Source of the DNA: an uncultured Prevotellaceae bacterium
GTDB lineage: Bacteria; Bacteroidota; Bacteroidia; Bacteroidales; Bacteroidaceae
Direction: 5' to 3'
Length of the DNA: 64,000 nucleotides
Assembly (NCBI GenBank): GCA_900316585.1
Contig: ONDM01000010.1
Span: forward strand, 62,001-126,000
Below are positions 1 through 64,000 of the stretch, one piece after another (position 1 is the first letter of the stretch; each line of letters opens with the position of its first letter). A program made the position numbers and the translations under genes. The notes beneath the pieces were generated by a model. It was not told the origin of the DNA, did not search any database, and saw only the letters and a list, made by a program, of their open reading frames with translations.

Positions 1-2
1 CT

Positions 3-1628
3 ATGAGTGGAAAATTCTATGTCAAGATGCGTGAGATTATCGTCAAGATGGTAGATCATAAGGTTTTGGCTATTTGTGTGGCAGTATTAGCTCTGTTACT
101 TTGTGGCGCAGGTTTCACTAAGGTGAAGAATCTGTTCTTCCCAGATTTCGATTATAAGCAGTTTGTTGTAGAATATCAGCTTCCTGTGGAAGCAGGACCA
201 GATCGTGTAAAGCATGACCTGCTTGAAATAACTGATACTTTGCTGAAGAATAAGGATATCGAGCGTGTCTGTGCATCAATGGGTAGTGCTCCTGCTCATT
301 ACTGTCTGGTCCGTCCAATGAAGAATGGTGGAAACAGCTATGGTGAATTGACCATAGACTGTAAAGACTTTAAAACAGTAGAGAAAGTTATTCCGATTAT
401 TCGTAAGCAACTTCGTGAGTCTTACCCAGAAGCGACTGTACGTTTCAAGAAGTATAATTTCTCAATAAGTACTTCACATACCGTGGAGGTAATGTTCTCT
501 GGCCCTGATCCAGCTGTTTTGCGTGAATTGAGTGCCAAGGCTGAGGCTATAATGAAAAATAGCAAGTATATTGATGCTTATAGTGTTCAGAACAATTGGA
601 AGGCACCTGCAAAAATGTTGGTTGCCGATTATATACAACAGGATGCTTTGCGTAGTCGCATCCAGCGTGGTGATGTAGGCAATGCCCTTTTAGCTGCTAC
701 AGATGGTATGACTTGTGGAGTGTTGAACGAAGGAGACAAACAGATTCTCATCAATCTGAAAATGCAAAATGAGGATGGTACCAAAATTACGGATTTAAGT
801 GACATTCCAGTATGGAGCACTATCAATCTGAATCTGAATGCAGATGATCTTTCAGGTATTATGATGGGCAACACAAAAGAACTGCAGAAGAAACTTTTCC
901 GTAGTACTCCATTAAGCAATGTAACAGATGGGGTAAATCTTCAGTTTGAAGAGCCATTCATTTACCGTTTTAACGGGCAACGTGCCATTGAGGCTGAATG
1001 TGACCCTAATCCTTATGTAGATGCTGCTACACCTGCTAAAGTCTTGGCTGATATACAGGCTGCTGTAGACCAAATTGAACTTCCTGATGGCTATAGTCGC
1101 CAATGGGTAGGTGAGCAAGACACTAGTAGTGAGGCTACGACGATGGTGTTCTCATACTTGCCATTGACATTCTTTGTAATCTTTATCATCTTGTTGCTTC
1201 TGTTCAACAGTTGGAAGAAAGTCTTCTTGATTATTGTATGTGTTCCATTTGTACTTTGTGGCATCACACCAGCCCTACTTGGGTTGAACATACCGTTTAC
1301 TTTCATGGCAATTATTGGCTTTGAAGGCTTGATAGGTATGGTTTGTAAGAATACAATTGTGTTGGTGGATGAAGTTACTCGTCTGATTAATGAAGAGCAC
1401 CAGATTCCTTATGATGCTGTAATAAATGCGACCGTAAGCCGTATTCGTCCAGTTACCATGGCATCACTGACTACTATTTTAGGTATGGCTCCATTACTTT
1501 CAGATCCGATGTACAATTCTATGGCAGTTTGTATCATGGGTGGTCTGACCATGGGAACTATAATTACTTTACTGTTAATGCCAGTGTTCTACACTGCAGT
1601 TTATCGCATTAAACGTCCTACAGAATGA
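3..1628 (+). CDS. RND efflux transporter, C-terminal half (5' end outside window)
   Basis: This is an inner-membrane proton-driven efflux pump of the AcrB/HAE1 superfamily, of which only about 541 C-terminal residues are in the window. A hydrophobic segment near residues 21-41 fits the first helix of the second RND repeat. A periplasmic porter/docking region follows, then a cluster of helices from about residue 380 to 537 containing GFEGLIGM and NTIVLVDEV, typical of the last RND helices. The ATG at position 3 is probably an internal methionine, because full-length family members have about 1,000 residues. Its stop overlaps the start of the TolC gene in an ATGA junction, so the two are translationally coupled parts of one tripartite exporter. 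The substrate cannot be read from the sequence. Confidence 0.93.
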   Translation: MSGKFYVKMREIIVKMVDHKVLAICVAVLALLLCGAGFTKVKNLFFPDFDYKQFVVEYQLPVEAGPDRVKHDLLEITDTLLKNKDIERVCASMGSAPAHYCLVRPMKNGGNSYGELTIDCKDFKTVEKVIPIIRKQLRESYPEATVRFKKYNFSISTSHTVEVMFSGPDPAVLRELSAKAEAIMKNSKYIDAYSVQNNWKAPAKMLVADYIQQDALRSRIQRGDVGNALLAATDGMTCGVLNEGDKQILINLKMQNEDGTKITDLSDIPVWSTINLNLNADDLSGIMMGNTKELQKKLFRSTPLSNVTDGVNLQFEEPFIYRFNGQRAIEAECDPNPYVDAATPAKVLADIQAAVDQIELPDGYSRQWVGEQDTSSEATTMVFSYLPLTFFVIFIILLLLFNSWKKVFLIIVCVPFVLCGITPALLGLNIPFTFMAIIGFEGLIGMVCKNTIVLVDEVTRLINEEHQIPYDAVINATVSRIRPVTMASLTTILGMAPLLSDPMYNSMAVCIMGGLTMGTIITLLLMPVFYTAVYRIKRPTE

Positions 1629-2932
1629 TGAAGAAGTTTTTTATAACTCTTATAGCAGTTGTGGCTGGCTTGGATGCCAGTGCGCAGCAGACTTTGACAC
1701 TGAATCAGCAGCAGTGTCGTGAAATGGCCTTGCAGAATGATGAACGAATTAAAAGCATGGACAATGCACAAAAGCAGGCTGAGATAGACAAACAGGTCGC
1801 TTTCTTGAACTATCTACCTACTGTAGATGGAAGTTTACTAGGTATCTACCAGTTTGCTTCAACGGACATGATGGGTATGAAAATGGAAATGAAGCCAATG
1901 TATATGGCAGGGTTGACTTTACAGGAAACTCTTTATGCAGGTGGTCGAATTAAAGCTGGTAATGACCTTGCAGAAATAGGGCGCACTGTAGCTGAGCAGA
2001 ACATCAGAAAGACTCGTGCTGAGGTGTTGGCTGATGTGGATAATGCATATTGGACTTATGTATCTGTACGCAAGAAAGTGGAGATGCTCAAGACCTATGT
2101 GGAATATATCCAGTCCTTGTTTGACCAAGTGAAAATTAGTGTGGAAGCAGAACTGGCTGTAGAGAATGATCTGTTACGCATTAATGCCAAAAAGAGTGAA
2201 ATCCAGTATAATCTTCAAAAGGCTGAGACTGGTGAGGATTTGTCTCGCATGATGCTTTGTAATTATATTGGGGTAGATTTGAATACTCAGATTACTCCGG
2301 CTGATGAACAGATTGAAATCACGATGCCTGAAAATATGGATGAGGATATTTCAAACTTGCCTGAAATGCATTTGCTGAATCAAGGTGTTCAAGCTAAGCA
2401 GAAACAGGTAAAGATGGCATTGGGTGAGTATCTGCCATCTTTGGTGGGTATGTTTGGCTATTCTGCCTATGGAGGGATCAAGACCAGTGGAACCCAAATG
2501 GTGGATGGTGTGGCTTATCCGTTCAGCAACAAGATGAAATCTGATGGTGCTAGTGCCATGGTAATGGTCAGTGTCCCTATTTGGAATTGGGGAATGGGGA
2601 AGAAAAGTGTGAAGAAGGCTAAATTGGATGTACTTAATGCCCAACTAGACTTACAACGTAATCAACGTTTACTGGCAATACAGGCACGCAGTGCAGTTAA
2701 AAATGTACAGAATGGTTACCTTCAGGTGCAGACAGCACAATTAGGTGCTCAGCAGAGTGAAGAAAACCTACGTGTCCTGAATGACCGTTATGAAAATGCC
2801 ATGTCCACTTTAACAGATTTACTAGATGCTCAGAGCCAATGGCAACAGGCACAGAGCAACTTGATAGAAGCTCAGACACAATATAAGATCTATCAGACAG
2901 AATACCTGAAAGCTGTAGGAAGACTAGAATAG
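1625..2932 (+). CDS. TolC-family outer-membrane efflux protein
   Basis: This is the outer-membrane channel of the tripartite pump whose RND subunit lies directly upstream; the start overlaps the RND stop by four bases. A signal peptide covers about residues 1-20 and ends at DASAQ. The rest is rich in long amphipathic, Gln/Ala/Glu-rich helices in two similar halves, as expected for the TolC alpha-barrel, and the 435-residue length fits the family. The C-terminal part (LTDLLDAQSQWQQAQSN) is a typical OEP-repeat segment. There is no clear terminator between this gene and the convergent AraC gene that ends 21 bases away. Confidence 0.95.
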   Translation: MMKKFFITLIAVVAGLDASAQQTLTLNQQQCREMALQNDERIKSMDNAQKQAEIDKQVAFLNYLPTVDGSLLGIYQFASTDMMGMKMEMKPMYMAGLTLQETLYAGGRIKAGNDLAEIGRTVAEQNIRKTRAEVLADVDNAYWTYVSVRKKVEMLKTYVEYIQSLFDQVKISVEAELAVENDLLRINAKKSEIQYNLQKAETGEDLSRMMLCNYIGVDLNTQITPADEQIEITMPENMDEDISNLPEMHLLNQGVQAKQKQVKMALGEYLPSLVGMFGYSAYGGIKTSGTQMVDGVAYPFSNKMKSDGASAMVMVSVPIWNWGMGKKSVKKAKLDVLNAQLDLQRNQRLLAIQARSAVKNVQNGYLQVQTAQLGAQQSEENLRVLNDRYENAMSTLTDLLDAQSQWQQAQSNLIEAQTQYKIYQTEYLKAVGRLE

Positions 2933-2953
2933 TCTTTCTTCCCTATTAAAAAG

Positions 2954-3871
2954 CTATTCTTCTCCTCGCTGAAATGCCAGTGGAGTCATGCCTGTATGTT
3001 TTTTGAAATAACGGCAGAAGAATGACTCACAGGAAAAATTCAGGAAGTCGCTTATTTGAAGAATTGTGTATTGTCGGCTCTTTATGAGCATCTTTGCTTC
3101 ATTTATTACCAACCGGTTAATATGTTCTCCAGCATAATAGCCGGTTGTTTTGTATACAACTTGTGAGAGATACTTCGGGGTAATGCAAAGTAAGTCTGCA
3201 TAGTATTTGATGTTGCGCTCTTTCCTATAATGTGATTCTATGGCCATCATGAAACGGTTACTCAAGTCTTGGTTCCGATTAGCTTGTTGAGGCTTTTCCT
3301 CATCATCGTTGTTTCTCAGCAATATAGCATAAATTCCTAGGAATAAGACTTGCATATATCCTCTGGCTATTTCTTTCTGGAGGGAAAGGTGAACATTATT
3401 GTTCAAGCACTCTTGGACTCTTTTATAAATATGTAAAACTTCTTTAGTTTCTTCGGGATTCAAGCTGAAACAAGGGTTTGTTAATGTCCTTCTCCATATA
3501 GCAGTGGCATCCACTTGGTTTAGGATAGGGGTATAGAATTTTTCATCCATGATGATGTTGATGAATTTTGTGCCTGGATAAAAATGGGACATTAGGCCAA
3601 TCATGCCTCCCACACCGATAAGTCCCTGATTTTCTTTTATTTCAATGGTAGATACTCCCATACCGATTTCTGCTTTACCTTTCAGACAAAGGAATAGGGT
3701 CATTGAGGAACTCAGTTGAATAGGTGTTGATAGGTATTCTTTTGCTTCGTCTGATTCCAGGTCTATTTCTTGATTCAGATTGTCGACCAGATTCAATTCA
3801 TCTTTCCAAGACGAATTTTCAAATGCTGATTTTAAAAGCTTTGCATTGAGAGGTTTAATGTGTCTTTTCAT
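2954..3871 (-). CDS. AraC-family transcriptional regulator
   Basis: This is a 305-residue DNA-binding regulator. The C-terminal 100 residues form the two-helix-turn-helix AraC/XylS domain (IKYYADLLCITPKYLSQVVY, then ILQISDFLNFSCESFFCRYFKKHTG). The N-terminal 190 residues resemble the cupin-like sensing half of Bacteroidetes AraC proteins rather than a hybrid two-component protein, as no membrane segment or receiver is seen. It is convergent with the RND-TolC genes and could control them, but that is inference. A TAnnTTTG box lies just upstream on the minus strand. Confidence 0.93.
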   Translation of the reverse strand: MKRHIKPLNAKLLKSAFENSSWKDELNLVDNLNQEIDLESDEAKEYLSTPIQLSSSMTLFLCLKGKAEIGMGVSTIEIKENQGLIGVGGMIGLMSHFYPGTKFINIIMDEKFYTPILNQVDATAIWRRTLTNPCFSLNPEETKEVLHIYKRVQECLNNNVHLSLQKEIARGYMQVLFLGIYAILLRNNDDEEKPQQANRNQDLSNRFMMAIESHYRKERNIKYYADLLCITPKYLSQVVYKTTGYYAGEHINRLVINEAKMLIKSRQYTILQISDFLNFSCESFFCRYFKKHTGMTPLAFQRGEE

Positions 3872-3894
3872 GTATTAGTTTTTATAGGATGTGC

Positions 3895-3902
3895 CAAAAG
3901 TA
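3895..3902 (-). promoter_or_regulatory. -7 box for the AraC gene
   Basis: TACTTTTG on the minus strand, 24 bases before the AraC start, matches the Bacteroidales -7 consensus TAnnTTTG. No TTTG is seen at the ideal -33 distance. The remaining bases up to 4061 hold nothing else that I recognise. Confidence 0.5.
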
Positions 3903-4061
3903 AGAAAAAAACGCCATATTGTCAATTCCTAAGCAGAATATTTAACCAAAAGTACTTTTCTTATTCTTGTTGGCGTATAATAATGTCCATTCTTCGCTCT
4001 ACCATTGCTCATAGAGTGAAGGTAAAGCGAAGAATTAGCAAGGGATGAGCCAAAAGGCATG

Positions 4062-5408
4062 TTATTTGATTTCTAGATCATAGCCTTCCCGGTACTGATA
4101 GGATGTCATCTTCTGAGCCTCGGTGTCATTCATGAATTTCTGCACAATTGGATTCCAAATGACTGGGCGTTTTAATTCAGTAGCGATATTACCTATACAG
4201 CAGACAATGTTGGAAGTATGACCCGTTTCAACGGGAACCAGTGGATCTATATGTTCCCGAACCGCATCGATGAAATTCTGGTGGTGCCAAGCTGTACAAG
4301 CATAACCGCTTTTACCTTGGATCAGTTCGTGAGCGAATTTTGGATTATCGGTAATGTATTTTCCCCGGAAGATAGCTAATGTGCCTTCCTCACCATAGAT
4401 TTGAACACCGGCTTCTGGTCCGTTGATTGGTTCTTCGGTCATGATGATGCCATTATCGTAGAGGTAAGTCAATGAATCATATTGGCGATATCCAGCAGGA
4501 ATAACTTTGACAGGTCCACTACCGTCCTTGCCGATGGCCCACTGAGCAATGTCGAACATATGAGCACCCCAGTCGGTCATGAGGCCACCACCCGTTTCCT
4601 TGAACCAGCGCCATTTGCCCCAACATAAATCTCGTCCTCTTTCATCGAGTTTTGGATTGAAATCTGGGTGGTATTTCACGGAAGTAGGAAGAGGACCAAG
4701 CCATTTGTCCCAATTCAAGCCAGCAGGGCATTCCTCTGCAGGGAGAGAACGTGGAACAGGACAACCACTATCCTTGTTGTACTCATTTCGTCCCACATAC
4801 ACTTTTATTTTCTCTATTTTTCCCAGCAATCCTTCTCGACAAAGGCTGGTTCCATAGGCAAATTCATCGAAAGAGCGCTGCATGGAGCCCACTTGCAGAA
4901 TAACGCCGTATTTGCGCACTGCCTTTACTAGCTGCTGTCCCTCATAGATGGTCAGTGTCAGCGGTTTTTCCATATAGATGTCCTTTCCTGCCTTAGCTGC
5001 TGCTATGCCGATGATGGCATGCTGATGGTCAGGGGTAGCAATGACAACTGCATCCACATCTTTACGTGAGAGTACGTTCTGGTAGTCTTCATAGCAATCA
5101 ACTTTCACTTTCTTTTCTCCCTGTTCTTTGTAGTAGGCAGTAACCTGATTGATAAAGCGGGTCCGCTTGATGTCATAGACATCAGCACCACAAACCACTC
5201 TTACTCCTGGTAGCCTCAAGAAACTGCTTACGAGGTATGCTGCCTGCTGTCCCAGGCCGATAAATCCCAAATTAACTTGATTATTTGGAGATTTTTTTGG
5301 AACAGCATTGGCTTTTCTTTCGTTAGTAAAAGCTATGGAAGGAACTGTGGGAATCATCATTCCAGCAGTGCTTAGTCCTAGAGTCATTAGGAATTCACGA
5401 CGTTTCAT
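4062..5408 (-). CDS. Gfo/Idh/MocA oxidoreductase with Tat signal
   Basis: This is a 448-residue NAD(P)-dependent sugar or glycoside oxidoreductase. The N-terminus (MKRREFLMTLGLSTAG) is a twin-arginine signal, so the folded cofactor-bound enzyme is probably exported to the periplasm. The Rossmann nucleotide-binding motif GFIGLG is at residues 48-53, and the EKP motif that holds the family's catalytic lysine is near residue 147. Exported Gfo/Idh/MocA proteins in Bacteroidetes are known from periplasmic oxidation of sugars to 3-keto forms; the substrate here is unknown. It is divergent from a GH30 glycosidase, which may supply its substrate, though this is only suggested by position. Confidence 0.93.
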   Translation of the reverse strand: MKRREFLMTLGLSTAGMMIPTVPSIAFTNERKANAVPKKSPNNQVNLGFIGLGQQAAYLVSSFLRLPGVRVVCGADVYDIKRTRFINQVTAYYKEQGEKKVKVDCYEDYQNVLSRKDVDAVVIATPDHQHAIIGIAAAKAGKDIYMEKPLTLTIYEGQQLVKAVRKYGVILQVGSMQRSFDEFAYGTSLCREGLLGKIEKIKVYVGRNEYNKDSGCPVPRSLPAEECPAGLNWDKWLGPLPTSVKYHPDFNPKLDERGRDLCWGKWRWFKETGGGLMTDWGAHMFDIAQWAIGKDGSGPVKVIPAGYRQYDSLTYLYDNGIIMTEEPINGPEAGVQIYGEEGTLAIFRGKYITDNPKFAHELIQGKSGYACTAWHHQNFIDAVREHIDPLVPVETGHTSNIVCCIGNIATELKRPVIWNPIVQKFMNDTEAQKMTSYQYREGYDLEIK

Positions 5409-5432
5409 AGTATTTGATAATTAGGTTTGATA

Positions 5433-5440
5433 CAAAAATA
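5433..5440 (-). promoter_or_regulatory. -7 box for the Gfo/Idh/MocA gene
   Basis: TATTTTTG on the minus strand, 24 bases upstream of the start codon, fits TAnnTTTG. No matching -33 box was found. Confidence 0.45.
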
Positions 5441-5519
5441 GACAAAATATTTGGATATACGTATGAACGAATAAAAATTATTTTATTCATTATCCATGGT
5501 CTACTAAGCGTACTTTTTA

Positions 5520-5527
5520 TATCTTTG
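5520..5527 (+). promoter_or_regulatory. -7 box abutting the GH30 start codon
   Basis: TATCTTTG ends only four bases before the ATG at 5532. If it is used, transcription would begin at or within the start codon, giving a leaderless message; otherwise the true promoter lies further upstream. Confidence 0.5.
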
Positions 5528-5531
5528 CGAT

Positions 5532-6911
5532 ATGAGAAAATTATTGACGTTTATATATTTTCTATTGCCTGTTTACATTTGGGGGCAGATTCAGATAGAT
5601 GTGAACAAGAAAGCCCAGCAGACTGAAGGCTGGGGAGTTTCTCTATGCTGGTGGGCTCACATGTGTGGAACTTGGAGTGATGACAAAATAGATACACTGG
5701 TGGATTGGCTAGTCTCACCGGAAGGATTGAATTATAATATTTTCCGTTATAATATAGGGGGTGGGGATGACCCGCAGAACAGAAACTGTGAGCTCCATCA
5801 TATGGGAAAAGGTAAGGGTATCCGTGCAGAAATGCCTGGTTTCAAACGTTATGCTGATAGTCCATACGATTGGGAGGCAGATTCAGCTCAGATTAAGATT
5901 CTGCTTAAGATCCGTGAGAAAAGGCCTGATGCCATTTTTGAAGCTTTCAGCAATTCTGCTCCTTGGTTTATGACTAAGAGTGGTTGTGTGGCTGGTTATA
6001 AAAATCCGGGTGAAGATAATCTGCGTAAGGAGTGTTATGATGATTTTGCAAATTATCTGGTAGATGTATGTCAGCATTTCAAAGAGGAATATGGGTTGAT
6101 TTTCCGTACATTGGAGCCTTTCAATGAATCTTATTCTGATTATTGGGGACAGAATGGCTCTCAGGAAGGGTGCCACTTCGATACGGAAAGTCAAGTGGAG
6201 GTTATCAAAAGAATATATCCTCTGTTGAAAGCAAAGGGATTGGAAACGGTTATATCAGCTAGTGATGAAACATCTATCGGACATTCGCTGAAAGTCCTGG
6301 AAGGCTATGGTGAGGTATTACCGTTAATAGGGCAGTGGAATGTCCATACCTATTCGGCTACCAATGAGGAACGTCAGTTATTATATGAGAGGGTTTCCGG
6401 TAAGGGTATCCGTCTCTGGCAAAGCGAGTCAGGTAGTGGTGGACAAGGTATCATTGGTAATCTGAAAATGCTTCAGCGTTTGTTTGATGATATTCATTAT
6501 TTGAAGCCTACTGCCTGGTGCGATTGGCAATATGTGGAGGAGAAGGGGGACCAATGGTGTATGGTGAGGGGAACCTTCCAGAATCAGGTTTTTGAAAAGG
6601 TCAAAAACTACTATGTCCGTCAGCAGGTTTCTCGGTTCGTCAGAAGGGGAGATTTTTTTCTCCAGAAGGAGAATGACCAGACACTGGTTGCAGTCTCTCC
6701 TGATGGCAGTCGTTTAGTACTGGTTGTCTTAAATAATACAGATGAGGTTGTTACAAAGAGATACCAGTTGCCAAAGAAGATTTCCAAAGTTGAATTGTAT
6801 ATTACTTCAGAGACTCAAAACCTGGAAAAGGAGGTTCTTTCATTGAACAGTGCAGAACTACTTGTTACGTTGGCTCCACATTCCGTCAGGACGTATATCT
6901 TTAATATATAA
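5532..6911 (+). CDS. GH30-family glycoside hydrolase (possibly endo-beta-1,6-galactanase-like)
   Basis: This is a 459-residue exported glycosidase with a signal peptide (MRKLLTFIYFLLPVYIWG). The mature protein begins with GWGVSLCWWA, a motif shared with the galactanase-type branch of GH30. The likely acid/base glutamate lies in EPFNES near residue 198 and the nucleophile in WQSESGSGG near residue 298, both in the expected order on a TIM barrel. A beta-sandwich follows from about residue 370. No SusC/SusD pair is nearby, so the target polysaccharide cannot be inferred from context. Family assignment is firm, subfamily tentative. Confidence 0.88.
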   Translation: MRKLLTFIYFLLPVYIWGQIQIDVNKKAQQTEGWGVSLCWWAHMCGTWSDDKIDTLVDWLVSPEGLNYNIFRYNIGGGDDPQNRNCELHHMGKGKGIRAEMPGFKRYADSPYDWEADSAQIKILLKIREKRPDAIFEAFSNSAPWFMTKSGCVAGYKNPGEDNLRKECYDDFANYLVDVCQHFKEEYGLIFRTLEPFNESYSDYWGQNGSQEGCHFDTESQVEVIKRIYPLLKAKGLETVISASDETSIGHSLKVLEGYGEVLPLIGQWNVHTYSATNEERQLLYERVSGKGIRLWQSESGSGGQGIIGNLKMLQRLFDDIHYLKPTAWCDWQYVEEKGDQWCMVRGTFQNQVFEKVKNYYVRQQVSRFVRRGDFFLQKENDQTLVAVSPDGSRLVLVVLNNTDEVVTKRYQLPKKISKVELYITSETQNLEKEVLSLNSAELLVTLAPHSVRTYIFNI

Positions 6912-6926
6912 GATTCTTGCGGTCTT

Positions 6927-7118
6927 TTAGACATTCTTTTCAATGAGGTATGCAGTGGCCTCTATGTACAACTCCTTTTGTGCGACAAACCATAGCGCCT
7001 GTTGGTCATCGTATGCACGTACATACTCCATTTTCCATACATCTGGCATATAAATACTACGATACATAACCTTGTATCTATTTACAGGCCTGTTGTCAGG
7101 CTTTTTCTTTCCGAACAT
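6927..7118 (-). CDS. Small conserved-looking protein of unknown function
   Basis: This 63-residue reading frame starts at ATG 7118 (a TTG codon lies one codon upstream). It is charged, with a basic start (MFGKKKPDNRP) followed by an aromatic-rich domain (MYRSIYMPDVWKMEYVRAYDDQQALWFV). There is no signal peptide or membrane segment. Its composition looks like a genuine small cytosolic protein, but I do not recognise the family and see no clear promoter. It ends 15 bases from the convergent GH30 gene. Confidence 0.6.
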   Translation of the reverse strand: MFGKKKPDNRPVNRYKVMYRSIYMPDVWKMEYVRAYDDQQALWFVAQKELYIEATAYLIEKNV

Positions 7119-7182
7119 CAATTACAGTTTTTCCGTTTACAAATGCCTAAATGAAGACTCCATGAAGACCAGTAAATGCTCT

Positions 7183-7803
7183 TTATTTTTTGTTTCCGAA
7201 GACATCTTCCATATTGACTAAGCCATGAGACACTGCGTAGATAGTCATGGAGGAGACACTTTTTATGCCTAGTTTTTCTTGGATGTTCTTTCGATGGGTA
7301 ATGACTGTAGTAAGACCAATATTTAGTGTGTCAGCCACTTCTTTGTTTGTCATGCCTTTCACTATGCATGTCAAGACTTCTATTTCACGGTTGCTTAGTC
7401 CTTTGCTGCTAGGCGACTTGCGCATAGGAGGCAGATTGCGTCCATGTGAGTGAGCGCTCTGTTCCAAAGCCAACAATTGTTTGATGAATACTTTTTCTGG
7501 AGCATTGGTGCAGAGACAATGGAAACCGGAAAGTTGGCTACCTGGGTCTGGAGAGGTGGTTAGGACGATAGTTTTCCGTCGATTCTCCATAAAGAAACTC
7601 TGGTTGGCTAGAACAATAATGGTGCTGGCAAAAAAGTGTATGAAACTTTCTGGTTGGTTATTCTGCAGTTCCTCAAATGAGGTATAGGTTTCCACGTCCA
7701 TGCCAGGCATTACACTTTGCAGCAAGCCTCTCATTCCTATAGCCGACAAGATATTAGGGTCTATGACCGCAATACGTGGCTTCATCGTTTCATATGTATG
7801 CAT
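7183..7803 (-). CDS. LuxR-type regulator with degenerate receiver domain
   Basis: This protein of about 206 residues has a NarL/FixJ-type C-terminal helix-turn-helix (LSNREIEVLTCIVKGMTNKEV, then TVITHRKNIQEKLG). The N-terminal half has the receiver layout (RIAVIDPNILSAIGMRGLL), but no aspartate is visible where the phospho-acceptor should be: the strand reads STIIVLANQ. It may therefore respond to something other than phosphorylation. I chose ATG 7803 because GGAGAGCAAA precedes it and because a -7 box at 7823-7830 overlaps the upstream TTG that would otherwise extend the frame. It is divergent from the trehalase gene. Confidence 0.9.
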   Translation of the reverse strand: MHTYETMKPRIAVIDPNILSAIGMRGLLQSVMPGMDVETYTSFEELQNNQPESFIHFFASTIIVLANQSFFMENRRKTIVLTTSPDPGSQLSGFHCLCTNAPEKVFIKQLLALEQSAHSHGRNLPPMRKSPSSKGLSNREIEVLTCIVKGMTNKEVADTLNIGLTTVITHRKNIQEKLGIKSVSSMTIYAVSHGLVNMEDVFGNKK

Positions 7804-7822
7804 TTTGCTCTCCATCCAAGTG

Positions 7823-7830
7823 CAAAGATA
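7823..7830 (-). promoter_or_regulatory. -7 box for the LuxR-type regulator
   Basis: TATCTTTG on the minus strand places the transcription start near 7815, which rules out translation from the TTG at 7833 and supports ATG 7803. Confidence 0.6.
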
Positions 7831-7874
7831 CAATAAAATATCTAAATAGCCTTAACAAAGTATTTTATTTATAT

Positions 7875-7882
7875 TATCTTTG
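7875..7882 (+). promoter_or_regulatory. -7 box for trehalase
   Basis: TATCTTTG on the plus strand, 28 bases before the trehalase ATG. With the minus-strand box at 7823-7830 it forms a compact divergent promoter region, which would let the LuxR-type protein control both directions. Confidence 0.55.
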
Positions 7883-7910
7883 CCACATAGATTTTTAAAG
7901 ATAAAGGTAT

Positions 7911-9500
7911 ATGAAAAACAAGATTCTTGCTGTGTTTGTGGGGCTTCTTTTAGTGGCTTGTACCGAAGAGCAGAAGAAAATGAATATTGATACTCCTGCG
8001 CAGGAACTTTATGGACAATTGTTCACAGATGTCATGTCTTGTGATGATTTGTTTGGAGAGGATAAGCTGTTTGCAGACTCCAAGGCTTTTCTGGATTTGA
8101 TTCCTAAGCGGCCCATGAAGGACATTCTAGTAGATTATCAGAAATTATCCAGCAAAAAGGCTTCTACTCTTAAGCAATTTTTGGAGGAGAATTTCAGTAA
8201 GGCTGGAAGTGACATGTCTGTACTTAAAGACAGTAGTGACATCGACACACATATAAAGAAACTCTGGGTTGCCCTGCGACGTGAACCAGATAACCAAAAA
8301 GAAGTAGGAACCTTGATTCCTTTGGCACATAGCTATCAGGTTCCAGGAGGCCGTTTCACTGAAATTTATTATTGGGACAGCTATTTTACCATGTTGGGTC
8401 TGATGGAAGACGGTGAAGAAAAGACAGTGGCAGATATGGTTCAGAATTTTGCTGATTTGATAGAGAATGTAGGTTTCATACCTAATGGAAATCGAACCTA
8501 TTATTTGAGTCGTTCCCAGCCTCCTTTTTTCAGTTATATGGTAGAATTACTGGCAAAGAAAGACAAGAGTGCTCCTTCCAAATATTTCTCTGCTTTGGAG
8601 AAGGAGTATGAGTTCTGGATGAATGGGAAGCAATATCTGACCTTGGACAAACCTGCTTCCGAACATTGTGTACGTATGCCTAATGGTGCTATTCTGAACC
8701 GTTACTATGATAAGTATGACACCCCTCGTGATGAGATGTATCGTAATGATCTGGAGACAGGAAAGACGTTGGAAAAAACGAATCCAGAAGCAGATATACA
8801 TCGTCTTTACAGAGATCTGAGAGCAGGTGCAGAGTCTGGTTGGGATTTCTCCAGCCGTTGGTTGGTCGACTATAATAATCTATCCACTATCCACACCACA
8901 GATATTGTTCCGATAGATTTGAATTGCTTGATGTATCATTTGGAAGAACTGCTTTCCGTCTATGCCAAAAAGTTGAAGAAAAAAGACAAGGCAGAGGCTT
9001 ATAAATTGGCGGCAAACTCCCGAAAAGCAGCTATACAGACTTATTTCTGGAGTGAGAAGGAAGAATGGTTCATGGACTACGATTACAAGAAGAAAGAATT
9101 GACCGGAAATTTGAATATAGCAGGAATTTTCCCTCTTTATGTAGATGTAGCATCTAATAAGCAGGCAAAAAAGTGTGGAGACAAAGTAGAAAAATATTTC
9201 TTGAAGGCCGGTGGAGTCGTCACCACATTGTATCAGACTGGTCAGCAGTGGGATTCTCCTAATGGTTGGGCTCCACTCCAGTGGATTACGTATCAGGCAT
9301 TGAAGGAAAATGGTCGTAAGCGTTTGGCTCATGAATTGAAGGAACGATGGATGGGTATGGTAGAGAAAGTATATAATGAGACTTTCAAATTGCTAGAGAA
9401 ATATGATGTAGTCCGTGCTACAAACACGGGAGGTGGAGAATATGCCAATCAAGACGGGTTTGGATGGACAAATGGCGTATACCGGGCTATGAAGAAATAA
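7911..9500 (+). CDS. treA: Trehalase, GH37, lipoprotein
   Basis: This enzyme hydrolyses alpha,alpha-trehalose to two glucose units. The 529-residue protein carries both trehalase signatures: PGGRFTEIYYWDSY at about residues 144-157 and QQWDSPNGWAPLQ near 445-457. A Gly-rich GGGEYANQDGFGWTNG follows near the C-terminus. The catalytic Asp is probably in AGAESGWDFSSRW and the catalytic Glu in GGGEY. The N-terminus (LLLVACTEE) is a lipoprotein signal with the lipidated Cys near residue 17, so the enzyme sits at the cell envelope facing the periplasm or surface. It is divergent from a LuxR-type regulator that could control it. Confidence 0.96.
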   Translation: MKNKILAVFVGLLLVACTEEQKKMNIDTPAQELYGQLFTDVMSCDDLFGEDKLFADSKAFLDLIPKRPMKDILVDYQKLSSKKASTLKQFLEENFSKAGSDMSVLKDSSDIDTHIKKLWVALRREPDNQKEVGTLIPLAHSYQVPGGRFTEIYYWDSYFTMLGLMEDGEEKTVADMVQNFADLIENVGFIPNGNRTYYLSRSQPPFFSYMVELLAKKDKSAPSKYFSALEKEYEFWMNGKQYLTLDKPASEHCVRMPNGAILNRYYDKYDTPRDEMYRNDLETGKTLEKTNPEADIHRLYRDLRAGAESGWDFSSRWLVDYNNLSTIHTTDIVPIDLNCLMYHLEELLSVYAKKLKKKDKAEAYKLAANSRKAAIQTYFWSEKEEWFMDYDYKKKELTGNLNIAGIFPLYVDVASNKQAKKCGDKVEKYFLKAGGVVTTLYQTGQQWDSPNGWAPLQWITYQALKENGRKRLAHELKERWMGMVEKVYNETFKLLEKYDVVRATNTGGGEYANQDGFGWTNGVYRAMKK

Positions 9501-9512
9501 TGAAGTATTATT

Positions 9513-9729
9513 ATGAAATATAAAGTAACAGAAGATTTTAAAAAAATAGCCATAGGGTTGATGGTATATTTTTAACGATGCAGATAGGTCATCCTATATA
9601 TCATCTCATTCATGGAGATTTTAGTTGGGAGGATACTATTAGGTTTTTGTAATAAGTGTGGTTGTTACACTTTTGTTAGGTGTTATTTTCTTTTTCGGTT
9701 CTCAGATTCCGAAAAAGAAAAATGAATAA
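9513..9729 (+). pseudogene. Small two-helix membrane protein broken by two single-base losses
   Basis: The frame opens at ATG 9513 (MKYKVTEDFKKIAIGLMVYF) and stops at 9573-9575. The coding sense continues in another frame (LTMQIGHPIYHLIHGDFSW) and then in a third (VISVVVTLLLGVIFFFGSQ), ending IPKKKNE with a stop at 9727-9729. Each switch falls in a run of five T (9570-9574 area and 9643-9648 area). Restoring one T to each run yields one uninterrupted 72-residue protein with two hydrophobic helices and a lysine-rich tail. This is either a decayed gene or two homopolymer errors in the assembly. Confidence 0.7.
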
Positions 9730-9761
9730 GTTGTTTGCAAATCGATTCTTTTTTTAGTGCA

Positions 9762-10361
9762 ATGAAGAAACTTTATTTTCTGTTCGTGAGTATAATGTTG
9801 CTGGGAATAACAACAGTGAAAGCTCAGAATTCCGAGCATTTCCGTTTTGGAGTGAAAGCTGGTGTTAATGTATCCAAGGTTTCATTGGAAAGTGATGCCT
9901 TTAAGGCTGATAACCGTTTGGGATATTTTGTCGGTCCTATAATGTACATGAAGTTGCCTATTCCTGGATTGGGATTAAACCTTTCTGCTTTATACAGCCA
10001 TCAGGAGGCAAAAGTTTCAGATAGTTCAGTCAAACATAACACATTGGATATTCCACTCAATGTTCGTTATGCTCTGCCATTGACTGAAGATTCCAACATT
10101 TTTGTTGAGGCAGGACCGCAAATAGCATTTACTTTGGGGGATAAGGCTTTTAAGGAAGTTGAGTATTTTGGGAAATTCAAAGATTCAGCTTTAAGTGCTA
10201 ATATAGGTTTTGGTTTTTCCATTGACCATATGCAGGCTGTAATAGGTTATAATATACCTTTAGGCAAGACGGGTGATTTTAATAGTCAATACTTCGAGAA
10301 AGTATTTCATACTACATGCAAAGAAAAACGTTGGCAGGTGTCTCTTACTTACTTTTTCTGA
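9762..10361 (+). CDS. Outer-membrane beta-barrel protein (PorT/OmpX-like)
   Basis: This 199-residue protein has a signal peptide (MKKLYFLFVSIMLLGITTVKAQ). Alternating strands follow (FGVKAGVNVSKV, LGLNLSALYSHQ, LDIPLNVRYALPL, IFVEAGPQIAF) and the sequence ends in an aromatic residue (VSLTYFF), the usual barrel C-terminus. This fits the small eight-stranded outer-membrane barrel family common in Bacteroidetes. The ATG at 9762 is preferred over an upstream TTG because it begins the signal peptide. A terminator follows at 10385-10411. Ligand and function are unknown. Confidence 0.88.
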   Translation: MKKLYFLFVSIMLLGITTVKAQNSEHFRFGVKAGVNVSKVSLESDAFKADNRLGYFVGPIMYMKLPIPGLGLNLSALYSHQEAKVSDSSVKHNTLDIPLNVRYALPLTEDSNIFVEAGPQIAFTLGDKAFKEVEYFGKFKDSALSANIGFGFSIDHMQAVIGYNIPLGKTGDFNSQYFEKVFHTTCKEKRWQVSLTYFF

Positions 10362-10384
10362 AATAGTGAAAGATGATAATATGA

Positions 10385-10411
10385 AAAAGGTTCTCTTTTG
10401 GAGGACCTTTT
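10385..10411 (+). terminator. Intrinsic terminator after the barrel gene
   Basis: An 11-bp stem AAAAGGTTCTC / GAGGACCTTTT with a TTTTG loop and a CTCTTT tail. The only non-Watson-Crick pair is T-G on the plus strand, so the hairpin belongs to rightward transcripts. Confidence 0.8.
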
Positions 10412-10495
10412 CTCTTTATGTTCTGAAGAAACTTGGCAGTGTTTTTTAAAGAGTAAAAAATAGGATGTTTTAGTAGATGAAAACAATAAATTTAC

Positions 10496-10503
10496 TAATT
10501 TTG
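10496..10503 (+). promoter_or_regulatory. -7 box for the 10.6 kb lipoprotein
   Basis: TAATTTTG lies 107 bases before the chosen start of the downstream lipoprotein gene. No -33 box is obvious. Confidence 0.4.
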
Positions 10504-10610
10504 CCCCGAAAGTTTATTATGCATTGTTTGAGGTGTTATTCCTGACTAATAATCAGCCTTTTAAGTTATAATAGGAAATGCAAATTGTAAAATACAAACT
10601 CTTTACGGAT

Positions 10611-11756
10611 ATGAAAATTAAGGCTCTGTCTTTGTTCTTGTGCATCTTTTTTGTAGGAATGTTGGTTTCTTGTGGAAATCAACAGTCATCTCAGAATTAT
10701 TTCGAAGGGAAGGATTCTGCAAAAATGGCTAAAACCCCTGGGCAAATGGCTGCAGTTATCCATGACATTCAAGCTTTTGGGTTGCAAGGACCTGTGAAGA
10801 CTGCTGTGATTGCCTTGAATGGGAATGTCCTTTATGATTTGGAATTTTCTAAAAAAGGTGAATTACTTTCTGATGCTTATCAGTTTAAACGCAACGCTTA
10901 TGGTTTCATCACTGAAATGATGTATGAATCTGAAGAAGGGGATAAAGAAGTCTATTTTTCATATGATGAGCATGGAAAACGCAATTTGATTACAGAGAAA
11001 AGCAATGGTAGGTCAATAACGTCAGTTTTGACATTGGATGAGGATACTTATCTGCCAAAGGAACGCACGGAGAAGATTGTTTATGATGAGTCAGAGGAGA
11101 ATACAGAAGGAGTTTATAGTGTGGAGGTTCAGGATGTAGACAGGCATGGTAATTATTCATGTAGTGTAGAAAAACAAGGGGAACGTACTAATTACTTGCA
11201 GCAGTTTATCACTTATTATGATGATAACGTGGAAGAACCAGTAGGTTACTTGTCTTATGATCTTCAGTATTTCGACATGCATGGAAAGGTGCGAGAATTG
11301 ATAGAAACGATAGATAATACCAAAACCACTACCTATAAGTTCTCAGAAGATGGCAGGTTGATTAAAGAAGGCAGTTGCGAACTTGCTGATGATGGTGTCC
11401 TTTATTCTCCAGATTCGAAAAGAAGCATCATGTATGTTCATGCTCCCTATATACTAAAACGTGTAGAAACAATTCTTACCGATGAGGAAGTGCAAAGTGT
11501 TGAGTCTTTCTACGTCTATCACTCTGGTGGATTGAGGATGAAAGAATGCACTTGGGGTATTGATGTCTATTCTGAAAATTCTATGACATACGATGATCAA
11601 GCAAACTTGATTGTAGAAGATCGCATATTCCCAAATGGAGAAGCAGATCGTGATACTCGTAAATGGAAATATCTACGTAGAGATAGTCATGGTAATTGGT
11701 TGGGCAAGTTGAGTAGTCCTTACGAGGTGACTCGTAAGATTACTTATTATGAGTGA
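10611..11756 (+). CDS. Lipoprotein with YD/RHS-like repeats
   Basis: This 381-residue lipoprotein has the lipobox LVSC near residue 20. The body repeats a pattern of short strands such as YDLEFSKKGELLSDAYQF, GDKEVYFSYDEHGKRNLI and YKFSEDGRLIKEG. These resemble the YD-type strand repeats of RHS-like envelope proteins, though weakly. The ATG at 10611 is used because it starts the lipoprotein signal; an in-frame ATG at 10578 would add a non-signal extension. Function is unknown. It is convergent with the Sel1-repeat gene, 16 bases away. Confidence 0.85.
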   Translation: MKIKALSLFLCIFFVGMLVSCGNQQSSQNYFEGKDSAKMAKTPGQMAAVIHDIQAFGLQGPVKTAVIALNGNVLYDLEFSKKGELLSDAYQFKRNAYGFITEMMYESEEGDKEVYFSYDEHGKRNLITEKSNGRSITSVLTLDEDTYLPKERTEKIVYDESEENTEGVYSVEVQDVDRHGNYSCSVEKQGERTNYLQQFITYYDDNVEEPVGYLSYDLQYFDMHGKVRELIETIDNTKTTTYKFSEDGRLIKEGSCELADDGVLYSPDSKRSIMYVHAPYILKRVETILTDEEVQSVESFYVYHSGGLRMKECTWGIDVYSENSMTYDDQANLIVEDRIFPNGEADRDTRKWKYLRRDSHGNWLGKLSSPYEVTRKITYYE

Positions 11757-11772
11757 AACGTTTTTGGTGAGA

Positions 11773-12843
11773 CTAGTTTTTGCCTTCTTTTTGTAGCTCT
11801 TCCAGTTTCTGTCGGGCATTTACACTTCCTAAGGAGGCAGCCTTATTGTACCATTCTACTGCTTCTTTGATATTCTTTTGAACACCTACTCCTTCTGTGT
11901 AGCACCAACCTAGGTAGAAAAGGGCAGGGGCGTAGTTCTGTTCTGCAGCCTGACGGAATAGTTGAACAGCAGCAATTTCATTTTTATCTACACCAGTTCC
12001 ATCTAGGTAACAAGTTCCTAGTTGGGTCATGCCGTGAGGATCTTTTAGATCAGCTTCTTTCAGATACTGTTCTACAGCTTTTTTGTACCATGTCTGAGCC
12101 TTTGCTGTATTTAAGCCGATGCCTAACCCACGTTCATAGGAGCGTGCCAGTTCATATTGAGCATCAGCATATCCTTTTTCTGCAGCTTTGGCATAATATT
12201 TTACTGCGGAAGAATACTCTTCTTTGCTAGCTAAAACTAATGCTCTCCTATACAATGACTCTGGATCTAGATTTTCCAGATTGGAATCTTTCTGTTCTTG
12301 TAAAGGAATCCATCTGTTGGTTTCTAATACTTGCAACTCTTTTCCTTTAGGCAAAAAGTTCCTGGACTGGTCAGGATTTAGCATTTGTCGTTCCCCTTCC
12401 TTGTCAATCAGCACATTACTTATACGGACTCCTTTGATATCTTGCTCTATAGTACGTAACACTTTGCTGTCTTTCAGTTGGTAGTATGTTTTGTTTACAT
12501 TTCCTGCAACTTCGCCACTATTCTGAACCAGGCAAAGGTAACCATCATCGAAGACAGTTATGTTCTCAAACTCTCCGAAACAATATGCCAGCATTTCCAA
12601 AGGTCCGTTGTCTTGCAGGAAAACAGCCTTGAAACCACTATTGGCACTTAGGAACAATTCTTCGGTTCCATCATGGTCTATATCCAGTAGCATATACTCT
12701 TCAGGAAAACCTACATCCATTCCTTCAAAGTCAAGATTCTGTTTCCACGACTTATTCAGTTCTTCTATGGAATAATTCAGATTCTGTGTTGCTGCTGAGA
12801 TACTTACGAGTATTAGAGTAATAAGTGATATTATTTTTTTCAT
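11773..12843 (-). CDS. Exported Sel1-repeat (TPR-like) protein
   Basis: This 356-residue protein has a signal peptide (MKKIISLITLILVSISAATQ). A globular region follows to about residue 190, then four Sel1-type repeats (for example YYAKAAEKGYADAQYELARSYERG and WYNKAASLGSVNARQKLEEL), an alpha-solenoid used for protein binding. The N-terminal part contains a DIDHDGTEELFLS segment resembling the calcium-binding loop seen in VCBS/FG-GAP-like sequences. It is the last gene of the flippase-menA-radical SAM operon, 22 bases after the previous stop. ATG 12843 starts the signal peptide; upstream in-frame codons overlap the radical SAM gene. Confidence 0.9.
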   Translation of the reverse strand: MKKIISLITLILVSISAATQNLNYSIEELNKSWKQNLDFEGMDVGFPEEYMLLDIDHDGTEELFLSANSGFKAVFLQDNGPLEMLAYCFGEFENITVFDDGYLCLVQNSGEVAGNVNKTYYQLKDSKVLRTIEQDIKGVRISNVLIDKEGERQMLNPDQSRNFLPKGKELQVLETNRWIPLQEQKDSNLENLDPESLYRRALVLASKEEYSSAVKYYAKAAEKGYADAQYELARSYERGLGIGLNTAKAQTWYKKAVEQYLKEADLKDPHGMTQLGTCYLDGTGVDKNEIAAVQLFRQAAEQNYAPALFYLGWCYTEGVGVQKNIKEAVEWYNKAASLGSVNARQKLEELQKEGKN

Positions 12844-12865
12844 TGAAGAGGATGTGTGATTTATT

Positions 12866-13735
12866 CTACAGTCGGATGCCAAGTCCCGCTAGGATAGTAT
12901 CAATTTTAAACCCGAAGACAGCATTCATTTCTCCCGACATGCTGAAGCCGCATTTTTCACAGATTCCACTGCTTTTGTCATCGATGCACTGTGTTGACCG
13001 TCTGCCATCACAGTAAATGAAATTACATATCCAGCAGCGCAAAATGAAGTTTAGTGTTAGCATGTTTTTCAGTCCTGAAACTGAATTCATAATCCGGTAG
13101 CCTTTGCGTTTGTAGGTAATCAACTGCTTGATGACTTCTTTGCGCTGATTGTGATCAAGAGCCATGGAGGCTGTGCCTGAGAAAGGTGTATGGAAATTGA
13201 ATGCAATTTTTTGGACACCTTTGTGATTCTGTAGGAATTCAAGAACAGCTGGAACCTCTTGATAGTTCTGAGCATTTATTACCATATAAAGTGATGCATC
13301 CTTCAGATTCTCTAATAAAGATGTATCGGAAAAGTGGAGGATACTGACCCAAAGCACATCTACCTTTACTCCTAATTTTTGCCACTGAGCATAGTCGGCA
13401 GCGGGAATCATGGTGGAAGTACTGTAAAAGCCTTTATCGTAAGCCATTTGGAAGACATCATTGATTGTATGTGTTCCACTTTTCCAATGAAGCATTTCTA
13501 CACCCTCCACATCTAGCATGCGGGAACCTTGACTATAGCAGTAATCCAAATCTTGCTGAATCTCTTGGAAAGATTTGAAATAGGCACTGGGGGTAGTGCA
13601 AACTGAACAATGTCTGCAAGTACTGTCGCATCCACTGGTTATGAAGACAACACTTTGCAGTGGTTTCCTACGCCCCAGGAAGCGTGCTCTGAAGAACCAC
13701 CAAGCCAAGTATGACAGTTGGGACAGCTTATTCAT
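12866..13735 (-). CDS. Radical SAM protein with C-terminal Cys cluster
   Basis: This 289-residue radical S-adenosylmethionine enzyme has the 4Fe-4S motif CDSTCRHC at residues 36-43 and a further Cys at 46. A second Cys-rich region near the C-terminus (CWICNFIYC, then CIDD and CEKC) could hold an auxiliary Fe-S cluster, as in SPASM or twitch enzymes. The barrel between them is short. Substrate is unknown. It sits 18 bases downstream of menA and behind a polysaccharide flippase, so a role in modifying a lipid or quinone is possible but unproven. Confidence 0.88.
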   Translation of the reverse strand: MNKLSQLSYLAWWFFRARFLGRRKPLQSVVFITSGCDSTCRHCSVCTTPSAYFKSFQEIQQDLDYCYSQGSRMLDVEGVEMLHWKSGTHTINDVFQMAYDKGFYSTSTMIPAADYAQWQKLGVKVDVLWVSILHFSDTSLLENLKDASLYMVINAQNYQEVPAVLEFLQNHKGVQKIAFNFHTPFSGTASMALDHNQRKEVIKQLITYKRKGYRIMNSVSGLKNMLTLNFILRCWICNFIYCDGRRSTQCIDDKSSGICEKCGFSMSGEMNAVFGFKIDTILAGLGIRL

Positions 13736-13753
13736 AGGCCATCAGCGTAAAGG

Positions 13754-14671
13754 CTACCAGAGTGCTATGGTTACTAGTAGCCCAAGAATGGTGAAATTTC
13801 TAGGACTTTCGTAATAAATTACATTCAACTCGTTGCCTATTCTGATTCTATTTAGTTTAATCCAAGAGCCGATATGCAGAATTAGATATGGTATAGAAGA
13901 ATAAAGCAGTCCTATCCAAGTCATCTTTCCATTGAGATACAGCAGAATGATCATCACAATGCAAATCAGACCTGCTCCTAAATAGAGGAAGCGTCCGAAT
14001 GGCTCTCCAAGGATGGCAATGCTAGTATGCTTTCCAGCTTCCGGGTCCTCATACCTGTCACGATAATTGTTCACAATGAGAAGTGTGTCGATGGAGGACC
14101 CTGCAATGATAGATGCCCAAACTGCATCCCAGCAAAGGGTGTAGGTTAATACATAATATGTGCCGCACACAGGTATCAATCCAAAACACAACAGCACAGT
14201 GAGGTCACCAAGTCCGTGGTAGGCACAGAAAGTGCTGTATAGGAAAGTGAAGGCAATGACCACTGCACCCAAAAGCACGATTTCCCAACCGCCCCATACC
14301 AGTTTGTCCCAAACCAGGTAAAGAATGGCTAAGCCGATAAGAGAACCTAATGTCAGTGCAACTGCAGTACCACAGTACATGGCTTTGCGAGTGAGCAGAC
14401 CATTTGCATAGATACGGTCTATACGATCTGGGTCACTTTTGTCCAACCCTCGTTGGAAATCCACCACATCATTGATGAGGTTTGCAGCTACTTGCATACA
14501 GCAGGCAAACAGTCCGCAAAGGATGGCTACTGTCCAGGAGAAACGTTCAGGATAAGTGCCATGAGCCAGGCCTGAACCTACTAAAACGGTCATCAATGCT
14601 CCGGCCAAACTAGTAGGACGGATTCCCCAAAACCATGATTTTAAGGAGTTTACCTCATTCTTATTCTTCAT
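13754..14671 (-). CDS. menA: 1,4-dihydroxy-2-naphthoate polyprenyltransferase
   Basis: This inner-membrane UbiA-superfamily enzyme attaches the polyprenyl tail to 1,4-dihydroxy-2-naphthoate in menaquinone synthesis. The two Asp-rich prenyl-diphosphate sites are visible: NDVVDFQRGLD at residues 67-77 and NNYRDRYEDPEAGKHT at 201-216. About eight to nine hydrophobic helices fit the fold and the 305-residue length is typical. NNxRD plus GKxT is the MenA rather than UbiA pattern. It is the second gene in the leftward operon, 49 bases after the flippase. Confidence 0.94.
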   Translation of the reverse strand: MKNKNEVNSLKSWFWGIRPTSLAGALMTVLVGSGLAHGTYPERFSWTVAILCGLFACCMQVAANLINDVVDFQRGLDKSDPDRIDRIYANGLLTRKAMYCGTAVALTLGSLIGLAILYLVWDKLVWGGWEIVLLGAVVIAFTFLYSTFCAYHGLGDLTVLLCFGLIPVCGTYYVLTYTLCWDAVWASIIAGSSIDTLLIVNNYRDRYEDPEAGKHTSIAILGEPFGRFLYLGAGLICIVMIILLYLNGKMTWIGLLYSSIPYLILHIGSWIKLNRIRIGNELNVIYYESPRNFTILGLLVTIALW

Positions 14672-14720
14672 ATTATAAGTTGTTTATTAATCTACAGTCA
14701 GGTTCTCTCTCGATTGTGAA

Positions 14721-16358
14721 CTATTCTTCATCGTCCTCAGGAGTATCTACAAGTCTTGGGAAATCTTTCTTTGTTTCCTTGATGACATCTGTAGCATCCG
14801 ATTCCTTGTTCTTTACATTTATAGCTATATCTTCAGTTTGTGCATTTACGCCATCCAATGGGAGAACTGCCGGAATCTTGTTTTTCTCTGCAGCTAATGC
14901 TTCTTCTTCCTGACCGGCACGTCGGGCTACTCTCCATGCTGGGATCATAAGCAGGCCGACCAAGCCAGTATAAGCCAGCAAAAGTAATGTGTGGAAAGCA
15001 AGTTTGACAAGCAAATTACTGTCCAGACCTAAGTATTTGTCTAAATAGAGTGATGCCGCATAAATGCCTAGCATCAGTACAAAAATTAGGATGATACGCC
15101 ACCATTTGTATGGGAATGGATTGAAACGGGCACCCAAATATGCACTGATGAAGAACATTACCACATAGCTGGCCAAATGTCCCCAAGCAGATGCCCAATA
15201 TGAATACTTTGGCATGAAAATAATATTGACGGAGGCTGTAACGACCAAGCCAGCCAATGTTATCCAGATTGCCATTTTTGTCCTACCACTCAACTTGTAC
15301 CACATGGATACATTGAACAGCATGCCTAAAAACATGTACGCCAGCAACATGATAGGAATAACACCTAAACCTGAGCGGAAATCCTTTCCTAGAATCAGAC
15401 CAATAATGTCGACGTAAAGAATCACTCCTAAAAAGACCAAGCCACAAAAGGCTGTGAATACCTCCATAACGGCAGCATAAAGTTCCTTGGAACTCTTGTT
15501 CTTGGCCCGTTGGAAGAAGAATGGTTCTGCAGCAAAACGGAACATCTGAATGAAGAGATTCATGATTACCGATAGCTTTACGGCAGCCTGATAGACACCT
15601 AAGCTAGAACGCCAGGCATCAGCACTGGTGTCGAAGTATCTGAAGAGATATCTGTCCAAAAAGTCATTGGCAACGCCTGGCAGCTGTGCAATCATCAGTG
15701 GAATGGAATATACCAGCATTTGGCGGAGCAACTTGCCATCCAGGCTGAAGGTGAATCTCCACAGTGTAGGAATGAAAAGGACGAAACACACGATACAGCT
15801 TATAAATGTGGCTAGGATGGGGTAGTCGAAATCAGGCTTGGCTGGATAGATGAAAAATAGGAACAGGTTGGCTCCCAACTCGGTCAGAATCTTGATGGTC
15901 TTGAACGTGGCGAACTTGATTGAACGGTGTTCTTGACGAAGTTTGGCAAATAGAATAGCGGTGATGGTATCACTGACCAGAATGCCAGCTACGAAGATAA
16001 TGACTCTTTGATAGCCATCATAGCCCAGCCAACTAGAAATGGGGTCTGCCAATGCAATCAAGGCTGCCAGAAATGCCATGCTTATCGCTGTAACGGCAGT
16101 CAAGGCATTGGAGTACACTTTGTTCGCATCTACACCTTCTTTGTTGGCAAAACGGAAACATCCTGTTTCCAGCCCCATAACCAGTACAACTTGCAGCACA
16201 CCAATATAGGCCATGAACTCAGTCACCACACCATACTGTTCTGTACTGAGCGCGCGGGTGTAAAATGGTACAAAGCAAAAATTAATGAGACGAGCCAGAA
16301 TGGTACTCATACCATAAATCGCGGTCTCGCCTGCCAATTGTTTCAGTGGATTAGCCAT
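14721..16358 (-). CDS. Polysaccharide flippase (Wzx/MVF-like)
   Basis: This 545-residue membrane protein of the MOP/polysaccharide-transport family opens with the typical LAGETAIYGMSTILARLINF. About 14 hydrophobic helices extend to roughly residue 470, followed by a charged cytosolic tail of about 70 residues (ending LVDTPEDDEE). It probably moves lipid-linked oligosaccharides across the inner membrane. ATG 16358 is chosen because a canonical promoter with both boxes lies at 16379-16410, inside any longer frame. First gene of the operon with menA, a radical SAM gene and a Sel1-repeat gene. Confidence 0.92.
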   Translation of the reverse strand: MANPLKQLAGETAIYGMSTILARLINFCFVPFYTRALSTEQYGVVTEFMAYIGVLQVVLVMGLETGCFRFANKEGVDANKVYSNALTAVTAISMAFLAALIALADPISSWLGYDGYQRVIIFVAGILVSDTITAILFAKLRQEHRSIKFATFKTIKILTELGANLFLFFIYPAKPDFDYPILATFISCIVCFVLFIPTLWRFTFSLDGKLLRQMLVYSIPLMIAQLPGVANDFLDRYLFRYFDTSADAWRSSLGVYQAAVKLSVIMNLFIQMFRFAAEPFFFQRAKNKSSKELYAAVMEVFTAFCGLVFLGVILYVDIIGLILGKDFRSGLGVIPIMLLAYMFLGMLFNVSMWYKLSGRTKMAIWITLAGLVVTASVNIIFMPKYSYWASAWGHLASYVVMFFISAYLGARFNPFPYKWWRIILIFVLMLGIYAASLYLDKYLGLDSNLLVKLAFHTLLLLAYTGLVGLLMIPAWRVARRAGQEEEALAAEKNKIPAVLPLDGVNAQTEDIAINVKNKESDATDVIKETKKDFPRLVDTPEDDEE

Positions 16359-16378
16359 AGATCTCTTTAAAATTCTCG

Positions 16379-16410
16379 CAAAACTAAGGAAAATATCAGT
16401 GAAATCCAAA
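16379..16410 (-). promoter_or_regulatory. Promoter of the flippase-menA operon
   Basis: On the minus strand TTTG (16407-16410), a 20-base spacer, then TAGTTTTG (16379-16386), close to the ideal Bacteroidales -33/-7 arrangement. The leader before ATG 16358 is short. Confidence 0.8.
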
Positions 16411-16448
16411 ATTTGAGAGATATAAAGTTCAGGGACGGAAGAAAAATG

Positions 16449-16612
16449 TATAAAGAAAAGTCCCTAGATGATTATCTAGGGACTCACTATTATAACCTTA
16501 AATTATTAACTTTATTACAAACTTAAATCATATCTGTTTTTTATTAATGCTATTGTGACGTTATTAAATTACAGTTAATGGTCTCTATATAGCTATGTTA
16601 AACATTTATTAT
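16449..16612 (-). ncRNA. Candidate small RNA of about 160 nt
   Basis: A canonical minus-strand promoter (-33 TTTG 16647-16650, exactly 19 bases, -7 TATCTTTG 16620-16627) is followed about 130 bases later by a perfect 11-bp terminator (16459-16484) with a T-rich tail. Between them the only reading frames are of two to six codons, so no protein is encoded. The unit lies between the flippase operon and the 16.8 kb small protein and is separated from both by their own signals. Promoter and terminator are seen directly; that the product is a functional RNA is inference. Confidence 0.55.
16459..16484 (-). terminator. Intrinsic terminator of the candidate small RNA
   Basis: A perfect 11-bp inverted repeat AGTCCCTAGAT / ATCTAGGGACT with a 4-base loop. 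On the minus strand it is followed by TTTCTTTATA. Confidence 0.8.
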
Positions 16613-16615
16613 TAC

Positions 16616-16708
16616 ACTGCAAAGATATGTGTAAATGTGACACAAACAAAGAGAAAAACCCTATTTTAAAGTAGGGAAATCCCTATAAGTGTAAAATAGA
16701 CGCAATAT
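16616..16708 (-). promoter_or_regulatory. Duplicated promoter/operator element, copy A
   Basis: This roughly 93-base element carries TATCTTTG (16620-16627), TTTG 19 bases upstream (16647-16650), and an upstream block with the motif TAGGGATTTCCCTA and a second partial copy (AATAGGG). It is nearly the same as the element at 18652-18747 over its whole length, although what they drive is different (candidate RNA here, small lipoprotein there). The repeated, partly palindromic AGGGATT-CCCT sites look like a regulator binding region. Confidence 0.7.
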
Positions 16709-16780
16709 AGACCGATTTTTTTATGAAAAAGTGGGGTTAAAGGGCATATTATCTTTTAGTGAAATGGCTTTTTATACACA

Positions 16781-16815
16781 AACTGCCCCAGGAATTTATG
16801 TTACCTGAGGCAGTT
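16781..16815 (-). terminator. Terminator of the 16.8 kb small exported protein
   Basis: A 12-bp stem AACTGCCCCAGG / CCTGAGGCAGTT. The one imperfect pair is C-A on the plus strand but G-U in minus-strand RNA, so it serves the leftward gene just upstream. The T-tract is weak. Confidence 0.65.
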
Positions 16816-16840
16816 CCATACATTGAATTGAAAAAAGAAT

Positions 16841-17200
16841 TTATTTGGTATAATCTGCTATGTGGTTATTGTTGAGGGTTGCATTCAGGATCTGCAGGTA
16901 CTTCTTGTATTGGTTGATACTAAGTACACGGCTTGCACTCTTCAAGTTCTTATTTACTGCTTTCTTGATTTCCTGTTTTTTAGAGGTCTCGTCATTGTTC
17001 TGAATAGCTTCCTGGATAGCCTCCTGAAGATTGATGGTTGCCTCTTCCAAAACGCTGCTTTGGTATCCGTCCATCTGGAGAGCGCTCTCCATCTTGGTCA
17101 TTCTACTCTTTACTGAATTGTCAGTGTTGTTGTTTACTGCTGCGAATGAGCTTGCTGATACTGCGAAAACTGCTACTAAAGAAAGGATTAATTTTTTCAT
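16841..17200 (-). CDS. Small exported protein of unknown function
   Basis: This 119-residue protein has a clear signal peptide (MKKLILSLVAVFAVSASSFA) and a mainly helical, Gln/Asn/Lys-rich mature part (EEATINLQEAIQEAIQ; KKQEIKKAVNKNLKSASRVLSINQYKKYLQIL). The length and helical, Met-poor composition are distantly like periplasmic CpxP/Spy-type proteins, but I cannot assign it. It has a textbook promoter and its own terminator, so it is expressed on its own, probably strongly. Confidence 0.82.
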   Translation of the reverse strand: MKKLILSLVAVFAVSASSFAAVNNNTDNSVKSRMTKMESALQMDGYQSSVLEEATINLQEAIQEAIQNNDETSKKQEIKKAVNKNLKSASRVLSINQYKKYLQILNATLNNNHIADYTK

Positions 17201-17240
17201 AATTTCTATTTTTTAATGATTATTATTCTGTTTGACACTA

Positions 17241-17271
17241 CAAAGGTATGATGGAAAGATAGGGATTCAAA
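17241..17271 (-). promoter_or_regulatory. Promoter of the 16.8 kb small exported protein
   Basis: Minus-strand TTTG (17268-17271), exactly 19 bases, then TACCTTTG (17241-17248). An inverted repeat AATCGACGAA / TTTGTCGATT (17306-17335) lies upstream and could be an operator. Confidence 0.8.
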
Positions 17272-17349
17272 GTCCGGTCCGACTATTGCAGGTGAACTTT
17301 CGACCAATCGACGAATCTGAGGCTCTTTGTCGATTATCTATAATAAAAA

Positions 17350-17400
17350 AAGGTATAAAGATAGAGACTTGCATTTGCTGCGTGCTCTTCCTTATACCTT
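17350..17400 (-). terminator. Long terminator hairpin downstream of the 17.7 kb gene
   Basis: On the minus strand AAGGTATAAGGAAGAG pairs with CTCTATCTTTATACCTT (about 16 bp, one bulge, one G-U pair) and is followed by TTTTTTTATTA. It probably ends transcription from the 158-residue gene about 250 bases upstream, leaving a long 3' untranslated region. The rest of 17401-17649 holds no reading frame or promoter I can support. Confidence 0.7.
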
Positions 17401-17649
17401 ATATATAATAATGGATGTAAAGACGGTGATGACTAATTATGTTGGAATATGCTTTGTAAAATGAATAGGTTGTGACTAAAATTTTACAAATCTCCCTTAT
17501 AGAAAATGACACCTGTGACCATGGCATTTAGGGCTAAAAATTACTCTCTCCCTGGAGAAATATTTTTCCCCTACTGGTGAATTATTCTTCGCTAGTTAAT
17601 GCCTTGAGTGTTCTTTCTGCTTTTCTTGTATCTTCTTGGTAAAAAATAT

Positions 17650-18126
17650 TTATTTCTTCTTTTTCTCAGCGCCGCTGTACTTGCTTGTCCCGTAGTTGAT
17701 GGCCTGGAAATGAGTTTTCTGGTAGACTTCAAAGAGCTTTTCGTCTAAGATGACTTGGTTGGCATCATCTATATGGTCTATGATACGGACTTCAGAGAGA
17801 AAAGCTTTTTTGATATTCTCGTCTTCGGCTAGCTGAGGCCACCATTCTTTCAGCAGGGCTTCCTTAACATCGTCTAGGGTATAGCTGCAGAAACGATCCC
17901 TCTTGGCTTTGCTGTCAAGAAATTTATGGATGCGTTTTACATGCTTCTTGTCCTTCTCCATAGGGGTTAGGTGGTCGAAATCCAAATGGGTAAGAGGAAT
18001 AGCTACTGCCAGCACTGTCTCATCAATGCCAATAGAATGGTTCTCTGTGGTAAGAGCCAAAGCAGTAAGGTCGGATGAAATCTGGCGATTGATGATCTGA
18101 AGTGAATATGTGTTACTCATGTGCAT
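17650..18126 (-). CDS. Hypothetical cytosolic protein, 158 residues
   Basis: The protein (MHMSNTYSLQIINRQ; HLDFDHLTPMEKDKKHVKRIHKFLDSK; ends SGAEKKKK) has no signal peptide or membrane helix. It is charged, with a mixed alpha/beta appearance and a basic tail. An alternative start is the ATG at 18120, two codons in. A -7 box lies about 70 bases upstream. I do not recognise the family. Confidence 0.78.
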   Translation of the reverse strand: MHMSNTYSLQIINRQISSDLTALALTTENHSIGIDETVLAVAIPLTHLDFDHLTPMEKDKKHVKRIHKFLDSKAKRDRFCSYTLDDVKEALLKEWWPQLAEDENIKKAFLSEVRIIDHIDDANQVILDEKLFEVYQKTHFQAINYGTSKYSGAEKKKK

Positions 18127-18196
18127 AAATAAATTAGTGTATTGTATTTATGAGGATTTTTAGCTTGTTTTTCCCGCATTTTCTCCTTTTTTTTTG

Positions 18197-18204
18197 CAAA
18201 TATA
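18197..18204 (-). promoter_or_regulatory. -7 box for the 158-residue protein
   Basis: TATATTTG on the minus strand, 71 bases before the start codon. No -33 match is seen. Confidence 0.5.
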
Positions 18205-18293
18205 GCAAATTCTGAAAAAAAAATTAGTTGTCTTTTGGCAGAATAGTAATCTTGAGGTAAGAAAAAATGCATTAGTAGTTGTTTTGTAAGGTT

Positions 18294-18327
18294 AGAGCCC
18301 ACCAGGATTTAAAATCTGATGGGCTCT
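18294..18327 (-). terminator. Hairpin after the 18.4 kb lipoprotein
   Basis: AGAGCCCACCAGGATTT pairs with AAATCTGATGGGCTCT with one bulged base. One pair is valid only as G-U in minus-strand RNA, suggesting it terminates the leftward lipoprotein gene, although the T-tract is poor. Confidence 0.5.
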
Positions 18328-18378
18328 TCATTCTAGAATCAACTTTTATTTAACAACTTGAAATTATGAAAAATGTGG

Positions 18379-18612
18379 TTACCATTTAGCATTACGATCA
18401 TGACGGCTGCGCTGAGGACCACGGTAGCTTTCATCGTTGAAATTACGGGTGCGACGTGATTCCTGACGACCTTCATTGCGACTTGCATACAGTTCCTGCT
18501 TTGGTGCCTTGTTTACGTTAAGAGATATACTTGGCAGTGGGCGTACGCTCAAACAACTTGTCAAACTCATTGTCATCACTAAGCAAACTAGTATGTAAGT
18601 AAACTTTTTCAT
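18379..18612 (-). CDS. Small basic lipoprotein
   Basis: This 77-residue lipoprotein has the lipobox LTSC (Cys near residue 20). The mature part of about 57 residues is strongly basic and Arg/Asn/Ser-rich (RNEGRQESRRTRNFNDESYRG; ends RSRHDRNAKW). No folded domain is obvious, so it may be an unstructured envelope protein that binds anionic polymers; this is inference from composition. Its promoter is copy B of the duplicated element, with TTGC-N19-TATCTTTG. Confidence 0.78.
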   Translation of the reverse strand: MKKFTYILVCLVMTMSLTSCLSVRPLPSISLNVNKAPKQELYASRNEGRQESRRTRNFNDESYRGPQRSRHDRNAKW

Positions 18613-18651
18613 AATGCTTTATTTTTTAATTATCTTTTGTTTTATTTTGTT

Positions 18652-18747
18652 ACTGCAAAGATATGTGTAAAAATAACACAATGCAAGAGGGAAATCCCTA
18701 TTTTGCAGTAGGGGAATCCCTAAAAGTGTAAAAAATACGCAAAATAT
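18652..18747 (-). promoter_or_regulatory. Duplicated promoter/operator element, copy B
   Basis: This is the near copy of 16616-16708. On the minus strand TTGC (18683-18686), 19 bases, TATCTTTG (18656-18663), and upstream the blocks AGGGATTCCCCTA and AGGGATTTCCCT. It drives the small basic lipoprotein. Between here and 18916 I see only AT-rich sequence. Confidence 0.7.
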
Positions 18748-18916
18748 ATGTTTTTTTGAGGCTTTTAGGGCTATTTTCTTGATTTTTTTAGTGATTTTAG
18801 CTTCAAGTTGGTGGAATATTCGGTAAGCAAGCAAATCTTTTTCGAGTTCAGAAATTAAGAGCGGGTAACTTTTAGTAAAAAAAACTCGGGTTGATGTAAG
18901 ATTCAGTAATTATGTT

Positions 18917-18924
18917 TATATTTG
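18917..18924 (+). promoter_or_regulatory. -7 box for the 54-residue protein
   Basis: TATATTTG on the plus strand, 21 bases before ATG 18946. No TTTG sits at the ideal distance. Confidence 0.55.
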
Positions 18925-18945
18925 CAATATAATATAATAATGTAG

Positions 18946-19110
18946 ATGACTCCGGAATTATTAGTGGAAAGTTCCATATATTATGGCATGTATGACTATG
19001 ATACATTGCTGTCTCTGGCAATTACGTTGTTGGAGTTTAATCCGTTGGCCACTCCTGAGGACTATGATTACTTTTTGGAACAGTCCATGCAGGATGATGG
19101 CTCATTATAA
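18946..19110 (+). CDS. Small acidic protein, 54 residues
   Basis: The reading frame starts at ATG 18946 shortly after a -7 box and ends at TAA 19108-19110. The product (begins MTPELLVESSIYYGMYDYD, ends LEQSMQDDGSL) is acidic, Leu/Tyr-rich and probably helical, with no signal peptide. It lies 130 bases upstream of the GH43 gene in the same direction and may share its transcript, since no separate promoter for GH43 was found. Function unknown. Confidence 0.6.
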   Translation: MTPELLVESSIYYGMYDYDTLLSLAITLLEFNPLATPEDYDYFLEQSMQDDGSL

Positions 19111-19240
19111 CTGCAAGATTCGGCTTTTAGAATCCTGAAGAGCTTCTTCCCACTTATGGCACTATATTGTGCAGAGATGCTATTCTAAGAAGCTGCTCAA
19201 ATGATGGATCTAAAATAAAACAATAAACTATTGACTCTTT

Positions 19241-20272
19241 ATGAATAGATTTTTATGTATTTTAAGTTGTGTAGCTCTGGTGGCTTGTGCACCATCTGCC
19301 CACCAAGCAGGGGAAAAAGAACCCGTACATCATGAGTTGTGTGGGAACCCTATTATTACTAACATGTATTCGGCTGATCCTTCAGCACATGTTTTTGGTG
19401 ATTCTTTATACATTTATCCAAGTCATGATGAGGATCGTGCCGTGGGATTTGACATGAAGGATTATCATGTATATGTTACTGCTGATATGCAGAACTTTGA
19501 AGATAAAGGCGTAATCTTCAGACCGTTTGAACAGACCACCTGGGCAAAGTCTGCTGCATGGGCTCCCGATTGTGTGGAACGTAATGGAAAGTATTATCTT
19601 TATTTCCCAACAGACCAGAAGCATATTGGTGTAGCGGTTTCTGACCATCCTTACGGTCCTTTTGAGGATGCCTTAGGTCATCCGCTGATTTCTATAGATA
19701 CTCCGGGGGTAATCTGTGACAGGGATTTCATAGACCCTTGTTGTTTCATTGACGATGATGGACAGGCTTATCTGTTCGTGGGACAGAACACCTGCTGCTG
19801 TATTAAATTGAACGAGGATATGATTTCGTATGATGGTGAAGTACATATTATAGAGGGGCTAGTAGAGTTTTTTGAGGCTTCTTGGGTACATAAGTATAAT
19901 GGCAAGTATTATCTTTCATACAGCAACAGTGCACTGACAGGTCACCAACCAGAGATAGTCTATGCCATGGCTGATAATCCGTTGGGCCCTTATGATTATA
20001 AAGGTTCAATTTTAGGGCCTGTAAGTAGTGGCACTAACCACCATAGCATCGTGAAATTTGGTGCAGATTGGTTACTTTTCTATCACACTGGTGATTTGGG
20101 ACGTCAGAATTGGCCCGATAATCCTGTAATGGGTGCGTTCCACCGCTCTATTTGTGTGGATTATCTTTACTATAATGAAGACGGTACCATAAAACCGGTG
20201 AAACCTACCAGAGATGAAGAAAGAATAAAGAATAATACGGCTTTCAAAGAGCCATATGAATTAAAGCTATAA
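19241..20272 (+). CDS. GH43-family glycosidase, lipoprotein
   Basis: This 343-residue protein has a lipobox (LVAC, Cys 16) and a five-bladed GH43 propeller. Likely catalytic base Asp is in YSADPSAHVFGDSLYIYPSHDE, the pKa-modulating Asp in DRDFIDPCCFIDDDG, and the general acid Glu in FFEASWVHKYNGKYYLSYS. Family members act on arabinan, xylan or arabinogalactan side chains. A run of Cys (CCF, TCCCI) around residues 166-188 is unusual for an exported protein. A strong terminator follows. Confidence 0.9.
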   Translation: MNRFLCILSCVALVACAPSAHQAGEKEPVHHELCGNPIITNMYSADPSAHVFGDSLYIYPSHDEDRAVGFDMKDYHVYVTADMQNFEDKGVIFRPFEQTTWAKSAAWAPDCVERNGKYYLYFPTDQKHIGVAVSDHPYGPFEDALGHPLISIDTPGVICDRDFIDPCCFIDDDGQAYLFVGQNTCCCIKLNEDMISYDGEVHIIEGLVEFFEASWVHKYNGKYYLSYSNSALTGHQPEIVYAMADNPLGPYDYKGSILGPVSSGTNHHSIVKFGADWLLFYHTGDLGRQNWPDNPVMGAFHRSICVDYLYYNEDGTIKPVKPTRDEERIKNNTAFKEPYELKL

Positions 20273-20277
20273 AATAA

Positions 20278-20306
20278 AACAGACCCAAATCTGGGTCTGT
20301 TTTTTT
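20278..20306 (+). terminator. Terminator after the GH43 gene
   Basis: ACAGACCCA pairs with TGGGTCTGT across a short AATC loop, followed by a run of seven T. Confidence 0.85.
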
Positions 20307-20320
20307 AATTATGAAGGATT

Positions 20321-20677
20321 TTAAACTTTTTTATTTCGGAATACATGGATAAGTGCAATTAACTCAATTATCCAGAGGAATGCAATGACCCAGAATTTCC
20401 AGCTTATCGGAGTGAAGAACACAGCTACCAGTGCTACTAAGGAGAATAGCAGTAGAATCCAATAAAACTTGATCCATCCTTTACGGCTCACTTGTACTTG
20501 AGAACCTAATGCTTTTTTAAGAATAAAAGTAGCCAGAACGATGGCTACAACAACAGCACCAAGCATAATTCCCAATGTGGAAAGGGATTTCACATTGTCA
20601 AGGATAAAAAATTTAGGGCAAAGAAGCATCCAGAAAAACCCAATCGTACCAATTTGCCAAGTTGATCTTTTTTTCAT
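20321..20677 (-). CDS. Small four-helix membrane protein
   Basis: This 118-residue protein has four hydrophobic segments: about residues 8-26, 33-53, 70-89 and 92-112 (for example IMLGAVVVAIVLATFIL and FYWILLLFSLVALVAVFF). A basic start and end (MKKRS; FRNKKV) put both termini in the cytosol. I do not recognise a named family. A -7 box lies 27 bases upstream. Confidence 0.8.
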   Translation of the reverse strand: MKKRSTWQIGTIGFFWMLLCPKFFILDNVKSLSTLGIMLGAVVVAIVLATFILKKALGSQVQVSRKGWIKFYWILLLFSLVALVAVFFTPISWKFWVIAFLWIIELIALIHVFRNKKV

Positions 20678-20703
20678 TTTTATTATAGTATCATATTTGA
20701 GTA

Positions 20704-20711
20704 CAAAGATA
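20704..20711 (-). promoter_or_regulatory. -7 box for the four-helix membrane protein
   Basis: TATCTTTG on the minus strand, 27 bases before the start codon. Confidence 0.55.
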
Positions 20712-20835
20712 AGGGAAATCTATCTTTTGATTGTTATACTTTTGCAGAATGAAATGTACGAAAGGATTTATTTTTATCAATTTTGGGCATTTATTAAAAG
20801 CGATATTGTCTGCAAACTGTCTGGAGATAAGAAAA

Positions 20836-20863
20836 AGCCTGAATAGCTTTTACTACTCAGGCT
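20836..20863 (-). terminator. Terminator after the His-rich protein gene
   Basis: An 11-bp stem in minus-strand RNA (AGCCTGAGTAG / CTATTCAGGCT, one G-U pair) followed by TTTTTCTTA. Confidence 0.8.
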
Positions 20864-20882
20864 CTAGGTACTGTAATCAGTT

Positions 20883-21275
20883 TTATCTTAATATGGACAA
20901 AAGTGCTGCTGTTACTACCGCTCCAGTGGCTACTGCTGCAACTGTTCCAGCATCGTTATAATGGTGGTGATGGTAGTGTACACGTGCAGGTGGTGGAAGC
21001 ACTGGTACAGGAGTTGGATGATAAACCACTACTGGTCTTGGGACTGGATAATGAATCGCATGTCTCCGAGGTGCTGGTGCATGATGGTGCTTGGGCGCAT
21101 GTCTATGCATTTTGTATGCTGAGGCTGCATGTGGTCCGTGTAATGGAGCAGGAGCCTCTATAGTGTAATGTACGTCACGATGGTGATTTCTTCCTTTATA
21201 TTTTCCTTGAGCATTTGCGTTCATTGAACCGAATGCCAACATGGCTGCTACCATTCCAATTATCATCTTTTTCAT
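20883..21275 (-). CDS. Exported His/Pro-rich protein with C-terminal hydrophobic segment
   Basis: This 130-residue protein has a signal peptide (MKKMIIGMVAAMLAFGSMNANAQ). A low-complexity middle rich in His, Pro and Ala follows (MHRHAPKHHHAPAPRRH; ARVHYHHHHY), then a hydrophobic C-terminus (VAAVATGAVVTAALLSIL). The His clusters could bind Zn, Cu or Ni at the envelope and the tail could anchor it in a membrane. These are inferences from composition. Its promoter has the same TTGC-N19-TATCTTTG form as copy B. Confidence 0.78.
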   Translation of the reverse strand: MKKMIIGMVAAMLAFGSMNANAQGKYKGRNHHRDVHYTIEAPAPLHGPHAASAYKMHRHAPKHHHAPAPRRHAIHYPVPRPVVVYHPTPVPVLPPPARVHYHHHHYNDAGTVAAVATGAVVTAALLSILR

Positions 21276-21319
21276 AGCTTTTCTCTATTATAGTTTTACA
21301 ATCCCTTTTCTTTGTACTG

Positions 21320-21350
21320 CAAAGATAGACTGGGAATTATCCCCTTGCAA
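21320..21350 (-). promoter_or_regulatory. Promoter of the His-rich protein
   Basis: Minus-strand TTGC (21347-21350), 19 bases, TATCTTTG (21320-21327), then TGCAGTAC as in copies A and B. The upstream AGGGATT blocks are only weakly represented here. Confidence 0.7.
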
Positions 21351-21491
21351 TTTGTTTTTCCTAAAATAATTGGGGGGATAACCTAATCTTTATAGGGATT
21401 TTCCATGAGTATATTTAAAAATGAATGGGAATTTTAGATTTTGTTCTTGTTAAATAATTGTAAGACTATGATATAGTTAGATTCTTTTTAT

Positions 21492-21499
21492 TATTTTTG
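21492..21499 (+). promoter_or_regulatory. -7 box for the FISUMP-domain protein
   Basis: TATTTTTG on the plus strand, 47 bases before ATG 21546. Confidence 0.45.
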
Positions 21500-21545
21500 T
21501 CTCAGATGTGGGAGAATGATGTGATTAACTCTTAAAATAACTTAT

Positions 21546-22160
21546 ATGAAGATAAATATGGCAAAACCATTTTTCTTGACGCTCCTGCTATGTGCAGTTT
21601 CCATGAGTATTAGTGCTCAGGAAAAGAGGCAGGCCAATGGTCATGAATATGTAGATTTGGGTTTAAGCGTAAAATGGGCAACTTGCAATATAGGGGCTAC
21701 TCGTCCAAGTGAGTTTGGAGAATATTATGTCTGGGGTGAAACATCATCAGAGACTTTAAAGTCTGATGTAGATGTGGAGGAGCAACTGAATAAAAGTATT
21801 CACCCAGATAGTGGTTATGATGCAGCCCGTGAAAACTGGGGTGGAGCATGGAGGTTGCCAACTCGTGAGGAGTTTCAGGAGTTGCGTGACAACTGCTATT
21901 GGACTTGGACAACTCGTGGTGGTCAGAAAGGGGTTCGTGTAACCAGCAAGAAGAACGGGAAATCTATTTTTTTACCGGCAGAAGGCTATCGTGATTCCTT
22001 TGGTCAGCATATTGAAGACCCGTTAAGTTACTATTGGACTTCAACGTTGAGTGATGAATCTTCTGAGTATGCTTGTAGTTTGGGCTTTACCAACCGTGAA
22101 ATTATTATGGGCTTTTTTTATCGACACGATGGTTTCAATGTGCGTCCAGTGATTGATTAA
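21546..22160 (+). CDS. Exported FISUMP-domain protein
   Basis: This 204-residue protein has a signal peptide (to about SISAQ). It carries a domain typical of Fibrobacter-type major paralogous proteins: YVDLGLSVKWATCNIGA, EFGEYYVWGE, AWRLPTREEFQELRDNC and the closing GFNVRPV. The fold is C-type-lectin-like in related families and these proteins are usually surface or periplasmic. The binding partner is unknown. A perfect 15-bp hairpin lies downstream, but it points to the opposite strand. Confidence 0.85.
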   Translation: MKINMAKPFFLTLLLCAVSMSISAQEKRQANGHEYVDLGLSVKWATCNIGATRPSEFGEYYVWGETSSETLKSDVDVEEQLNKSIHPDSGYDAARENWGGAWRLPTREEFQELRDNCYWTWTTRGGQKGVRVTSKKNGKSIFLPAEGYRDSFGQHIEDPLSYYWTSTLSDESSEYACSLGFTNREIIMGFFYRHDGFNVRPVID

Positions 22161-22196
22161 TGCCTTATCAAAATTCAAAGAGATATTCAGAAAAAA

Positions 22197-22230
22197 ATGA
22201 ATGGCAATCAAGTTTTTGATTGCCATTCAT
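22197..22230 (-). terminator. Terminator of tRNA-Leu
   Basis: A perfect 15-bp inverted repeat (ATGAATGGCAATCAA and its complement, 4-base loop). In minus-strand RNA it is followed by a long T run, ending the tRNA transcript. It may also serve the FISUMP gene from the other side. Confidence 0.85.
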
Positions 22231-22232
22231 TG

Positions 22233-22314
22233 TACCCAGACCCGGGGTCGAACCGGGATGGGTTGCCCCACTGGTGTTTGAGACCAGCGCGTCTACCGAT
22301 TCCGCCATCTGGGC
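22233..22314 (-). tRNA. tRNA-Leu (CAA)
   Basis: The 82-nt cloverleaf starts GCCCAGATGGCGGAAT. The anticodon stem-loop is CTGGT CTCAAAC ACCAG with anticodon CAA, there is a variable arm, and the T-arm GGTTCGACCCC is present. The acceptor arm pairs GCCCAGA with TCTGGGT, discriminator A. CCA is not encoded. A consensus promoter and a strong terminator flank it. Confidence 0.95.
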
Positions 22315-22343
22315 TCATAAGCTTTTTCGCTTAATTGCGGGTG

Positions 22344-22374
22344 CAAAGGTAAGTGTTTTTTCTTAACTAACAAA
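22344..22374 (-). promoter_or_regulatory. Promoter of tRNA-Leu
   Basis: Minus-strand TTTG (22371-22374), exactly 19 bases, TACCTTTG (22344-22351), 30 bases before the mature tRNA. Confidence 0.8.
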
Positions 22375-22485
22375 TCTTTTTCCGAAAAAATGTGAAAATT
22401 CCATCTATTATTAGGTCTGATTAGGATAATTGAGTACCTTTATAATGTATAATAAAAGGATATTTAAGAGAACCTATTGAAGACT

Positions 22486-23568
22486 ATGAATGAACATGAT
22501 TTTTGTGTCATTTTAGCAGGAGGTGAAGGAACGAGACTATGGCCGATGAGCCGACATGATAGACCGAAACAGTTTGTAGACTTTTTTGGCATGGGACGCT
22601 CCCTGCTTCAACAGACATTTGACCGCATGTCCCATGTGGTTGATAAGGATAGAATTTACATCCTTACACAATACTCATATTTAGACCTGGCGCATGAGCA
22701 GGTCCCAGAGATTCCTCAAGATCATATTTTGCCAGAACCGATGCGCCGTAATACAGCTCCTGCTGTGACTTGGGCAGTATTACACATTTATGCCAAAGAT
22801 CCAGAAGCTAATGTTGTAGTGGTTCCAACAGATTCTTTGATTCTGGATGAAAGCAGTTTTTGGGAAGATACTCATATAGGCTTAAATTTTGTGGCAAAAG
22901 AAAAAGAGTTGCTAACTTTAAGTGTGAAACCTACCCGTCCTGAAACAGGTTATGGTTACATTCAACTTTCTGATGAAATCAAGGGAAATTTTCATCGGAT
23001 AAAGACATTCGTTGAAAAACCAGAACTGGATTTTGCAAAGTTTTTCATGGATAATGGAGAATTCTATTGGAATACAGGTATTTTTCTTTTCCGTGTAAAA
23101 GATTTTCTACATGTTGCTGGTGTACTCTTTCCAGAATGGTCACAACGCCTAAAATTGTTCACATCAGAGTGCCATGACTATAAAAAGGAAATTGAATTGA
23201 TGAGGAATAGTTATGACTCCATGCCAAATTTGAAATTAGAGAATTGCATCTTTGAGAAATATGGTAAAATATTTGTTATGCCATGTACTTTCGGATGGGC
23301 AGATATGGGAGGCTGGCGTGATTTATATGAGGCCTCTCCTAAGGATGCACAGGAGAACGTAGTTCCGGAGTCTAATGCTCTATGCTATAAAAGCAAAGGA
23401 AATGTAGTTCAAGTGCCAGAAGGGAAAATTGTGATAATAGAGGATTTGAATGATTATGTTATAGTGGATAGGGAAGATCTATTGGTTATCTGCCCTAGAA
23501 AGAATTCTCAGGAGTGGCGAAAATATGTGAATGATGTCCTGATTAACTTGGGAGAGAAATATACCTAA
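22486..23568 (+). CDS. manC: Mannose-1-phosphate guanylyltransferase
   Basis: This cytosolic enzyme makes GDP-mannose from mannose-1-phosphate and GTP for polysaccharide, O-antigen and GDP-fucose synthesis. The nucleotide-binding signature GGEGTRLWPMSRHDRPKQF is at the N-terminus, FVEKP lies near residue 182, and GWADMGGWRDLYE comes later. The length of about 360 residues is that of the single-domain type, without a fused phosphomannose isomerase domain. ATG 22486 is preferred over a TTG three codons upstream. A bidirectional terminator separates it from hinT. Confidence 0.94.
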   Translation: MNEHDFCVILAGGEGTRLWPMSRHDRPKQFVDFFGMGRSLLQQTFDRMSHVVDKDRIYILTQYSYLDLAHEQVPEIPQDHILPEPMRRNTAPAVTWAVLHIYAKDPEANVVVVPTDSLILDESSFWEDTHIGLNFVAKEKELLTLSVKPTRPETGYGYIQLSDEIKGNFHRIKTFVEKPELDFAKFFMDNGEFYWNTGIFLFRVKDFLHVAGVLFPEWSQRLKLFTSECHDYKKEIELMRNSYDSMPNLKLENCIFEKYGKIFVMPCTFGWADMGGWRDLYEASPKDAQENVVPESNALCYKSKGNVVQVPEGKIVIIEDLNDYVIVDREDLLVICPRKNSQEWRKYVNDVLINLGEKYT

Positions 23569-23580
23569 GTTTAAATATAA

Positions 23581-23617
23581 AAAGAAAGGCTCGTCCTATT
23601 TTGGCGAGCCTTTCTTT
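23581..23617. terminator. Bidirectional terminator between manC and hinT
   Basis: A perfect 13-bp stem AAAGAAAGGCTCG / CGAGCCTTTCTTT with an 11-base loop, flanked by A and T runs, so it works for both convergent genes. Confidence 0.85.
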
Positions 23618-24010
23618 TTAAAATGCAGCAGCTATATTAGCTGCAATTTCTTTGAATTCATCGGGAGTGAGTTGCAGTTTCGGGTTGCTGAATAGCATGT
23701 CTTTTTCCTTCTGCATAGGTACCAGATGAATGTGTGCATGAGGAACTTCCAGCCCTAAGACTGCCTGTCCAACCTTTATACAAGGATAAGCTTTTTTAAT
23801 AGCCTGAGCCACCTTCTTGGCAAAAACTTGCATAGCACCAATTTCCTCATCGGTCAGGTCGAAGAAATAGTCAACTTCACGCTTTGGTATGACCAAAGTG
23901 TGTCCTTTTACCAATGGGTTGATATCCAGAAAGGCATAAAAATGTTCGTCTTCGGCCACTTTATAGCTTGGAATATCTCCAGCTACGATTTTGCTGAATA
24001 TTGTTGCCAT
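23618..24010 (-). CDS. hinT: HIT-family nucleotide hydrolase
   Basis: This 130-residue protein carries the histidine-triad motif HAHIHLV at residues 91-97, which hydrolyses nucleoside phosphoramidates and similar adenylated compounds. The N-terminal CxxC-less start (IFSKIVAGDIPSYKV) and the middle GHTLVIPKREV are typical of the HinT/PKCI branch. It follows greA by four bases in the same direction, so they share an operon. Confidence 0.93.
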   Translation of the reverse strand: MATIFSKIVAGDIPSYKVAEDEHFYAFLDINPLVKGHTLVIPKREVDYFFDLTDEEIGAMQVFAKKVAQAIKKAYPCIKVGQAVLGLEVPHAHIHLVPMQKEKDMLFSNPKLQLTPDEFKEIAANIAAAF

Positions 24011-24014
24011 ATTA

Positions 24015-24479
24015 TTAAAATGAGATATTCAGGATTTCCAAAGAAATAGTACCCTGTGGTATTTTTATGTTTACTACATCACCAATCTTTTTTCCCAGGA
24101 GTCCCTGTGCGATAGGGGTATTGACAGAAATCTTGCCTTGGCGTAGATTTGCTTCGCTTTCAGAAACAATGGTATAAGCCATTTTCATGTTGTTTTTTAC
24201 GTTGCGCATTTCTACTTTAGTCAGAATCTGTACAGTGTCCGTGTTCAGCTTGGTGGTGTCAATAATCTTAGCAGCATTGATAGTCTCTTTCAGCTGATTG
24301 ATTTTCATCTCCAGCATTCCTTGAGCTTCCTTAGCTGCATCATACTCGGAATTCTCTGATAAGTCACCCTTGTCACGGGCCTCAGCTATGGCAGCAGAAG
24401 CCTTTGGGCGCTCTATCGTCTCTAAACGTTTAAGTTCTGCTACGAGTTTATCGTAGCCTTCTTTTGACATATATGCCAT
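24015..24479 (-). CDS. greA: Transcription elongation factor GreA
   Basis: This 154-residue factor inserts its coiled coil into the RNA polymerase secondary channel and stimulates cleavage of backtracked RNA. The coiled-coil tip with the acidic pair is in KGDLSENSEYDAAKEAQ near residues 38-54. The C-terminal globular domain includes VSESEANLRQGKISVNTPIAQGLLG. A second possible start is the Met three codons in. An intrinsic terminator lies between a -7 box and this start, which suggests leader control. It is co-transcribed with hinT. Confidence 0.95.
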   Translation of the reverse strand: MAYMSKEGYDKLVAELKRLETIERPKASAAIAEARDKGDLSENSEYDAAKEAQGMLEMKINQLKETINAAKIIDTTKLNTDTVQILTKVEMRNVKNNMKMAYTIVSESEANLRQGKISVNTPIAQGLLGKKIGDVVNIKIPQGTISLEILNISF

Positions 24480-24520
24480 AATCTTATTTTTTTATTATTG
24501 TTTCAGTAGGGGGTAAAACA

Positions 24521-24559
24521 AAAAGAATCCCGACAGGTTTACTTTGTCGGAACCCTTTT
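24521..24559 (-). terminator. Terminator hairpin inside the greA leader
   Basis: In minus-strand RNA AAAAGGGTTCCGACA pairs with TGTCGGGATTCTTTT over 15 positions, three of them G-U. On the plus strand those three become mismatches, so the structure is meant for leftward RNA. It is followed by TTTTTGTTTT. It lies between the -7 box at 24579-24586 and greA. It may also end transcripts from the 24.6 kb lipoprotein gene. Confidence 0.8.
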
Positions 24560-24578
24560 AGTCTCATATTTCTGGTGG

Positions 24579-24586
24579 CAAAGATA
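24579..24586 (-). promoter_or_regulatory. -7 box for greA
   Basis: TATCTTTG on the minus strand with TTGG 19 bases upstream (24606-24609). Transcription would start near 24572, about 12 bases before the leader hairpin. Confidence 0.65.
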
Positions 24587-24630
24587 AAAATAGTTTTTTA
24601 AATTGCCAATTTTTTAACAAAAAATCAGGT

Positions 24631-25773
24631 TTAGAGTAATTTTTGAATCTCTGTTTCCACGTCTTTTATGTCATCGTTACGCTTATTAAGCGTGTTATCT
24701 CTGTCGATAAGGAAGAACGTAGGAATAGTAGAAACGCCGTATATAGTCACGTTGGTAGAATAGATGCCATTTGCATCACGTACACATACCCATGGTAGAT
24801 TGTCGGCGTTGGTTTTCCAAAAATGTTCATCGGTATCCAATGAAATCTGGAAAATTTCGAAACCTTGATCTTTATACTTGTCATAAATTTCACGTAACAG
24901 CATGTTACGTTGTGCAGATTGAGTATGGTTGTATATGGTGAAATCAAGCAATACAACTTTACCTTTCAAATCTGTTAGGTTACGTATTTCTCCTTTTATG
25001 TCTGGAAGTGAAATATTAATGATGTCTGTTTCGTGGATTTTGTCCGGGTCAAGTTCAACTTCTTTCACCACAGGTCCACGTACATTCTTCATCCCACGGA
25101 TTGCTATGTTATGTAGGTTAATAGCACGGTTAGCATGTGGAAATTTGTTGTCCCAACTGGTAGCTACAGCTGCAAAGCACTGAACATCCTTCTTGTCATT
25201 TACTGGGTCGAAAATGAGGTAGCCTGTAACGGTTTGGAAAAGGGCAAAATAAGATGAAGGATCTTGAGGGTCCTTGAAGATATAATTCCGTTTAACATCG
25301 TCTTTATAGCGAGTAAGAATAGCTTTGACACTATCTTGTGCATCTCCAATTGCCATCTTGGTATTGCTGATGGCATTAATTGCCTTCTCCAAATTTATTT
25401 GTTTGATAGCTAATTCTTTAATTTTTTGGTTAGCTTCAGATGCCTCAATAACATAGTCTGTAGGCATGGTGTGAAGATCAGCATTAATCTTCACAGTTTC
25501 AGTAGAATCGATGGTAAAATTAATGATTTTATCTTCAATACGGAGACGGTAAAACTCTGTGTTGCTAGGAGCTTCAGCCTTAAAGTCGAAATCGCCGCTT
25601 TTTTTCAATTTAATTGAATCCAAAGTATTGACAGATTCCAAACCTACATTTTCCAGATAGAGAACCTTGTCTTCAGCATCGGTAATGGAACCTTCCACTC
25701 CGAATTTAGGGGTATTGTCACAGGCTGCTAGAGTAACGAGTGCCAATCCCATGCAACTGATTATTTTTTTCAT
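24631..25773 (-). CDS. Thioredoxin-like lipoprotein lacking the CxxC pair
   Basis: This 380-residue lipoprotein (lipobox LAAC, Cys 18) has an N-terminal beta-rich DUF4369-like region to about residue 105 and a helical linker. From about residue 250 there is an AhpC/TlpA thioredoxin-like domain (LPDIKGEIRNLTDLKGKVVLLDF; GFEIFQISLDTDEHFW; VSTIPTFFLIDRD). Where the family has WCxxC, near residues 281-288, the sequence reads IYNHTQSAQ, so it cannot act as a normal thiol-disulfide oxidoreductase. The cis-Pro (TIP) is kept. It may bind a partner or substrate instead. Confidence 0.9.
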   Translation of the reverse strand: MKKIISCMGLALVTLAACDNTPKFGVEGSITDAEDKVLYLENVGLESVNTLDSIKLKKSGDFDFKAEAPSNTEFYRLRIEDKIINFTIDSTETVKINADLHTMPTDYVIEASEANQKIKELAIKQINLEKAINAISNTKMAIGDAQDSVKAILTRYKDDVKRNYIFKDPQDPSSYFALFQTVTGYLIFDPVNDKKDVQCFAAVATSWDNKFPHANRAINLHNIAIRGMKNVRGPVVKEVELDPDKIHETDIINISLPDIKGEIRNLTDLKGKVVLLDFTIYNHTQSAQRNMLLREIYDKYKDQGFEIFQISLDTDEHFWKTNADNLPWVCVRDANGIYSTNVTIYGVSTIPTFFLIDRDNTLNKRNDDIKDVETEIQKLL

Positions 25774-25801
25774 TATTGTAGTGTTTTTTCAAATTTAGCT
25801 G

Positions 25802-25809
25802 CAAAGATA
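25802..25809 (-). promoter_or_regulatory. -7 box for the thioredoxin-like lipoprotein
   Basis: TATCTTTG on the minus strand, 29 bases before the start codon. Confidence 0.55.
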
Positions 25810-25914
25810 CAATGCTTGTGGGATTTTTAGATAAACTAACCCTTAAAATAATGAAAAAAAGGCTATTTGGGTAAACTTTTCAGTCTTCATTTCGTTTATA
25901 TAAGGTGTTTTTTG

Positions 25915-25922
25915 TATATTTG
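25915..25922 (+). promoter_or_regulatory. -7 box for pnp
   Basis: TATATTTG on the plus strand, 45 bases before ATG 25967. The leader is AT-rich without a clear hairpin. Confidence 0.55.
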
Positions 25923-25966
25923 CGCGATTTTTCTGAACAATTATTTTTATATTCAATATTTTTTAG

Positions 25967-28249
25967 ATGAGCGTTATTACAAAAACAATCGAGCTGCCTG
26001 ATGGAAGAACTATCAAGCTCGAGACCGGGAAAGTGGCGAAACAGGCCGACGGTGCTGTAGTATTGACTATGGGTAAGACCGTGTTGCTGGCAACTGTTTG
26101 CGCCGCAAAAGATGCAGTTCCCGGAACAGATTTTATGCCTCTTCAGGTAGAGTACAGAGAAAAGTATGGTGCATTTGGCCGTTTCCCAGGTGGTTTTACC
26201 AAGCGTGAGGGCAAAGCTTCAGACTATGAGATTTTAACTTGTCGTCTTGTTGACCGTGCACTTCGTCCTCTGTTTCCAGGCAACTATCATGCTGAGGTCT
26301 ATGTGAATATCATTTTGTTTAGTGCTGATGGTGTAGATATGCCTGATGCATTGGCAGGTCTGGCTGCATCTGCAGCATTGGCTGTATCTGATATTCCATT
26401 TGAGGGCCCTATCTCTGAAGTACGTGTTGCTCGAATCAATGGGGAATTCGTTATTGATCCAACATTTGAGCAATTAGAAAAGGCAGATCTGGACATCATG
26501 GTAGGTGCTACTTATGAGAATATCATGATGGTTGAAGGTGAAATGAAAGAGGTTTCTGAACAGGTTCTGCTTGAAGCTATGAAGGCTGCTCACGAGGCAA
26601 TCAAGGTTCATTGCAAGGCACAGATGGAGCTGATGGAAGAGTGTGGTACTGTAACTAAGCGTGAATACTGCCATGAGGTTAATGATGAAGAACTTCGTGA
26701 GGAGGTAAAGAAAGTTTGTTATCAGCCAGCCTATGATATAACAAAGCAGGCATTGGAGAAACATGCACGTGCAGAAGCTTTTGAAAAGATAGTAGAAGAT
26801 TTCAAGACTGCTTATCATGAGGCACATGCTAATGATGAGGAAATCGATTTTGAAGAGAAGGATGCTATGATAGACCGCTATTACCATGATGTAGAACGTG
26901 ATGCTATGCGTCGCTGCATTTTGGATGAGGGAAAGCGTTTGGATGGTCGTACAACTACTGAAATCCGTCCTATTTCCTGTGAGGTTGATGTTCTTCCTGG
27001 TCCTCATGGTGCATCTCTGTTCACTCGTGGTGAAACTCAATCTTTAACTTCTTGTACTTTGGGTACTAAGAGTGATGAGAAGATTGTAGACGATGTTCTT
27101 AATCAGGGACGTGAAAGATTCCTTCTTCACTATAATTTCCCTCCATTTTCTACTGGTGAGGCTAAGGCTCAGCGTGGTGTTGGCCGTCGTGAGATAGGTC
27201 ACGGCCATTTGGCATGGCGTGCGCTGAAGGGTCAGATTCCTGCAGACTACCCTTATACTGTACGTTTGGTATCTGATATTTTGGAGTCTAATGGTTCGTC
27301 CTCAATGGCAACTGTTTGTGCTGGTACATTGGCATTAATGGATGCTGGAGTTAAGATGGCTAAACCAGTGTCTGGTATAGCAATGGGTTTGATCAAGAAT
27401 CCTGGAGAAGAGAAATATGCAATCTTAAGTGATATCTTAGGTGATGAGGATCACTTGGGTGATATGGACTTTAAAGTAACAGGTACTCGCGATGGTATAA
27501 CTGCTACTCAGATGGATATCAAGTGTGACGGTTTGAGTTATGAGATTCTGGAGAAGGCACTTCTGCAGGCTAAGCAGGGCCGAGAGTTCATCCTTGGTAA
27601 GATTACTGACTGCATAGCTGAGCCACGTGCAGATCTTAAACCTCATGCTCCACGTATCGAAGCTCTGACTATTCCAAAGGAGTTCATCGGTGCAGTTATT
27701 GGCCCTGGAGGTAAAGTTATTCAAGGTATGCAAGAAGAGACCGGTGCTATTATTTCCATTGAGGAAGTTGATGGTGTAGGTAAGATCCAAGTTGCTGGTA
27801 CAAATAAGGAGTGCATTGATGCAGCTTTGGCCAAGATTAAGGCTATTGTAGCAGTTCCTGAAGTTGGCGAGGAATATGAAGGAAAGGTTCAGAGTGTTAT
27901 GCCTTATGGTGCCTTTGTAGAGTTCTTGCCAGGTAAGGATGGTCTTCTTCATATATCTGAAATTGATTGGAAACGTTTGGAGACTGTAGAAGAGGCAGGA
28001 ATCAAGGAAGGTGATAAGATTAAGGTAAAATTGATTGAAATCGACCCTAAGACTGGTAAGTTTAAACTTAGCCGCAAAGTCCTGATGGAGAAACCTGCAG
28101 ATTATGTAGAACGTCCACAGCGTGAACGTCGTCCACGCCCAGAGGGAGACCAACAGCGTGGTGAGCGTCGCAATAATCATGACAATAATCGTGGAGAGCG
28201 TCGTCCACGCCCAGAGCGTAATGACAAACCAAATAAATTTGAAGAATAA
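25967..28249 (+). CDS. pnp: Polyribonucleotide nucleotidyltransferase (PNPase)
   Basis: This enzyme degrades RNA 3' to 5' by phosphorolysis as a trimer. Two RNase PH-like domains (start [21 protein letters not shown]; second with [14 protein letters not shown]) flank a helical linker. A KH domain ([20 protein letters not shown]) lies near residue 565 and an S1 domain ([21 protein letters not shown]) near 635. The 760 residues include a basic RGG-like tail ([20 protein letters not shown]) longer than in enterobacteria, common in Bacteroidetes and likely RNA-binding. Confidence 0.97.
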
Positions 28250-28281
28250 GCTTACGGCTTACCTTATTTAATATAGTAAAG

Positions 28282-28313
28282 GGATGTATCAAGTATTTGG
28301 TACATCCTTTTTT
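28282..28313 (+). terminator. Terminator after pnp
   Basis: GGATGTA pairs with TACATCC across a 12-base loop, followed by six T. Confidence 0.8.
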
Positions 28314-28388
28314 AATTGTATGTAAACATGGAATTGTGATTATACCTTTTATTATCTTTCTTTTAAATCTCTAAATTGTGTGTTTTCT

Positions 28389-28419
28389 TTTGGTGAATAC
28401 TCAAAAAACGATATATTTG
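28389..28419 (+). promoter_or_regulatory. Promoter of the GH3 gene
   Basis: TTTG (28389-28392), exactly 19 bases, TATATTTG (28412-28419), 43 bases before ATG 28463. Confidence 0.8.
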
Positions 28420-28462
28420 CAGACAGAAAATCTTTAAAACACAAAAAGTTATAACTTTTATC

Positions 28463-30793
28463 ATGAAAAAAAACATTTGCTTTTCTGCAGTACTTCTATG
28501 TTTAGTAGCTGCAATGTTGACTGGTTGTGGTCCAAAGTATTCTATTGAAGAACATGGACAGTACAATTTGGTTATTCAGAACGGGGGACAAACTCTGGGT
28601 TATTCACCTGAAAGTGGTGTGCAACTGATAGAGGATGGTGGCTATGCTTTCAAGGATCTGAATAAAAATGGTAAGTTGGATGTTTATGAGGATTGGAGAG
28701 AGAGTCCTGAAGATCGTGCCAAGGATTTGGCAGCTCAGCTTTCTACAGAGGAAATAGCAGGTTTGATGCTGTATTCTGCTCATCAGTCTATCCCTGGAAA
28801 TTCAAGACCAGGACATTTTATGAGTTCTACTTATAATGACACAACTCTGGAGGCCAGTGGTTTGAAGAGTTATGACATGACAGACCAACAGAAGAAATTC
28901 TTAGGAGAGGACAATGTACGTGCAGTTTTGGTAACTCAGGTTGAAAGCCCAGAAGTCGCTGCTAAGTGGAACAACAATGTTCAGGCTTACGTAGAAGGAA
29001 TGGGCCATGGAATTCCTGCAAATAACAGTTCAGACCCTCGTCATACAGTGTCTGCTGATGCTGAGTACAACTATGGTGCAGGAGGCAAAATTTCAATGTG
29101 GCCGTCTTCATTGGGAATAGCAGCTACTTTTGATCCTGCAGAAATGAAGAAATTCGGTGAAATTGCATCTAAGGAATATCGTGCGTTAGGTATTGCTACT
29201 GCACTTTCTCCTCAGGTAGATTTAGCGACAGATCCACGTTGGTCTCGTTTCAGTGGAACATTCGGTGATGATTCAGATTTGGCTACAGATATGGCTCGTG
29301 CATATTGCGATGGCTTTCAGACATCTCCAAAAGACATGTCTATTGAAGGGGCGTGGGGGTATCAGTCTGTAAATGCTATGGTTAAGCATTGGTATGGCTA
29401 TGGAGCTCAAGAAGGTGGTCGCGATTCTCACTTCTGCTATGGTAAATATGCCGTTTATCCAGGGAATAATTTGGAAGAGCACTTGAAGTCATTTACGGAA
29501 GGCGCATTTAAGTTAGAGGATGGTACAGGGATGGCATCAGCAATTATGCCGATTTATAGTATTCTTTGGAATCAGAGTCCAGATGGTGAGAATGTAGGTG
29601 GTAGCTACAGTAAATGGATGATCACAGAACAGCTTCGTGAGAAATATCACTTTGACGGTGTAGCTTGCACAGATTGGAATATCATGTTTGATAATCCTTC
29701 AGTAGAAAGTTTCGGTGGAATGTGCTGGGGTGTTGAGAATGTACCTGTTGCAGAACGTCATTTTATGATTTTAGAAGCAGGTGTTGACCAGTTTGGTGGA
29801 CAGAACGATAAGGGTCCTGTATTAGAGGCTTATAAGATTTGGTGTGATAAATATGGTAAGGAAAGTGCAGATGAACGCTTCCAGAAATCTGCTTATCGCT
29901 TATTATTGAATGTATTCCGTGTAGGTCTGTTTGAAAATCCGTATTTGGATCCAGAAGAGACAAAATCCATCGTTGGTAATCCTGAATTCATGCAGGCAGG
30001 TTATGAGACTCAGCAAAAGTCTGTAGTTATGTTGAAAAACCATGAGAAGGTGCTTCCTCTGGCTGAAAAGAAAAATGTTTATGTGGCAAAGCGTCATAAT
30101 GTTCAATCTCGTGGATTCTTTGTCTTAAGTGGTGAAGATAAATGGGAATACCCTGTAAATCTTGATTTAGTAAAGAAATACTATAATGTAGTAGAAAATC
30201 CAAAGGACGCAGATTTTGCATTGGTATTCATGCAGGAGCCTTCTTCAGGTGTAGGCTATGATGTGAATGACCGTGACAAAAAGGGAGGTAATGGTTATGT
30301 GCCTATTAGTTTGCAGTATAATGATTACACGGCAACATATGCGCGAGAAACCAGTATTGCAGGTGGTGATCCAAAGGAGAACTTCACAAATCGTTCTTAC
30401 AAGGGTAAGACTGTGAAGACTTCCAATAGAGATGATATGCAAGTGGTTTTGGATACCAAGAAACTTATGGGTGACAAGCCTGTCATTGTAGCATTAAATA
30501 CTGGTCGTCCTGTTGTTGTCTCTGAGTTCGAGGGGGCAGCTGATGCATTGTTACTGACCTTCACTGTAGAGAATCAGGTTGTTTTGGACGTTATAAGTGG
30601 AAAGGTGGAGCCTTCAGGTTTGTTGCCAATGGATATGCCTGCAAGCATGAAAGTTGTTGAAGAGCAGAAAGAAGATGTTTCTCATGATTTTGAATGCTAC
30701 AAGGATGTTGATGGCAATACTTATAAGTTCGCTTTTGGTTTGAATTGGGGTGGCGTTATCAATGACGACCGTGTGAAGAAGTATGCTAAATAG
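28463..30793 (+). CDS. GH3-family beta-glycosidase, lipoprotein
   Basis: This 776-residue exported glycosidase has a lipobox (LTGC, Cys near 22). The N-terminal TIM barrel includes ATALSPQVDLATDPRWSRFSGTFGDD and the conserved KHWYGYGAQEGGRD. The nucleophile Asp is in GVACTDWNIM near residue 403. The C-terminal alpha/beta sandwich begins near QKSVVMLKNHEKVLPL. The inserted EF-hand-like DLNKNGKLDVYEDW near residue 70 resembles a calcium site. Substrates are usually beta-linked glucose or xylose. It has its own promoter and terminator, so it is a single-gene unit. Confidence 0.93.
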   Translation: MKKNICFSAVLLCLVAAMLTGCGPKYSIEEHGQYNLVIQNGGQTLGYSPESGVQLIEDGGYAFKDLNKNGKLDVYEDWRESPEDRAKDLAAQLSTEEIAGLMLYSAHQSIPGNSRPGHFMSSTYNDTTLEASGLKSYDMTDQQKKFLGEDNVRAVLVTQVESPEVAAKWNNNVQAYVEGMGHGIPANNSSDPRHTVSADAEYNYGAGGKISMWPSSLGIAATFDPAEMKKFGEIASKEYRALGIATALSPQVDLATDPRWSRFSGTFGDDSDLATDMARAYCDGFQTSPKDMSIEGAWGYQSVNAMVKHWYGYGAQEGGRDSHFCYGKYAVYPGNNLEEHLKSFTEGAFKLEDGTGMASAIMPIYSILWNQSPDGENVGGSYSKWMITEQLREKYHFDGVACTDWNIMFDNPSVESFGGMCWGVENVPVAERHFMILEAGVDQFGGQNDKGPVLEAYKIWCDKYGKESADERFQKSAYRLLLNVFRVGLFENPYLDPEETKSIVGNPEFMQAGYETQQKSVVMLKNHEKVLPLAEKKNVYVAKRHNVQSRGFFVLSGEDKWEYPVNLDLVKKYYNVVENPKDADFALVFMQEPSSGVGYDVNDRDKKGGNGYVPISLQYNDYTATYARETSIAGGDPKENFTNRSYKGKTVKTSNRDDMQVVLDTKKLMGDKPVIVALNTGRPVVVSEFEGAADALLLTFTVENQVVLDVISGKVEPSGLLPMDMPASMKVVEEQKEDVSHDFECYKDVDGNTYKFAFGLNWGGVINDDRVKKYAK

Positions 30794-30811
30794 ATTTAGT
30801 TAGAATGATAG

Positions 30812-30846
30812 AAAGGCTGCCTGAGATTTTTAGGCAGCCTTTTTTG
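30812..30846 (+). terminator. Terminator after the GH3 gene
   Basis: AAAGGCTGCCT pairs with AGGCAGCCTTT (11 bp), followed by a T run. Confidence 0.85.
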
Positions 30847-30855
30847 AATGCAAAA

Positions 30856-30881
30856 AAAGAGATACAGTGATGTATCTCTTT
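30856..30881 (-). terminator. Terminator of the tRNA-Asn pair
   Basis: A perfect 11-bp stem AAAGAGATACA / TGTATCTCTTT with a 4-base loop. In minus-strand RNA it continues into a T run. Confidence 0.8.
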
Positions 30882-30884
30882 CTG

Positions 30885-30958
30885 CGCTTCAAGATGGGCT
30901 TGAACCAACGACCCCCTGATTAACAGTCAGGTGCTCTAACCAACTGAGCTATTGAAGC
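30885..30958 (-). tRNA. tRNA-Asn (GTT), second copy in transcript order
   Basis: The 74-nt cloverleaf has acceptor GCTTCAA / TTGAAGC, anticodon stem-loop CCTGA CTGTTAA TCAGG with anticodon GTT, and T-arm GTTGGTTCAAGCC. It is identical to the copy at 30984-31057. CCA is not encoded. Confidence 0.95.
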
Positions 30959-30983
30959 AATGTGCATTTCCTTTAGTTAAGAG

Positions 30984-31057
30984 CGCTTCAAGATGGGCTT
31001 GAACCAACGACCCCCTGATTAACAGTCAGGTGCTCTAACCAACTGAGCTATTGAAGC
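30984..31057 (-). tRNA. tRNA-Asn (GTT), first copy in transcript order
   Basis: Identical in all 74 nt to the downstream copy, with a 25-base spacer between them. Both are probably cut from one precursor that ends at the terminator 30856-30881. A near-consensus -7 (TACTTTTTG, one base too long) lies about 22 bases upstream. The interval 30794-31221 holds only these tRNAs, two terminators and the promoter for the S41 gene. Confidence 0.95.
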
Positions 31058-31192
31058 AATTATTCTGGAAATGCGGTGCAAAAGTAAGGTAGAATTTTGA
31101 ATTGTGCAACATTTCAAGCGAAAAAATGTGTTTTTCTCACGAAATAAAGTTAAAAGTTTGTATATATCTGTCATTATCAAATGGAATTCTAC

Positions 31193-31200
31193 TACTTTTG
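31193..31200 (+). promoter_or_regulatory. -7 box for the S41 peptidase
   Basis: TACTTTTG on the plus strand, 21 bases before ATG 31222. This supports 31222 over any upstream start. Confidence 0.6.
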
Positions 31201-31221
31201 CAGAAAATCATACATCATAAA

Positions 31222-32871
31222 ATGAAAAAACTATACACCATATTATTTCTGCTAATTTTAGGAAGTCCTATCTCTGCGCAGGATACATCAGACCGGAATT
31301 TTGAAATAGGAAAGAGCATTGATATTTTTTCGGCTTTAGTGAAGGATTTGGATCTCTATTATGTGGATACACTGGAAACAAAGTCAGTGGTACGTAAGGG
31401 AATAGACTATATGCTTGGACAGTTGGATCCTTATACTGTCTTCTATTCTAGTGAAGATATGGGTGATCTGAAGATGATGACCACTGGGAAATACGCAGGT
31501 ATAGGTTCTGTAATCCGTATGTACCAAAAGGATAAAGTCGTTATTTCTGAACCTTATGCCAATAGTCCTGCTGCACGTTCTGGACTGAAGGCCGGTGATA
31601 TTTTGCTTCAGATAGATGATATAGATTTAAAAGGCAAGACAACTACTGATGTCAGTTCATTGCTTAGAGGTGAACCTGAAACTAGTTTTATCCTTAAAGT
31701 GAAGCGTCCAGGGGTGGAAAAGCCGATGACCTTTAAGATTACTCGTGAGACGATTACTACTCCTGCTGTACCTTATTATGGTCTGGTTTCAACAGATATA
31801 GGCTACATTAATTTCAATAGTTTTACAGAAAATTGTTCCAAAGACATCAGAAATGCGGCAATAGAGTTAAAGAACACTGGTGCTAAAGGGTTAGTTATTG
31901 ATTTACGTAATAATGGTGGTGGCCTTTTGAGTGAGGCTGTAGAAATTGTTAATTTGTTCCTTCCAAAGGGGAAGCTGGTACTAAAAACTCAAGGTAAGAC
32001 CAAGCAATCCTCTCATGAGTATTTGACAACAAAAGAACCTTTGTATTTGGATATTCCTTTGGTTGTGCTGGTTAATGGTAATACTGCTTCCTCTTCAGAA
32101 ATTATGGCAGGTACTCTTCAGGATTATGATCGAGGTGTGGTAGTAGGTTCACGCACTTATGGTAAAGGATTGGTACAAAGCGTGCGTGAAATGCCATATA
32201 GTAGTAGTATGAAATTGACAACTTCAAAATACTATATACCTAGTGGTCGTTGTGTACAGGCTATTGATTATAAGAATCGTGATGGAATGGGTCGTGCTAC
32301 GCGTATTGCTGATAGTTTGACACATGTTTTTCATACAGAAGCAGGGCGCGAAGTCCGAGATGGAGGAGGTATACGTCCCGATGTGGAGGTAAAGTTAGAT
32401 ACAGTTGCCAATATTACGGCGTATTTGGCAGTAGATGATGTGGTTTTCGATTATGCGACAGAGTATTATCAAAAGCATCCAAACCTAAAATCTGTATCAG
32501 ACTTTGAAATTACAGATGAGGATTACGCTGATTTTTGCGAGAAGGTGAAGAACAGTGACTTTAAGTACGATAGACAGACTGAAAATGCATTGGAGAGCTT
32601 GCAGAAGATTGCGGAGTTTGAAGGCTATCTAGAGTCTGCGAAGGAAGAATTCGAAGCCTTGAAGAATAAATTGACTCATAATGTAGACTTCGATTTGGAG
32701 CAGAACAAGAAGGATATTAAACAGATTCTTTCTGATGAAATCATTAAAAGATATTTCTATCAGGCTGGTTCGGTAGAACAATCACTCAAATATGATCCGA
32801 CGTTGGATAAGGCCATAGAGATTCTGCATGATGACACTCTTTATAAGTCTATTCTGACAGTAAAAAAATAA
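31222..32871 (+). CDS. S41-family C-terminal processing peptidase
   Basis: This 549-residue exported protease has a signal peptide (MKKLYTILFLLILGSPISA) and an N-terminal helical region. A PDZ domain follows (YAGIGSVIRMYQKDKVVI, LKAGDILLQIDDIDL) near residues 85-170. The catalytic core has Ser in GNTASSSEIMAG near residue 289 and Lys in YGKGLVQ near 314. Such Ser/Lys enzymes trim C-termini of periplasmic or surface proteins. The helical C-terminal extension of about 150 residues is typical of Bacteroidetes members. It is followed after three bases by a small membrane protein. Confidence 0.94.
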   Translation: MKKLYTILFLLILGSPISAQDTSDRNFEIGKSIDIFSALVKDLDLYYVDTLETKSVVRKGIDYMLGQLDPYTVFYSSEDMGDLKMMTTGKYAGIGSVIRMYQKDKVVISEPYANSPAARSGLKAGDILLQIDDIDLKGKTTTDVSSLLRGEPETSFILKVKRPGVEKPMTFKITRETITTPAVPYYGLVSTDIGYINFNSFTENCSKDIRNAAIELKNTGAKGLVIDLRNNGGGLLSEAVEIVNLFLPKGKLVLKTQGKTKQSSHEYLTTKEPLYLDIPLVVLVNGNTASSSEIMAGTLQDYDRGVVVGSRTYGKGLVQSVREMPYSSSMKLTTSKYYIPSGRCVQAIDYKNRDGMGRATRIADSLTHVFHTEAGREVRDGGGIRPDVEVKLDTVANITAYLAVDDVVFDYATEYYQKHPNLKSVSDFEITDEDYADFCEKVKNSDFKYDRQTENALESLQKIAEFEGYLESAKEEFEALKNKLTHNVDFDLEQNKKDIKQILSDEIIKRYFYQAGSVEQSLKYDPTLDKAIEILHDDTLYKSILTVKK

Positions 32872-32874
32872 GAT

Positions 32875-33297
32875 ATGGGTAGAGCAACTAAGCATTTGAA
32901 TCGTAACAAGCAGTTCTTGATAGGAATTGGTGTACTGGCTTTTGCGGTACTCCTTGTGGTAGTTCTGTTTCTTTCCATGAGCTATGACAAACTTGAAGAA
33001 CAAATGAAGGTGGTTACAACTCAGGGCTATTATCAGATAGAATTTGAAGCTGATATAGTTGGGGAATCTGCTCAAGTTTATGTAAATGATAGCTTATTAT
33101 TTGATGGAGAGATTTCTTCGGACTCTTTGAAAATCAGGTTTAGACCATTTGGAGAGCAACATTTGCTAATGATGGTAGACAAGAAAAGTGACATTGCCCG
33201 AAATTTTAATCTTCAAGAAAAAGCCTGTAAGGTATTGGTCAGGAAAAATACAGATGGTAAGTTTATTGTAGATCAAATAAATTGGGAAAACAAATGA
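32875..33297 (+). CDS. Single-pass membrane protein of unknown function
   Basis: This 140-residue protein has a basic cytosolic start (GRATKHLNRNKQ), one membrane helix near residues 14-33 (LIGIGVLAFAVLLVVVLFLS), and a periplasmic beta-rich domain of about 100 residues. The start is three bases after the S41 stop, so they are co-transcribed, and the protein may present or regulate substrates for the protease. That link is only positional. I do not recognise the domain. Confidence 0.82.
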   Translation: MGRATKHLNRNKQFLIGIGVLAFAVLLVVVLFLSMSYDKLEEQMKVVTTQGYYQIEFEADIVGESAQVYVNDSLLFDGEISSDSLKIRFRPFGEQHLLMMVDKKSDIARNFNLQEKACKVLVRKNTDGKFIVDQINWENK

Positions 33298-33321
33298 TTC
33301 TCAAATATTTTTAAGTTTTTT

Positions 33322-33351
33322 TTTGTATTTCCATGAAAATGACTACCTTTG
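33322..33351 (+). promoter_or_regulatory. Promoter of the rimP-nusA-infB-suf operon
   Basis: TTTG (33322-33325), an 18-base spacer, TACCTTTG (33344-33351). The transcription start should fall near 33359, shortly before the leader hairpin at 33367-33392. Confidence 0.8.
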
Positions 33352-33366
33352 CAGCGAAAGATGATT

Positions 33367-33392
33367 AAAGGGGGCTTGACAGAGCCTCCTTT
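33367..33392 (+). terminator. Terminator-like hairpin in the rimP-nusA leader
   Basis: AAAGGGGGCT pairs with AGCCTCCTTT (10 bp, one G-T pair valid on the plus strand) across a TGACAG loop, then TTGTATTTT. It lies between the operon promoter and the rimP start, so transcripts must read through it to express rimP, nusA and infB. It cannot be merely the upstream gene's terminator, because the promoter lies before it. Confidence 0.7.
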
Positions 33393-33413
33393 TTGTATTT
33401 TAATCTAAAATTC

Positions 33414-33881
33414 ATGATAAAGAAAGAAGTTGTTACTCAGTTAGTTGAAGAATGGTTGAAAGACAAGGACTATTTTCTTGTAGATGTTTTTATCAGCCCA
33501 GATGACAAAATTGTTGTGGAAATTGACCATGCAGAAGGTGTATGGATTGAGGACTGCGTAGATTTAAGCCGCTACATCGAGGAGCATTTGAACCGAGATG
33601 AAGAGGATTATGAATTGGAGGTAGGTTCAGCTGGAATAGGCCAGCCTTTTAAGGTCCTACAGCAGTATATCAATCATATTGGCAAAGAAGTGGAAGTTTT
33701 GACGAATGATGGAAAAAAACTGAAAGGTGTTTTGAAAGAAGCTAGTGGGGATAACTTTACAATAACTGTAACTCAGAAAGTGAAGGTTGAGGGAAAGAAA
33801 CGCCCTGAAATGCGTGATGAAGACCTTACCTATAATTATAATGATGTGAAATATACTAAATATCTAATAAGTTTCAAGTAA
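33414..33881 (+). CDS. rimP: Ribosome maturation factor RimP
   Basis: This 155-residue factor is needed for 30S subunit maturation. The N-terminal alpha/beta domain has VDVFISPDDKIVVEIDHAEGV and DCVDLSRYIEEHL, and the conserved ELEVGSAGIGQPFK leads to the Sm-like C-terminal domain (GKEVEVLTNDGKKLKGVL). ATG 33414 is preferred over a TTG at 33393 that lies at the edge of the leader hairpin. First gene of the operon, five bases before nusA. Confidence 0.94.
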   Translation: MIKKEVVTQLVEEWLKDKDYFLVDVFISPDDKIVVEIDHAEGVWIEDCVDLSRYIEEHLNRDEEDYELEVGSAGIGQPFKVLQQYINHIGKEVEVLTNDGKKLKGVLKEASGDNFTITVTQKVKVEGKKRPEMRDEDLTYNYNDVKYTKYLISFK

Positions 33882-33886
33882 ATAAT

Positions 33887-35146
33887 ATGGCTAAGAAAGA
33901 GCAGGTAGTCGATTTGATTTCGACATTCCAAGAATTCAAAGAAAATAAAAATATAGACCGTGCGACTTTAATCAGTGTCTTGGAGGAGAGTTTCCGGAAG
34001 GTCATTGCAGGTATGTTCGGCAGTGATGATAATTACAATGTGATCGTTAATCCAGATAAAGGAGATTGTGAAATCTATCGCAGTCGCTTAGTTGTAGCTG
34101 ATGATGAGGTAACTGATCCTAACCGTGAGATTTCTCTTACTGATGCAAAAAAAGTAGAACCTGACTATGAGATAGGCGAGGAGGTAAGTGACCGGGTGAA
34201 TTTTGCTGATTTTGGTCGTCGTGCCATTCTAAACCTGCGCCAGACTTTGGCTAGTAAGATTTTAGACTTGGAGCATGATAATCTGTACAACAAATACAAG
34301 GATCAAGTTGGAGAGGTGGTTGCAGCCGAAGTTTATCAGGTATGGAAGCGTGAGACATTGTTAGTAGATGAAGATAACAATGAATTACTCTTGCCAAAGA
34401 GTGAGCAGATTCCTGGTGACTATTTTCACAAAGGTGAGACAGCTCGTGCAGTAGTTCTCCGAGTAGACAATGCCAACAATAATCCTAAGATTATTTTGAG
34501 CCGTACGTCTCCAGTCTTTTTGGAACGTCTTTTGGAAGCAGAAGTTCCCGAAATTAATGACGGCTTGATTACGATAAAGAAGGTTGCACGTATCCCAGGT
34601 GAGCGTGCCAAGGTAGCTGTAGAAAGCTATGATGACCGAATTGATCCTGTAGGTGCATGTGTAGGTGTGAAGGGCAGTCGTGTACGTGGAATTGTACGTG
34701 AGCTACACAATGAAAATATTGATGTGGTAAATTATAGTTCTAATATTGATTTGTTCATTCGTCGTGCATTAAGCCCTGCAACTGTAACTTCTGTGGAGCT
34801 GAATGTAGAGGAACATAAGGCTAATGTTTACCTTGATGCAGATCAAGTGTCTTTGGCAATAGGCAAGGGAGGAACTAACATTAAGTTGGCAAGTATGTTG
34901 ACAGAATACACGATTGATGTATTCCGCAATGTAAATGAGGATGAGCAGGAAGATGATGTATTGCTGGATGATTTCGCAGATGAAATAGATCAGTGGGTCA
35001 TCGATGCGATTAAGAGTATAGGTCTGGATACAGCTAAACAAGTATTGGGCGCATCACGCAATATGTTGATAGAGAAAGCAGACTTGGAGGAAGATACCGT
35101 AGATGAGGTACTCCGTATTTTGAATGAAGAATTTGAGAAGGAATAA
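33887..35146 (+). CDS. nusA: Transcription termination/antitermination factor NusA
   Basis: This RNA polymerase-binding factor modulates pausing and termination. The N-terminal polymerase-binding domain starts LISTFQEFKENKNID. An S1 domain covers about residues 135-200 (VGEVVAAEVYQVWKRE), and two KH domains follow (VGVKGSRVRGIVREL and LAIGKGGTNIKLASMLTEY). An acidic segment (DEDEQEDD-like) and a short C-terminal helix pair complete the 419 residues. It lacks the two long acidic repeats of the E. coli protein, as is usual outside gamma-proteobacteria. A leader terminator upstream suggests it may control its own operon. Confidence 0.97.
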   Translation: MAKKEQVVDLISTFQEFKENKNIDRATLISVLEESFRKVIAGMFGSDDNYNVIVNPDKGDCEIYRSRLVVADDEVTDPNREISLTDAKKVEPDYEIGEEVSDRVNFADFGRRAILNLRQTLASKILDLEHDNLYNKYKDQVGEVVAAEVYQVWKRETLLVDEDNNELLLPKSEQIPGDYFHKGETARAVVLRVDNANNNPKIILSRTSPVFLERLLEAEVPEINDGLITIKKVARIPGERAKVAVESYDDRIDPVGACVGVKGSRVRGIVRELHNENIDVVNYSSNIDLFIRRALSPATVTSVELNVEEHKANVYLDADQVSLAIGKGGTNIKLASMLTEYTIDVFRNVNEDEQEDDVLLDDFADEIDQWVIDAIKSIGLDTAKQVLGASRNMLIEKADLEEDTVDEVLRILNEEFEKE

Positions 35147-35156
35147 GTTATAGCAT

Positions 35157-38100
35157 ATGCCAATAAGACTAAATAAAGTAACAAAAGATTTTAATGTAGG
35201 TATTTCCACTATTGCCGAGTTCTTGAAAAAGAAGGGCCTTGGTGAGATAGATCAGAATCCTAATGCTAAGATTTCTGATGAGCAGTATGCTGCACTTCAG
35301 AAAGAATTCAGCAGTGATAAAGATTTAGCTGAGCGCAAGGATAAGATTCTTCAGAATCGTCAAAAGAAGGAAAAGAAAGTGGATATCTCACTTGAGCCTA
35401 CGAGAGAGAATGTAAAAACAGAGAGTCAAGGGCCCAAAATTTTGGGAAAGATTGATTTGAACTCTTTCAATAAGCCCAAAGTTGAGCCTAAGAAAGAAGA
35501 GGTTGCTCCTAAAGAAGAGAAACCTGTTGAGACTCTAAAGTCAGAGGTTAAAGTGGAGACACCAGCTCCAGAGGTTAAACCTGAGCCAAAAGAAGAAGTT
35601 ATAGTCCCAGAAGTAAAACCAGAACCTCAAGTAGAAGTTCCAACTCCGGAGGTAAAACCAGAGGTTAAAGTGGAGATGCCAGCTCCAGAGGTTAAGCCTG
35701 AGCCAAAGGCTGTTACTCCTGAGCCTAAGAAAGAGGCACCAATAACCAGTGAGAAGGTTGAAGTTCCTGTACCAGCACCAGAGAAACCAAAGAAGAATGA
35801 AATTCAGACAGTGGAGGAAAATGGTGTGACTAAGGTTGTGCCTGTTTATGAAAATAAAATTAAAGTATTGGGGACTATTGATCTTTCAGCGTTGAATCAG
35901 TCTACGCATCCGAAAAAGAAAACAAAAGAAGAGCGTAAGAAAGAGCGTGATGATCGCAGGAAGAATAATATTTCACAGCAGAACGAAAACAATCGTTCTC
36001 AGGACCAGCGTCAAGGTGATACTACCAAAAAGCGCCAGCGTATTGCCAAGGAACAGCGTGTTGATGTAGCAGCAGAGAGCAAGCGCATGGACAATAATGG
36101 TCAAAGGAAGGATAAACAAAGAAATCAAGGTAACAACAACTCTAATACCGGTAGAGATAGGGATAGGGATAGAGATAGAGATAGAGATCAAAGAAACGGT
36201 AAGCGGAATAAAAATAATCGTAATGACCGTGAACCAGTATCTTCGGTAAGTTTCTCCATCCATGAACAAGTTTCTGATGAAGATGTAGCTAAGCAAGTAA
36301 AAGAGACTTTAGCTCGTTTGACTGGTAAGCAGAAGGTTAATAAGTCTGGTGCCAAGTACCGTAAGGAAAAACGTGAAAATGCGTTGAATAAAGCCCAAGA
36401 GGAACTTAGGGAAGAGGCTGCAGAAAGCAAGATTCTGAAATTGACAGAATTTGTAACTGCAAATGAGTTGGCTACAATGATGAATGTCAGCGTAAATCAG
36501 GTTATTGGTACTTGTATGAGCATTGGCATCATGGTTTCCATTAATCAGCGCTTGGATGCAGAGACAATTAACTTGGTTGCTGAAGAGTTTGGTTATACAA
36601 CAGAATATGTAAGTGCAAGTGTTTCTGCAGCTGTTGCTGAGGAAGATGATAAAGAAGAAGATTTGGAACCACGTGCACCAATCGTAACTGTTATGGGTCA
36701 TGTAGACCATGGAAAGACTTCTTTGTTGGATTTCATTCGTAACACTAATGTGATTGCAGGTGAAGCTGGTGGAATTACCCAGCACATAGGTGCATATAAT
36801 GTAAAATTATCTAATAACCAACATATAACCTTCTTGGATACTCCGGGTCATGAGGCTTTCACTGCTATGCGTGCCCGTGGTGCTCAAGTAACTGATATTG
36901 CCATCATCATTATTGCTGCAGATGATAGTGTCATGCCTACTACTCGTGAGGCTATTGCTCACGCACAAGCTGCAAATGTTCCAATGGTGTTTGCCATAAA
37001 CAAGATTGATAAGCCAGGAGCAAATCCTGAGAAAATTAAAGAAGACTTGGCTAATATGAACTTGTTGGTGGAAGATTGGGGTGGTAAGTATCAGTGTCAG
37101 GAAATTAGTGCCAAGAAAGGTATTGGAGTAGATGAATTGCTTGAAAAGGTACTTTTAGAGGCTGAGCTTCTAGATTTGAAGGCAAATCCAAACCGCAAGG
37201 CTACGGGTTCTATCATTGAGTCAACATTGGATAAAGGACGTGGTTTCGTTGCAACTGTTCTGGTAGCTAATGGAACATTAAATATTGGCGATATAGTTTT
37301 GGCCGGTACTTATTATGGTCGTATCAAAGCTATGTTTAATGAGCGAAATCAACGTGTGGAAAAGGCAGGTCCATCAGAGCCAGTTATTATCCTTGGCTTG
37401 AATGGCGCTCCTCAGGCTGGTGATACCTTCCATGTTATGGACAGTGATCAAGAAGCTCGTGAAATAACCACTAAAAGAGAACAATTACAGAGAGAACAGG
37501 GATTACGTACACAGACTCGTCTGACTTTGGATGAAATAGGTCATCGCATTGCTTTGGGAAGCTTCAAGGAATTGAACTTAATAGTTAAGGGTGATGTGGA
37601 TGGTTCTGTTGAAGCTCTTAGTGATTCTTTGATCAAGTTGTCAACAGAAAAGATTCAGGTCAATGTTATTTATAAGGCTGTAGGTCAGATTTCAGAGAGT
37701 GATGTTTCCTTGGCTTCAGTGTCCGATGCAATTATTGTGGGCTTCCAGGTTCGTCCTTCAGGAGGTGCTCGTAAGATGGCTGAGCAGGATGGTGTAGATA
37801 TCCGTACATATTCTGTCATTTATGATGCCATTGAAGAGGTTAAGACTGCAATGGAAGGTATGTTGGAGAAGGTAGTTAAAGAAGAAGTTACTGCAACTAT
37901 TGAAGTTCGTGAGGTCTTCCATATTTCAAAGGTAGGTATGGTAGCTGGTGCTATGGTAAAAGAAGGCAAAGTTAAACGAACTGATAAGGCTCGCTTGATT
38001 CGTGATGGTATTGTTATTTATACTGGTAATATCAATGCACTAAAGCGGTTCAAAGATGATGTAAAAGAAGTTGCTACTAATTTTGAGTGTGGTATAAGCC

Positions 38101-38180
38101 TGACCAACTGTAATGATATAAAGGTAGGTGATGTAATTGAGACCTTCCAGGAAATTGAAATCAAACAAAGCCTGGATTAA
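35157..38180 (+). CDS. infB: Translation initiation factor IF-2
   Basis: This GTPase delivers initiator tRNA to the ribosome. The first 500 of 1,007 residues are low-complexity: an IF2_N-like start, Pro/Glu/Val/Lys repeats (variants of PEVKPEPK) around residues 120-210, and an Arg/Asp-alternating run near 330-343. The GTPase domain has G1 GHVDHGKTS near residue 513, DTPGH and NKID. Domains II-IV follow to the C-terminus. The long charged N-terminus is typical of Bacteroidetes. It starts 10 bases after nusA. Confidence 0.97.
36152..36189 (+). repeat. GATAGR hexanucleotide tandem repeat in infB
   Basis: About six copies of a six-base unit (GATAGG or GATAGA) encode an Arg-Asp alternating run in the disordered N-terminal part of IF-2. 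The six-base unit keeps the frame, so copy-number changes would only alter length. Confidence 0.85.
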
Positions 38181-38192
38181 TTTAGATCCATA

Positions 38193-38720
38193 ATGTCAAC
38201 AATTGATATAATTTTATTAGTTTTCCTGGGGATAGGATTTATTTGGGGATGTATGCGGGGCTTTGTTGCCCAACTTGTCAGTTTGCTAGGTGCAGTAGCA
38301 GGTTTTCTGGTGGCTTGTGCATTGTATGGGACATTGGGAGATATTTTTGCACCGCAAATTGGTGCATCTCCTACAATAGGACACATTTTAGCTTTTTTCC
38401 TAATTTGGATATGTGTGCCATTATTATTTACTATGGTGGGCAAGTTCATCACAAATATTTTGGAAAAAATTAGTCTTGGGTGGTTGAACAGACTGTTTGG
38501 AGGAGCTTTTGGCCTGTTCAAGGTTCTTTTGTTCCTAAGCGTAATCCTAACCCTTTTGGAGTTCATTGATAAATACAATAGCAATCCGCTGATAAAAGTG
38601 GAGACGAAGGAAAATTCTGTGTTATATTATCCGGTACAGGAGTTTGCAGGCAAATTATTGCCTTCAGATTTCTTGCATCGGAATACCACAGATCCTAAGG
38701 TCGCAACCATCAAGGTTTGA
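38193..38720 (+). CDS. CvpA-family membrane protein
   Basis: This 175-residue inner-membrane protein has four hydrophobic helices within the first 125 residues (IDIILLVFLGIGFIWGCMRG is the family start; then VSLLGAVAGFLVACALYG, IGHILAFFLIWICVPLLFTMVG and a fourth near LFKVLLFLSVILTLLE). Homologues are linked to colicin V production or envelope stress. It lies 12 bases after infB and 21 bases before sufB in one operon. Confidence 0.9.
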   Translation: MSTIDIILLVFLGIGFIWGCMRGFVAQLVSLLGAVAGFLVACALYGTLGDIFAPQIGASPTIGHILAFFLIWICVPLLFTMVGKFITNILEKISLGWLNRLFGGAFGLFKVLLFLSVILTLLEFIDKYNSNPLIKVETKENSVLYYPVQEFAGKLLPSDFLHRNTTDPKVATIKV

Positions 38721-38741
38721 TCTTGTTGGATTCGTATTGAA

Positions 38742-40196
38742 ATGGAAAATACAAAACAAGAAAAAAACAAACTGGTGCGTGAAGTGGCAGGCCGAAAGTA
38801 CGAATACGGCTTTACCACTGATGTGCATACAGATATCATAGAAAAGGGACTTAATGAAGATGTCATTCGACTCATTTCTGCTCGGAAGGAGGAACCAGAA
38901 TGGCTGTTAGAGTTTCGTTTGAAAGCTTTCCGCTATTGGCAAACACAAAAGATGCCAACCTGGCCTCATCTTCAGATTCCGGAAATTGACTATCAGGCCA
39001 TTTCTTATTATGCTGATCCTACTGCAAAAAAGAAGAATGGACCTCAGGAGATTGACCCTGAATTAATGAAGACTTTTGATAAACTAGGTATTCCATTGGA
39101 AGAACGTCTTGCTTTGAGTGGGACTGCTGTGGATGCTGTAATGGATTCTGTTTCAGTAAAAACTACTTTCAAGGAAAATTTGCGCGAGAAGGGCATTATT
39201 TTCTGTTCTATTAGTGAAGCTATTAAGGAGCATCCAGATTTAGTAAAGCAATATCTAGGAAGTGTAGTTCCTTACCGAGATAATTTTTTTGCAGCGCTAA
39301 ATTCCGCTGTTTTTAGTGATGGCTCATTTGTTTACATACCAAAGGGTGTACGCTGTCCTATGGAACTTTCTACCTATTTCCGTATTAATGCCCGGAATAC
39401 AGGTCAGTTTGAACGTACTTTGATTGTTGCAGATGATGATTCATATGTTTCTTACTTGGAAGGTTGTACAGCACCAATGCGAGATGAGAATCAGTTGCAT
39501 GCTGCTATTGTGGAAATAGTAGTCAATGAACGGGCTGAGGTTAAGTATTCTACAGTACAGAACTGGTACCCTGGTGATGCTGAAGGCAAAGGAGGTGTAT
39601 ATAATTTTGTAACCAAGCGTGGGCATCTTCGTGGTTCAGACAGCAAGTTATCTTGGACTCAAGTGGAGACAGGTTCTGCTATTACTTGGAAATATCCAAG
39701 TTGTATATTAAGCGGAAACAATTCGCAGGCAGAGTTCTATTCTGTTGCTGTAACAAATAACTATCAGCAAGCAGATACTGGCACTAAGATGGTTCATATT
39801 GGAAAGAATACAAAGAGTACGATTATAAGTAAGGGAATTTCTGCAGGTAGAAGCCATAATTCCTATCGTGGCTTGGTAAAGGTGGATGCACGTGCTGATG
39901 GAGCTCGCAATTATAGTTCTTGCGATTCTTTGCTTTTAAGTGATACTTGTGGCGCACATACTTTCCCATACATTGATGTAAAGAATGATACAGCGATTGT
40001 GGAGCATGAGGCCACAACTTCAAAGATTAGTGAAGATCAACTTTTCTACTGCAATCAACGTGGTATACCTGCAGAGGAAGCTGTAGGACTGATAGTTAAT
40101 GGTTATGCCAAAGATGTTCTGAATAAACTGCCAATGGAATTTGCAGTGGAAGCTCAAAAATTGTTGAGCGTGTCATTGGAAGGTAGTGTAGGATAA
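38742..40196 (+). CDS. sufB: Fe-S cluster assembly scaffold SufB
   Basis: With SufC and SufD this forms the scaffold on which Fe-S clusters are built. The 484-residue protein contains the family's core beta-helix segments [28 protein letters not shown] and [22 protein letters not shown], and near the end [19 protein letters not shown]. The Cys in [15 protein letters not shown] and [15 protein letters not shown] regions fit known cluster ligands. First of four suf genes: order sufB-sufC-sufD-sufS. Confidence 0.97.
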
Positions 40197-40210
40197 ATTA
40201 GGATGAAATA

Positions 40211-40975
40211 ATGCTAGAGATAAAGAATTTGTATGCCAGCATTAATGGCAAAGAGATATTGAAGGGCATTAATCTGACTATAAAGGATGGTGAGATTCAT
40301 GCCTTGATGGGTCAGAATGGTGCAGGGAAGAGTACATTGAGCAATGTGCTTGTGGGTCATCCTGCCTATGATGTTACTCAAGGTTCAATAGTTTTTAATG
40401 GAAAAGATCTTTTAACCTTGAAGCCAGAAGAACGGTCCCATGAGGGTATTTTCATGTCATTCCAGGCACCAGTGGAAATTCCAGGCGTGTCTATGGTAAA
40501 TTTTATGCGTGCAGCAGTAAATGCTAAACGGAAGTATTTAGGAGAAGAACCTCTTTCTGCTGGAGAATTCTTAAAGATTATGCGTGAGAAACGTAAAATT
40601 GTAGAACTTGACAGTAAATTGTCTAATCGTTCTGTCAATGAAGGATTCAGTGGTGGTGAAAAGAAACGCAATGAAATATTTCAGATGGCAATGCTTGAGC
40701 CTAAATTTGCTATCTTAGATGAAACAGATTCAGGTTTGGACGTGGATGCGCTACGTATTGTTGCAGATGGTTTTAATAAGTTGAAAAAAGAAGATACAAG
40801 TGCCATGGTGATAACTCATTACCAGCGTCTTCTGGATTATATAAAACCAGACTTTGTTCATGTCTTGCTCAATGGTAGAATTGTGAAAACAGGTGGTCCA
40901 GAACTTGCTTTAGAAATTGAGAATCGTGGATTTGATTGGATAAAAGCGGAAACAGAAATTGAAAATGAAGAGTGA
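40211..40975 (+). CDS. sufC: Fe-S cluster assembly ATPase SufC
   Basis: This 254-residue soluble ABC-type ATPase powers the SufBCD scaffold. Walker A is GQNGAGKST near residues 36-44, the ABC signature is FSGGEKKR, Walker B is AILDETDSGLD, and the switch His follows in VITHYQR. The signature FSGGEKKRNEI is characteristic of SufC. It lies 14 bases after sufB and overlaps sufD. Confidence 0.97.
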   Translation: MLEIKNLYASINGKEILKGINLTIKDGEIHALMGQNGAGKSTLSNVLVGHPAYDVTQGSIVFNGKDLLTLKPEERSHEGIFMSFQAPVEIPGVSMVNFMRAAVNAKRKYLGEEPLSAGEFLKIMREKRKIVELDSKLSNRSVNEGFSGGEKKRNEIFQMAMLEPKFAILDETDSGLDVDALRIVADGFNKLKKEDTSAMVITHYQRLLDYIKPDFVHVLLNGRIVKTGGPELALEIENRGFDWIKAETEIENEE

Positions 40976-42380
40976 GCAGCAATATATTGAACTCTTTCAG
41001 CAATGTCGACAGTTGCTCTCTAGTCGGAGTGACGTAGTGCTTGATGCTCTTCGTGATGAGGCTTTCAGCATCTTTAAGCGAATAGGTTTACCCGACAAAA
41101 AAGTTGAAAGATATAAATACACTGACGTTCAAGAAGCTTTTTCTCCTAATTATGGATTGAATCTGAATCGTTTGGAGTTCCCTGTAAATCCATATGATGT
41201 CTTTAAGTGTGATGTACCCAATATGAGTACGTTGCTCTATTTCATTGTTAATGATGCTTTTCATTCTAAAGAATTTCCTAATGTCAAGCCGAGTGAGGGG
41301 ATAATAATTAATTCTCTCAATATGGCTGCACAGCTATATCCCGACTTGGTTTCAAAATACTATGGTCAAATTGTTCGCAAGGCAGAGTCCCCTTTAACTA
41401 ATCAGAAAGAGGGGCAAATGATAGATGGTGCATTTGTTCCCATGCAGAAAAATAATGAGCCAGATGCTATCACAGCCTTGAATACCATGTTGGTTCAAGA
41501 TGGCTTGTTTATATATGTACCAAAGAATACGGTATCAGATAAGGCAATACAGATTATAAATATTCTGACTTCAACAGTTGACCTTATGGTAAACCGTAGA
41601 GTTCTTGTGGTAATGGAGGAAGGTGCGAAGGCTAAGTTGCTTTTTTGTGATGAAAGCATGGCTGATGTCAATATGCTAGCCACTCAGGTTATGGAAGTTT
41701 ACGTTGGGGAAGGAAGTGAACTGGAACTATATGAGTTGGAAAATACCAATATGAAAAATAAACGTTTCAGCAATCTTTATGTCCAGCAACATGCTAAAAG
41801 CAAAGTTACTTTGAATTCATTATCCCTTCATAATGGTTTCACCCGTAATATGACTCATGTCAGTTTGGTCGGGGAAGAATCAGAGATTAACCTTTATGGC
41901 GGTGTTATAGCAGATAAGGAGCAGCATGTGGATAATCATACATTGGTGGACCATCAGGTCCCAAAGTGTGTGAGCAATGAACTTTTTAAGTATGTTCTTG
42001 ACGATAGTGCTGTGGGTGCTTTTGCAGGCCGTATCTTAGTACGGAATGAAGCTCAAAAGACGGAATCCCAGGAAACCAATGCCAATCTATGTGTAACAAA
42101 GAATGCTCGTATGTTCACCCAACCTATGTTGGAAATATATGCAGACGATGTGAAATGCAATCACGGAGCAACTGTGGGCCAGCTAAATGAAGCAGCTTTA
42201 TTCTATATGCGTCAACGTGGATTATCCTTGGATGAGGCTAAATTGCTTTTGAAGTTTGCTTTTGTAGGTGAGGTTATTGATAAAGTAGATTTGGAACCTT
42301 TAAGGGACCGTTTTCATTATTTGGTAGAAAAGCGTTTCCGTGGGGAATTAAACAAGTGTTCAGGTTGTAGACTCTGTTAA
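40965..42380 (+). CDS. sufD: Fe-S cluster assembly protein SufD
   Basis: This 471-residue SufB paralogue in the scaffold complex is shown by the beta-helix region (YELENTNMKNKRFSNLYVQQHAKS), the NHTLVDH motif, and the C-terminal CNHGATVGQLNEAALFYMRQRG, which matches the SufB/SufD core including its conserved His. I start at ATG 40965; an upstream TTG would extend by two codons. The start lies inside sufC, so the two are translationally coupled. Confidence 0.95.
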   Translation: MKSEQQYIELFQQCRQLLSSRSDVVLDALRDEAFSIFKRIGLPDKKVERYKYTDVQEAFSPNYGLNLNRLEFPVNPYDVFKCDVPNMSTLLYFIVNDAFHSKEFPNVKPSEGIIINSLNMAAQLYPDLVSKYYGQIVRKAESPLTNQKEGQMIDGAFVPMQKNNEPDAITALNTMLVQDGLFIYVPKNTVSDKAIQIINILTSTVDLMVNRRVLVVMEEGAKAKLLFCDESMADVNMLATQVMEVYVGEGSELELYELENTNMKNKRFSNLYVQQHAKSKVTLNSLSLHNGFTRNMTHVSLVGEESEINLYGGVIADKEQHVDNHTLVDHQVPKCVSNELFKYVLDDSAVGAFAGRILVRNEAQKTESQETNANLCVTKNARMFTQPMLEIYADDVKCNHGATVGQLNEAALFYMRQRGLSLDEAKLLLKFAFVGEVIDKVDLEPLRDRFHYLVEKRFRGELNKCSGCRLC

Positions 42381-42384
42381 GACT

Positions 42385-43599
42385 ATGTATGACGTATATA
42401 AGATCCGTGAAGATTTTCCTATTTTGGGACGTGAGGTGTATAAGCATCCACTAGTCTATTTGGATAATGCTGCTACGACGCAAAAACCTCGTGTAGTAGT
42501 AGATTCAATAGTGAAAGAATATTACTCAGTCAATGCAAACGTGCATAGAGGAGTACATTATTTGTCTCAACTAGCCACTGAACTGCACGAGACATCTCGG
42601 GAAATAGTACGTAAATTCTTGAATGCTCATAGTACATCGGAGATTATATTTACTCGAGGAACAACGGAAAGCATGAATTTGCTGGCCTATTCTTTTGGTG
42701 AGGCTTTTTTGAAAGATGGTGATGAGGTTATTATTTCCGTGATGGAACACCATAGCAATATCGTTCCTTGGCAGATTTTGCAGCAGCGTAAAAAAATAGT
42801 TCTGAAGATTATTCCAATGAATGATAAGGGAGAACTACTTTTAGAAGAATACAAGAAACTTTTCAGTGAGCGGACAAAACTGGTTAGTGTCACTCATGTG
42901 AGCAATGTACTTGGTACTATAAATCCTATAAAGGAACTTATACGGATTGCACATGAATATGGAATTCCTGTGGCTGTTGATGCAGCACAAAGTGTTCCAC
43001 ATATTCCTGTGGATGTGCAGGACTTGGATTGTGATTTCTTAGCTTTTAGTGGTCATAAAATATATGGACCTACAGGTGTGGGTGTCCTGTATGGAAAGGA
43101 AGTTCTTCTAGAACAGATGCCTCCATATCAAGGTGGTGGTGAAATGATTCAGAGTGTTAGTTTTGAGCATACAACTTATAATACTCTTCCTTTCAAGTTT
43201 GAGGCTGGTACTCCAGATTACGTAGCGACAACTGGTTTAGCGAAAGCATTGGATTATTGCACCACTTTGGGTATGGAGAATATAGCACTTCACGAGCAGG
43301 AACTGACTCGATATGCTATGGACAAATTGAATCAATTAGGAGATATACGTATTTTCGGAGAAGCAACAGAGAAGGATGCTGTGATTTCTTTCCAGGTCGG
43401 GAACATTCATCATTTGGATTTGGGTACTTTACTAGATCGTCTTGGAATTGCTATTCGAACAGGACATCATTGTGCAGAACCATTGATGCGTTTTTTAGGA
43501 ATAGAAGGTACGGCACGAGTTTCCTTTGCCCTTTATAATACAAAAAATGAGATTGATACCTTGATTGCAGGCATAGAGCGTGTCCGCAAGATGTTTTGA
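42385..43599 (+). CDS. sufS: Cysteine desulfurase SufS
   Basis: This PLP enzyme removes sulfur from cysteine for cluster assembly. The 404-residue protein has the class V fold. The PLP Lys is in LAFSGHKIYGPTG near residue 223, the upstream His in SVMEHHSNIVPW, and the catalytic Cys in RTGHHCAEPLM near 362. The RTGHHCAEPLM motif identifies the SufS rather than IscS branch. It lies four bases after sufD. No sufE or sufU partner is seen here. Confidence 0.96.
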   Translation: MYDVYKIREDFPILGREVYKHPLVYLDNAATTQKPRVVVDSIVKEYYSVNANVHRGVHYLSQLATELHETSREIVRKFLNAHSTSEIIFTRGTTESMNLLAYSFGEAFLKDGDEVIISVMEHHSNIVPWQILQQRKKIVLKIIPMNDKGELLLEEYKKLFSERTKLVSVTHVSNVLGTINPIKELIRIAHEYGIPVAVDAAQSVPHIPVDVQDLDCDFLAFSGHKIYGPTGVGVLYGKEVLLEQMPPYQGGGEMIQSVSFEHTTYNTLPFKFEAGTPDYVATTGLAKALDYCTTLGMENIALHEQELTRYAMDKLNQLGDIRIFGEATEKDAVISFQVGNIHHLDLGTLLDRLGIAIRTGHHCAEPLMRFLGIEGTARVSFALYNTKNEIDTLIAGIERVRKMF

Positions 43600-43619
43600 T
43601 TACTCTAAAAACAAACAAT

Positions 43620-46028
43620 ATGAAGAAAATACTATTGCTTGCTATGCTGAGTGCTTATTGTGCGTTTGGCGTGGCTCAAGAACGTCTACCAGAATATCTT
43701 CAGGCAGAAAAGTTCACCCAGGAGAAGTTGAATAACATGCTCTTTTCTACAAGAGTGACTCCTAACTGGATGCAGAAAGGTTCCAAATTTTGGTATGAGT
43801 ACAAAACTACACAGGGTACCAATTGGTATATAGTTGATGCAAGCACTCGTAGTCAGCGCCAATTATTTGATTTGGACGAATTGGCAGCACAACTTACAGA
43901 GATTGTGAAGGACCCATTTGATGCACAGCATCTTTCAATTCGCAATCTGAAAGCAAAGGAGGATGCGCGCACTTTTACTTTTGAGGTTCAGTCTTCTAAA
44001 GATAAGGAGAAATCAGCTAATAATATTGGGAAAAAGAAAGAGGTCTTTTATTTTTCATACGATAGTCAAACTCGAAAGCTAACTCAGATAGAGGAAGATG
44101 AGTCTAAGACTTTGAGGTGGGGGTCTGTTTCTCCAGATAAGAAAGTTGTAGTTTATGCAAAGAACCTGAACCTTTACCGTATGAGTTATGAAGACTATTT
44201 GAAGGCAAAGAAGAATGAGAAGGATAGTACTATAGTTGAAACCCAAATTACTACTGATGGTGTGAAGGATTTTGGCTATGGGCAACAACGGAATACATTG
44301 AATACAGACACTTTGATGGATGGAAAACGTAAAGGTGTTTATGGTATTCAGTGGTCTCCAGACTCTCGTCATTTTGCAGTTATTGTAACAGATAATCGGG
44401 CTGTGAAAGAACTTTGGGTTATTAATTCTTCGGCTAATCCAAGACCTACTTTAGAGACCTATAAGTATCAGATGCCAGGTGAAAAGGAAGCTCCAATAGA
44501 ACATCTTTATCTTTTCGATGTTAGCGATAATTCCCGAAAAGAAATAAAGACATCTTTGTATAAAGACCAAACTTTGGATATGGCTCGTGTGGCACGATTG
44601 AAGCGCCAGGCAGGAGTAGAAGACTTGCCTTCATTATGGTTAGGTGATGAAAAGAGATTCTTTTTGACTCGTAGCAGCCGTGATTTGCACAGGATAGACG
44701 TTTGTAGTTATACATTAGGTGATGATTCTATCAAGACGATTATACCAGAGCGAATGAATACTTATCAAGAGACACGCAATTTGGAGTTGGTTAATAATAA
44801 TGAACTGATTCAGTGGAGTGAGCGTGACGGATGGGCTCATTTATACTTGTATGATACAGAAGGTAAGCTAAAGAATAGGATTACTAAAGGCCCTTGGCAC
44901 GTTGATGAAATAGTTAAGGTTGACGAGAAAGCTCGTGTGGTTTATTTTAAGGCAAATGGTATGGATCCTAATGAAAATCCATATTATGAGCATCTATACA
45001 AGGTGAGCTTAAATGGTGGAACACCGAAGTTAGTCACTCCTGGCAATTATGTACATGATGTGCAAATGGATGATGATTGCCTGATTGTGGTTGACAATTA
45101 TTCTCGTGTGAATACTATTCCAAAGACAGATTTGTTAGACACCAATGGTAATAAAATCATGACACTTCAGGAGGCCGATTTTAGTTTGATGTTTGCGGCT
45201 GGTTATAAGTTCCCAGAACCGTTTAAGGTAAAGGCTGCTGATGGTGTAACAGATTTATATGGTGTAATGTACAAGCCATTCAATATGGATTCTACTAAGG
45301 TTTATCCGATTATTGACTATGTTTATCCAGGTCCTCAGGTTGAGGCAACAGAATATGCATTCCGCAATATGACGGTGCGAACTGACCGATTAGCACAAGC
45401 TGGTTTTATCGTAATTTCTGTGGGTCAACGTGGTGGACATCCAAGTCGTTCAAAATGGTATCATAATTATGGCTATGGTAATATGAGGGATTATCCTTTG
45501 GAAGATCATAAATATGCAATTGAACAATTAGCAGCTCGCCATAATTTCATAGATATTAATAAGGTCGGAATTCATGGCCATAGTGGTGGTGGTTTCATGA
45601 GCACTGCAGCTATATGTCAGTATCCTGATTTCTTTAAGGTTGCCGTCAGTTGTGCAGGAAATCATGACAACAGTATTTATAATCGATGGTGGAGTGAGAC
45701 TCATCATGGTGTAAAAGAGGAAGTCACTGAAAAGGGAGATACTGTTTTTTCATATAAAGTGGGAACTAATCAGGAAATTGTTTCCAAGTTAAAAGGGCAT
45801 CTTCTTTTAGTACATGGTGATATAGATAATAATGTACATCCTGGTAATACTATTCGTGTAGTAAATGCCTTGATTAAGGCAGGTAAACGTTTTGACATGC
45901 TTGTTTTACCTCAGCAGCGGCATGGATTCGGTGATATGAACGAATACTTTTATTGGCGGTTGGTAGATTATTTCTCCGAGCATTTAAGAGGTAAGAGTGA
46001 ACATTTTGTTGATATACCTAAACGATAG
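43620..46028 (+). CDS. S9-family dipeptidyl peptidase-like serine protease
   Basis: This 802-residue exported peptidase has a signal peptide (MKKILLLAMLSAYCAFGVAQ), an N-terminal beta-propeller of about 500 residues and a C-terminal alpha/beta-hydrolase. The triad is Ser in GHSGGG near residue 657, Asp in VHGDIDNN near 735 and His in QQRHGFGD near 767. The nucleophile elbow GHSGGG differs from the GWSYGG of classical DPP-IV. It is the last gene of the long operon, 20 bases after sufS, and is followed by a perfect terminator. A link with Fe-S assembly is not obvious. Confidence 0.93.
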   Translation: MKKILLLAMLSAYCAFGVAQERLPEYLQAEKFTQEKLNNMLFSTRVTPNWMQKGSKFWYEYKTTQGTNWYIVDASTRSQRQLFDLDELAAQLTEIVKDPFDAQHLSIRNLKAKEDARTFTFEVQSSKDKEKSANNIGKKKEVFYFSYDSQTRKLTQIEEDESKTLRWGSVSPDKKVVVYAKNLNLYRMSYEDYLKAKKNEKDSTIVETQITTDGVKDFGYGQQRNTLNTDTLMDGKRKGVYGIQWSPDSRHFAVIVTDNRAVKELWVINSSANPRPTLETYKYQMPGEKEAPIEHLYLFDVSDNSRKEIKTSLYKDQTLDMARVARLKRQAGVEDLPSLWLGDEKRFFLTRSSRDLHRIDVCSYTLGDDSIKTIIPERMNTYQETRNLELVNNNELIQWSERDGWAHLYLYDTEGKLKNRITKGPWHVDEIVKVDEKARVVYFKANGMDPNENPYYEHLYKVSLNGGTPKLVTPGNYVHDVQMDDDCLIVVDNYSRVNTIPKTDLLDTNGNKIMTLQEADFSLMFAAGYKFPEPFKVKAADGVTDLYGVMYKPFNMDSTKVYPIIDYVYPGPQVEATEYAFRNMTVRTDRLAQAGFIVISVGQRGGHPSRSKWYHNYGYGNMRDYPLEDHKYAIEQLAARHNFIDINKVGIHGHSGGGFMSTAAICQYPDFFKVAVSCAGNHDNSIYNRWWSETHHGVKEEVTEKGDTVFSYKVGTNQEIVSKLKGHLLLVHGDIDNNVHPGNTIRVVNALIKAGKRFDMLVLPQQRHGFGDMNEYFYWRLVDYFSEHLRGKSEHFVDIPKR

Positions 46029-46060
46029 AGAAAAGGCGGGGCTAACCCCGCCTTTTCTCT
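46027..46060. terminator. Bidirectional terminator ending the rimP-suf operon
   Basis: A perfect 15-bp stem AGAGAAAAGGCGGGG / CCCCGCCTTTTCTCT with a CTAA loop. It separates the operon from the convergent rnhB gene. Confidence 0.9.
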
Positions 46061-46680
46061 TATCCTTTCATATCCTCGTTGGAAAACAACTCTAGTTGGC
46101 CGTCTCCCAAAAGGTTATAGGACAGACGATGATAAGGAGTCACTCCATATTTGGCTATGGCATCTCTATGTTTTTTTGTAGGGTATCCTTTATTATTAAT
46201 CCAATCATAATAGGGATATTCTTCATGTAACTGGTTCATGTAGTCATCACGGTAGGTCTTCGCTAAAATAGAAGCTGCTGCAATGGAAAGATATTTGCCA
46301 TCACCTTTCACTATGGTAGAATAGGGTATATCATGATAAGGGGTGAATTTATTGCCATCTATGATAAGATATTCTGGCTTTATTATTAGTTTGTCAATAG
46401 CTCTGTGCATGGCAAGGAAAGATGCACGTAAGATATTGATCTTGTCAATTTCTTTTTCATTTACCACTCCTACTGCCCATGCGATGGCATCACGCTCAAT
46501 TTCATCTCTTAGCTCATAACGATGTTTTTCTGAAAGTTGCTTAGAGTCATTTAAACGGTCGTTTTGGTAGTCTTTTGGGAAGATGACAGCTGCAGCATAA
46601 ACTGCACCTGCCAAACATCCTCTTCCTGCCTCATCGCAGCCAGCTTCTATTTTTTCTTCTTGGAAAAATGATTTAAGCAT
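46060..46680 (-). CDS. rnhB: Ribonuclease HII
   Basis: This enzyme cuts the RNA strand of RNA-DNA hybrids and initiates removal of single ribonucleotides from DNA. The 206-residue protein has the RNase HII signature GCDEAGRG with Asp 16 and Glu 17 as metal ligands, then YLIIDGNKF and [21 protein letters not shown], all typical of the family. It appears to be a single-gene unit; the 106 bases upstream show no clear -7 box. Confidence 0.96.
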
Positions 46681-46786
46681 GTTAAATTACAAATTGCTCC
46701 AAATATTTTTTAGACAATCTTAAGCTATCTAGTACTTTATCACCCATCAAGAATGGCACTCACAAATCCTAACTTCATGTTATTGA

Positions 46787-47836
46787 TTATTTAGTTCTGT
46801 TTGCTGGAATTTCAATAGTTCTTTTTTCCTGGCAACTTTGGACTGCTGCAAATATAGCCCTCATAGCTGGGAGGACATTCTTTCCAGAGATTTCAGGCTC
46901 CTTATTTTGTTCCAGTGTGTCAATAAAAAGGTCGATGATACCGGATTTAGTCTGATTGTCATTGGTTTGGATAGGTTCCACATCCATGTAGATTTTCTCT
47001 CCGTTTTTAGTTACGATTTGAATGGCATAGTCTGGATTATCATAAATTCGCATGATTCCTTCAGTGCCATAAATGACTGTTGAGTTGTCTTCTGCTCCAT
47101 AATAAGTCCAACTGGCAGTCATGGTTCCAATGACACCATTTTCCATGGTATAGATACAGATGGCATTGTCATCTACATCAATTAGTTTTCCAGTAGCATC
47201 GGTTTTATCTAAAGTCGTGATTGTGGCGGATACAGATACGATATTTTGTCCTAACAGATATTGGATAAGGTCCGTTTTATGAATTCCTAAGTCAGCCATC
47301 GCGCCTAAAGATGCATTTTGCTTATTAAAGAACCATGTATTCTTTCCTGGATTTATACTCCAGAGTTCAGGTCCTCCATGCCCAAATGTAGTGCGGAATG
47401 TAAGAATCTTGCCTATAATGCCTTTTCTTAACAGTTCCTTAGCTTTTGCATGAGCTTTTGTCAATCTTTGATTATGGGCAATCATCAATTTTTTCCCACT
47501 AAGATTAGCAGCATCAACCATAGCTTCACAATCTTCAATCGTTGTAGCCATAGGTTTCTCGCAAAGTACATCTTTTCCTGCTTTTAGAGACTGGATAGTA
47601 ACTTCGGCATGAGCCTGATTTACTAAACAGATTACAACTGCATCTATTTTTGGATCAGAAAGCAATTCTTCAATGCAGTTGTATACTTTGCCTCCATATT
47701 TTTGCGCCATTTGCTCTGCCCTTTTGATGGTAGGATTATAATATCCTGCTAACTGAGCATTTGGATTTGTGGCTAATTCAGGGATGTGGCGGACTTGAGC
47801 TATTTTGCCACATCCCATGATGCCAATTCTCTTCAT
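46787..47836 (-). CDS. Gfo/Idh/MocA-family oxidoreductase (no signal)
   Basis: This 349-residue protein has an N-terminal Rossmann fold (IGIMGCGKIAQVRH) and the catalytic-Lys motif in CEKPMATT near residue 95. A Gfo_Idh_MocA C-terminal domain follows (THGGPELWSINPGKNTWFFN; MADLGIHKTDLIQYLL). There is no signal peptide, so it should be cytosolic, unlike the Tat-type homologue at 4.1 kb. It starts four bases after the propeller/TIM-barrel gene, so the two work in one operon, probably on a sugar or inositol derivative. Confidence 0.93.
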   Translation of the reverse strand: MKRIGIMGCGKIAQVRHIPELATNPNAQLAGYYNPTIKRAEQMAQKYGGKVYNCIEELLSDPKIDAVVICLVNQAHAEVTIQSLKAGKDVLCEKPMATTIEDCEAMVDAANLSGKKLMIAHNQRLTKAHAKAKELLRKGIIGKILTFRTTFGHGGPELWSINPGKNTWFFNKQNASLGAMADLGIHKTDLIQYLLGQNIVSVSATITTLDKTDATGKLIDVDDNAICIYTMENGVIGTMTASWTYYGAEDNSTVIYGTEGIMRIYDNPDYAIQIVTKNGEKIYMDVEPIQTNDNQTKSGIIDLFIDTLEQNKEPEISGKNVLPAMRAIFAAVQSCQEKRTIEIPANRTK

Positions 47837-47840
47837 TACT

Positions 47841-49601
47841 TTATTTGTAATTTGGTTTTACGTAGCTTGCGTGACGCAAATATAGAGCACTTTCACGGAG
47901 CCCCTTCAAAATGTTAGGTGTACTAGCATCCTCTAGTTCAACTACGAATTCTTTTGTTCCAGCCTTATCGAAATTGTTGAAAATAGCTTCAAAGCCAACC
48001 ATTCCACTTTGTCCTATTTCATGTTTATCCTTTATATGGAGCATATAGAATCTTCCTGGATATTTTTTCATGTATTCAACAGGACTCACTCCTGCCATTA
48101 CTGCCCAATAGACGTCCATTTGGTAGAATACATTTTCAGCTTTTGTGTTACTGATATAATAGTCCATCATAGTAGTGCCAGCTACTTCTTTGAATTCATG
48201 ACTGTGGCTGTGGTAGCCAAACTTGATTCCAACCGCATTGCATTTTTCTCCAATAGCATTCAGATAAGCAGCCATAGTTTTTAATTCTGCCTCGTTTTGC
48301 AAAGGTGCTGAATATGACATGACAACAGTAGGTATGCCTGCTGCTTTGTGTGCTGCGATGCATTCGTTCCACCATTCTAAAGCCTTTGTAAAATCTCCAT
48401 TTTCCAGTTCCTCTTTACTAAGAACACGGGCAGTGTGTGAGGATGTTATTTTTAATCCTGCTTTTTCTATTTCTTTTCGGAATTCCGATGGGGCTAAACC
48501 GGAGAATGTCCCGTTGTTATAACTTGCAGCTTCTACTCCGGTGTATCCCATTTGTGCCAATCTATAAAGTACATATTCATGGTTCTTGGCAAACAACTCA
48601 GGAGTTCCGATCAGTTCGCGAGCAGAATAAAGTTGCACAGACATATCTTTTTTGGGTGCGTTAACTTCATCTTGTAGTCTGTAGCTTACGTATGCAAATT
48701 TCTTGCTGTCAGGGCTCCAAGAATTCACATTGATAGTTCCTTGACCACCGAAAAGTTCAGTTAGGACTACAGGCTTTCCTCCTGTTGCAGGAATCATGCG
48801 CAACTGGACATTTAAATCAGCAATGTGTGAACCTGGATCAATCTCATAATCATGATAAGCAATGTAAACAACCTTCTTGCCATCTGGAGAAATATGAGGG
48901 AACCAAGAATTCATATCCTCGTCAAAGGTCATTTGAGTCTGCTCTTTACCATTAGCTTTCATACGCCAAGCTTGCATACGACCGGTACGTACACTATTAA
49001 ACCAAATGTATTTTCCATCTGGGCTATATTCAGGACCATCATCTAAGCCTGGGGCATCAGTAAGTCTTTTTTCTTTTCCTCCCTTGACAGGCATTACATA
49101 GATATCTTGTTCCATGTGCTGCCAGTCGGGACCACGGAATGCACAATATGCAGCAGTCTTTCCATCAGGACTGATACCATGTAGATAACTTGGTCCTATA
49201 GGGGTCAATTGTCTAGGTTCTCCTCCTTCAAAAGGAACAATATATACAAATGAATTGAAACCTCTGGTTGCACCATTGTTACTTAGTCCAATCCATTTTC
49301 CATCTGCTGTAATGACGTGATCATTATTGCATTGTTTGGCAGTTCCTGTATAAATCTCCTGTAAATCCGAAGAACCATCAGAGGCTATCTTGTATAGAAT
49401 TCCATCTTTGTTCACTACAAGCCATTTCCCATCTGGTGTCCAGTTAGGTGCTTCTATACAATAAGGGAATTCTTTAATAACCTGGTGAGTACCAGTTTCT
49501 ATATCAAAGATTTCCAAATAGCTGATTACAGGTTGCGGATGTTGTGCAAATGCTGTGGAAGCCATACATAATGCTCCAGTAATAATAAGTGTCTTTTTCA
49601 T
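47841..49601 (-). CDS. Exported beta-propeller fused to xylose-isomerase-like TIM barrel
   Basis: This 586-residue protein has a signal peptide (MKKTLIITGALCMASTAFAQ). Residues about 25-315 are a TolB/PD40-type six-bladed propeller, with repeats of the form SPDGKxxxY (for example YSPDGKYIWFNS and ISPDGKKVVYIAYHD). From about residue 322 a sugar-phosphate isomerase/epimerase (AP-endonuclease-2-like) TIM barrel begins abruptly at MSVQLYSAREL and runs to the end (ligand-like residues in YHSHSHEF, YQMDVYW, LHIKDKH, VELED). Exported barrels of this family act on keto-sugars in Bacteroidetes. ATG 49601 starts the signal; a -7 box at 49629-49636 excludes longer frames. Confidence 0.92.
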   Translation of the reverse strand: MKKTLIITGALCMASTAFAQHPQPVISYLEIFDIETGTHQVIKEFPYCIEAPNWTPDGKWLVVNKDGILYKIASDGSSDLQEIYTGTAKQCNNDHVITADGKWIGLSNNGATRGFNSFVYIVPFEGGEPRQLTPIGPSYLHGISPDGKTAAYCAFRGPDWQHMEQDIYVMPVKGGKEKRLTDAPGLDDGPEYSPDGKYIWFNSVRTGRMQAWRMKANGKEQTQMTFDEDMNSWFPHISPDGKKVVYIAYHDYEIDPGSHIADLNVQLRMIPATGGKPVVLTELFGGQGTINVNSWSPDSKKFAYVSYRLQDEVNAPKKDMSVQLYSARELIGTPELFAKNHEYVLYRLAQMGYTGVEAASYNNGTFSGLAPSEFRKEIEKAGLKITSSHTARVLSKEELENGDFTKALEWWNECIAAHKAAGIPTVVMSYSAPLQNEAELKTMAAYLNAIGEKCNAVGIKFGYHSHSHEFKEVAGTTMMDYYISNTKAENVFYQMDVYWAVMAGVSPVEYMKKYPGRFYMLHIKDKHEIGQSGMVGFEAIFNNFDKAGTKEFVVELEDASTPNILKGLRESALYLRHASYVKPNYK

Positions 49602-49628
49602 AAGATAGTGCTTAAGGTTTTCTACTTG

Positions 49629-49636
49629 CAAATATA
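49629..49636 (-). promoter_or_regulatory. -7 box for the propeller/TIM-barrel operon
   Basis: TATATTTG on the minus strand, 28 bases before ATG 49601. Confidence 0.55.
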
Positions 49637-49729
49637 GTTTTTTCTTTACAAATGAATGGATTTTATCTCTTAAAATCAGTATCTTTTTGCTTTCTGAACA
49701 AAAAGGGATAATAAGTTCATCTTTTTTAT

Positions 49730-49737
49730 TATCTTTG
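49730..49737 (+). promoter_or_regulatory. -7 box for the patatin operon
   Basis: TATCTTTG on the plus strand, 80 bases before ATG 49817. Confidence 0.5.
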
Positions 49738-49816
49738 AGGCATATTTTTGCTGATGTGATGGTCATTGGCTTAAATCATAGAATGTATATAGTTAATTAA
49801 AGATAGTTAGTTTACG

Positions 49817-50800
49817 ATGAAGAAAAAGTTGCTGCTAATTCTGCTCACATTTTCTATTGTCATCCCAAATCTATTTGCTCAGCCTGTTGAAGGAAGAAAA
49901 AAAGTAGCATTGGTTTTGGGTGGTGGCGGAGCTAAAGGTGCAGCACATGTGGGTGTGCTTAAATATATAGAACAATCGGGAATACCTATTGACTATATTG
50001 TAGGAACCAGTATTGGTAGCATAGTTGGGGGACTTTATAGTTGTGGTTATCGTTCAGATGACTTGGAAAAGCTTTTTGTCTCTCAGGAATGGATAGATCT
50101 GTTGACTGACCGGAGTGATAGCCATAAAGGTAAGATATTAAAAGAAGAAGATGGAGTTACTTATATCTTTGGCTTCCCTATATCTAATAAAAATCGAGCA
50201 GCAAATAAAAAGCAGGGTATTCTCAGAGGGGACAGTATCACGAGTTTTTTAGGACGATTGACAGAACGTGAAGATTCTATCGATTTTGACAGGCTGCCCA
50301 TCCCTTTCCGTTGTGTAGCTGTAGATATTAATACGTTCAAGGAAGTGATTTTTAAAGAGGGCTCGTTACCACTAGCCATGAGGGCAAGTATGGCTATACC
50401 ATTGGCTTTTAATACTGTACAGAAAAATGGCATGACTCTGGTTGATGGTGGCTTACTGAATAATCTTCCTGTAGATGTAGCCAAGGAAATGGGTGCAGAT
50501 TATATCATTGCTGTAGATTTGACTGTGAATAAGCATGAAGATGCAGAACCAGACATTACAGATGATGATATAGGTGGAAACAATAATTTGTTGAATATTT
50601 TAAAATGGATAACAGATCGTCCTGATTTGGCAAAATATAGGAAAAATGTGGAGGATGCGACAATCTACATTAGTCCGGATTTGGCTGGTTTCAGTGCTGC
50701 ACAGTTTAGTGCAGAGAAAATAGTGGAAATGATAAGAAGAGGAGAGGATGCAGGGAAAATGGCTCTGCAGCCTCTTGTTGATTTGAAAAATGCATTATGA
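49817..50800 (+). CDS. Exported patatin-like phospholipase
   Basis: This 327-residue lipid acyl hydrolase has a signal peptide (to LFAQ). The oxyanion loop GGGGAKG is at residues 35-41, nucleophile Ser 65 in GTSIGS, and the catalytic Asp in VDGGLLNN near residue 211, so the Ser-Asp dyad is complete. The rest of the sequence after residue 225 is charged and helical. It belongs to the patatin/RssA-type family. Its stop overlaps the start of the HAD gene (ATGA), so the two are coupled; the substrate is unknown. Confidence 0.93.
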   Translation: MKKKLLLILLTFSIVIPNLFAQPVEGRKKVALVLGGGGAKGAAHVGVLKYIEQSGIPIDYIVGTSIGSIVGGLYSCGYRSDDLEKLFVSQEWIDLLTDRSDSHKGKILKEEDGVTYIFGFPISNKNRAANKKQGILRGDSITSFLGRLTEREDSIDFDRLPIPFRCVAVDINTFKEVIFKEGSLPLAMRASMAIPLAFNTVQKNGMTLVDGGLLNNLPVDVAKEMGADYIIAVDLTVNKHEDAEPDITDDDIGGNNNLLNILKWITDRPDLAKYRKNVEDATIYISPDLAGFSAAQFSAEKIVEMIRRGEDAGKMALQPLVDLKNAL

Positions 50801-51408
50801 TTAAGAATATAATATTAGATTTGGCTGGTGTTGTTTTGAATTTGAATCTAGAGAGGGATACTAAGGCCTTACATGATGTAGGACTTCCTGACTATAAATA
50901 TTGCCTGCAATGTCCTGATATTATCATTCCGATGTCTTCTTATCTAAGTGGCTTGCTTCCCACTGAGGATTTCTTAAAAAGAATACGCCCCTTTTGCCAT
51001 CAAGAAGCAACAGATGAAGATATTCTTTGGTCCATGGATGCTGTCCTGGATGATATACCTAAGTCTAGGTTAATCCGTATTACAGAACTTAGGAAAAAAT
51101 ATAAAGTGTATTTACTCAGTAATATTTATGAAGCCGCATGGAATCATACATTACAGCAAATGAGAAAACACGGATATGAACCAAGTGATTGTTTTGATCA
51201 ATTATTTTTGTCTTACGAAATGAAATTGGCAAAACCAGACCCTCTTATATTCTATAGGCTCTTTCAGGAAACAGGTTTAAATCCTGAAGAGACAGTTTAC
51301 TTTGATGATACCGCAGAAAATTTGAAGATAGGAGCAGAACTGAAGTTATACACTTGTCTAGTTCCTATGAATCAATTAGAAGATTGCTTAGAAGAATGGA
51401 AATTATAA
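50797..51408 (+). CDS. HAD-family hydrolase
   Basis: This 203-residue HAD phosphatase has motif I ILDLAGVVLN with the nucleophile Asp 8 (the usual second Asp is replaced, reading DLAG), motif II YLLSNIYE, Lys in LAKPDP and motif III YFDDTAENL. It resembles the epoxide-hydrolase N-terminal/YihX-like branch that dephosphorylates sugar phosphates such as glucose-1-phosphate. It is coupled to the patatin gene upstream and precedes the GH78 gene by 15 bases. Confidence 0.9.
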   Translation: MIKNIILDLAGVVLNLNLERDTKALHDVGLPDYKYCLQCPDIIIPMSSYLSGLLPTEDFLKRIRPFCHQEATDEDILWSMDAVLDDIPKSRLIRITELRKKYKVYLLSNIYEAAWNHTLQQMRKHGYEPSDCFDQLFLSYEMKLAKPDPLIFYRLFQETGLNPEETVYFDDTAENLKIGAELKLYTCLVPMNQLEDCLEEWKL

Positions 51409-51423
51409 ATAAATCATAATACT

Positions 51424-54400
51424 ATGAAAATCTGTACAACACTTAAATTAATGTCGGCATTATTGTTTGTAGGTGTTCCTAATCTACAAGCACAGACTGT
51501 CATTGAAAAACTAACAGTTCAGAATGTTGTTCAGCCTTTAACCGTTGAGGACGCACACCCATTGTTTGGTTGGCAAATGAATTCTGCTGAGAAGGGTCAG
51601 AAGCAGATTGCTTACCAGGTGGTGGTGACCCGTGAAAGTGATGGTAAGATTTTATGGAATTCTGGGAAGAAGAATTCTGGAGAATCTCAAAACATCAAGT
51701 ATTTGGGAACATCTCTTCAGCCAGAAACCGCTTATGTCTGGAATTTGTCTGTTTGGGATAAAGATGGGAAACAGTATGATGAGTCTTCCCGTTTTGAAAC
51801 GGGTCTGATGAACAAGACCATTTACGCTTGGGATGGTGCCCAGTGGATTGGTTCTTCTGAAAATAGGCTTAATGCAGCTGCACAAAGCTATTTTGAGATT
51901 TCTACCAAGTTTAAGATCAATAAAGGTAATAAGATGTCTTTGGTAGTTGGAGCTAATGATTTTCGTTTCCATGATGCCTTCCAAAATCCAGAGAGCATGA
52001 ACGGGGAGCATTATTTGCGTGTGGAATTGGATTTCTCAAACGAAACCACTTTGAACATTTATCGAGTGGGTTATGCCCCTGGGGATACAGCAGATAAGCC
52101 TCTTTATTCTGTGAAGAAATCTTCTCATCCTGATACGAACTTAGATGAGCTTCTGCCAGTTTCAAGTAAAAACGAGGAGCATGCTTTAGAAGTCTATATT
52201 GAATATGGACAAATTTATTTTGTAATTGATGGCAAAGATTTGATAGTTGAAAAACCTAGGAATTTTGGTTGGGGTGGATTTGCAGTAGGCCACACATCTA
52301 AAAAGTTCCCTAAAGGTACAAAGTTAACTGTCAGTCCTTATGGCAGTGGTGGAAATTACAACACAGTTCCACATTTGGCAGAAATTGGTTTTGCTTTCGA
52401 GCAGGGTTCTGAAGTAACTTACACAGATTATCAGGTACTAGACTGTGGTATGAGTGAGGACCCTGTAACTTTTGATTCATCTCATTATAATATTTTCCAA
52501 AATTTGGAAGGGGTGAATATTAGTGGAAAGACTTTGAAAGTGAATGGTAATAAAAACCGTTTAACCGTTGTGACTGCAGATCCGACTCATGGAGCTTTAA
52601 CCCAACTTCGTCATGCATTTAAAATCAGCAAAAAGGTTAAGAGTGCTAAAATATATGCCTCAGCTATGGGAAGCTATGAGTTGTATATTAACGGGAAACG
52701 TGTGGGAGAAGACTGGTTTGCCCCAGGAGACAGCCAGTTTAGGGAGACACTTACTTATCAGGCATACGATGTGACTTCACTTTTACAGAATGGCGATAAT
52801 GCCTTGGCAGCACAGTTGAATCCAGGTTGGTTTACCGGTTATATGACGTTTACCAGTACTAACTATAATTTCTTTGGAGACCATGAGGCTTTATTGGCTC
52901 GTTTGGTTGTAAAATATGAGGATGGGACAAAGGACATCATTGTGTCGGATCCTAAGACTTGGAAATTGTATACCGATGGTCCTATCCGTTTTGGTAGTTT
53001 CTTCCAGGGTGAAACCTATGATGCACGTAAAGAAGCAGCCGTGGAAGGGTGGAAGAATGCTGGTTATAATGATTCGTTTTGGAAGGCACCTCAAGTTATA
53101 GGTATGCGTTCCTGGATGCATCCGGAGATTCAGGCTCGTTATGATGAATTAGTTCAGGTCCGTGAGACCTTGACCGCTCAAAAATTAGGTCCTTCACATA
53201 GCAAAGATGGTCACACTTATATCTATAATATGGGTGTGAATATGGTTGGTGTTCCAAGTATATCAATTCCTGCTGGCTGGCTGAAAGAGGGCGATGTGGT
53301 TATCTTGCGTTATGCTGAACAGCTATACCCAGGTTTTAAGGGAGATGAAAAATACTATGTGGAAACTTATGGCACCAAAGGAAAAAACATAGCAGGACGT
53401 CCTCAGTATGAGACTATGCGTGCAGCCTTTGACACTGATTTCTACGTAGCCAAGAACAGTGAAGCCGTAACTATCCAGCCTTCTACAACATTCCGTGGTT
53501 ATCAATATGTTCAGATCACTATACCTTCTCACAAAGGAGCACTTCCTTTAGAGAATGTAAAGGGATTGGTTCTGTCAAGTGATAAGTTGCCTCAAGGCAC
53601 CTATGTTGCTACGACGAGCGACAAGAATGTAACAGCTAAGCTTGTAAACCAGCTCATCAAGAATATCCAACGGAGTCAATTGGGTAACTTTTTCACCATT
53701 CCAACAGACTGTCCTCAGCGTAACGAGCGTATGGGGTGGACTGGTGATGCACAAGCATATACTAGAACTGCTACTTACAATAGTGATGTCCGTAATTTCT
53801 TCCGTCAGTGGATGGTTGCTTTACGTGCAGACCAAGGTATCGGAAGTGAGACAGAAGCTGCAGGTGGCATAGGCAGTACTGTTCCTACTTATAATCAGGC
53901 TGATGATGATACATTTGCAGATGGTTCTACTTGGTCTGGTGCAGTATGTCAAGTGCCTTGGCAACTCTATCAGCAGTATGGCGATAAGCAGATTATAGAA
54001 GAGAATATGGAAGCTATGATGGCATGGCTGAATGGAATGGATTTTTATGATCAGAGTGAGCAATATCCTCATTTGAGCGCCAAGGCAACAGGTCTTGCCG
54101 ATTGGCTTTCAATGGATCGTAATACGACCAGTGATTTGTGCAACAACGCAATCTATATCCATTTGATGGATGTTACAGCAATCATGGCTGAGGCTATCGG
54201 TAAGACGGATTATGCTGAATTGTTGCGTGAACGTCATGATTTAGCTCTTCAAGAATGGAATGATTGCTATGTGGATCCATCGACTGGTAAGACACGTAGT
54301 GCTGACGGTAAGCTAATTCACTCACAGACATCTTATGCCACTCCATTGAACTTTAATGTATTTTTACCGAAATACAAAGCTAAAGCGGAACAATACTTGG

Positions 54401-55065
54401 CAGAACTGACTGCTAATCCGTCAAATAGTAATGATGGGAAGAGCATGGATTTTGCTCCATACACTATTACAACGGGTTTCAGTGGTACTCCTAATATGTT
54501 GCCATCCTTAACACGTGGAGGAAAATGGGATGATGCTTACAAATTATTCACTTCTACTAAATTCACATCCTGGTTATATCCCGTAACAATGGGTGCCACT
54601 TCTGTATGGGAAAGATGGAATGGTTATGAAGTGGCTTTTGGTAAGGATAATCAGAACTCGATGAATTCATTTAATCATTTTGCACTGGGAGCAGTGGGAG
54701 AATGGATGTATGAGTATTCTTTGGGAATTACCAGTGGTGATGCTTCTAAAGGCCAACCGGGATATAAACATTTTATCTTGCAACCGACTGTAGGTCCACT
54801 TTACACTTCACTTCAAGGCAGTTATGAAAGTAACTATGGTCCGATTACCGTAAAATGGACTGCAGACGGAAAAGGAAATATGCTGACCTATGAAGTGACT
54901 GTCCCAGCCAATACTACTGCTACATTATATCTCCCCGGAGAAGGTGGCAAGGGTGATGGATATAAGGGACAAGAAACCCATTTAGGAAAAGCTACATCTC
55001 ACTTCGAGATTCAAAGTGGCAGTTATGTCTTCAAGTGCGAAAATGGAAATTGGATATTAAAATAA
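51424..55065 (+). CDS. GH78 alpha-L-rhamnosidase
   Basis: This 1,213-residue exported enzyme removes terminal alpha-L-rhamnose. A signal peptide ends near NLQAQ. Fibronectin-like and carbohydrate-binding beta-sandwich domains fill residues 25-600, including an inserted lectin-like sandwich at about 140-310. The (alpha/alpha)6 barrel holds the GH78 motif DCPQRNERMGWTGDAQ near residues 762-777, followed by a C-terminal sandwich. The catalytic acid is expected in this motif. It lies in an operon with a GH5 enzyme 16 bases downstream, suggesting joint attack on a rhamnose-decorated glycan. Confidence 0.95.
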   Translation: MKICTTLKLMSALLFVGVPNLQAQTVIEKLTVQNVVQPLTVEDAHPLFGWQMNSAEKGQKQIAYQVVVTRESDGKILWNSGKKNSGESQNIKYLGTSLQPETAYVWNLSVWDKDGKQYDESSRFETGLMNKTIYAWDGAQWIGSSENRLNAAAQSYFEISTKFKINKGNKMSLVVGANDFRFHDAFQNPESMNGEHYLRVELDFSNETTLNIYRVGYAPGDTADKPLYSVKKSSHPDTNLDELLPVSSKNEEHALEVYIEYGQIYFVIDGKDLIVEKPRNFGWGGFAVGHTSKKFPKGTKLTVSPYGSGGNYNTVPHLAEIGFAFEQGSEVTYTDYQVLDCGMSEDPVTFDSSHYNIFQNLEGVNISGKTLKVNGNKNRLTVVTADPTHGALTQLRHAFKISKKVKSAKIYASAMGSYELYINGKRVGEDWFAPGDSQFRETLTYQAYDVTSLLQNGDNALAAQLNPGWFTGYMTFTSTNYNFFGDHEALLARLVVKYEDGTKDIIVSDPKTWKLYTDGPIRFGSFFQGETYDARKEAAVEGWKNAGYNDSFWKAPQVIGMRSWMHPEIQARYDELVQVRETLTAQKLGPSHSKDGHTYIYNMGVNMVGVPSISIPAGWLKEGDVVILRYAEQLYPGFKGDEKYYVETYGTKGKNIAGRPQYETMRAAFDTDFYVAKNSEAVTIQPSTTFRGYQYVQITIPSHKGALPLENVKGLVLSSDKLPQGTYVATTSDKNVTAKLVNQLIKNIQRSQLGNFFTIPTDCPQRNERMGWTGDAQAYTRTATYNSDVRNFFRQWMVALRADQGIGSETEAAGGIGSTVPTYNQADDDTFADGSTWSGAVCQVPWQLYQQYGDKQIIEENMEAMMAWLNGMDFYDQSEQYPHLSAKATGLADWLSMDRNTTSDLCNNAIYIHLMDVTAIMAEAIGKTDYAELLRERHDLALQEWNDCYVDPSTGKTRSADGKLIHSQTSYATPLNFNVFLPKYKAKAEQYLAELTANPSNSNDGKSMDFAPYTITTGFSGTPNMLPSLTRGGKWDDAYKLFTSTKFTSWLYPVTMGATSVWERWNGYEVAFGKDNQNSMNSFNHFALGAVGEWMYEYSLGITSGDASKGQPGYKHFILQPTVGPLYTSLQGSYESNYGPITVKWTADGKGNMLTYEVTVPANTTATLYLPGEGGKGDGYKGQETHLGKATSHFEIQSGSYVFKCENGNWILK

Positions 55066-55081
55066 CATAAACCTTAGTAAG

Positions 55082-56326
55082 ATGAAAACTATTAGACTAT
55101 GGATCGTATGTTTTAGTGCAGCACTGTTGGCCATTTCCTGCTCGAAGGTACAAGAAAAACCGGTTGCGGAAGGCTTTCTCAAAGTGCAAGGACAAAACAT
55201 TGTAAAACCCGATGGAGAGAAGTTCTTCATTAAGGGTACGAATTTAGGTAATTGGCTGAATCCTGAAGGCTATATGTTTGGATTTAGGAAAGTAAACTCT
55301 GTTCATTTCATTAATGAAATGTTCAGCCAATTGGTTGGTCCAGATGAGACGGCTACCTTCTGGAAAAAGTTCAAGGACAATTACATTACGGAGGCAGATA
55401 TTCACTTTATCGCTAGTCAGGGAGCCAATACTATTCGTTTGCCATTCCATTATAAGTTGTTTACTGATGAGGACTATATGGGTCTGTCAAGCAATCAAGA
55501 TGGTTTTGCTCGGGTAGATAGTGTGGTAAAATGGTGTAAGAATGAGGGATTATATCTTATTTTAGATATGCATGATTGTCCTGGTGGCCAGACTGGCGAC
55601 AATATAGATGATAGTTATGGCTATCCTTGGCTGCTGACGAGTCAGGCTAGTCAGGATTTGTTCTGTGATGTATGGAAGAAAATTGCTGCATATTACGTGA
55701 ATGAGCCGACAATTTTGGGGTATGAACTCATGAATGAAGCCATAGCAACTTACTTTGAGCCTGAGTATGATGTTTTGTTCCCAAAACTGGAGGCACTTTA
55801 CCGTCGTGGTGTAGAAGAGATTCGTACGGTAGACAAGAATCATATCATCCTGCTTGGGGGCGCATGTTGGAATTCTAATTTTGAATGCATAAAAGACTGG
55901 AGCTATGATGATAATATTATGGCTACTTGTCATCGGTATGGTGGAGAACCTACGGCTGAGGCTATTCAACATTACATTGATGTTCAGCAAAAAAACAATA
56001 TCCCAATGTACATGGGAGAGTTTGGACATAATACGATGGAATGGCAATCTAATTTCTCTAAAGTTCTTACTGAGCAGAATATAGGATACACGTATTGGCC
56101 TTATAAGAAAGTAGATAATAGTTGTATGGTTGGAATAACACGTCCTGAAGACTGGAAAATCGTTGTAGATTTTGCTGAAGGAACACGTGATACTTACCAG
56201 GCTATTCGCGAGGCTCGACCTGATCAGAAAAAGGCTCTGGAGCTGATGAATCAGTTCTTGGAGAACATAAGATTCGAGAAATGTACTCCACAAGTTGATT
56301 ACATCCAGTCCATGAATCTTAAATAA
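55082..56326 (+). CDS. GH5-family glycanase, lipoprotein
   Basis: This 414-residue lipoprotein (lipobox AISC, Cys near 20) has a GH5 TIM barrel: GTNLGNWLNPEGYMFG, NTIRLPFHYK, LILDMHDCPGGQ. The acid/base Glu is in YELMNEAI near residue 219 and the nucleophile in MYMGEFGHN near 312. Family members cut beta-glucans, mannans and related chains; the subfamily is not clear. Last gene of the patatin-HAD-GH78-GH5 operon. Confidence 0.92.
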   Translation: MKTIRLWIVCFSAALLAISCSKVQEKPVAEGFLKVQGQNIVKPDGEKFFIKGTNLGNWLNPEGYMFGFRKVNSVHFINEMFSQLVGPDETATFWKKFKDNYITEADIHFIASQGANTIRLPFHYKLFTDEDYMGLSSNQDGFARVDSVVKWCKNEGLYLILDMHDCPGGQTGDNIDDSYGYPWLLTSQASQDLFCDVWKKIAAYYVNEPTILGYELMNEAIATYFEPEYDVLFPKLEALYRRGVEEIRTVDKNHIILLGGACWNSNFECIKDWSYDDNIMATCHRYGGEPTAEAIQHYIDVQQKNNIPMYMGEFGHNTMEWQSNFSKVLTEQNIGYTYWPYKKVDNSCMVGITRPEDWKIVVDFAEGTRDTYQAIREARPDQKKALELMNQFLENIRFEKCTPQVDYIQSMNLK

Positions 56327-56342
56327 GTAGTAAGAGATAAAG

Positions 56343-56384
56343 AGAAAGCCCTCTTTCCATGTTCAAAAGGAAAGAGGGCTTTCT
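56343..56384. terminator. Bidirectional terminator between GH5 and GH115
   Basis: A perfect 16-bp stem AGAAAGCCCTCTTTCC / GGAAAGAGGGCTTTCT with a 10-base loop, T-rich on both sides; it serves both convergent genes. Confidence 0.9.
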
Positions 56385-56387
56385 TTA

Positions 56388-58718
56388 TTAGTAGATTTTA
56401 ATTTGGTCTACAACAATGCCATCGTCCAATGCCTGAAGTGTAAGGGTGTGTTTGTTCTTTCCGTCATTTTTGAAGACCACTTCCTTGATACTTTGGTTGA
56501 AAAGTACATTCTCGCACCATTCCAAAGAATGCCAGGTGGCCTGATAAGATACTGTCTGGGCAGGCTGTTTATCCAGACTGATGGAAAGTCGGCTCTGCTG
56601 ATTGTTTACAGGGAATCCTGGAACAAAAGCGATTCGTACATGAATACTATCACCCTTGAATGAATCAAATTCAAATAGCTGTTTGTCATTTTGAGGATAA
56701 AATGCAGCTTTTCCCTCATATCCTAAAGCTTCTCTGGCAACTCCCGTTCCTTTGGAGTATTCAGAGCCGTTCCATGCTTTTTGAACGGGTAGGTCGGGTA
56801 AGAGTGGAGTGTCTACATGGGTAACAGGTACAATTTCAAATACTGGTAATTTTCGTGGTTGCATATCCATCATCCGACGCCACTTCCCGTTGTTGTGAAT
56901 ACCGTAGTTGTAATTACTGGTCAAGCGGGCAATGCTGTCGAATGCCAAGTCGCTTTCCTTCCAGCTTCCCTTGCCATGTCTTGCAAGTTGTGCATGTAAG
57001 AACTTATTGTTCATTTGCGTAGTAGCCTGTACTCCATATTTGACCAGATGATAGTATGCATCTTCACGGTCATAAGGCATGGTCTTGCCTATTTCTTCCG
57101 CCCTATCTGAGATTCTCTTATAATCTGCCATTCGTTGGCGAATGTAGTTTTCACTCCAAGGAAGATCGCTCACTTCAAGCTTGTCTACAGGGAAATAGAC
57201 ATACGTATTGCCCATGTGCTCAGGTTTGTGTATATAAGCCAATCTGTAGTGCTCTTGCATAACTGGCAGCAGCTCTTTTCCTGCGATTTGTCCGAATTCA
57301 CGTTGTAAGAAATTACCTAAATGTTGTGTCACCCCCTCCTGACGTACTTTGTTAATATCCCATGCCATGTCCAGGAACAACTCAGTCTGGTATTCAATTG
57401 GTTTGATGTCACCTACATTCAGGATCCATATTTTCTGAACGCCTTTATCATAGGCCAAGTTCATTTGTTGATAAAGAAGAGCGGGGGAGAAAGTACCCAA
57501 CCATAAATTATCATGTGGTACTCCCCAGTAGGAAACGTGGTAGTAGATGCCATTGCCTCCTGCACGTTGCTTCTCTTTTTCCGTAGGGAAATGAGCCACA
57601 TATCCAAAATTGTCATCTGGCCACATCAGTGTCACATCATCAGGAACTTCCAAACCTGCGTTATAGACATCCAACACTTCTTTATAAGGAATGAACATCT
57701 GCGGGACCTTGGTGACGTCAGGGTTTACATACTTAGATAGCAGTTCACGCTGTTCTTTAATGACTTGGGTTAAGGCTACCTTCCTTTCTTCCGGAGTTGT
57801 AGCTCCAGCCATACCCCAGTCGTGTAATCCTCGCATACCTATGGTATAGAAGATTTCCTGCTTGTTGACATTCTTTACACGGTCTTCCCAGAATTTCATG
57901 ACATTGTCGTGATTGGCGATGAAGTTGTATTCACCTACACCTATTTTTGGCCACTCCACAGCAGGATTTGTTGCCATTGGCTCACAGTGAGAGCTGCCGA
58001 TGTAGATGCCGTATTTTTCAGCTACCTCACGATTACCTTCTGTTAGGAAGAACGCTTGGTTGCTTTCATGCATTGGAGGCCAATATGTATTGGCTCTGAG
58101 ACGTAAGAGCAATTCAAAAATTAAACTGGTTTTGTCCGGTCCGATAGCAGGGCGTGTAGGACGATATGGAGGCTCATAGTCACGGCTGTTCCATCGTGTC
58201 AAGCCCCAGTCTTCGTCATTGATAAAAATGCCACGGAACTCTACTGTCGGGTTCTGCACGTTGATGTAATTAGCCGGAAGTTCCAGTTTGTCCATCTTCC
58301 GTGGGGTGACATCTGCCCAAAATTCCCAAGGAGAGACATTGAGCAAGCGTGTCAGTTCAATGATGCCATAGGCCGTACCATGAGCATCACTTCCTATGAT
58401 GTAAAGCTTGTGGTCATCACCCACCTTCAGCATAAAAGCTTCTTTTTTGCCTTGGATAGGTGTGGCATCTATTTTTGCTACAAGGGGGCTGGTGCCCAAA
58501 GTACCCACTACAATATTTCCTTGTGAAGGGCTGACAGTGATGCTATCACCTAATACTAATTTGCTGTCGTGATTTAGGATTCCTAATGTTGTGCTTATCA
58601 TGACATGCTCATTTGGAGCACAAGCCACTTGCTGGACTTTATTTCCTTGCCAGATAAATTGGGCATATAGATTACAGCAAATGATAGCCGAAAAAAGGGT
58701 TAAGAGTGTTTTTTTCAT
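56388..58718 (-). CDS. GH115-family enzyme (alpha-glucuronidase-like)
   Basis: This 776-residue exported protein has a signal peptide (MKKTLLTLFSAIICCNLYAQ). The N-terminal domain (about 20-170) resembles GH20b-like domains. The TIM barrel follows (VEFRGIFINDEDWGLTRWNSRDYEPP; ANTYWPPMHESNQAF; VTLMWPDDNFGYVAHFP; GTFSPALLYQQMNLAYDKGVQKIWILNVGDIKPIEYQTELFLDMAWD). A helical domain and a C-terminal sandwich follow. Family GH115 removes 4-O-methyl-glucuronic acid from xylan. ATG 58718 is chosen as it starts the signal and lies downstream of the -7 box. Confidence 0.93.
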   Translation of the reverse strand: MKKTLLTLFSAIICCNLYAQFIWQGNKVQQVACAPNEHVMISTTLGILNHDSKLVLGDSITVSPSQGNIVVGTLGTSPLVAKIDATPIQGKKEAFMLKVGDDHKLYIIGSDAHGTAYGIIELTRLLNVSPWEFWADVTPRKMDKLELPANYINVQNPTVEFRGIFINDEDWGLTRWNSRDYEPPYRPTRPAIGPDKTSLIFELLLRLRANTYWPPMHESNQAFFLTEGNREVAEKYGIYIGSSHCEPMATNPAVEWPKIGVGEYNFIANHDNVMKFWEDRVKNVNKQEIFYTIGMRGLHDWGMAGATTPEERKVALTQVIKEQRELLSKYVNPDVTKVPQMFIPYKEVLDVYNAGLEVPDDVTLMWPDDNFGYVAHFPTEKEKQRAGGNGIYYHVSYWGVPHDNLWLGTFSPALLYQQMNLAYDKGVQKIWILNVGDIKPIEYQTELFLDMAWDINKVRQEGVTQHLGNFLQREFGQIAGKELLPVMQEHYRLAYIHKPEHMGNTYVYFPVDKLEVSDLPWSENYIRQRMADYKRISDRAEEIGKTMPYDREDAYYHLVKYGVQATTQMNNKFLHAQLARHGKGSWKESDLAFDSIARLTSNYNYGIHNNGKWRRMMDMQPRKLPVFEIVPVTHVDTPLLPDLPVQKAWNGSEYSKGTGVAREALGYEGKAAFYPQNDKQLFEFDSFKGDSIHVRIAFVPGFPVNNQQSRLSISLDKQPAQTVSYQATWHSLEWCENVLFNQSIKEVVFKNDGKNKHTLTLQALDDGIVVDQIKIY

Positions 58719-58742
58719 AGAAGAAAGTTTTGAGGATTTTTG

Positions 58743-58750
58743 CAAAGATA
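58743..58750 (-). promoter_or_regulatory. -7 box for GH115
   Basis: TATCTTTG on the minus strand, 25 bases before ATG 58718. Confidence 0.6.
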
Positions 58751-58921
58751 GGAAAAAACATCTGTATTTAGCATATGAATAAATAGAGTTCATAAGAAAA
58801 CAGAATGAGTCCAGGTGTATCAAAAGAATTATTTTTATTTAAAAATATATCTTTTTTCTATATAATTATTGAATATCGTAAAATTTCGCTTTAGAATTAT
58901 TGTAAAATGTGACAATAGTTA

Positions 58922-58929
58922 TATCTTTG
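58922..58929 (+). promoter_or_regulatory. -7 box for dapF
   Basis: TATCTTTG with ATTG 19 bases upstream (58899-58902). The transcription start falls near 58936, which makes the TTG at 58943 an unlikely start and favours ATG 58955. Confidence 0.6.
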
Positions 58930-58954
58930 CATTTGGATTTATTTGTTTACCAAA

Positions 58955-59815
58955 ATGGGTGATATTATTCATTTTACCAAAATGCATGGATGTGGCAATA
59001 ATTACATTTATGTTTATTTGCCAGAGAATACTATTCGAGATTTTAGTAAGGCTTCTATTGAATGGAGTAAGCCAGACTTTGGTATTGGAAGTGATGGCTT
59101 GATTACAATCGATAAAAGTGACGTGGCTGATTTTAAGATGAGAATTTTCAATAATGATGGTTCCGAGGCCATGATGTGTGGAAATGGGATACGATGCTGC
59201 GGGAAATTTGTACGTGATCATCATCTTACGGATAAGAAAAAGGTGACTTTTGAGACATTGGCAGGTATTAAGGTCTTGGAATTATTTGAGAATGAAGATG
59301 GAGAGGTTACCAGTTCCAGAGTGGATATGGGTGAGGTCCGATTAAACAATGAGGTTCAATGTGCTACACCCGATGGGAGCATGAGAATGGGTACACTTGT
59401 AGAGTCTATTGATGGAAAAGAATACCGGTTCAAAGGGACATATGTCTGCATGGGGAATCCTCACTTTGTTATTTTTGTAGAGGATATAAGTAAAATAGAA
59501 CTGGCAAAAGTAGGGCCATTGTTGGAATGCAATCCGGTATTCCCGGAGCGTTGTAATATAGAGTTTGCCCAGCTATTGGATAATGGTACAATACGAATGA
59601 GGGTATGGGAGAGAGGATCTGGCATTACGTTGGCTTGCGGGACAGGTGGTTGTGCTACCTCTGTAGCTGCCACTCTTACGCAAGGTATGCCAAAAACTAA
59701 TACAATCCTGATGGATGGAGGAAGTATAAAGGTGGATTGGGAAGAAGACAATCACATCTATATGACAGGGCCTGCCGTGAGTGTGTTTGAAGGGGAGATA
59801 AGAGCTAAAACTTAA
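58955..59815 (+). CDS. dapF: Diaminopimelate epimerase
   Basis: This cytosolic enzyme interconverts LL- and meso-diaminopimelate for lysine and peptidoglycan synthesis. The 286-residue protein starts MGDIIHFTKMHGCGNN. The two catalytic cysteines lie in GNGIRCCGKF near residues 75-84 and TLACGTGGCATS near 226-237, in the usual order. It ends 12 bases from the convergent serine hydrolase without an obvious terminator. Confidence 0.96.
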   Translation: MGDIIHFTKMHGCGNNYIYVYLPENTIRDFSKASIEWSKPDFGIGSDGLITIDKSDVADFKMRIFNNDGSEAMMCGNGIRCCGKFVRDHHLTDKKKVTFETLAGIKVLELFENEDGEVTSSRVDMGEVRLNNEVQCATPDGSMRMGTLVESIDGKEYRFKGTYVCMGNPHFVIFVEDISKIELAKVGPLLECNPVFPERCNIEFAQLLDNGTIRMRVWERGSGITLACGTGGCATSVAATLTQGMPKTNTILMDGGSIKVDWEEDNHIYMTGPAVSVFEGEIRAKT

Positions 59816-59826
59816 GTCTCCAGATT

Positions 59827-60981
59827 TTATTCACCGATGAAGTGTCTGAACATTCTTCTGAGGGCTCCTTGCAGGATATTGGTTTTTCCGTCGGCTGCCA
59901 CTTCATGTGCTCCGTTGCTTATCACGATAAAGCCATATTTCTCCTCTGGATGGAAGAACATGGCACTTCGCATGCCATAGGCTCCACCCGTATGGCCTGT
60001 TAGAATAGTTCCAGGAGAATATTCATCCGTCTTCCAGAGAGCAAGTCCATAGTTCTCGTCGCTTGAACGGGGTGTCTGCATTTCTAAGGAGAGATTTTTC
60101 GGTAGGATTTGAATACCGTCTGGAGTTGTGCCATAATTCATGTGCATCAGCATATATTGGGCCAGATGGAGGGCTGAAATCTTCATTCCTCCAGTGGGAG
60201 AGAAGAGAGCCGTATCTTTTGTAGGGGTATAGTGGTTGAATTTCTCCGTGCGAGGCTCGTAGGCTTCATCGTCTGTCAGGACATAGTGATCTTCTTCCCA
60301 CCGGTACAGGCTGGCAAACTGGGTTCTATCCAGCAAATCCACTCTGTAGCCACCATACAGATGCAGTGGATTCAGCACATGTTGGATTATGTAATTGTCG
60401 AATATCTCTCCAGACAGTTTCTCCAAGAAGGAACCGCACATGTTGTAATTCAGATTACAGTATTCATAGCCTTCTCCGGGGCGATATTCATTGTAGCACT
60501 TCGCATAATCTGGGTTTAGCTCAGGATTTAAGACGTTAAGGGTAAAATATCCTTGGCTGTCGTTGATACTGGAAGTATGAGAAAGCATCATCTCTAGGGT
60601 GATAACTGTTTCAGGGTATTTGGGATTTCTGATGGGAAATCCTGCCAGTTCACTGGCGTCAGTCTTCAAAGAAACTTTACCTTGACCTACAAGTTGCATC
60701 AAGCTCGTGCAGGTGAAAGATTTAGAGATACTGGCAATGCGAAAGAGCGTACTGTCTGTCAGAGGAGCCCCCGTTTCCACATTCTTCACGCCAAAATGCT
60801 GGTGGTAGACTATCTGATTGTCTTTCACGAAGACGACACTCATGCCGATGTTTTCCATTTCTGACAAGAATGGTTTCAAATCGGCCTCAAAGGCCTTGAT
60901 GCGATCCTGCAAGTTATAATTCTGTGCACTAGCCCCTAGCACATGGCCAAGAAGGAAGAAAAGGATAAGTAGTTTCTTCAT
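59827..60981 (-). CDS. Serine hydrolase, beta-lactamase/PBP (S12) family
   Basis: This 384-residue exported protein has a signal peptide (to GASAQ). The SxxK nucleophile motif is SISK at residues 84-87. The YxN motif appears as YCN (YEYCNLNYNM) near residue 172, and HTG as TGHTGGAYGMR near the C-terminus. It belongs to the class C beta-lactamase-like/DD-peptidase/esterase group; resistance cannot be inferred. A -7 box lies upstream, back-to-back with that of the GH76 gene. Confidence 0.92.
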   Translation of the reverse strand: MKKLLILFFLLGHVLGASAQNYNLQDRIKAFEADLKPFLSEMENIGMSVVFVKDNQIVYHQHFGVKNVETGAPLTDSTLFRIASISKSFTCTSLMQLVGQGKVSLKTDASELAGFPIRNPKYPETVITLEMMLSHTSSINDSQGYFTLNVLNPELNPDYAKCYNEYRPGEGYEYCNLNYNMCGSFLEKLSGEIFDNYIIQHVLNPLHLYGGYRVDLLDRTQFASLYRWEEDHYVLTDDEAYEPRTEKFNHYTPTKDTALFSPTGGMKISALHLAQYMLMHMNYGTTPDGIQILPKNLSLEMQTPRSSDENYGLALWKTDEYSPGTILTGHTGGAYGMRSAMFFHPEEKYGFIVISNGAHEVAADGKTNILQGALRRMFRHFIGE

Positions 60982-61000
60982 GTTTAACAGTTGATTTTTG

Positions 61001-61008
61001 CAAAAGTA
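61001..61008 (-). promoter_or_regulatory. -7 box for the S12 serine hydrolase
   Basis: TACTTTTG on the minus strand, 20 bases before the start codon. Confidence 0.55.
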
Positions 61009-61032
61009 ATAAATAAAATGGAAAAAAGGTCG

Positions 61033-61040
61033 TATTTTTG
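61033..61040 (+). promoter_or_regulatory. -7 box for the GH76 fusion gene
   Basis: TATTTTTG on the plus strand. Transcription should start near 61047, so ATG 61062 is favoured over ATG 61050. Confidence 0.55.
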
Positions 61041-61061
61041 CGACAATAAATGTTGCCTTTT

Positions 61062-64000
61062 ATGAGATTCTTATTCACCTTCTTACTTTGCTTTTTCAGT
61101 AGCCTTACCTGGGGCCAGCCCCTTTCACACTATATGGATAAGGCGATGCAGACCATGTTGTCTTGGCGAAACGACACTACGGGTGTTTGGGAGAATGCCG
61201 GATGGTGGAATTCTGCCAATGTGCTTACCGCAGCATTGAGATACAGTGCTGTAGTTGACGACAGGTCTATTGAGGACTTAGCCGAAGATGTCTTTCAGAA
61301 AGCAAGACACTATAGGTTGGGGACGGATACAGATGGAAACGATTTGTATTGCGACGATTTCAACAATGATTATTTTGATGACCAAGGATGGTGGGCATTG
61401 GCTTGGGTTGAGGCCTATAAGCTGACCAGGGAAGAGAAATACCTGGATATGGCAGAAACCATCTATTCCTCCATGTCCACGGGTTGGGATTCCTATTTGA
61501 GTGGTGGTCTCTACTGGAGAAGAAATCCCTTGGAATACAAAAATGCCATAGCGAATAATTTGTATGCCTTGCTTTGTGCCCGGCTTTATAAACTTACAAA
61601 GAAGGAGAAATACAGAAGCCGTTTTCTGGAGAGTTCCGACTGGATGTTGGACAGTGGCATGATAAACCGCACTAATTGGCAAGTGGAGGATGGATTAAAT
61701 AAGAACGGGAGGCCGAATTCCGGTCAGTATTATACCTATAATCAAGGTGTGGCTTTGGCTGCTCTTACCGAACGTTATGAACTGACAAAAGATACGTTGT
61801 ATCTTGCCATGGCAGAGCATATCGCAGATGCCACCATGAAGCTGATGACCACTGAAGATGGGATTTTAAAAGAGCTGAAGCAAGCTACGGAACCCAGTGC
61901 CGACGGGGTCCAGTTTAAAGGTATCTTCATCCGGCATCTGGCCTATCTTTATCAGGTGGACAAGCAGGAGAGATATAGAGAATTTATCTTGAAAAATGCT
62001 GAATCTATCGTGGCAAATGATTATGACCCAGTCTCCAAGAGTTTCGGATGCTATTGGTATGGTCCTTTCCATAAAGTACAACCGGCAGCCAATAGTTGTG
62101 CGTTGGAATGTGTCATTGAAGCGGTCAACCTGCAAGACAGGGTAAATGATCATACTTCCTTCCAGTCTTCCCATCCTTGGAACGAGCTGATGGACAATCG
62201 GGCAGACATTGTCATGGTCTATGGGGTGGGAGGCAATCCTTTCGATGTAATCAGTGATAATGCGATTGAGAAACGTATCCGGTCTTGGAAGGAACGGGGT
62301 TATGAGACCCAGTTCATGACCGGCATCGCATGGGGTGGCTACCAGGATTACTTCACAGGAGAATGGGACGGCAAGTCTCATCTGGATGAAGGACAGGTAG
62401 AAATGAAAGGCGATACCATTTGGCATGGTAAAATGGTGCCATACATTGTTCCTTCTTTGAATTTCCTGAAATATATGAAGGAGGTGCATATCAAGAGGGT
62501 TATCGATGCAGGAATCGATGTCATCTACCTGGAAGAACCGGAGTTCTGGGCAAGGGCTGGCTACAGTGAGTCCTTCAAGAAAGAGTGGGAAGCGTATTAC
62601 GGATTCCCATGGAGAGCCCAGCATGAGTCGGCTGAAAACACCTATCTTTCCAATAAGCTGAAATACTATCTCTATTACAGGGCGCTTGAAGAGGTCTTCA
62701 CGTTTGCCAAGGAATATGGCAAGTCGCTGGGTCGCGACATCAAATGTTACGTTCCAACACATTCCCTTATCAATTATTCCCAGTGGGAAATTGTAAGCCC
62801 TGAGGCTAGTCTGGCCTCCCTGCCTTGTGTGGATGGTTACATTGCACAGGTTTGGACGGGTACCAGCAGGGTTCCAAACTATTTCAAGGGTGAGAGAAAG
62901 GAGCGTGTCTTTGAAAACGCTTTCTTAGAATATGGATGTCTGGAGAGTATGACGAAGCCTACGGGAAGGCGTGTCTATTTCTTGACCGACCCGATAGAAG
63001 ATGCCACTCACGACTGGGAAGACTACAAACGGAACTATGAGGCTACCTTCACTGCCGAATTATTGTATCCCGACAATAATTATTTTGAGGTGATGCCTTG
63101 GCCGGAGCGTATTTACATGAAACTCTATCCGAAGAGTGCCAATAGTACAGAAGAGGACTATATCCCTAGGGATTATTCCACTCAGATGCAGGTGATGATA
63201 GGTTCGCTGAATAAGATGCCGTGCTCTAAGAACAGAGTCAGTGGTTCGCAGGGTATCTATGTCATGATGGCAAACAGCCTGATGTTCCAACGTACTGCTG
63301 AACCGATGGAAGGCTACGAGGACCCACAGCTTGCCAATTTCCATGGGCTGGCACTTCCTTTGCTGAAACGTGGTGTTCCTGTCCAGATCATGCACCTGGA
63401 AAATACGGGCTATGAAGAGAATTGGAAGGATGCCAAAGTGGTTCTCATGACCTATTCCAACATGAAGCCTCTCCAACCGGAGGTTCACCAGCATATAGCC
63501 GATTGGGTGAAAGAGGGTGGCGTATTGGTGTATGTAGGCAGAGACAAAGATCCGTTCCAGAACGTTCAGGAATGGTGGAATCAGGATGGAAAGGAGTATG
63601 ACCATCCGGCAGATCACCTCTTCCAGCTCATGCGCATCCCTGCCTTCCCGTCGGAAGGGAAGTACAGGTATGGGAAGGGGAGAGTGCATGTCATCCGCAG
63701 AGACCCGAAGGAATTCGTGATGGATAGAAGCGATACCCAGTTGCTTGTCACTGTAAGAGATGCCTACGAGGAAGATGCTCATGCCGGTCAGCTGGAGTTC
63801 AAGAACTACCTGTCTCTGCAGAGAGGTTGTTATGAAATCATCGCCGTGATGGATGAGAGTGTAAGTGATGAGCCTCTCCGGAAGGTAGGTCTGTTCATCG
63901 ACCTGTTCGACCCGGAGCTTCCGGTGCTGGAATACAAGCGAATCAATCCTGGGCAACAGGCATTCTTGATAAATCTGGACAGAGTCCGAAACGACGGGAA
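61062..64000 (+). CDS. Large multidomain GH76-type protein (3' end outside window)
   Basis: The frame is open from ATG 61062 to the window edge, at least 979 residues. A signal peptide (MRFLFTFLLCFFSSLTWG) leads into a GH76 (alpha/alpha)6 domain at about 20-350, with the Asp pair at 106-107 in YFDDQGWW, the family's catalytic position (alpha-1,6-mannanase type). From about 375 to 700 there is a second, TIM-barrel-like region (VYGVGGNPFDV; IDVIYLEEPEFW; AQVWTGTSR; VMPWPERIY). From about 760 a glutamine-amidotransferase-like alpha/beta domain follows (VLMTYSNMKPL; GGVLVYVGRDKDPF), as in GH42-type enzymes. The gene is visibly richer in G+C than its neighbours. Confidence 0.85.
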   Translation, partial: MRFLFTFLLCFFSSLTWGQPLSHYMDKAMQTMLSWRNDTTGVWENAGWWNSANVLTAALRYSAVVDDRSIEDLAEDVFQKARHYRLGTDTDGNDLYCDDFNNDYFDDQGWWALAWVEAYKLTREEKYLDMAETIYSSMSTGWDSYLSGGLYWRRNPLEYKNAIANNLYALLCARLYKLTKKEKYRSRFLESSDWMLDSGMINRTNWQVEDGLNKNGRPNSGQYYTYNQGVALAALTERYELTKDTLYLAMAEHIADATMKLMTTEDGILKELKQATEPSADGVQFKGIFIRHLAYLYQVDKQERYREFILKNAESIVANDYDPVSKSFGCYWYGPFHKVQPAANSCALECVIEAVNLQDRVNDHTSFQSSHPWNELMDNRADIVMVYGVGGNPFDVISDNAIEKRIRSWKERGYETQFMTGIAWGGYQDYFTGEWDGKSHLDEGQVEMKGDTIWHGKMVPYIVPSLNFLKYMKEVHIKRVIDAGIDVIYLEEPEFWARAGYSESFKKEWEAYYGFPWRAQHESAENTYLSNKLKYYLYYRALEEVFTFAKEYGKSLGRDIKCYVPTHSLINYSQWEIVSPEASLASLPCVDGYIAQVWTGTSRVPNYFKGERKERVFENAFLEYGCLESMTKPTGRRVYFLTDPIEDATHDWEDYKRNYEATFTAELLYPDNNYFEVMPWPERIYMKLYPKSANSTEEDYIPRDYSTQMQVMIGSLNKMPCSKNRVSGSQGIYVMMANSLMFQRTAEPMEGYEDPQLANFHGLALPLLKRGVPVQIMHLENTGYEENWKDAKVVLMTYSNMKPLQPEVHQHIADWVKEGGVLVYVGRDKDPFQNVQEWWNQDGKEYDHPADHLFQLMRIPAFPSEGKYRYGKGRVHVIRRDPKEFVMDRSDTQLLVTVRDAYEEDAHAGQLEFKNYLSLQRGCYEIIAVMDESVSDEPLRKVGLFIDLFDPELPVLEYKRINPGQQAFLINLDRVRNDG

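Follow-up and report, generated by a model that had tools for sequence, protein, structure and literature searches.

An ORF-less promoter-terminator unit in a Prevotellaceae genome as the probable remnant of a small His-rich lipoprotein gene

The window analyzed here (64,000 nucleotides of contig ONDM01000010.1 from an uncultured Prevotellaceae bacterium) carries a candidate small RNA (sRNA) unit, read on the minus strand, at positions 16449 to 16650. The unit lies between an upstream gene encoding a 119-aa exported protein (16841 to 17200, minus strand) and a downstream flippase gene (Polysacc_synt, PF01943; 14721 to 16358, minus strand). The promoter described in the initial annotation, TTTG-N19-TATCTTTG, is present on the minus strand with a spacer of exactly 19 nt. 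Its -7 box (16627 to 16620) is of the TAnnTTTG type reported as the Bacteroidetes consensus (PMC7366714), but the -33-like TTTG (16650 to 16647) is conserved neither at the corresponding locus of a sister species, where it is replaced by TTTT, nor in a paralogous promoter, where it is replaced by TTGC. The predicted transcript start and a leftover 5' untranslated region (UTR) with the 3' end TTTAACATAG occupy positions 16614 to 16593 of the minus strand.

At the distal end of the unit is an intrinsic terminator (16485 to 16449, minus strand), in which the hairpin AGTCCCTAGAT-AATC-ATCTAGGGACT (16485 to 16458) forms the perfect 11-bp stem claimed previously and is followed by the T-rich tail TTTTCTTT. 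It has a folding energy of -18.3 kcal/mol (z = -6.2 against shuffled sequences) and ranks among the best terminator-like sites of positions 12000 to 21000. Also as claimed, there are no open reading frames (ORFs) above six codons: a scan of positions 16614 to 16449 for ORFs with a start codon returned only frames of 6 (MFNIAI), 3, 2, and 1 codons, and a hidden ORF using alternative starts was rejected, as none exceeded six codons. The unit thus combines its own promoter and intrinsic terminator with the lack of an ORF, as an sRNA gene would. The flippase gene has a separate promoter past the terminator (TTTG-N20-TAGTTTTG, 16410 to 16379, minus strand), the -7 box of which is kept in the sister species as TAGCTTTG; a role of the unit as an attenuator or leader of the flippase gene was therefore rejected as the main reading. 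Elsewhere in the window, two adjoining tRNA genes (30885-30958 and 30984-31057, both minus strand) gave identical Rfam scores.

The region occurs in one full copy in the window genome, with a second match (82% identity over 92 nt) located 5' of a gene encoding a 77-aa lipoprotein (18379 to 18612, minus strand). The reported sharing of a promoter with a lipoprotein gene is therefore real. The conserved part of the promoter, unlike the -33 TTTG, is a pair of TAGGGAwwTCCCTA-like sites 22 bp apart. The first palindrome, TAGGGATTTCCCTA (16685 to 16672, minus strand), is a putative regulator site that matches the family motif perfectly and begins 58 bp upstream of the -7 box. The second, TAGGGTTTTTCTCT (16663 to 16650, minus strand), is degenerate, begins 22 bp downstream of the first, and touches the -33 position on its 5' side. 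In the paralogous promoter, the palindrome pair (18722 to 18689, minus strand) is placed 59 bp from its -7 box. With two palindromes 22 bp apart and TAnnTTTG at 58 to 59 bp, the promoter of the unit belongs to what is defined in the present analysis as the TAGGGA-palindrome envelope promoter group.

With up to two mismatches allowed, the core pattern occurred 19 times in 17 of 301 genomes of the family, while in a sample of 198 genomes from across the order the window's own genome was the only one to contain it; a reversed control pattern gave no matches. For 21 of the 22 sites inspected, the distance from the start of the first palindrome to the start of TAnnTTTG was exactly 58 or 59 bp, compared with a background frequency of TAnnTTTG of about 0.0005 per position. 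Motif sites are spread over several genera within a single Bacteroidales family (L164:6334, plus strand; L122-L130; L166-L179; and window positions 16685-16650 and 18722-18689, minus strand). The genes that follow them mostly encode exported proteins, judging from translations read by eye, including DD(L/M)YF(V/T)PKK proteins, glycine-rich zipper-like lipoproteins, other lipoproteins, and His/Pro-rich proteins. At one site, the protein encoded next has no signal peptide. The well-matched sites other than that of the unit lie 5' of protein genes, mostly for exported products.

We read this group as a putative activator-controlled envelope regulon, in which the activator would act together with the primary sigma factor; a connection to envelope stress is guesswork based on the target genes. 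A literature search for the motif string returned mammalian papers only, mainly on NF-kB decoys, and a regulator of the paired-site promoter was not described in the literature searched. The PM2 promoter motif of Bacteroides thetaiotaomicron (-10/-30) was set aside as different from the paired-palindrome motif. A weaker site with six mismatches and the right spacing (L155:2564, plus strand; G003:C2) lies 5' of a gene whose product looks like a SIMPL-type periplasmic protein. Within the window, a gene encoding an exported His/Pro-rich protein (20883-21275, minus strand) is preceded by a region (21410 to 21327) that, on visual inspection, resembles the motif in very degenerate form and is below the reach of the nine-mismatch motif scan. 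The protein itself resembles the L179 target protein in style.

Most of the window is syntenic with the closest available relative, UBA4293 (contig L036, the same contig as G002). Both neighbors of the unit have counterparts there, the flippase being 91% identical and the 119-aa exported protein 80% identical at the amino acid level. Between these two genes, L036 contains a promoter, a lipoprotein ORF, a 3' UTR, and a terminator, in that order (L036:3409-3917). The ORF (3527 to 3751; MKKISYFIAVLVMAISFASCGPEF...HHHH...) encodes a His-rich lipoprotein of 74 aa, MKKISYFIAVLVMAISFASCGPEFSDVYVYERPHPEWRHRYPHHHHDDHHHHHHDDHHKDHHKDHHHTKIYVRF, with the lipobox ASC. The promoter is approximately 80% identical to that of the window unit, with four mismatches to the motif versus two in the window. 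This gene therefore has its promoter, 3' UTR, terminator, and both neighbors in common with the window, and differs by possessing the 74-aa ORF.

Alignment of the two loci showed one large gap of approximately 245 nt (L036 3521-3765), which comprises the whole ORF and little else. The window 5' UTR is shortened, and its end, TTTAACATAG, aligns to TTTAAAATAG of L036, a few bases before the start codon. In the window, TTTAACATAG is joined directly to TATATAGAGA..., the counterpart of which in L036 lies 15 nt past the stop codon, placing the putative deletion junction at positions 16594 to 16591. The main part of the proposed sRNA (16591 to 16486, minus strand) aligns to L036 from 3766 onward and corresponds to the former 3' UTR, with 83% identity in ungapped columns and 70% over all columns; L036 carries indels within this stretch. 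The terminators are homologous, the stem being perfect in the window and containing one G-U pair in L036, and one pair is changed on both sides (A-T in the window, G-C in L036). As the L036 interval has a matching promoter, 3' UTR, and terminator around its ORF, the window unit looks like this gene with approximately 245 nt excised. Since what separates the matching promoter and 3' end in UBA4293 is a small lipoprotein ORF, the unit appears to be a protein gene minus its coding sequence.

An assembly or binning error that lost approximately 245 nt of repetitive His codons would produce a similar picture, as the missing part is rich in CAT/CAC repeats and the window genome is a draft of 19 contigs. 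However, no long direct repeat was seen bordering the missing segment, the non-repetitive signal-peptide codons are also gone, and the junction retains a base (C) and a shortened 5' UTR that could not be produced by collapse. We consider such an error very improbable. Comparison of window positions ~18800 to 21500 with G002 also showed synteny gaps around the His/Pro-rich gene, with HSPs breaking at 20783-21446, which suggests that other small envelope genes have been gained or lost here as well.

The window's own genome, estimated to be 95% complete, yielded no copy of the His-rich lipoprotein ORF. A more distant member of the genus, G003, encodes a 63-aa relative (MKKILFALACVGLSLSLSSCFGPELWDDYAYY...HGHHHHPAPAPHHHGRYHRY) with 42% identity, sharing the lipobox and the His-rich tail. 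Its gene is located behind a matching promoter motif, but elsewhere in the genome. The ORF is thus present in an outgroup as a non-syntenic copy and absent from the window genome. Because G003 has a related lipoprotein gene behind the matching promoter type, the ancestor of the genus probably already had the ORF, and this promoter was probably coupled to a His-rich lipoprotein ORF before the window lineage and UBA4293 split. A deletion in the window lineage is consequently the simplest reading. The converse, that an insertion between promoter and terminator gave UBA4293 its ORF and that the window retains an ancestral sRNA gene, agrees with the single intact syntenic copy in the data and with the promoter being paralogous to that of the neighboring lipoprotein gene. 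It is highly unlikely in view of the G003 gene, which joins the matching promoter type to a related ORF, and of the protein genes driven by the other well-matched motif sites. The intact gene was kept in synteny by one genome only (UBA4293). In the other four genus members, the best flippase matches were only 37 to 39% identical, making synteny at the locus uninformative, and an exact-pattern search of viral contigs for another strain of the window species gave no match.

Conservation of the sRNA body is ordinary: 54% of 145 orthologous noncoding 107-nt segments score at least as high. Noncoding segments far from any promoter score below those nearer, so that conservation of the body is intermediate, and the body is better conserved than the adjoining, plainly unconstrained spacer (16690-16836). 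Fourfold-degenerate sites of the flippase gene are 46% identical to L036, versus 83% in the body. Selection on the body was initially inferred from this difference, but the inference was dropped, as other noncoding segments are equally conserved. The whole predicted transcript has a low folding energy (z = -3.4), which is due to the terminator alone: without it, the transcript folds like shuffled sequence (z = +0.37), and a conserved structured RNA was rejected on these grounds. Rfam searches, among them permissive runs on the window and L036, returned nothing near a cutoff; the best among the matches listed was FopS, at 20.9 bits versus a gathering cutoff of 56. A search of 301 family genomes for the unit found promoter matches only and no homologue of the body, although with two candidates scored per genome weak homologues escape, such as the body in G002.

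Signs of decay were looked for in the promoter and terminator, and none were found. Their intact state fits a recent loss and equally fits selection keeping the transcript. One possibility is that the 3' UTR of the lipoprotein mRNA was already regulatory and that deletion of the ORF made it a free-standing, functional sRNA under the envelope regulator. The undecayed promoter and terminator speak for this option, as do the stem pair changed on both sides, the moderate identity of the body to L036, and the occurrence of 3' UTR-derived sRNAs in B. thetaiotaomicron and proteobacteria (PMC7366714, PMC9438474). However, the average conservation of the body, the indels in the corresponding stretch of L036, and the lack of structure and of an Rfam family argue against it, and we regard it as unlikely. 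Slightly more doubtful is a nascent regulatory sRNA, in which ORF excision would have fused the 5' and 3' UTRs into an RNA that is controlled by the same envelope activator and targets envelope mRNAs.

Bacteroides intergenic sRNAs such as GibS and the FopS family (RF04319) resemble the window unit in having their own promoter, an intrinsic terminator, and no ORF. However, the sequence and promoter of GibS are conserved across Bacteroides (PMC7366714), whereas the window body is not conserved beyond average, and the score for FopS is far from its cutoff. As in sRNAs derived from mRNA 3' UTRs (PMC9438474), the window RNA would consist mainly of an mRNA 3' end and terminator; unlike them, it comes without a coding sequence, and its predicted start is the former mRNA promoter rather than a processing site.

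We therefore consider it likely that the unit is the remnant of a small His-rich lipoprotein gene of the envelope regulon, the coding sequence of which was deleted almost exactly in this lineage, since the sister species has a lipoprotein gene at the equivalent place between equivalent neighbors. The activator would bind the TAGGGA palindromes here, as at the lipoprotein gene 2 kb away, and RNA polymerase would start about 7 nt past TATCTTTG, at ~16613, and stop at the terminator near 16450. The predicted product is a noncoding "ghost" mRNA of ~160 nt, with the 5' UTR fused to the 3' UTR, which would be coregulated with the 77-aa lipoprotein gene and most likely has no selected or trans function of its own. 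The terminator would still insulate the flippase gene with its own promoter. Recent loss with a ghost transcript is thus favored over a retained sRNA. Of the original sRNA proposal, a short noncoding transcript running from promoter to terminator is likely to stand. A dedicated sRNA gene is not, since the sister species has a lipoprotein ORF at this position and the body has neither above-ordinary conservation, structure beyond the terminator, nor an Rfam relative; to call the finding an sRNA gene is probably to misread a protein gene that has lost its coding sequence.

The locus would be a clean example of how deletion of a small-protein gene leaves an ORF-less promoter-terminator pair, the usual signature of an sRNA gene, and sRNA catalogues resting on this signature should compare sister genomes. 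Overall, the promoter group is more interesting than the sRNA candidate and is the part worth following, as its architecture, in which paired TAGGGAwwTCCCTA sites keep a constant distance from the -7 box, marks what appears to be a set of envelope genes within a single Bacteroidales family.
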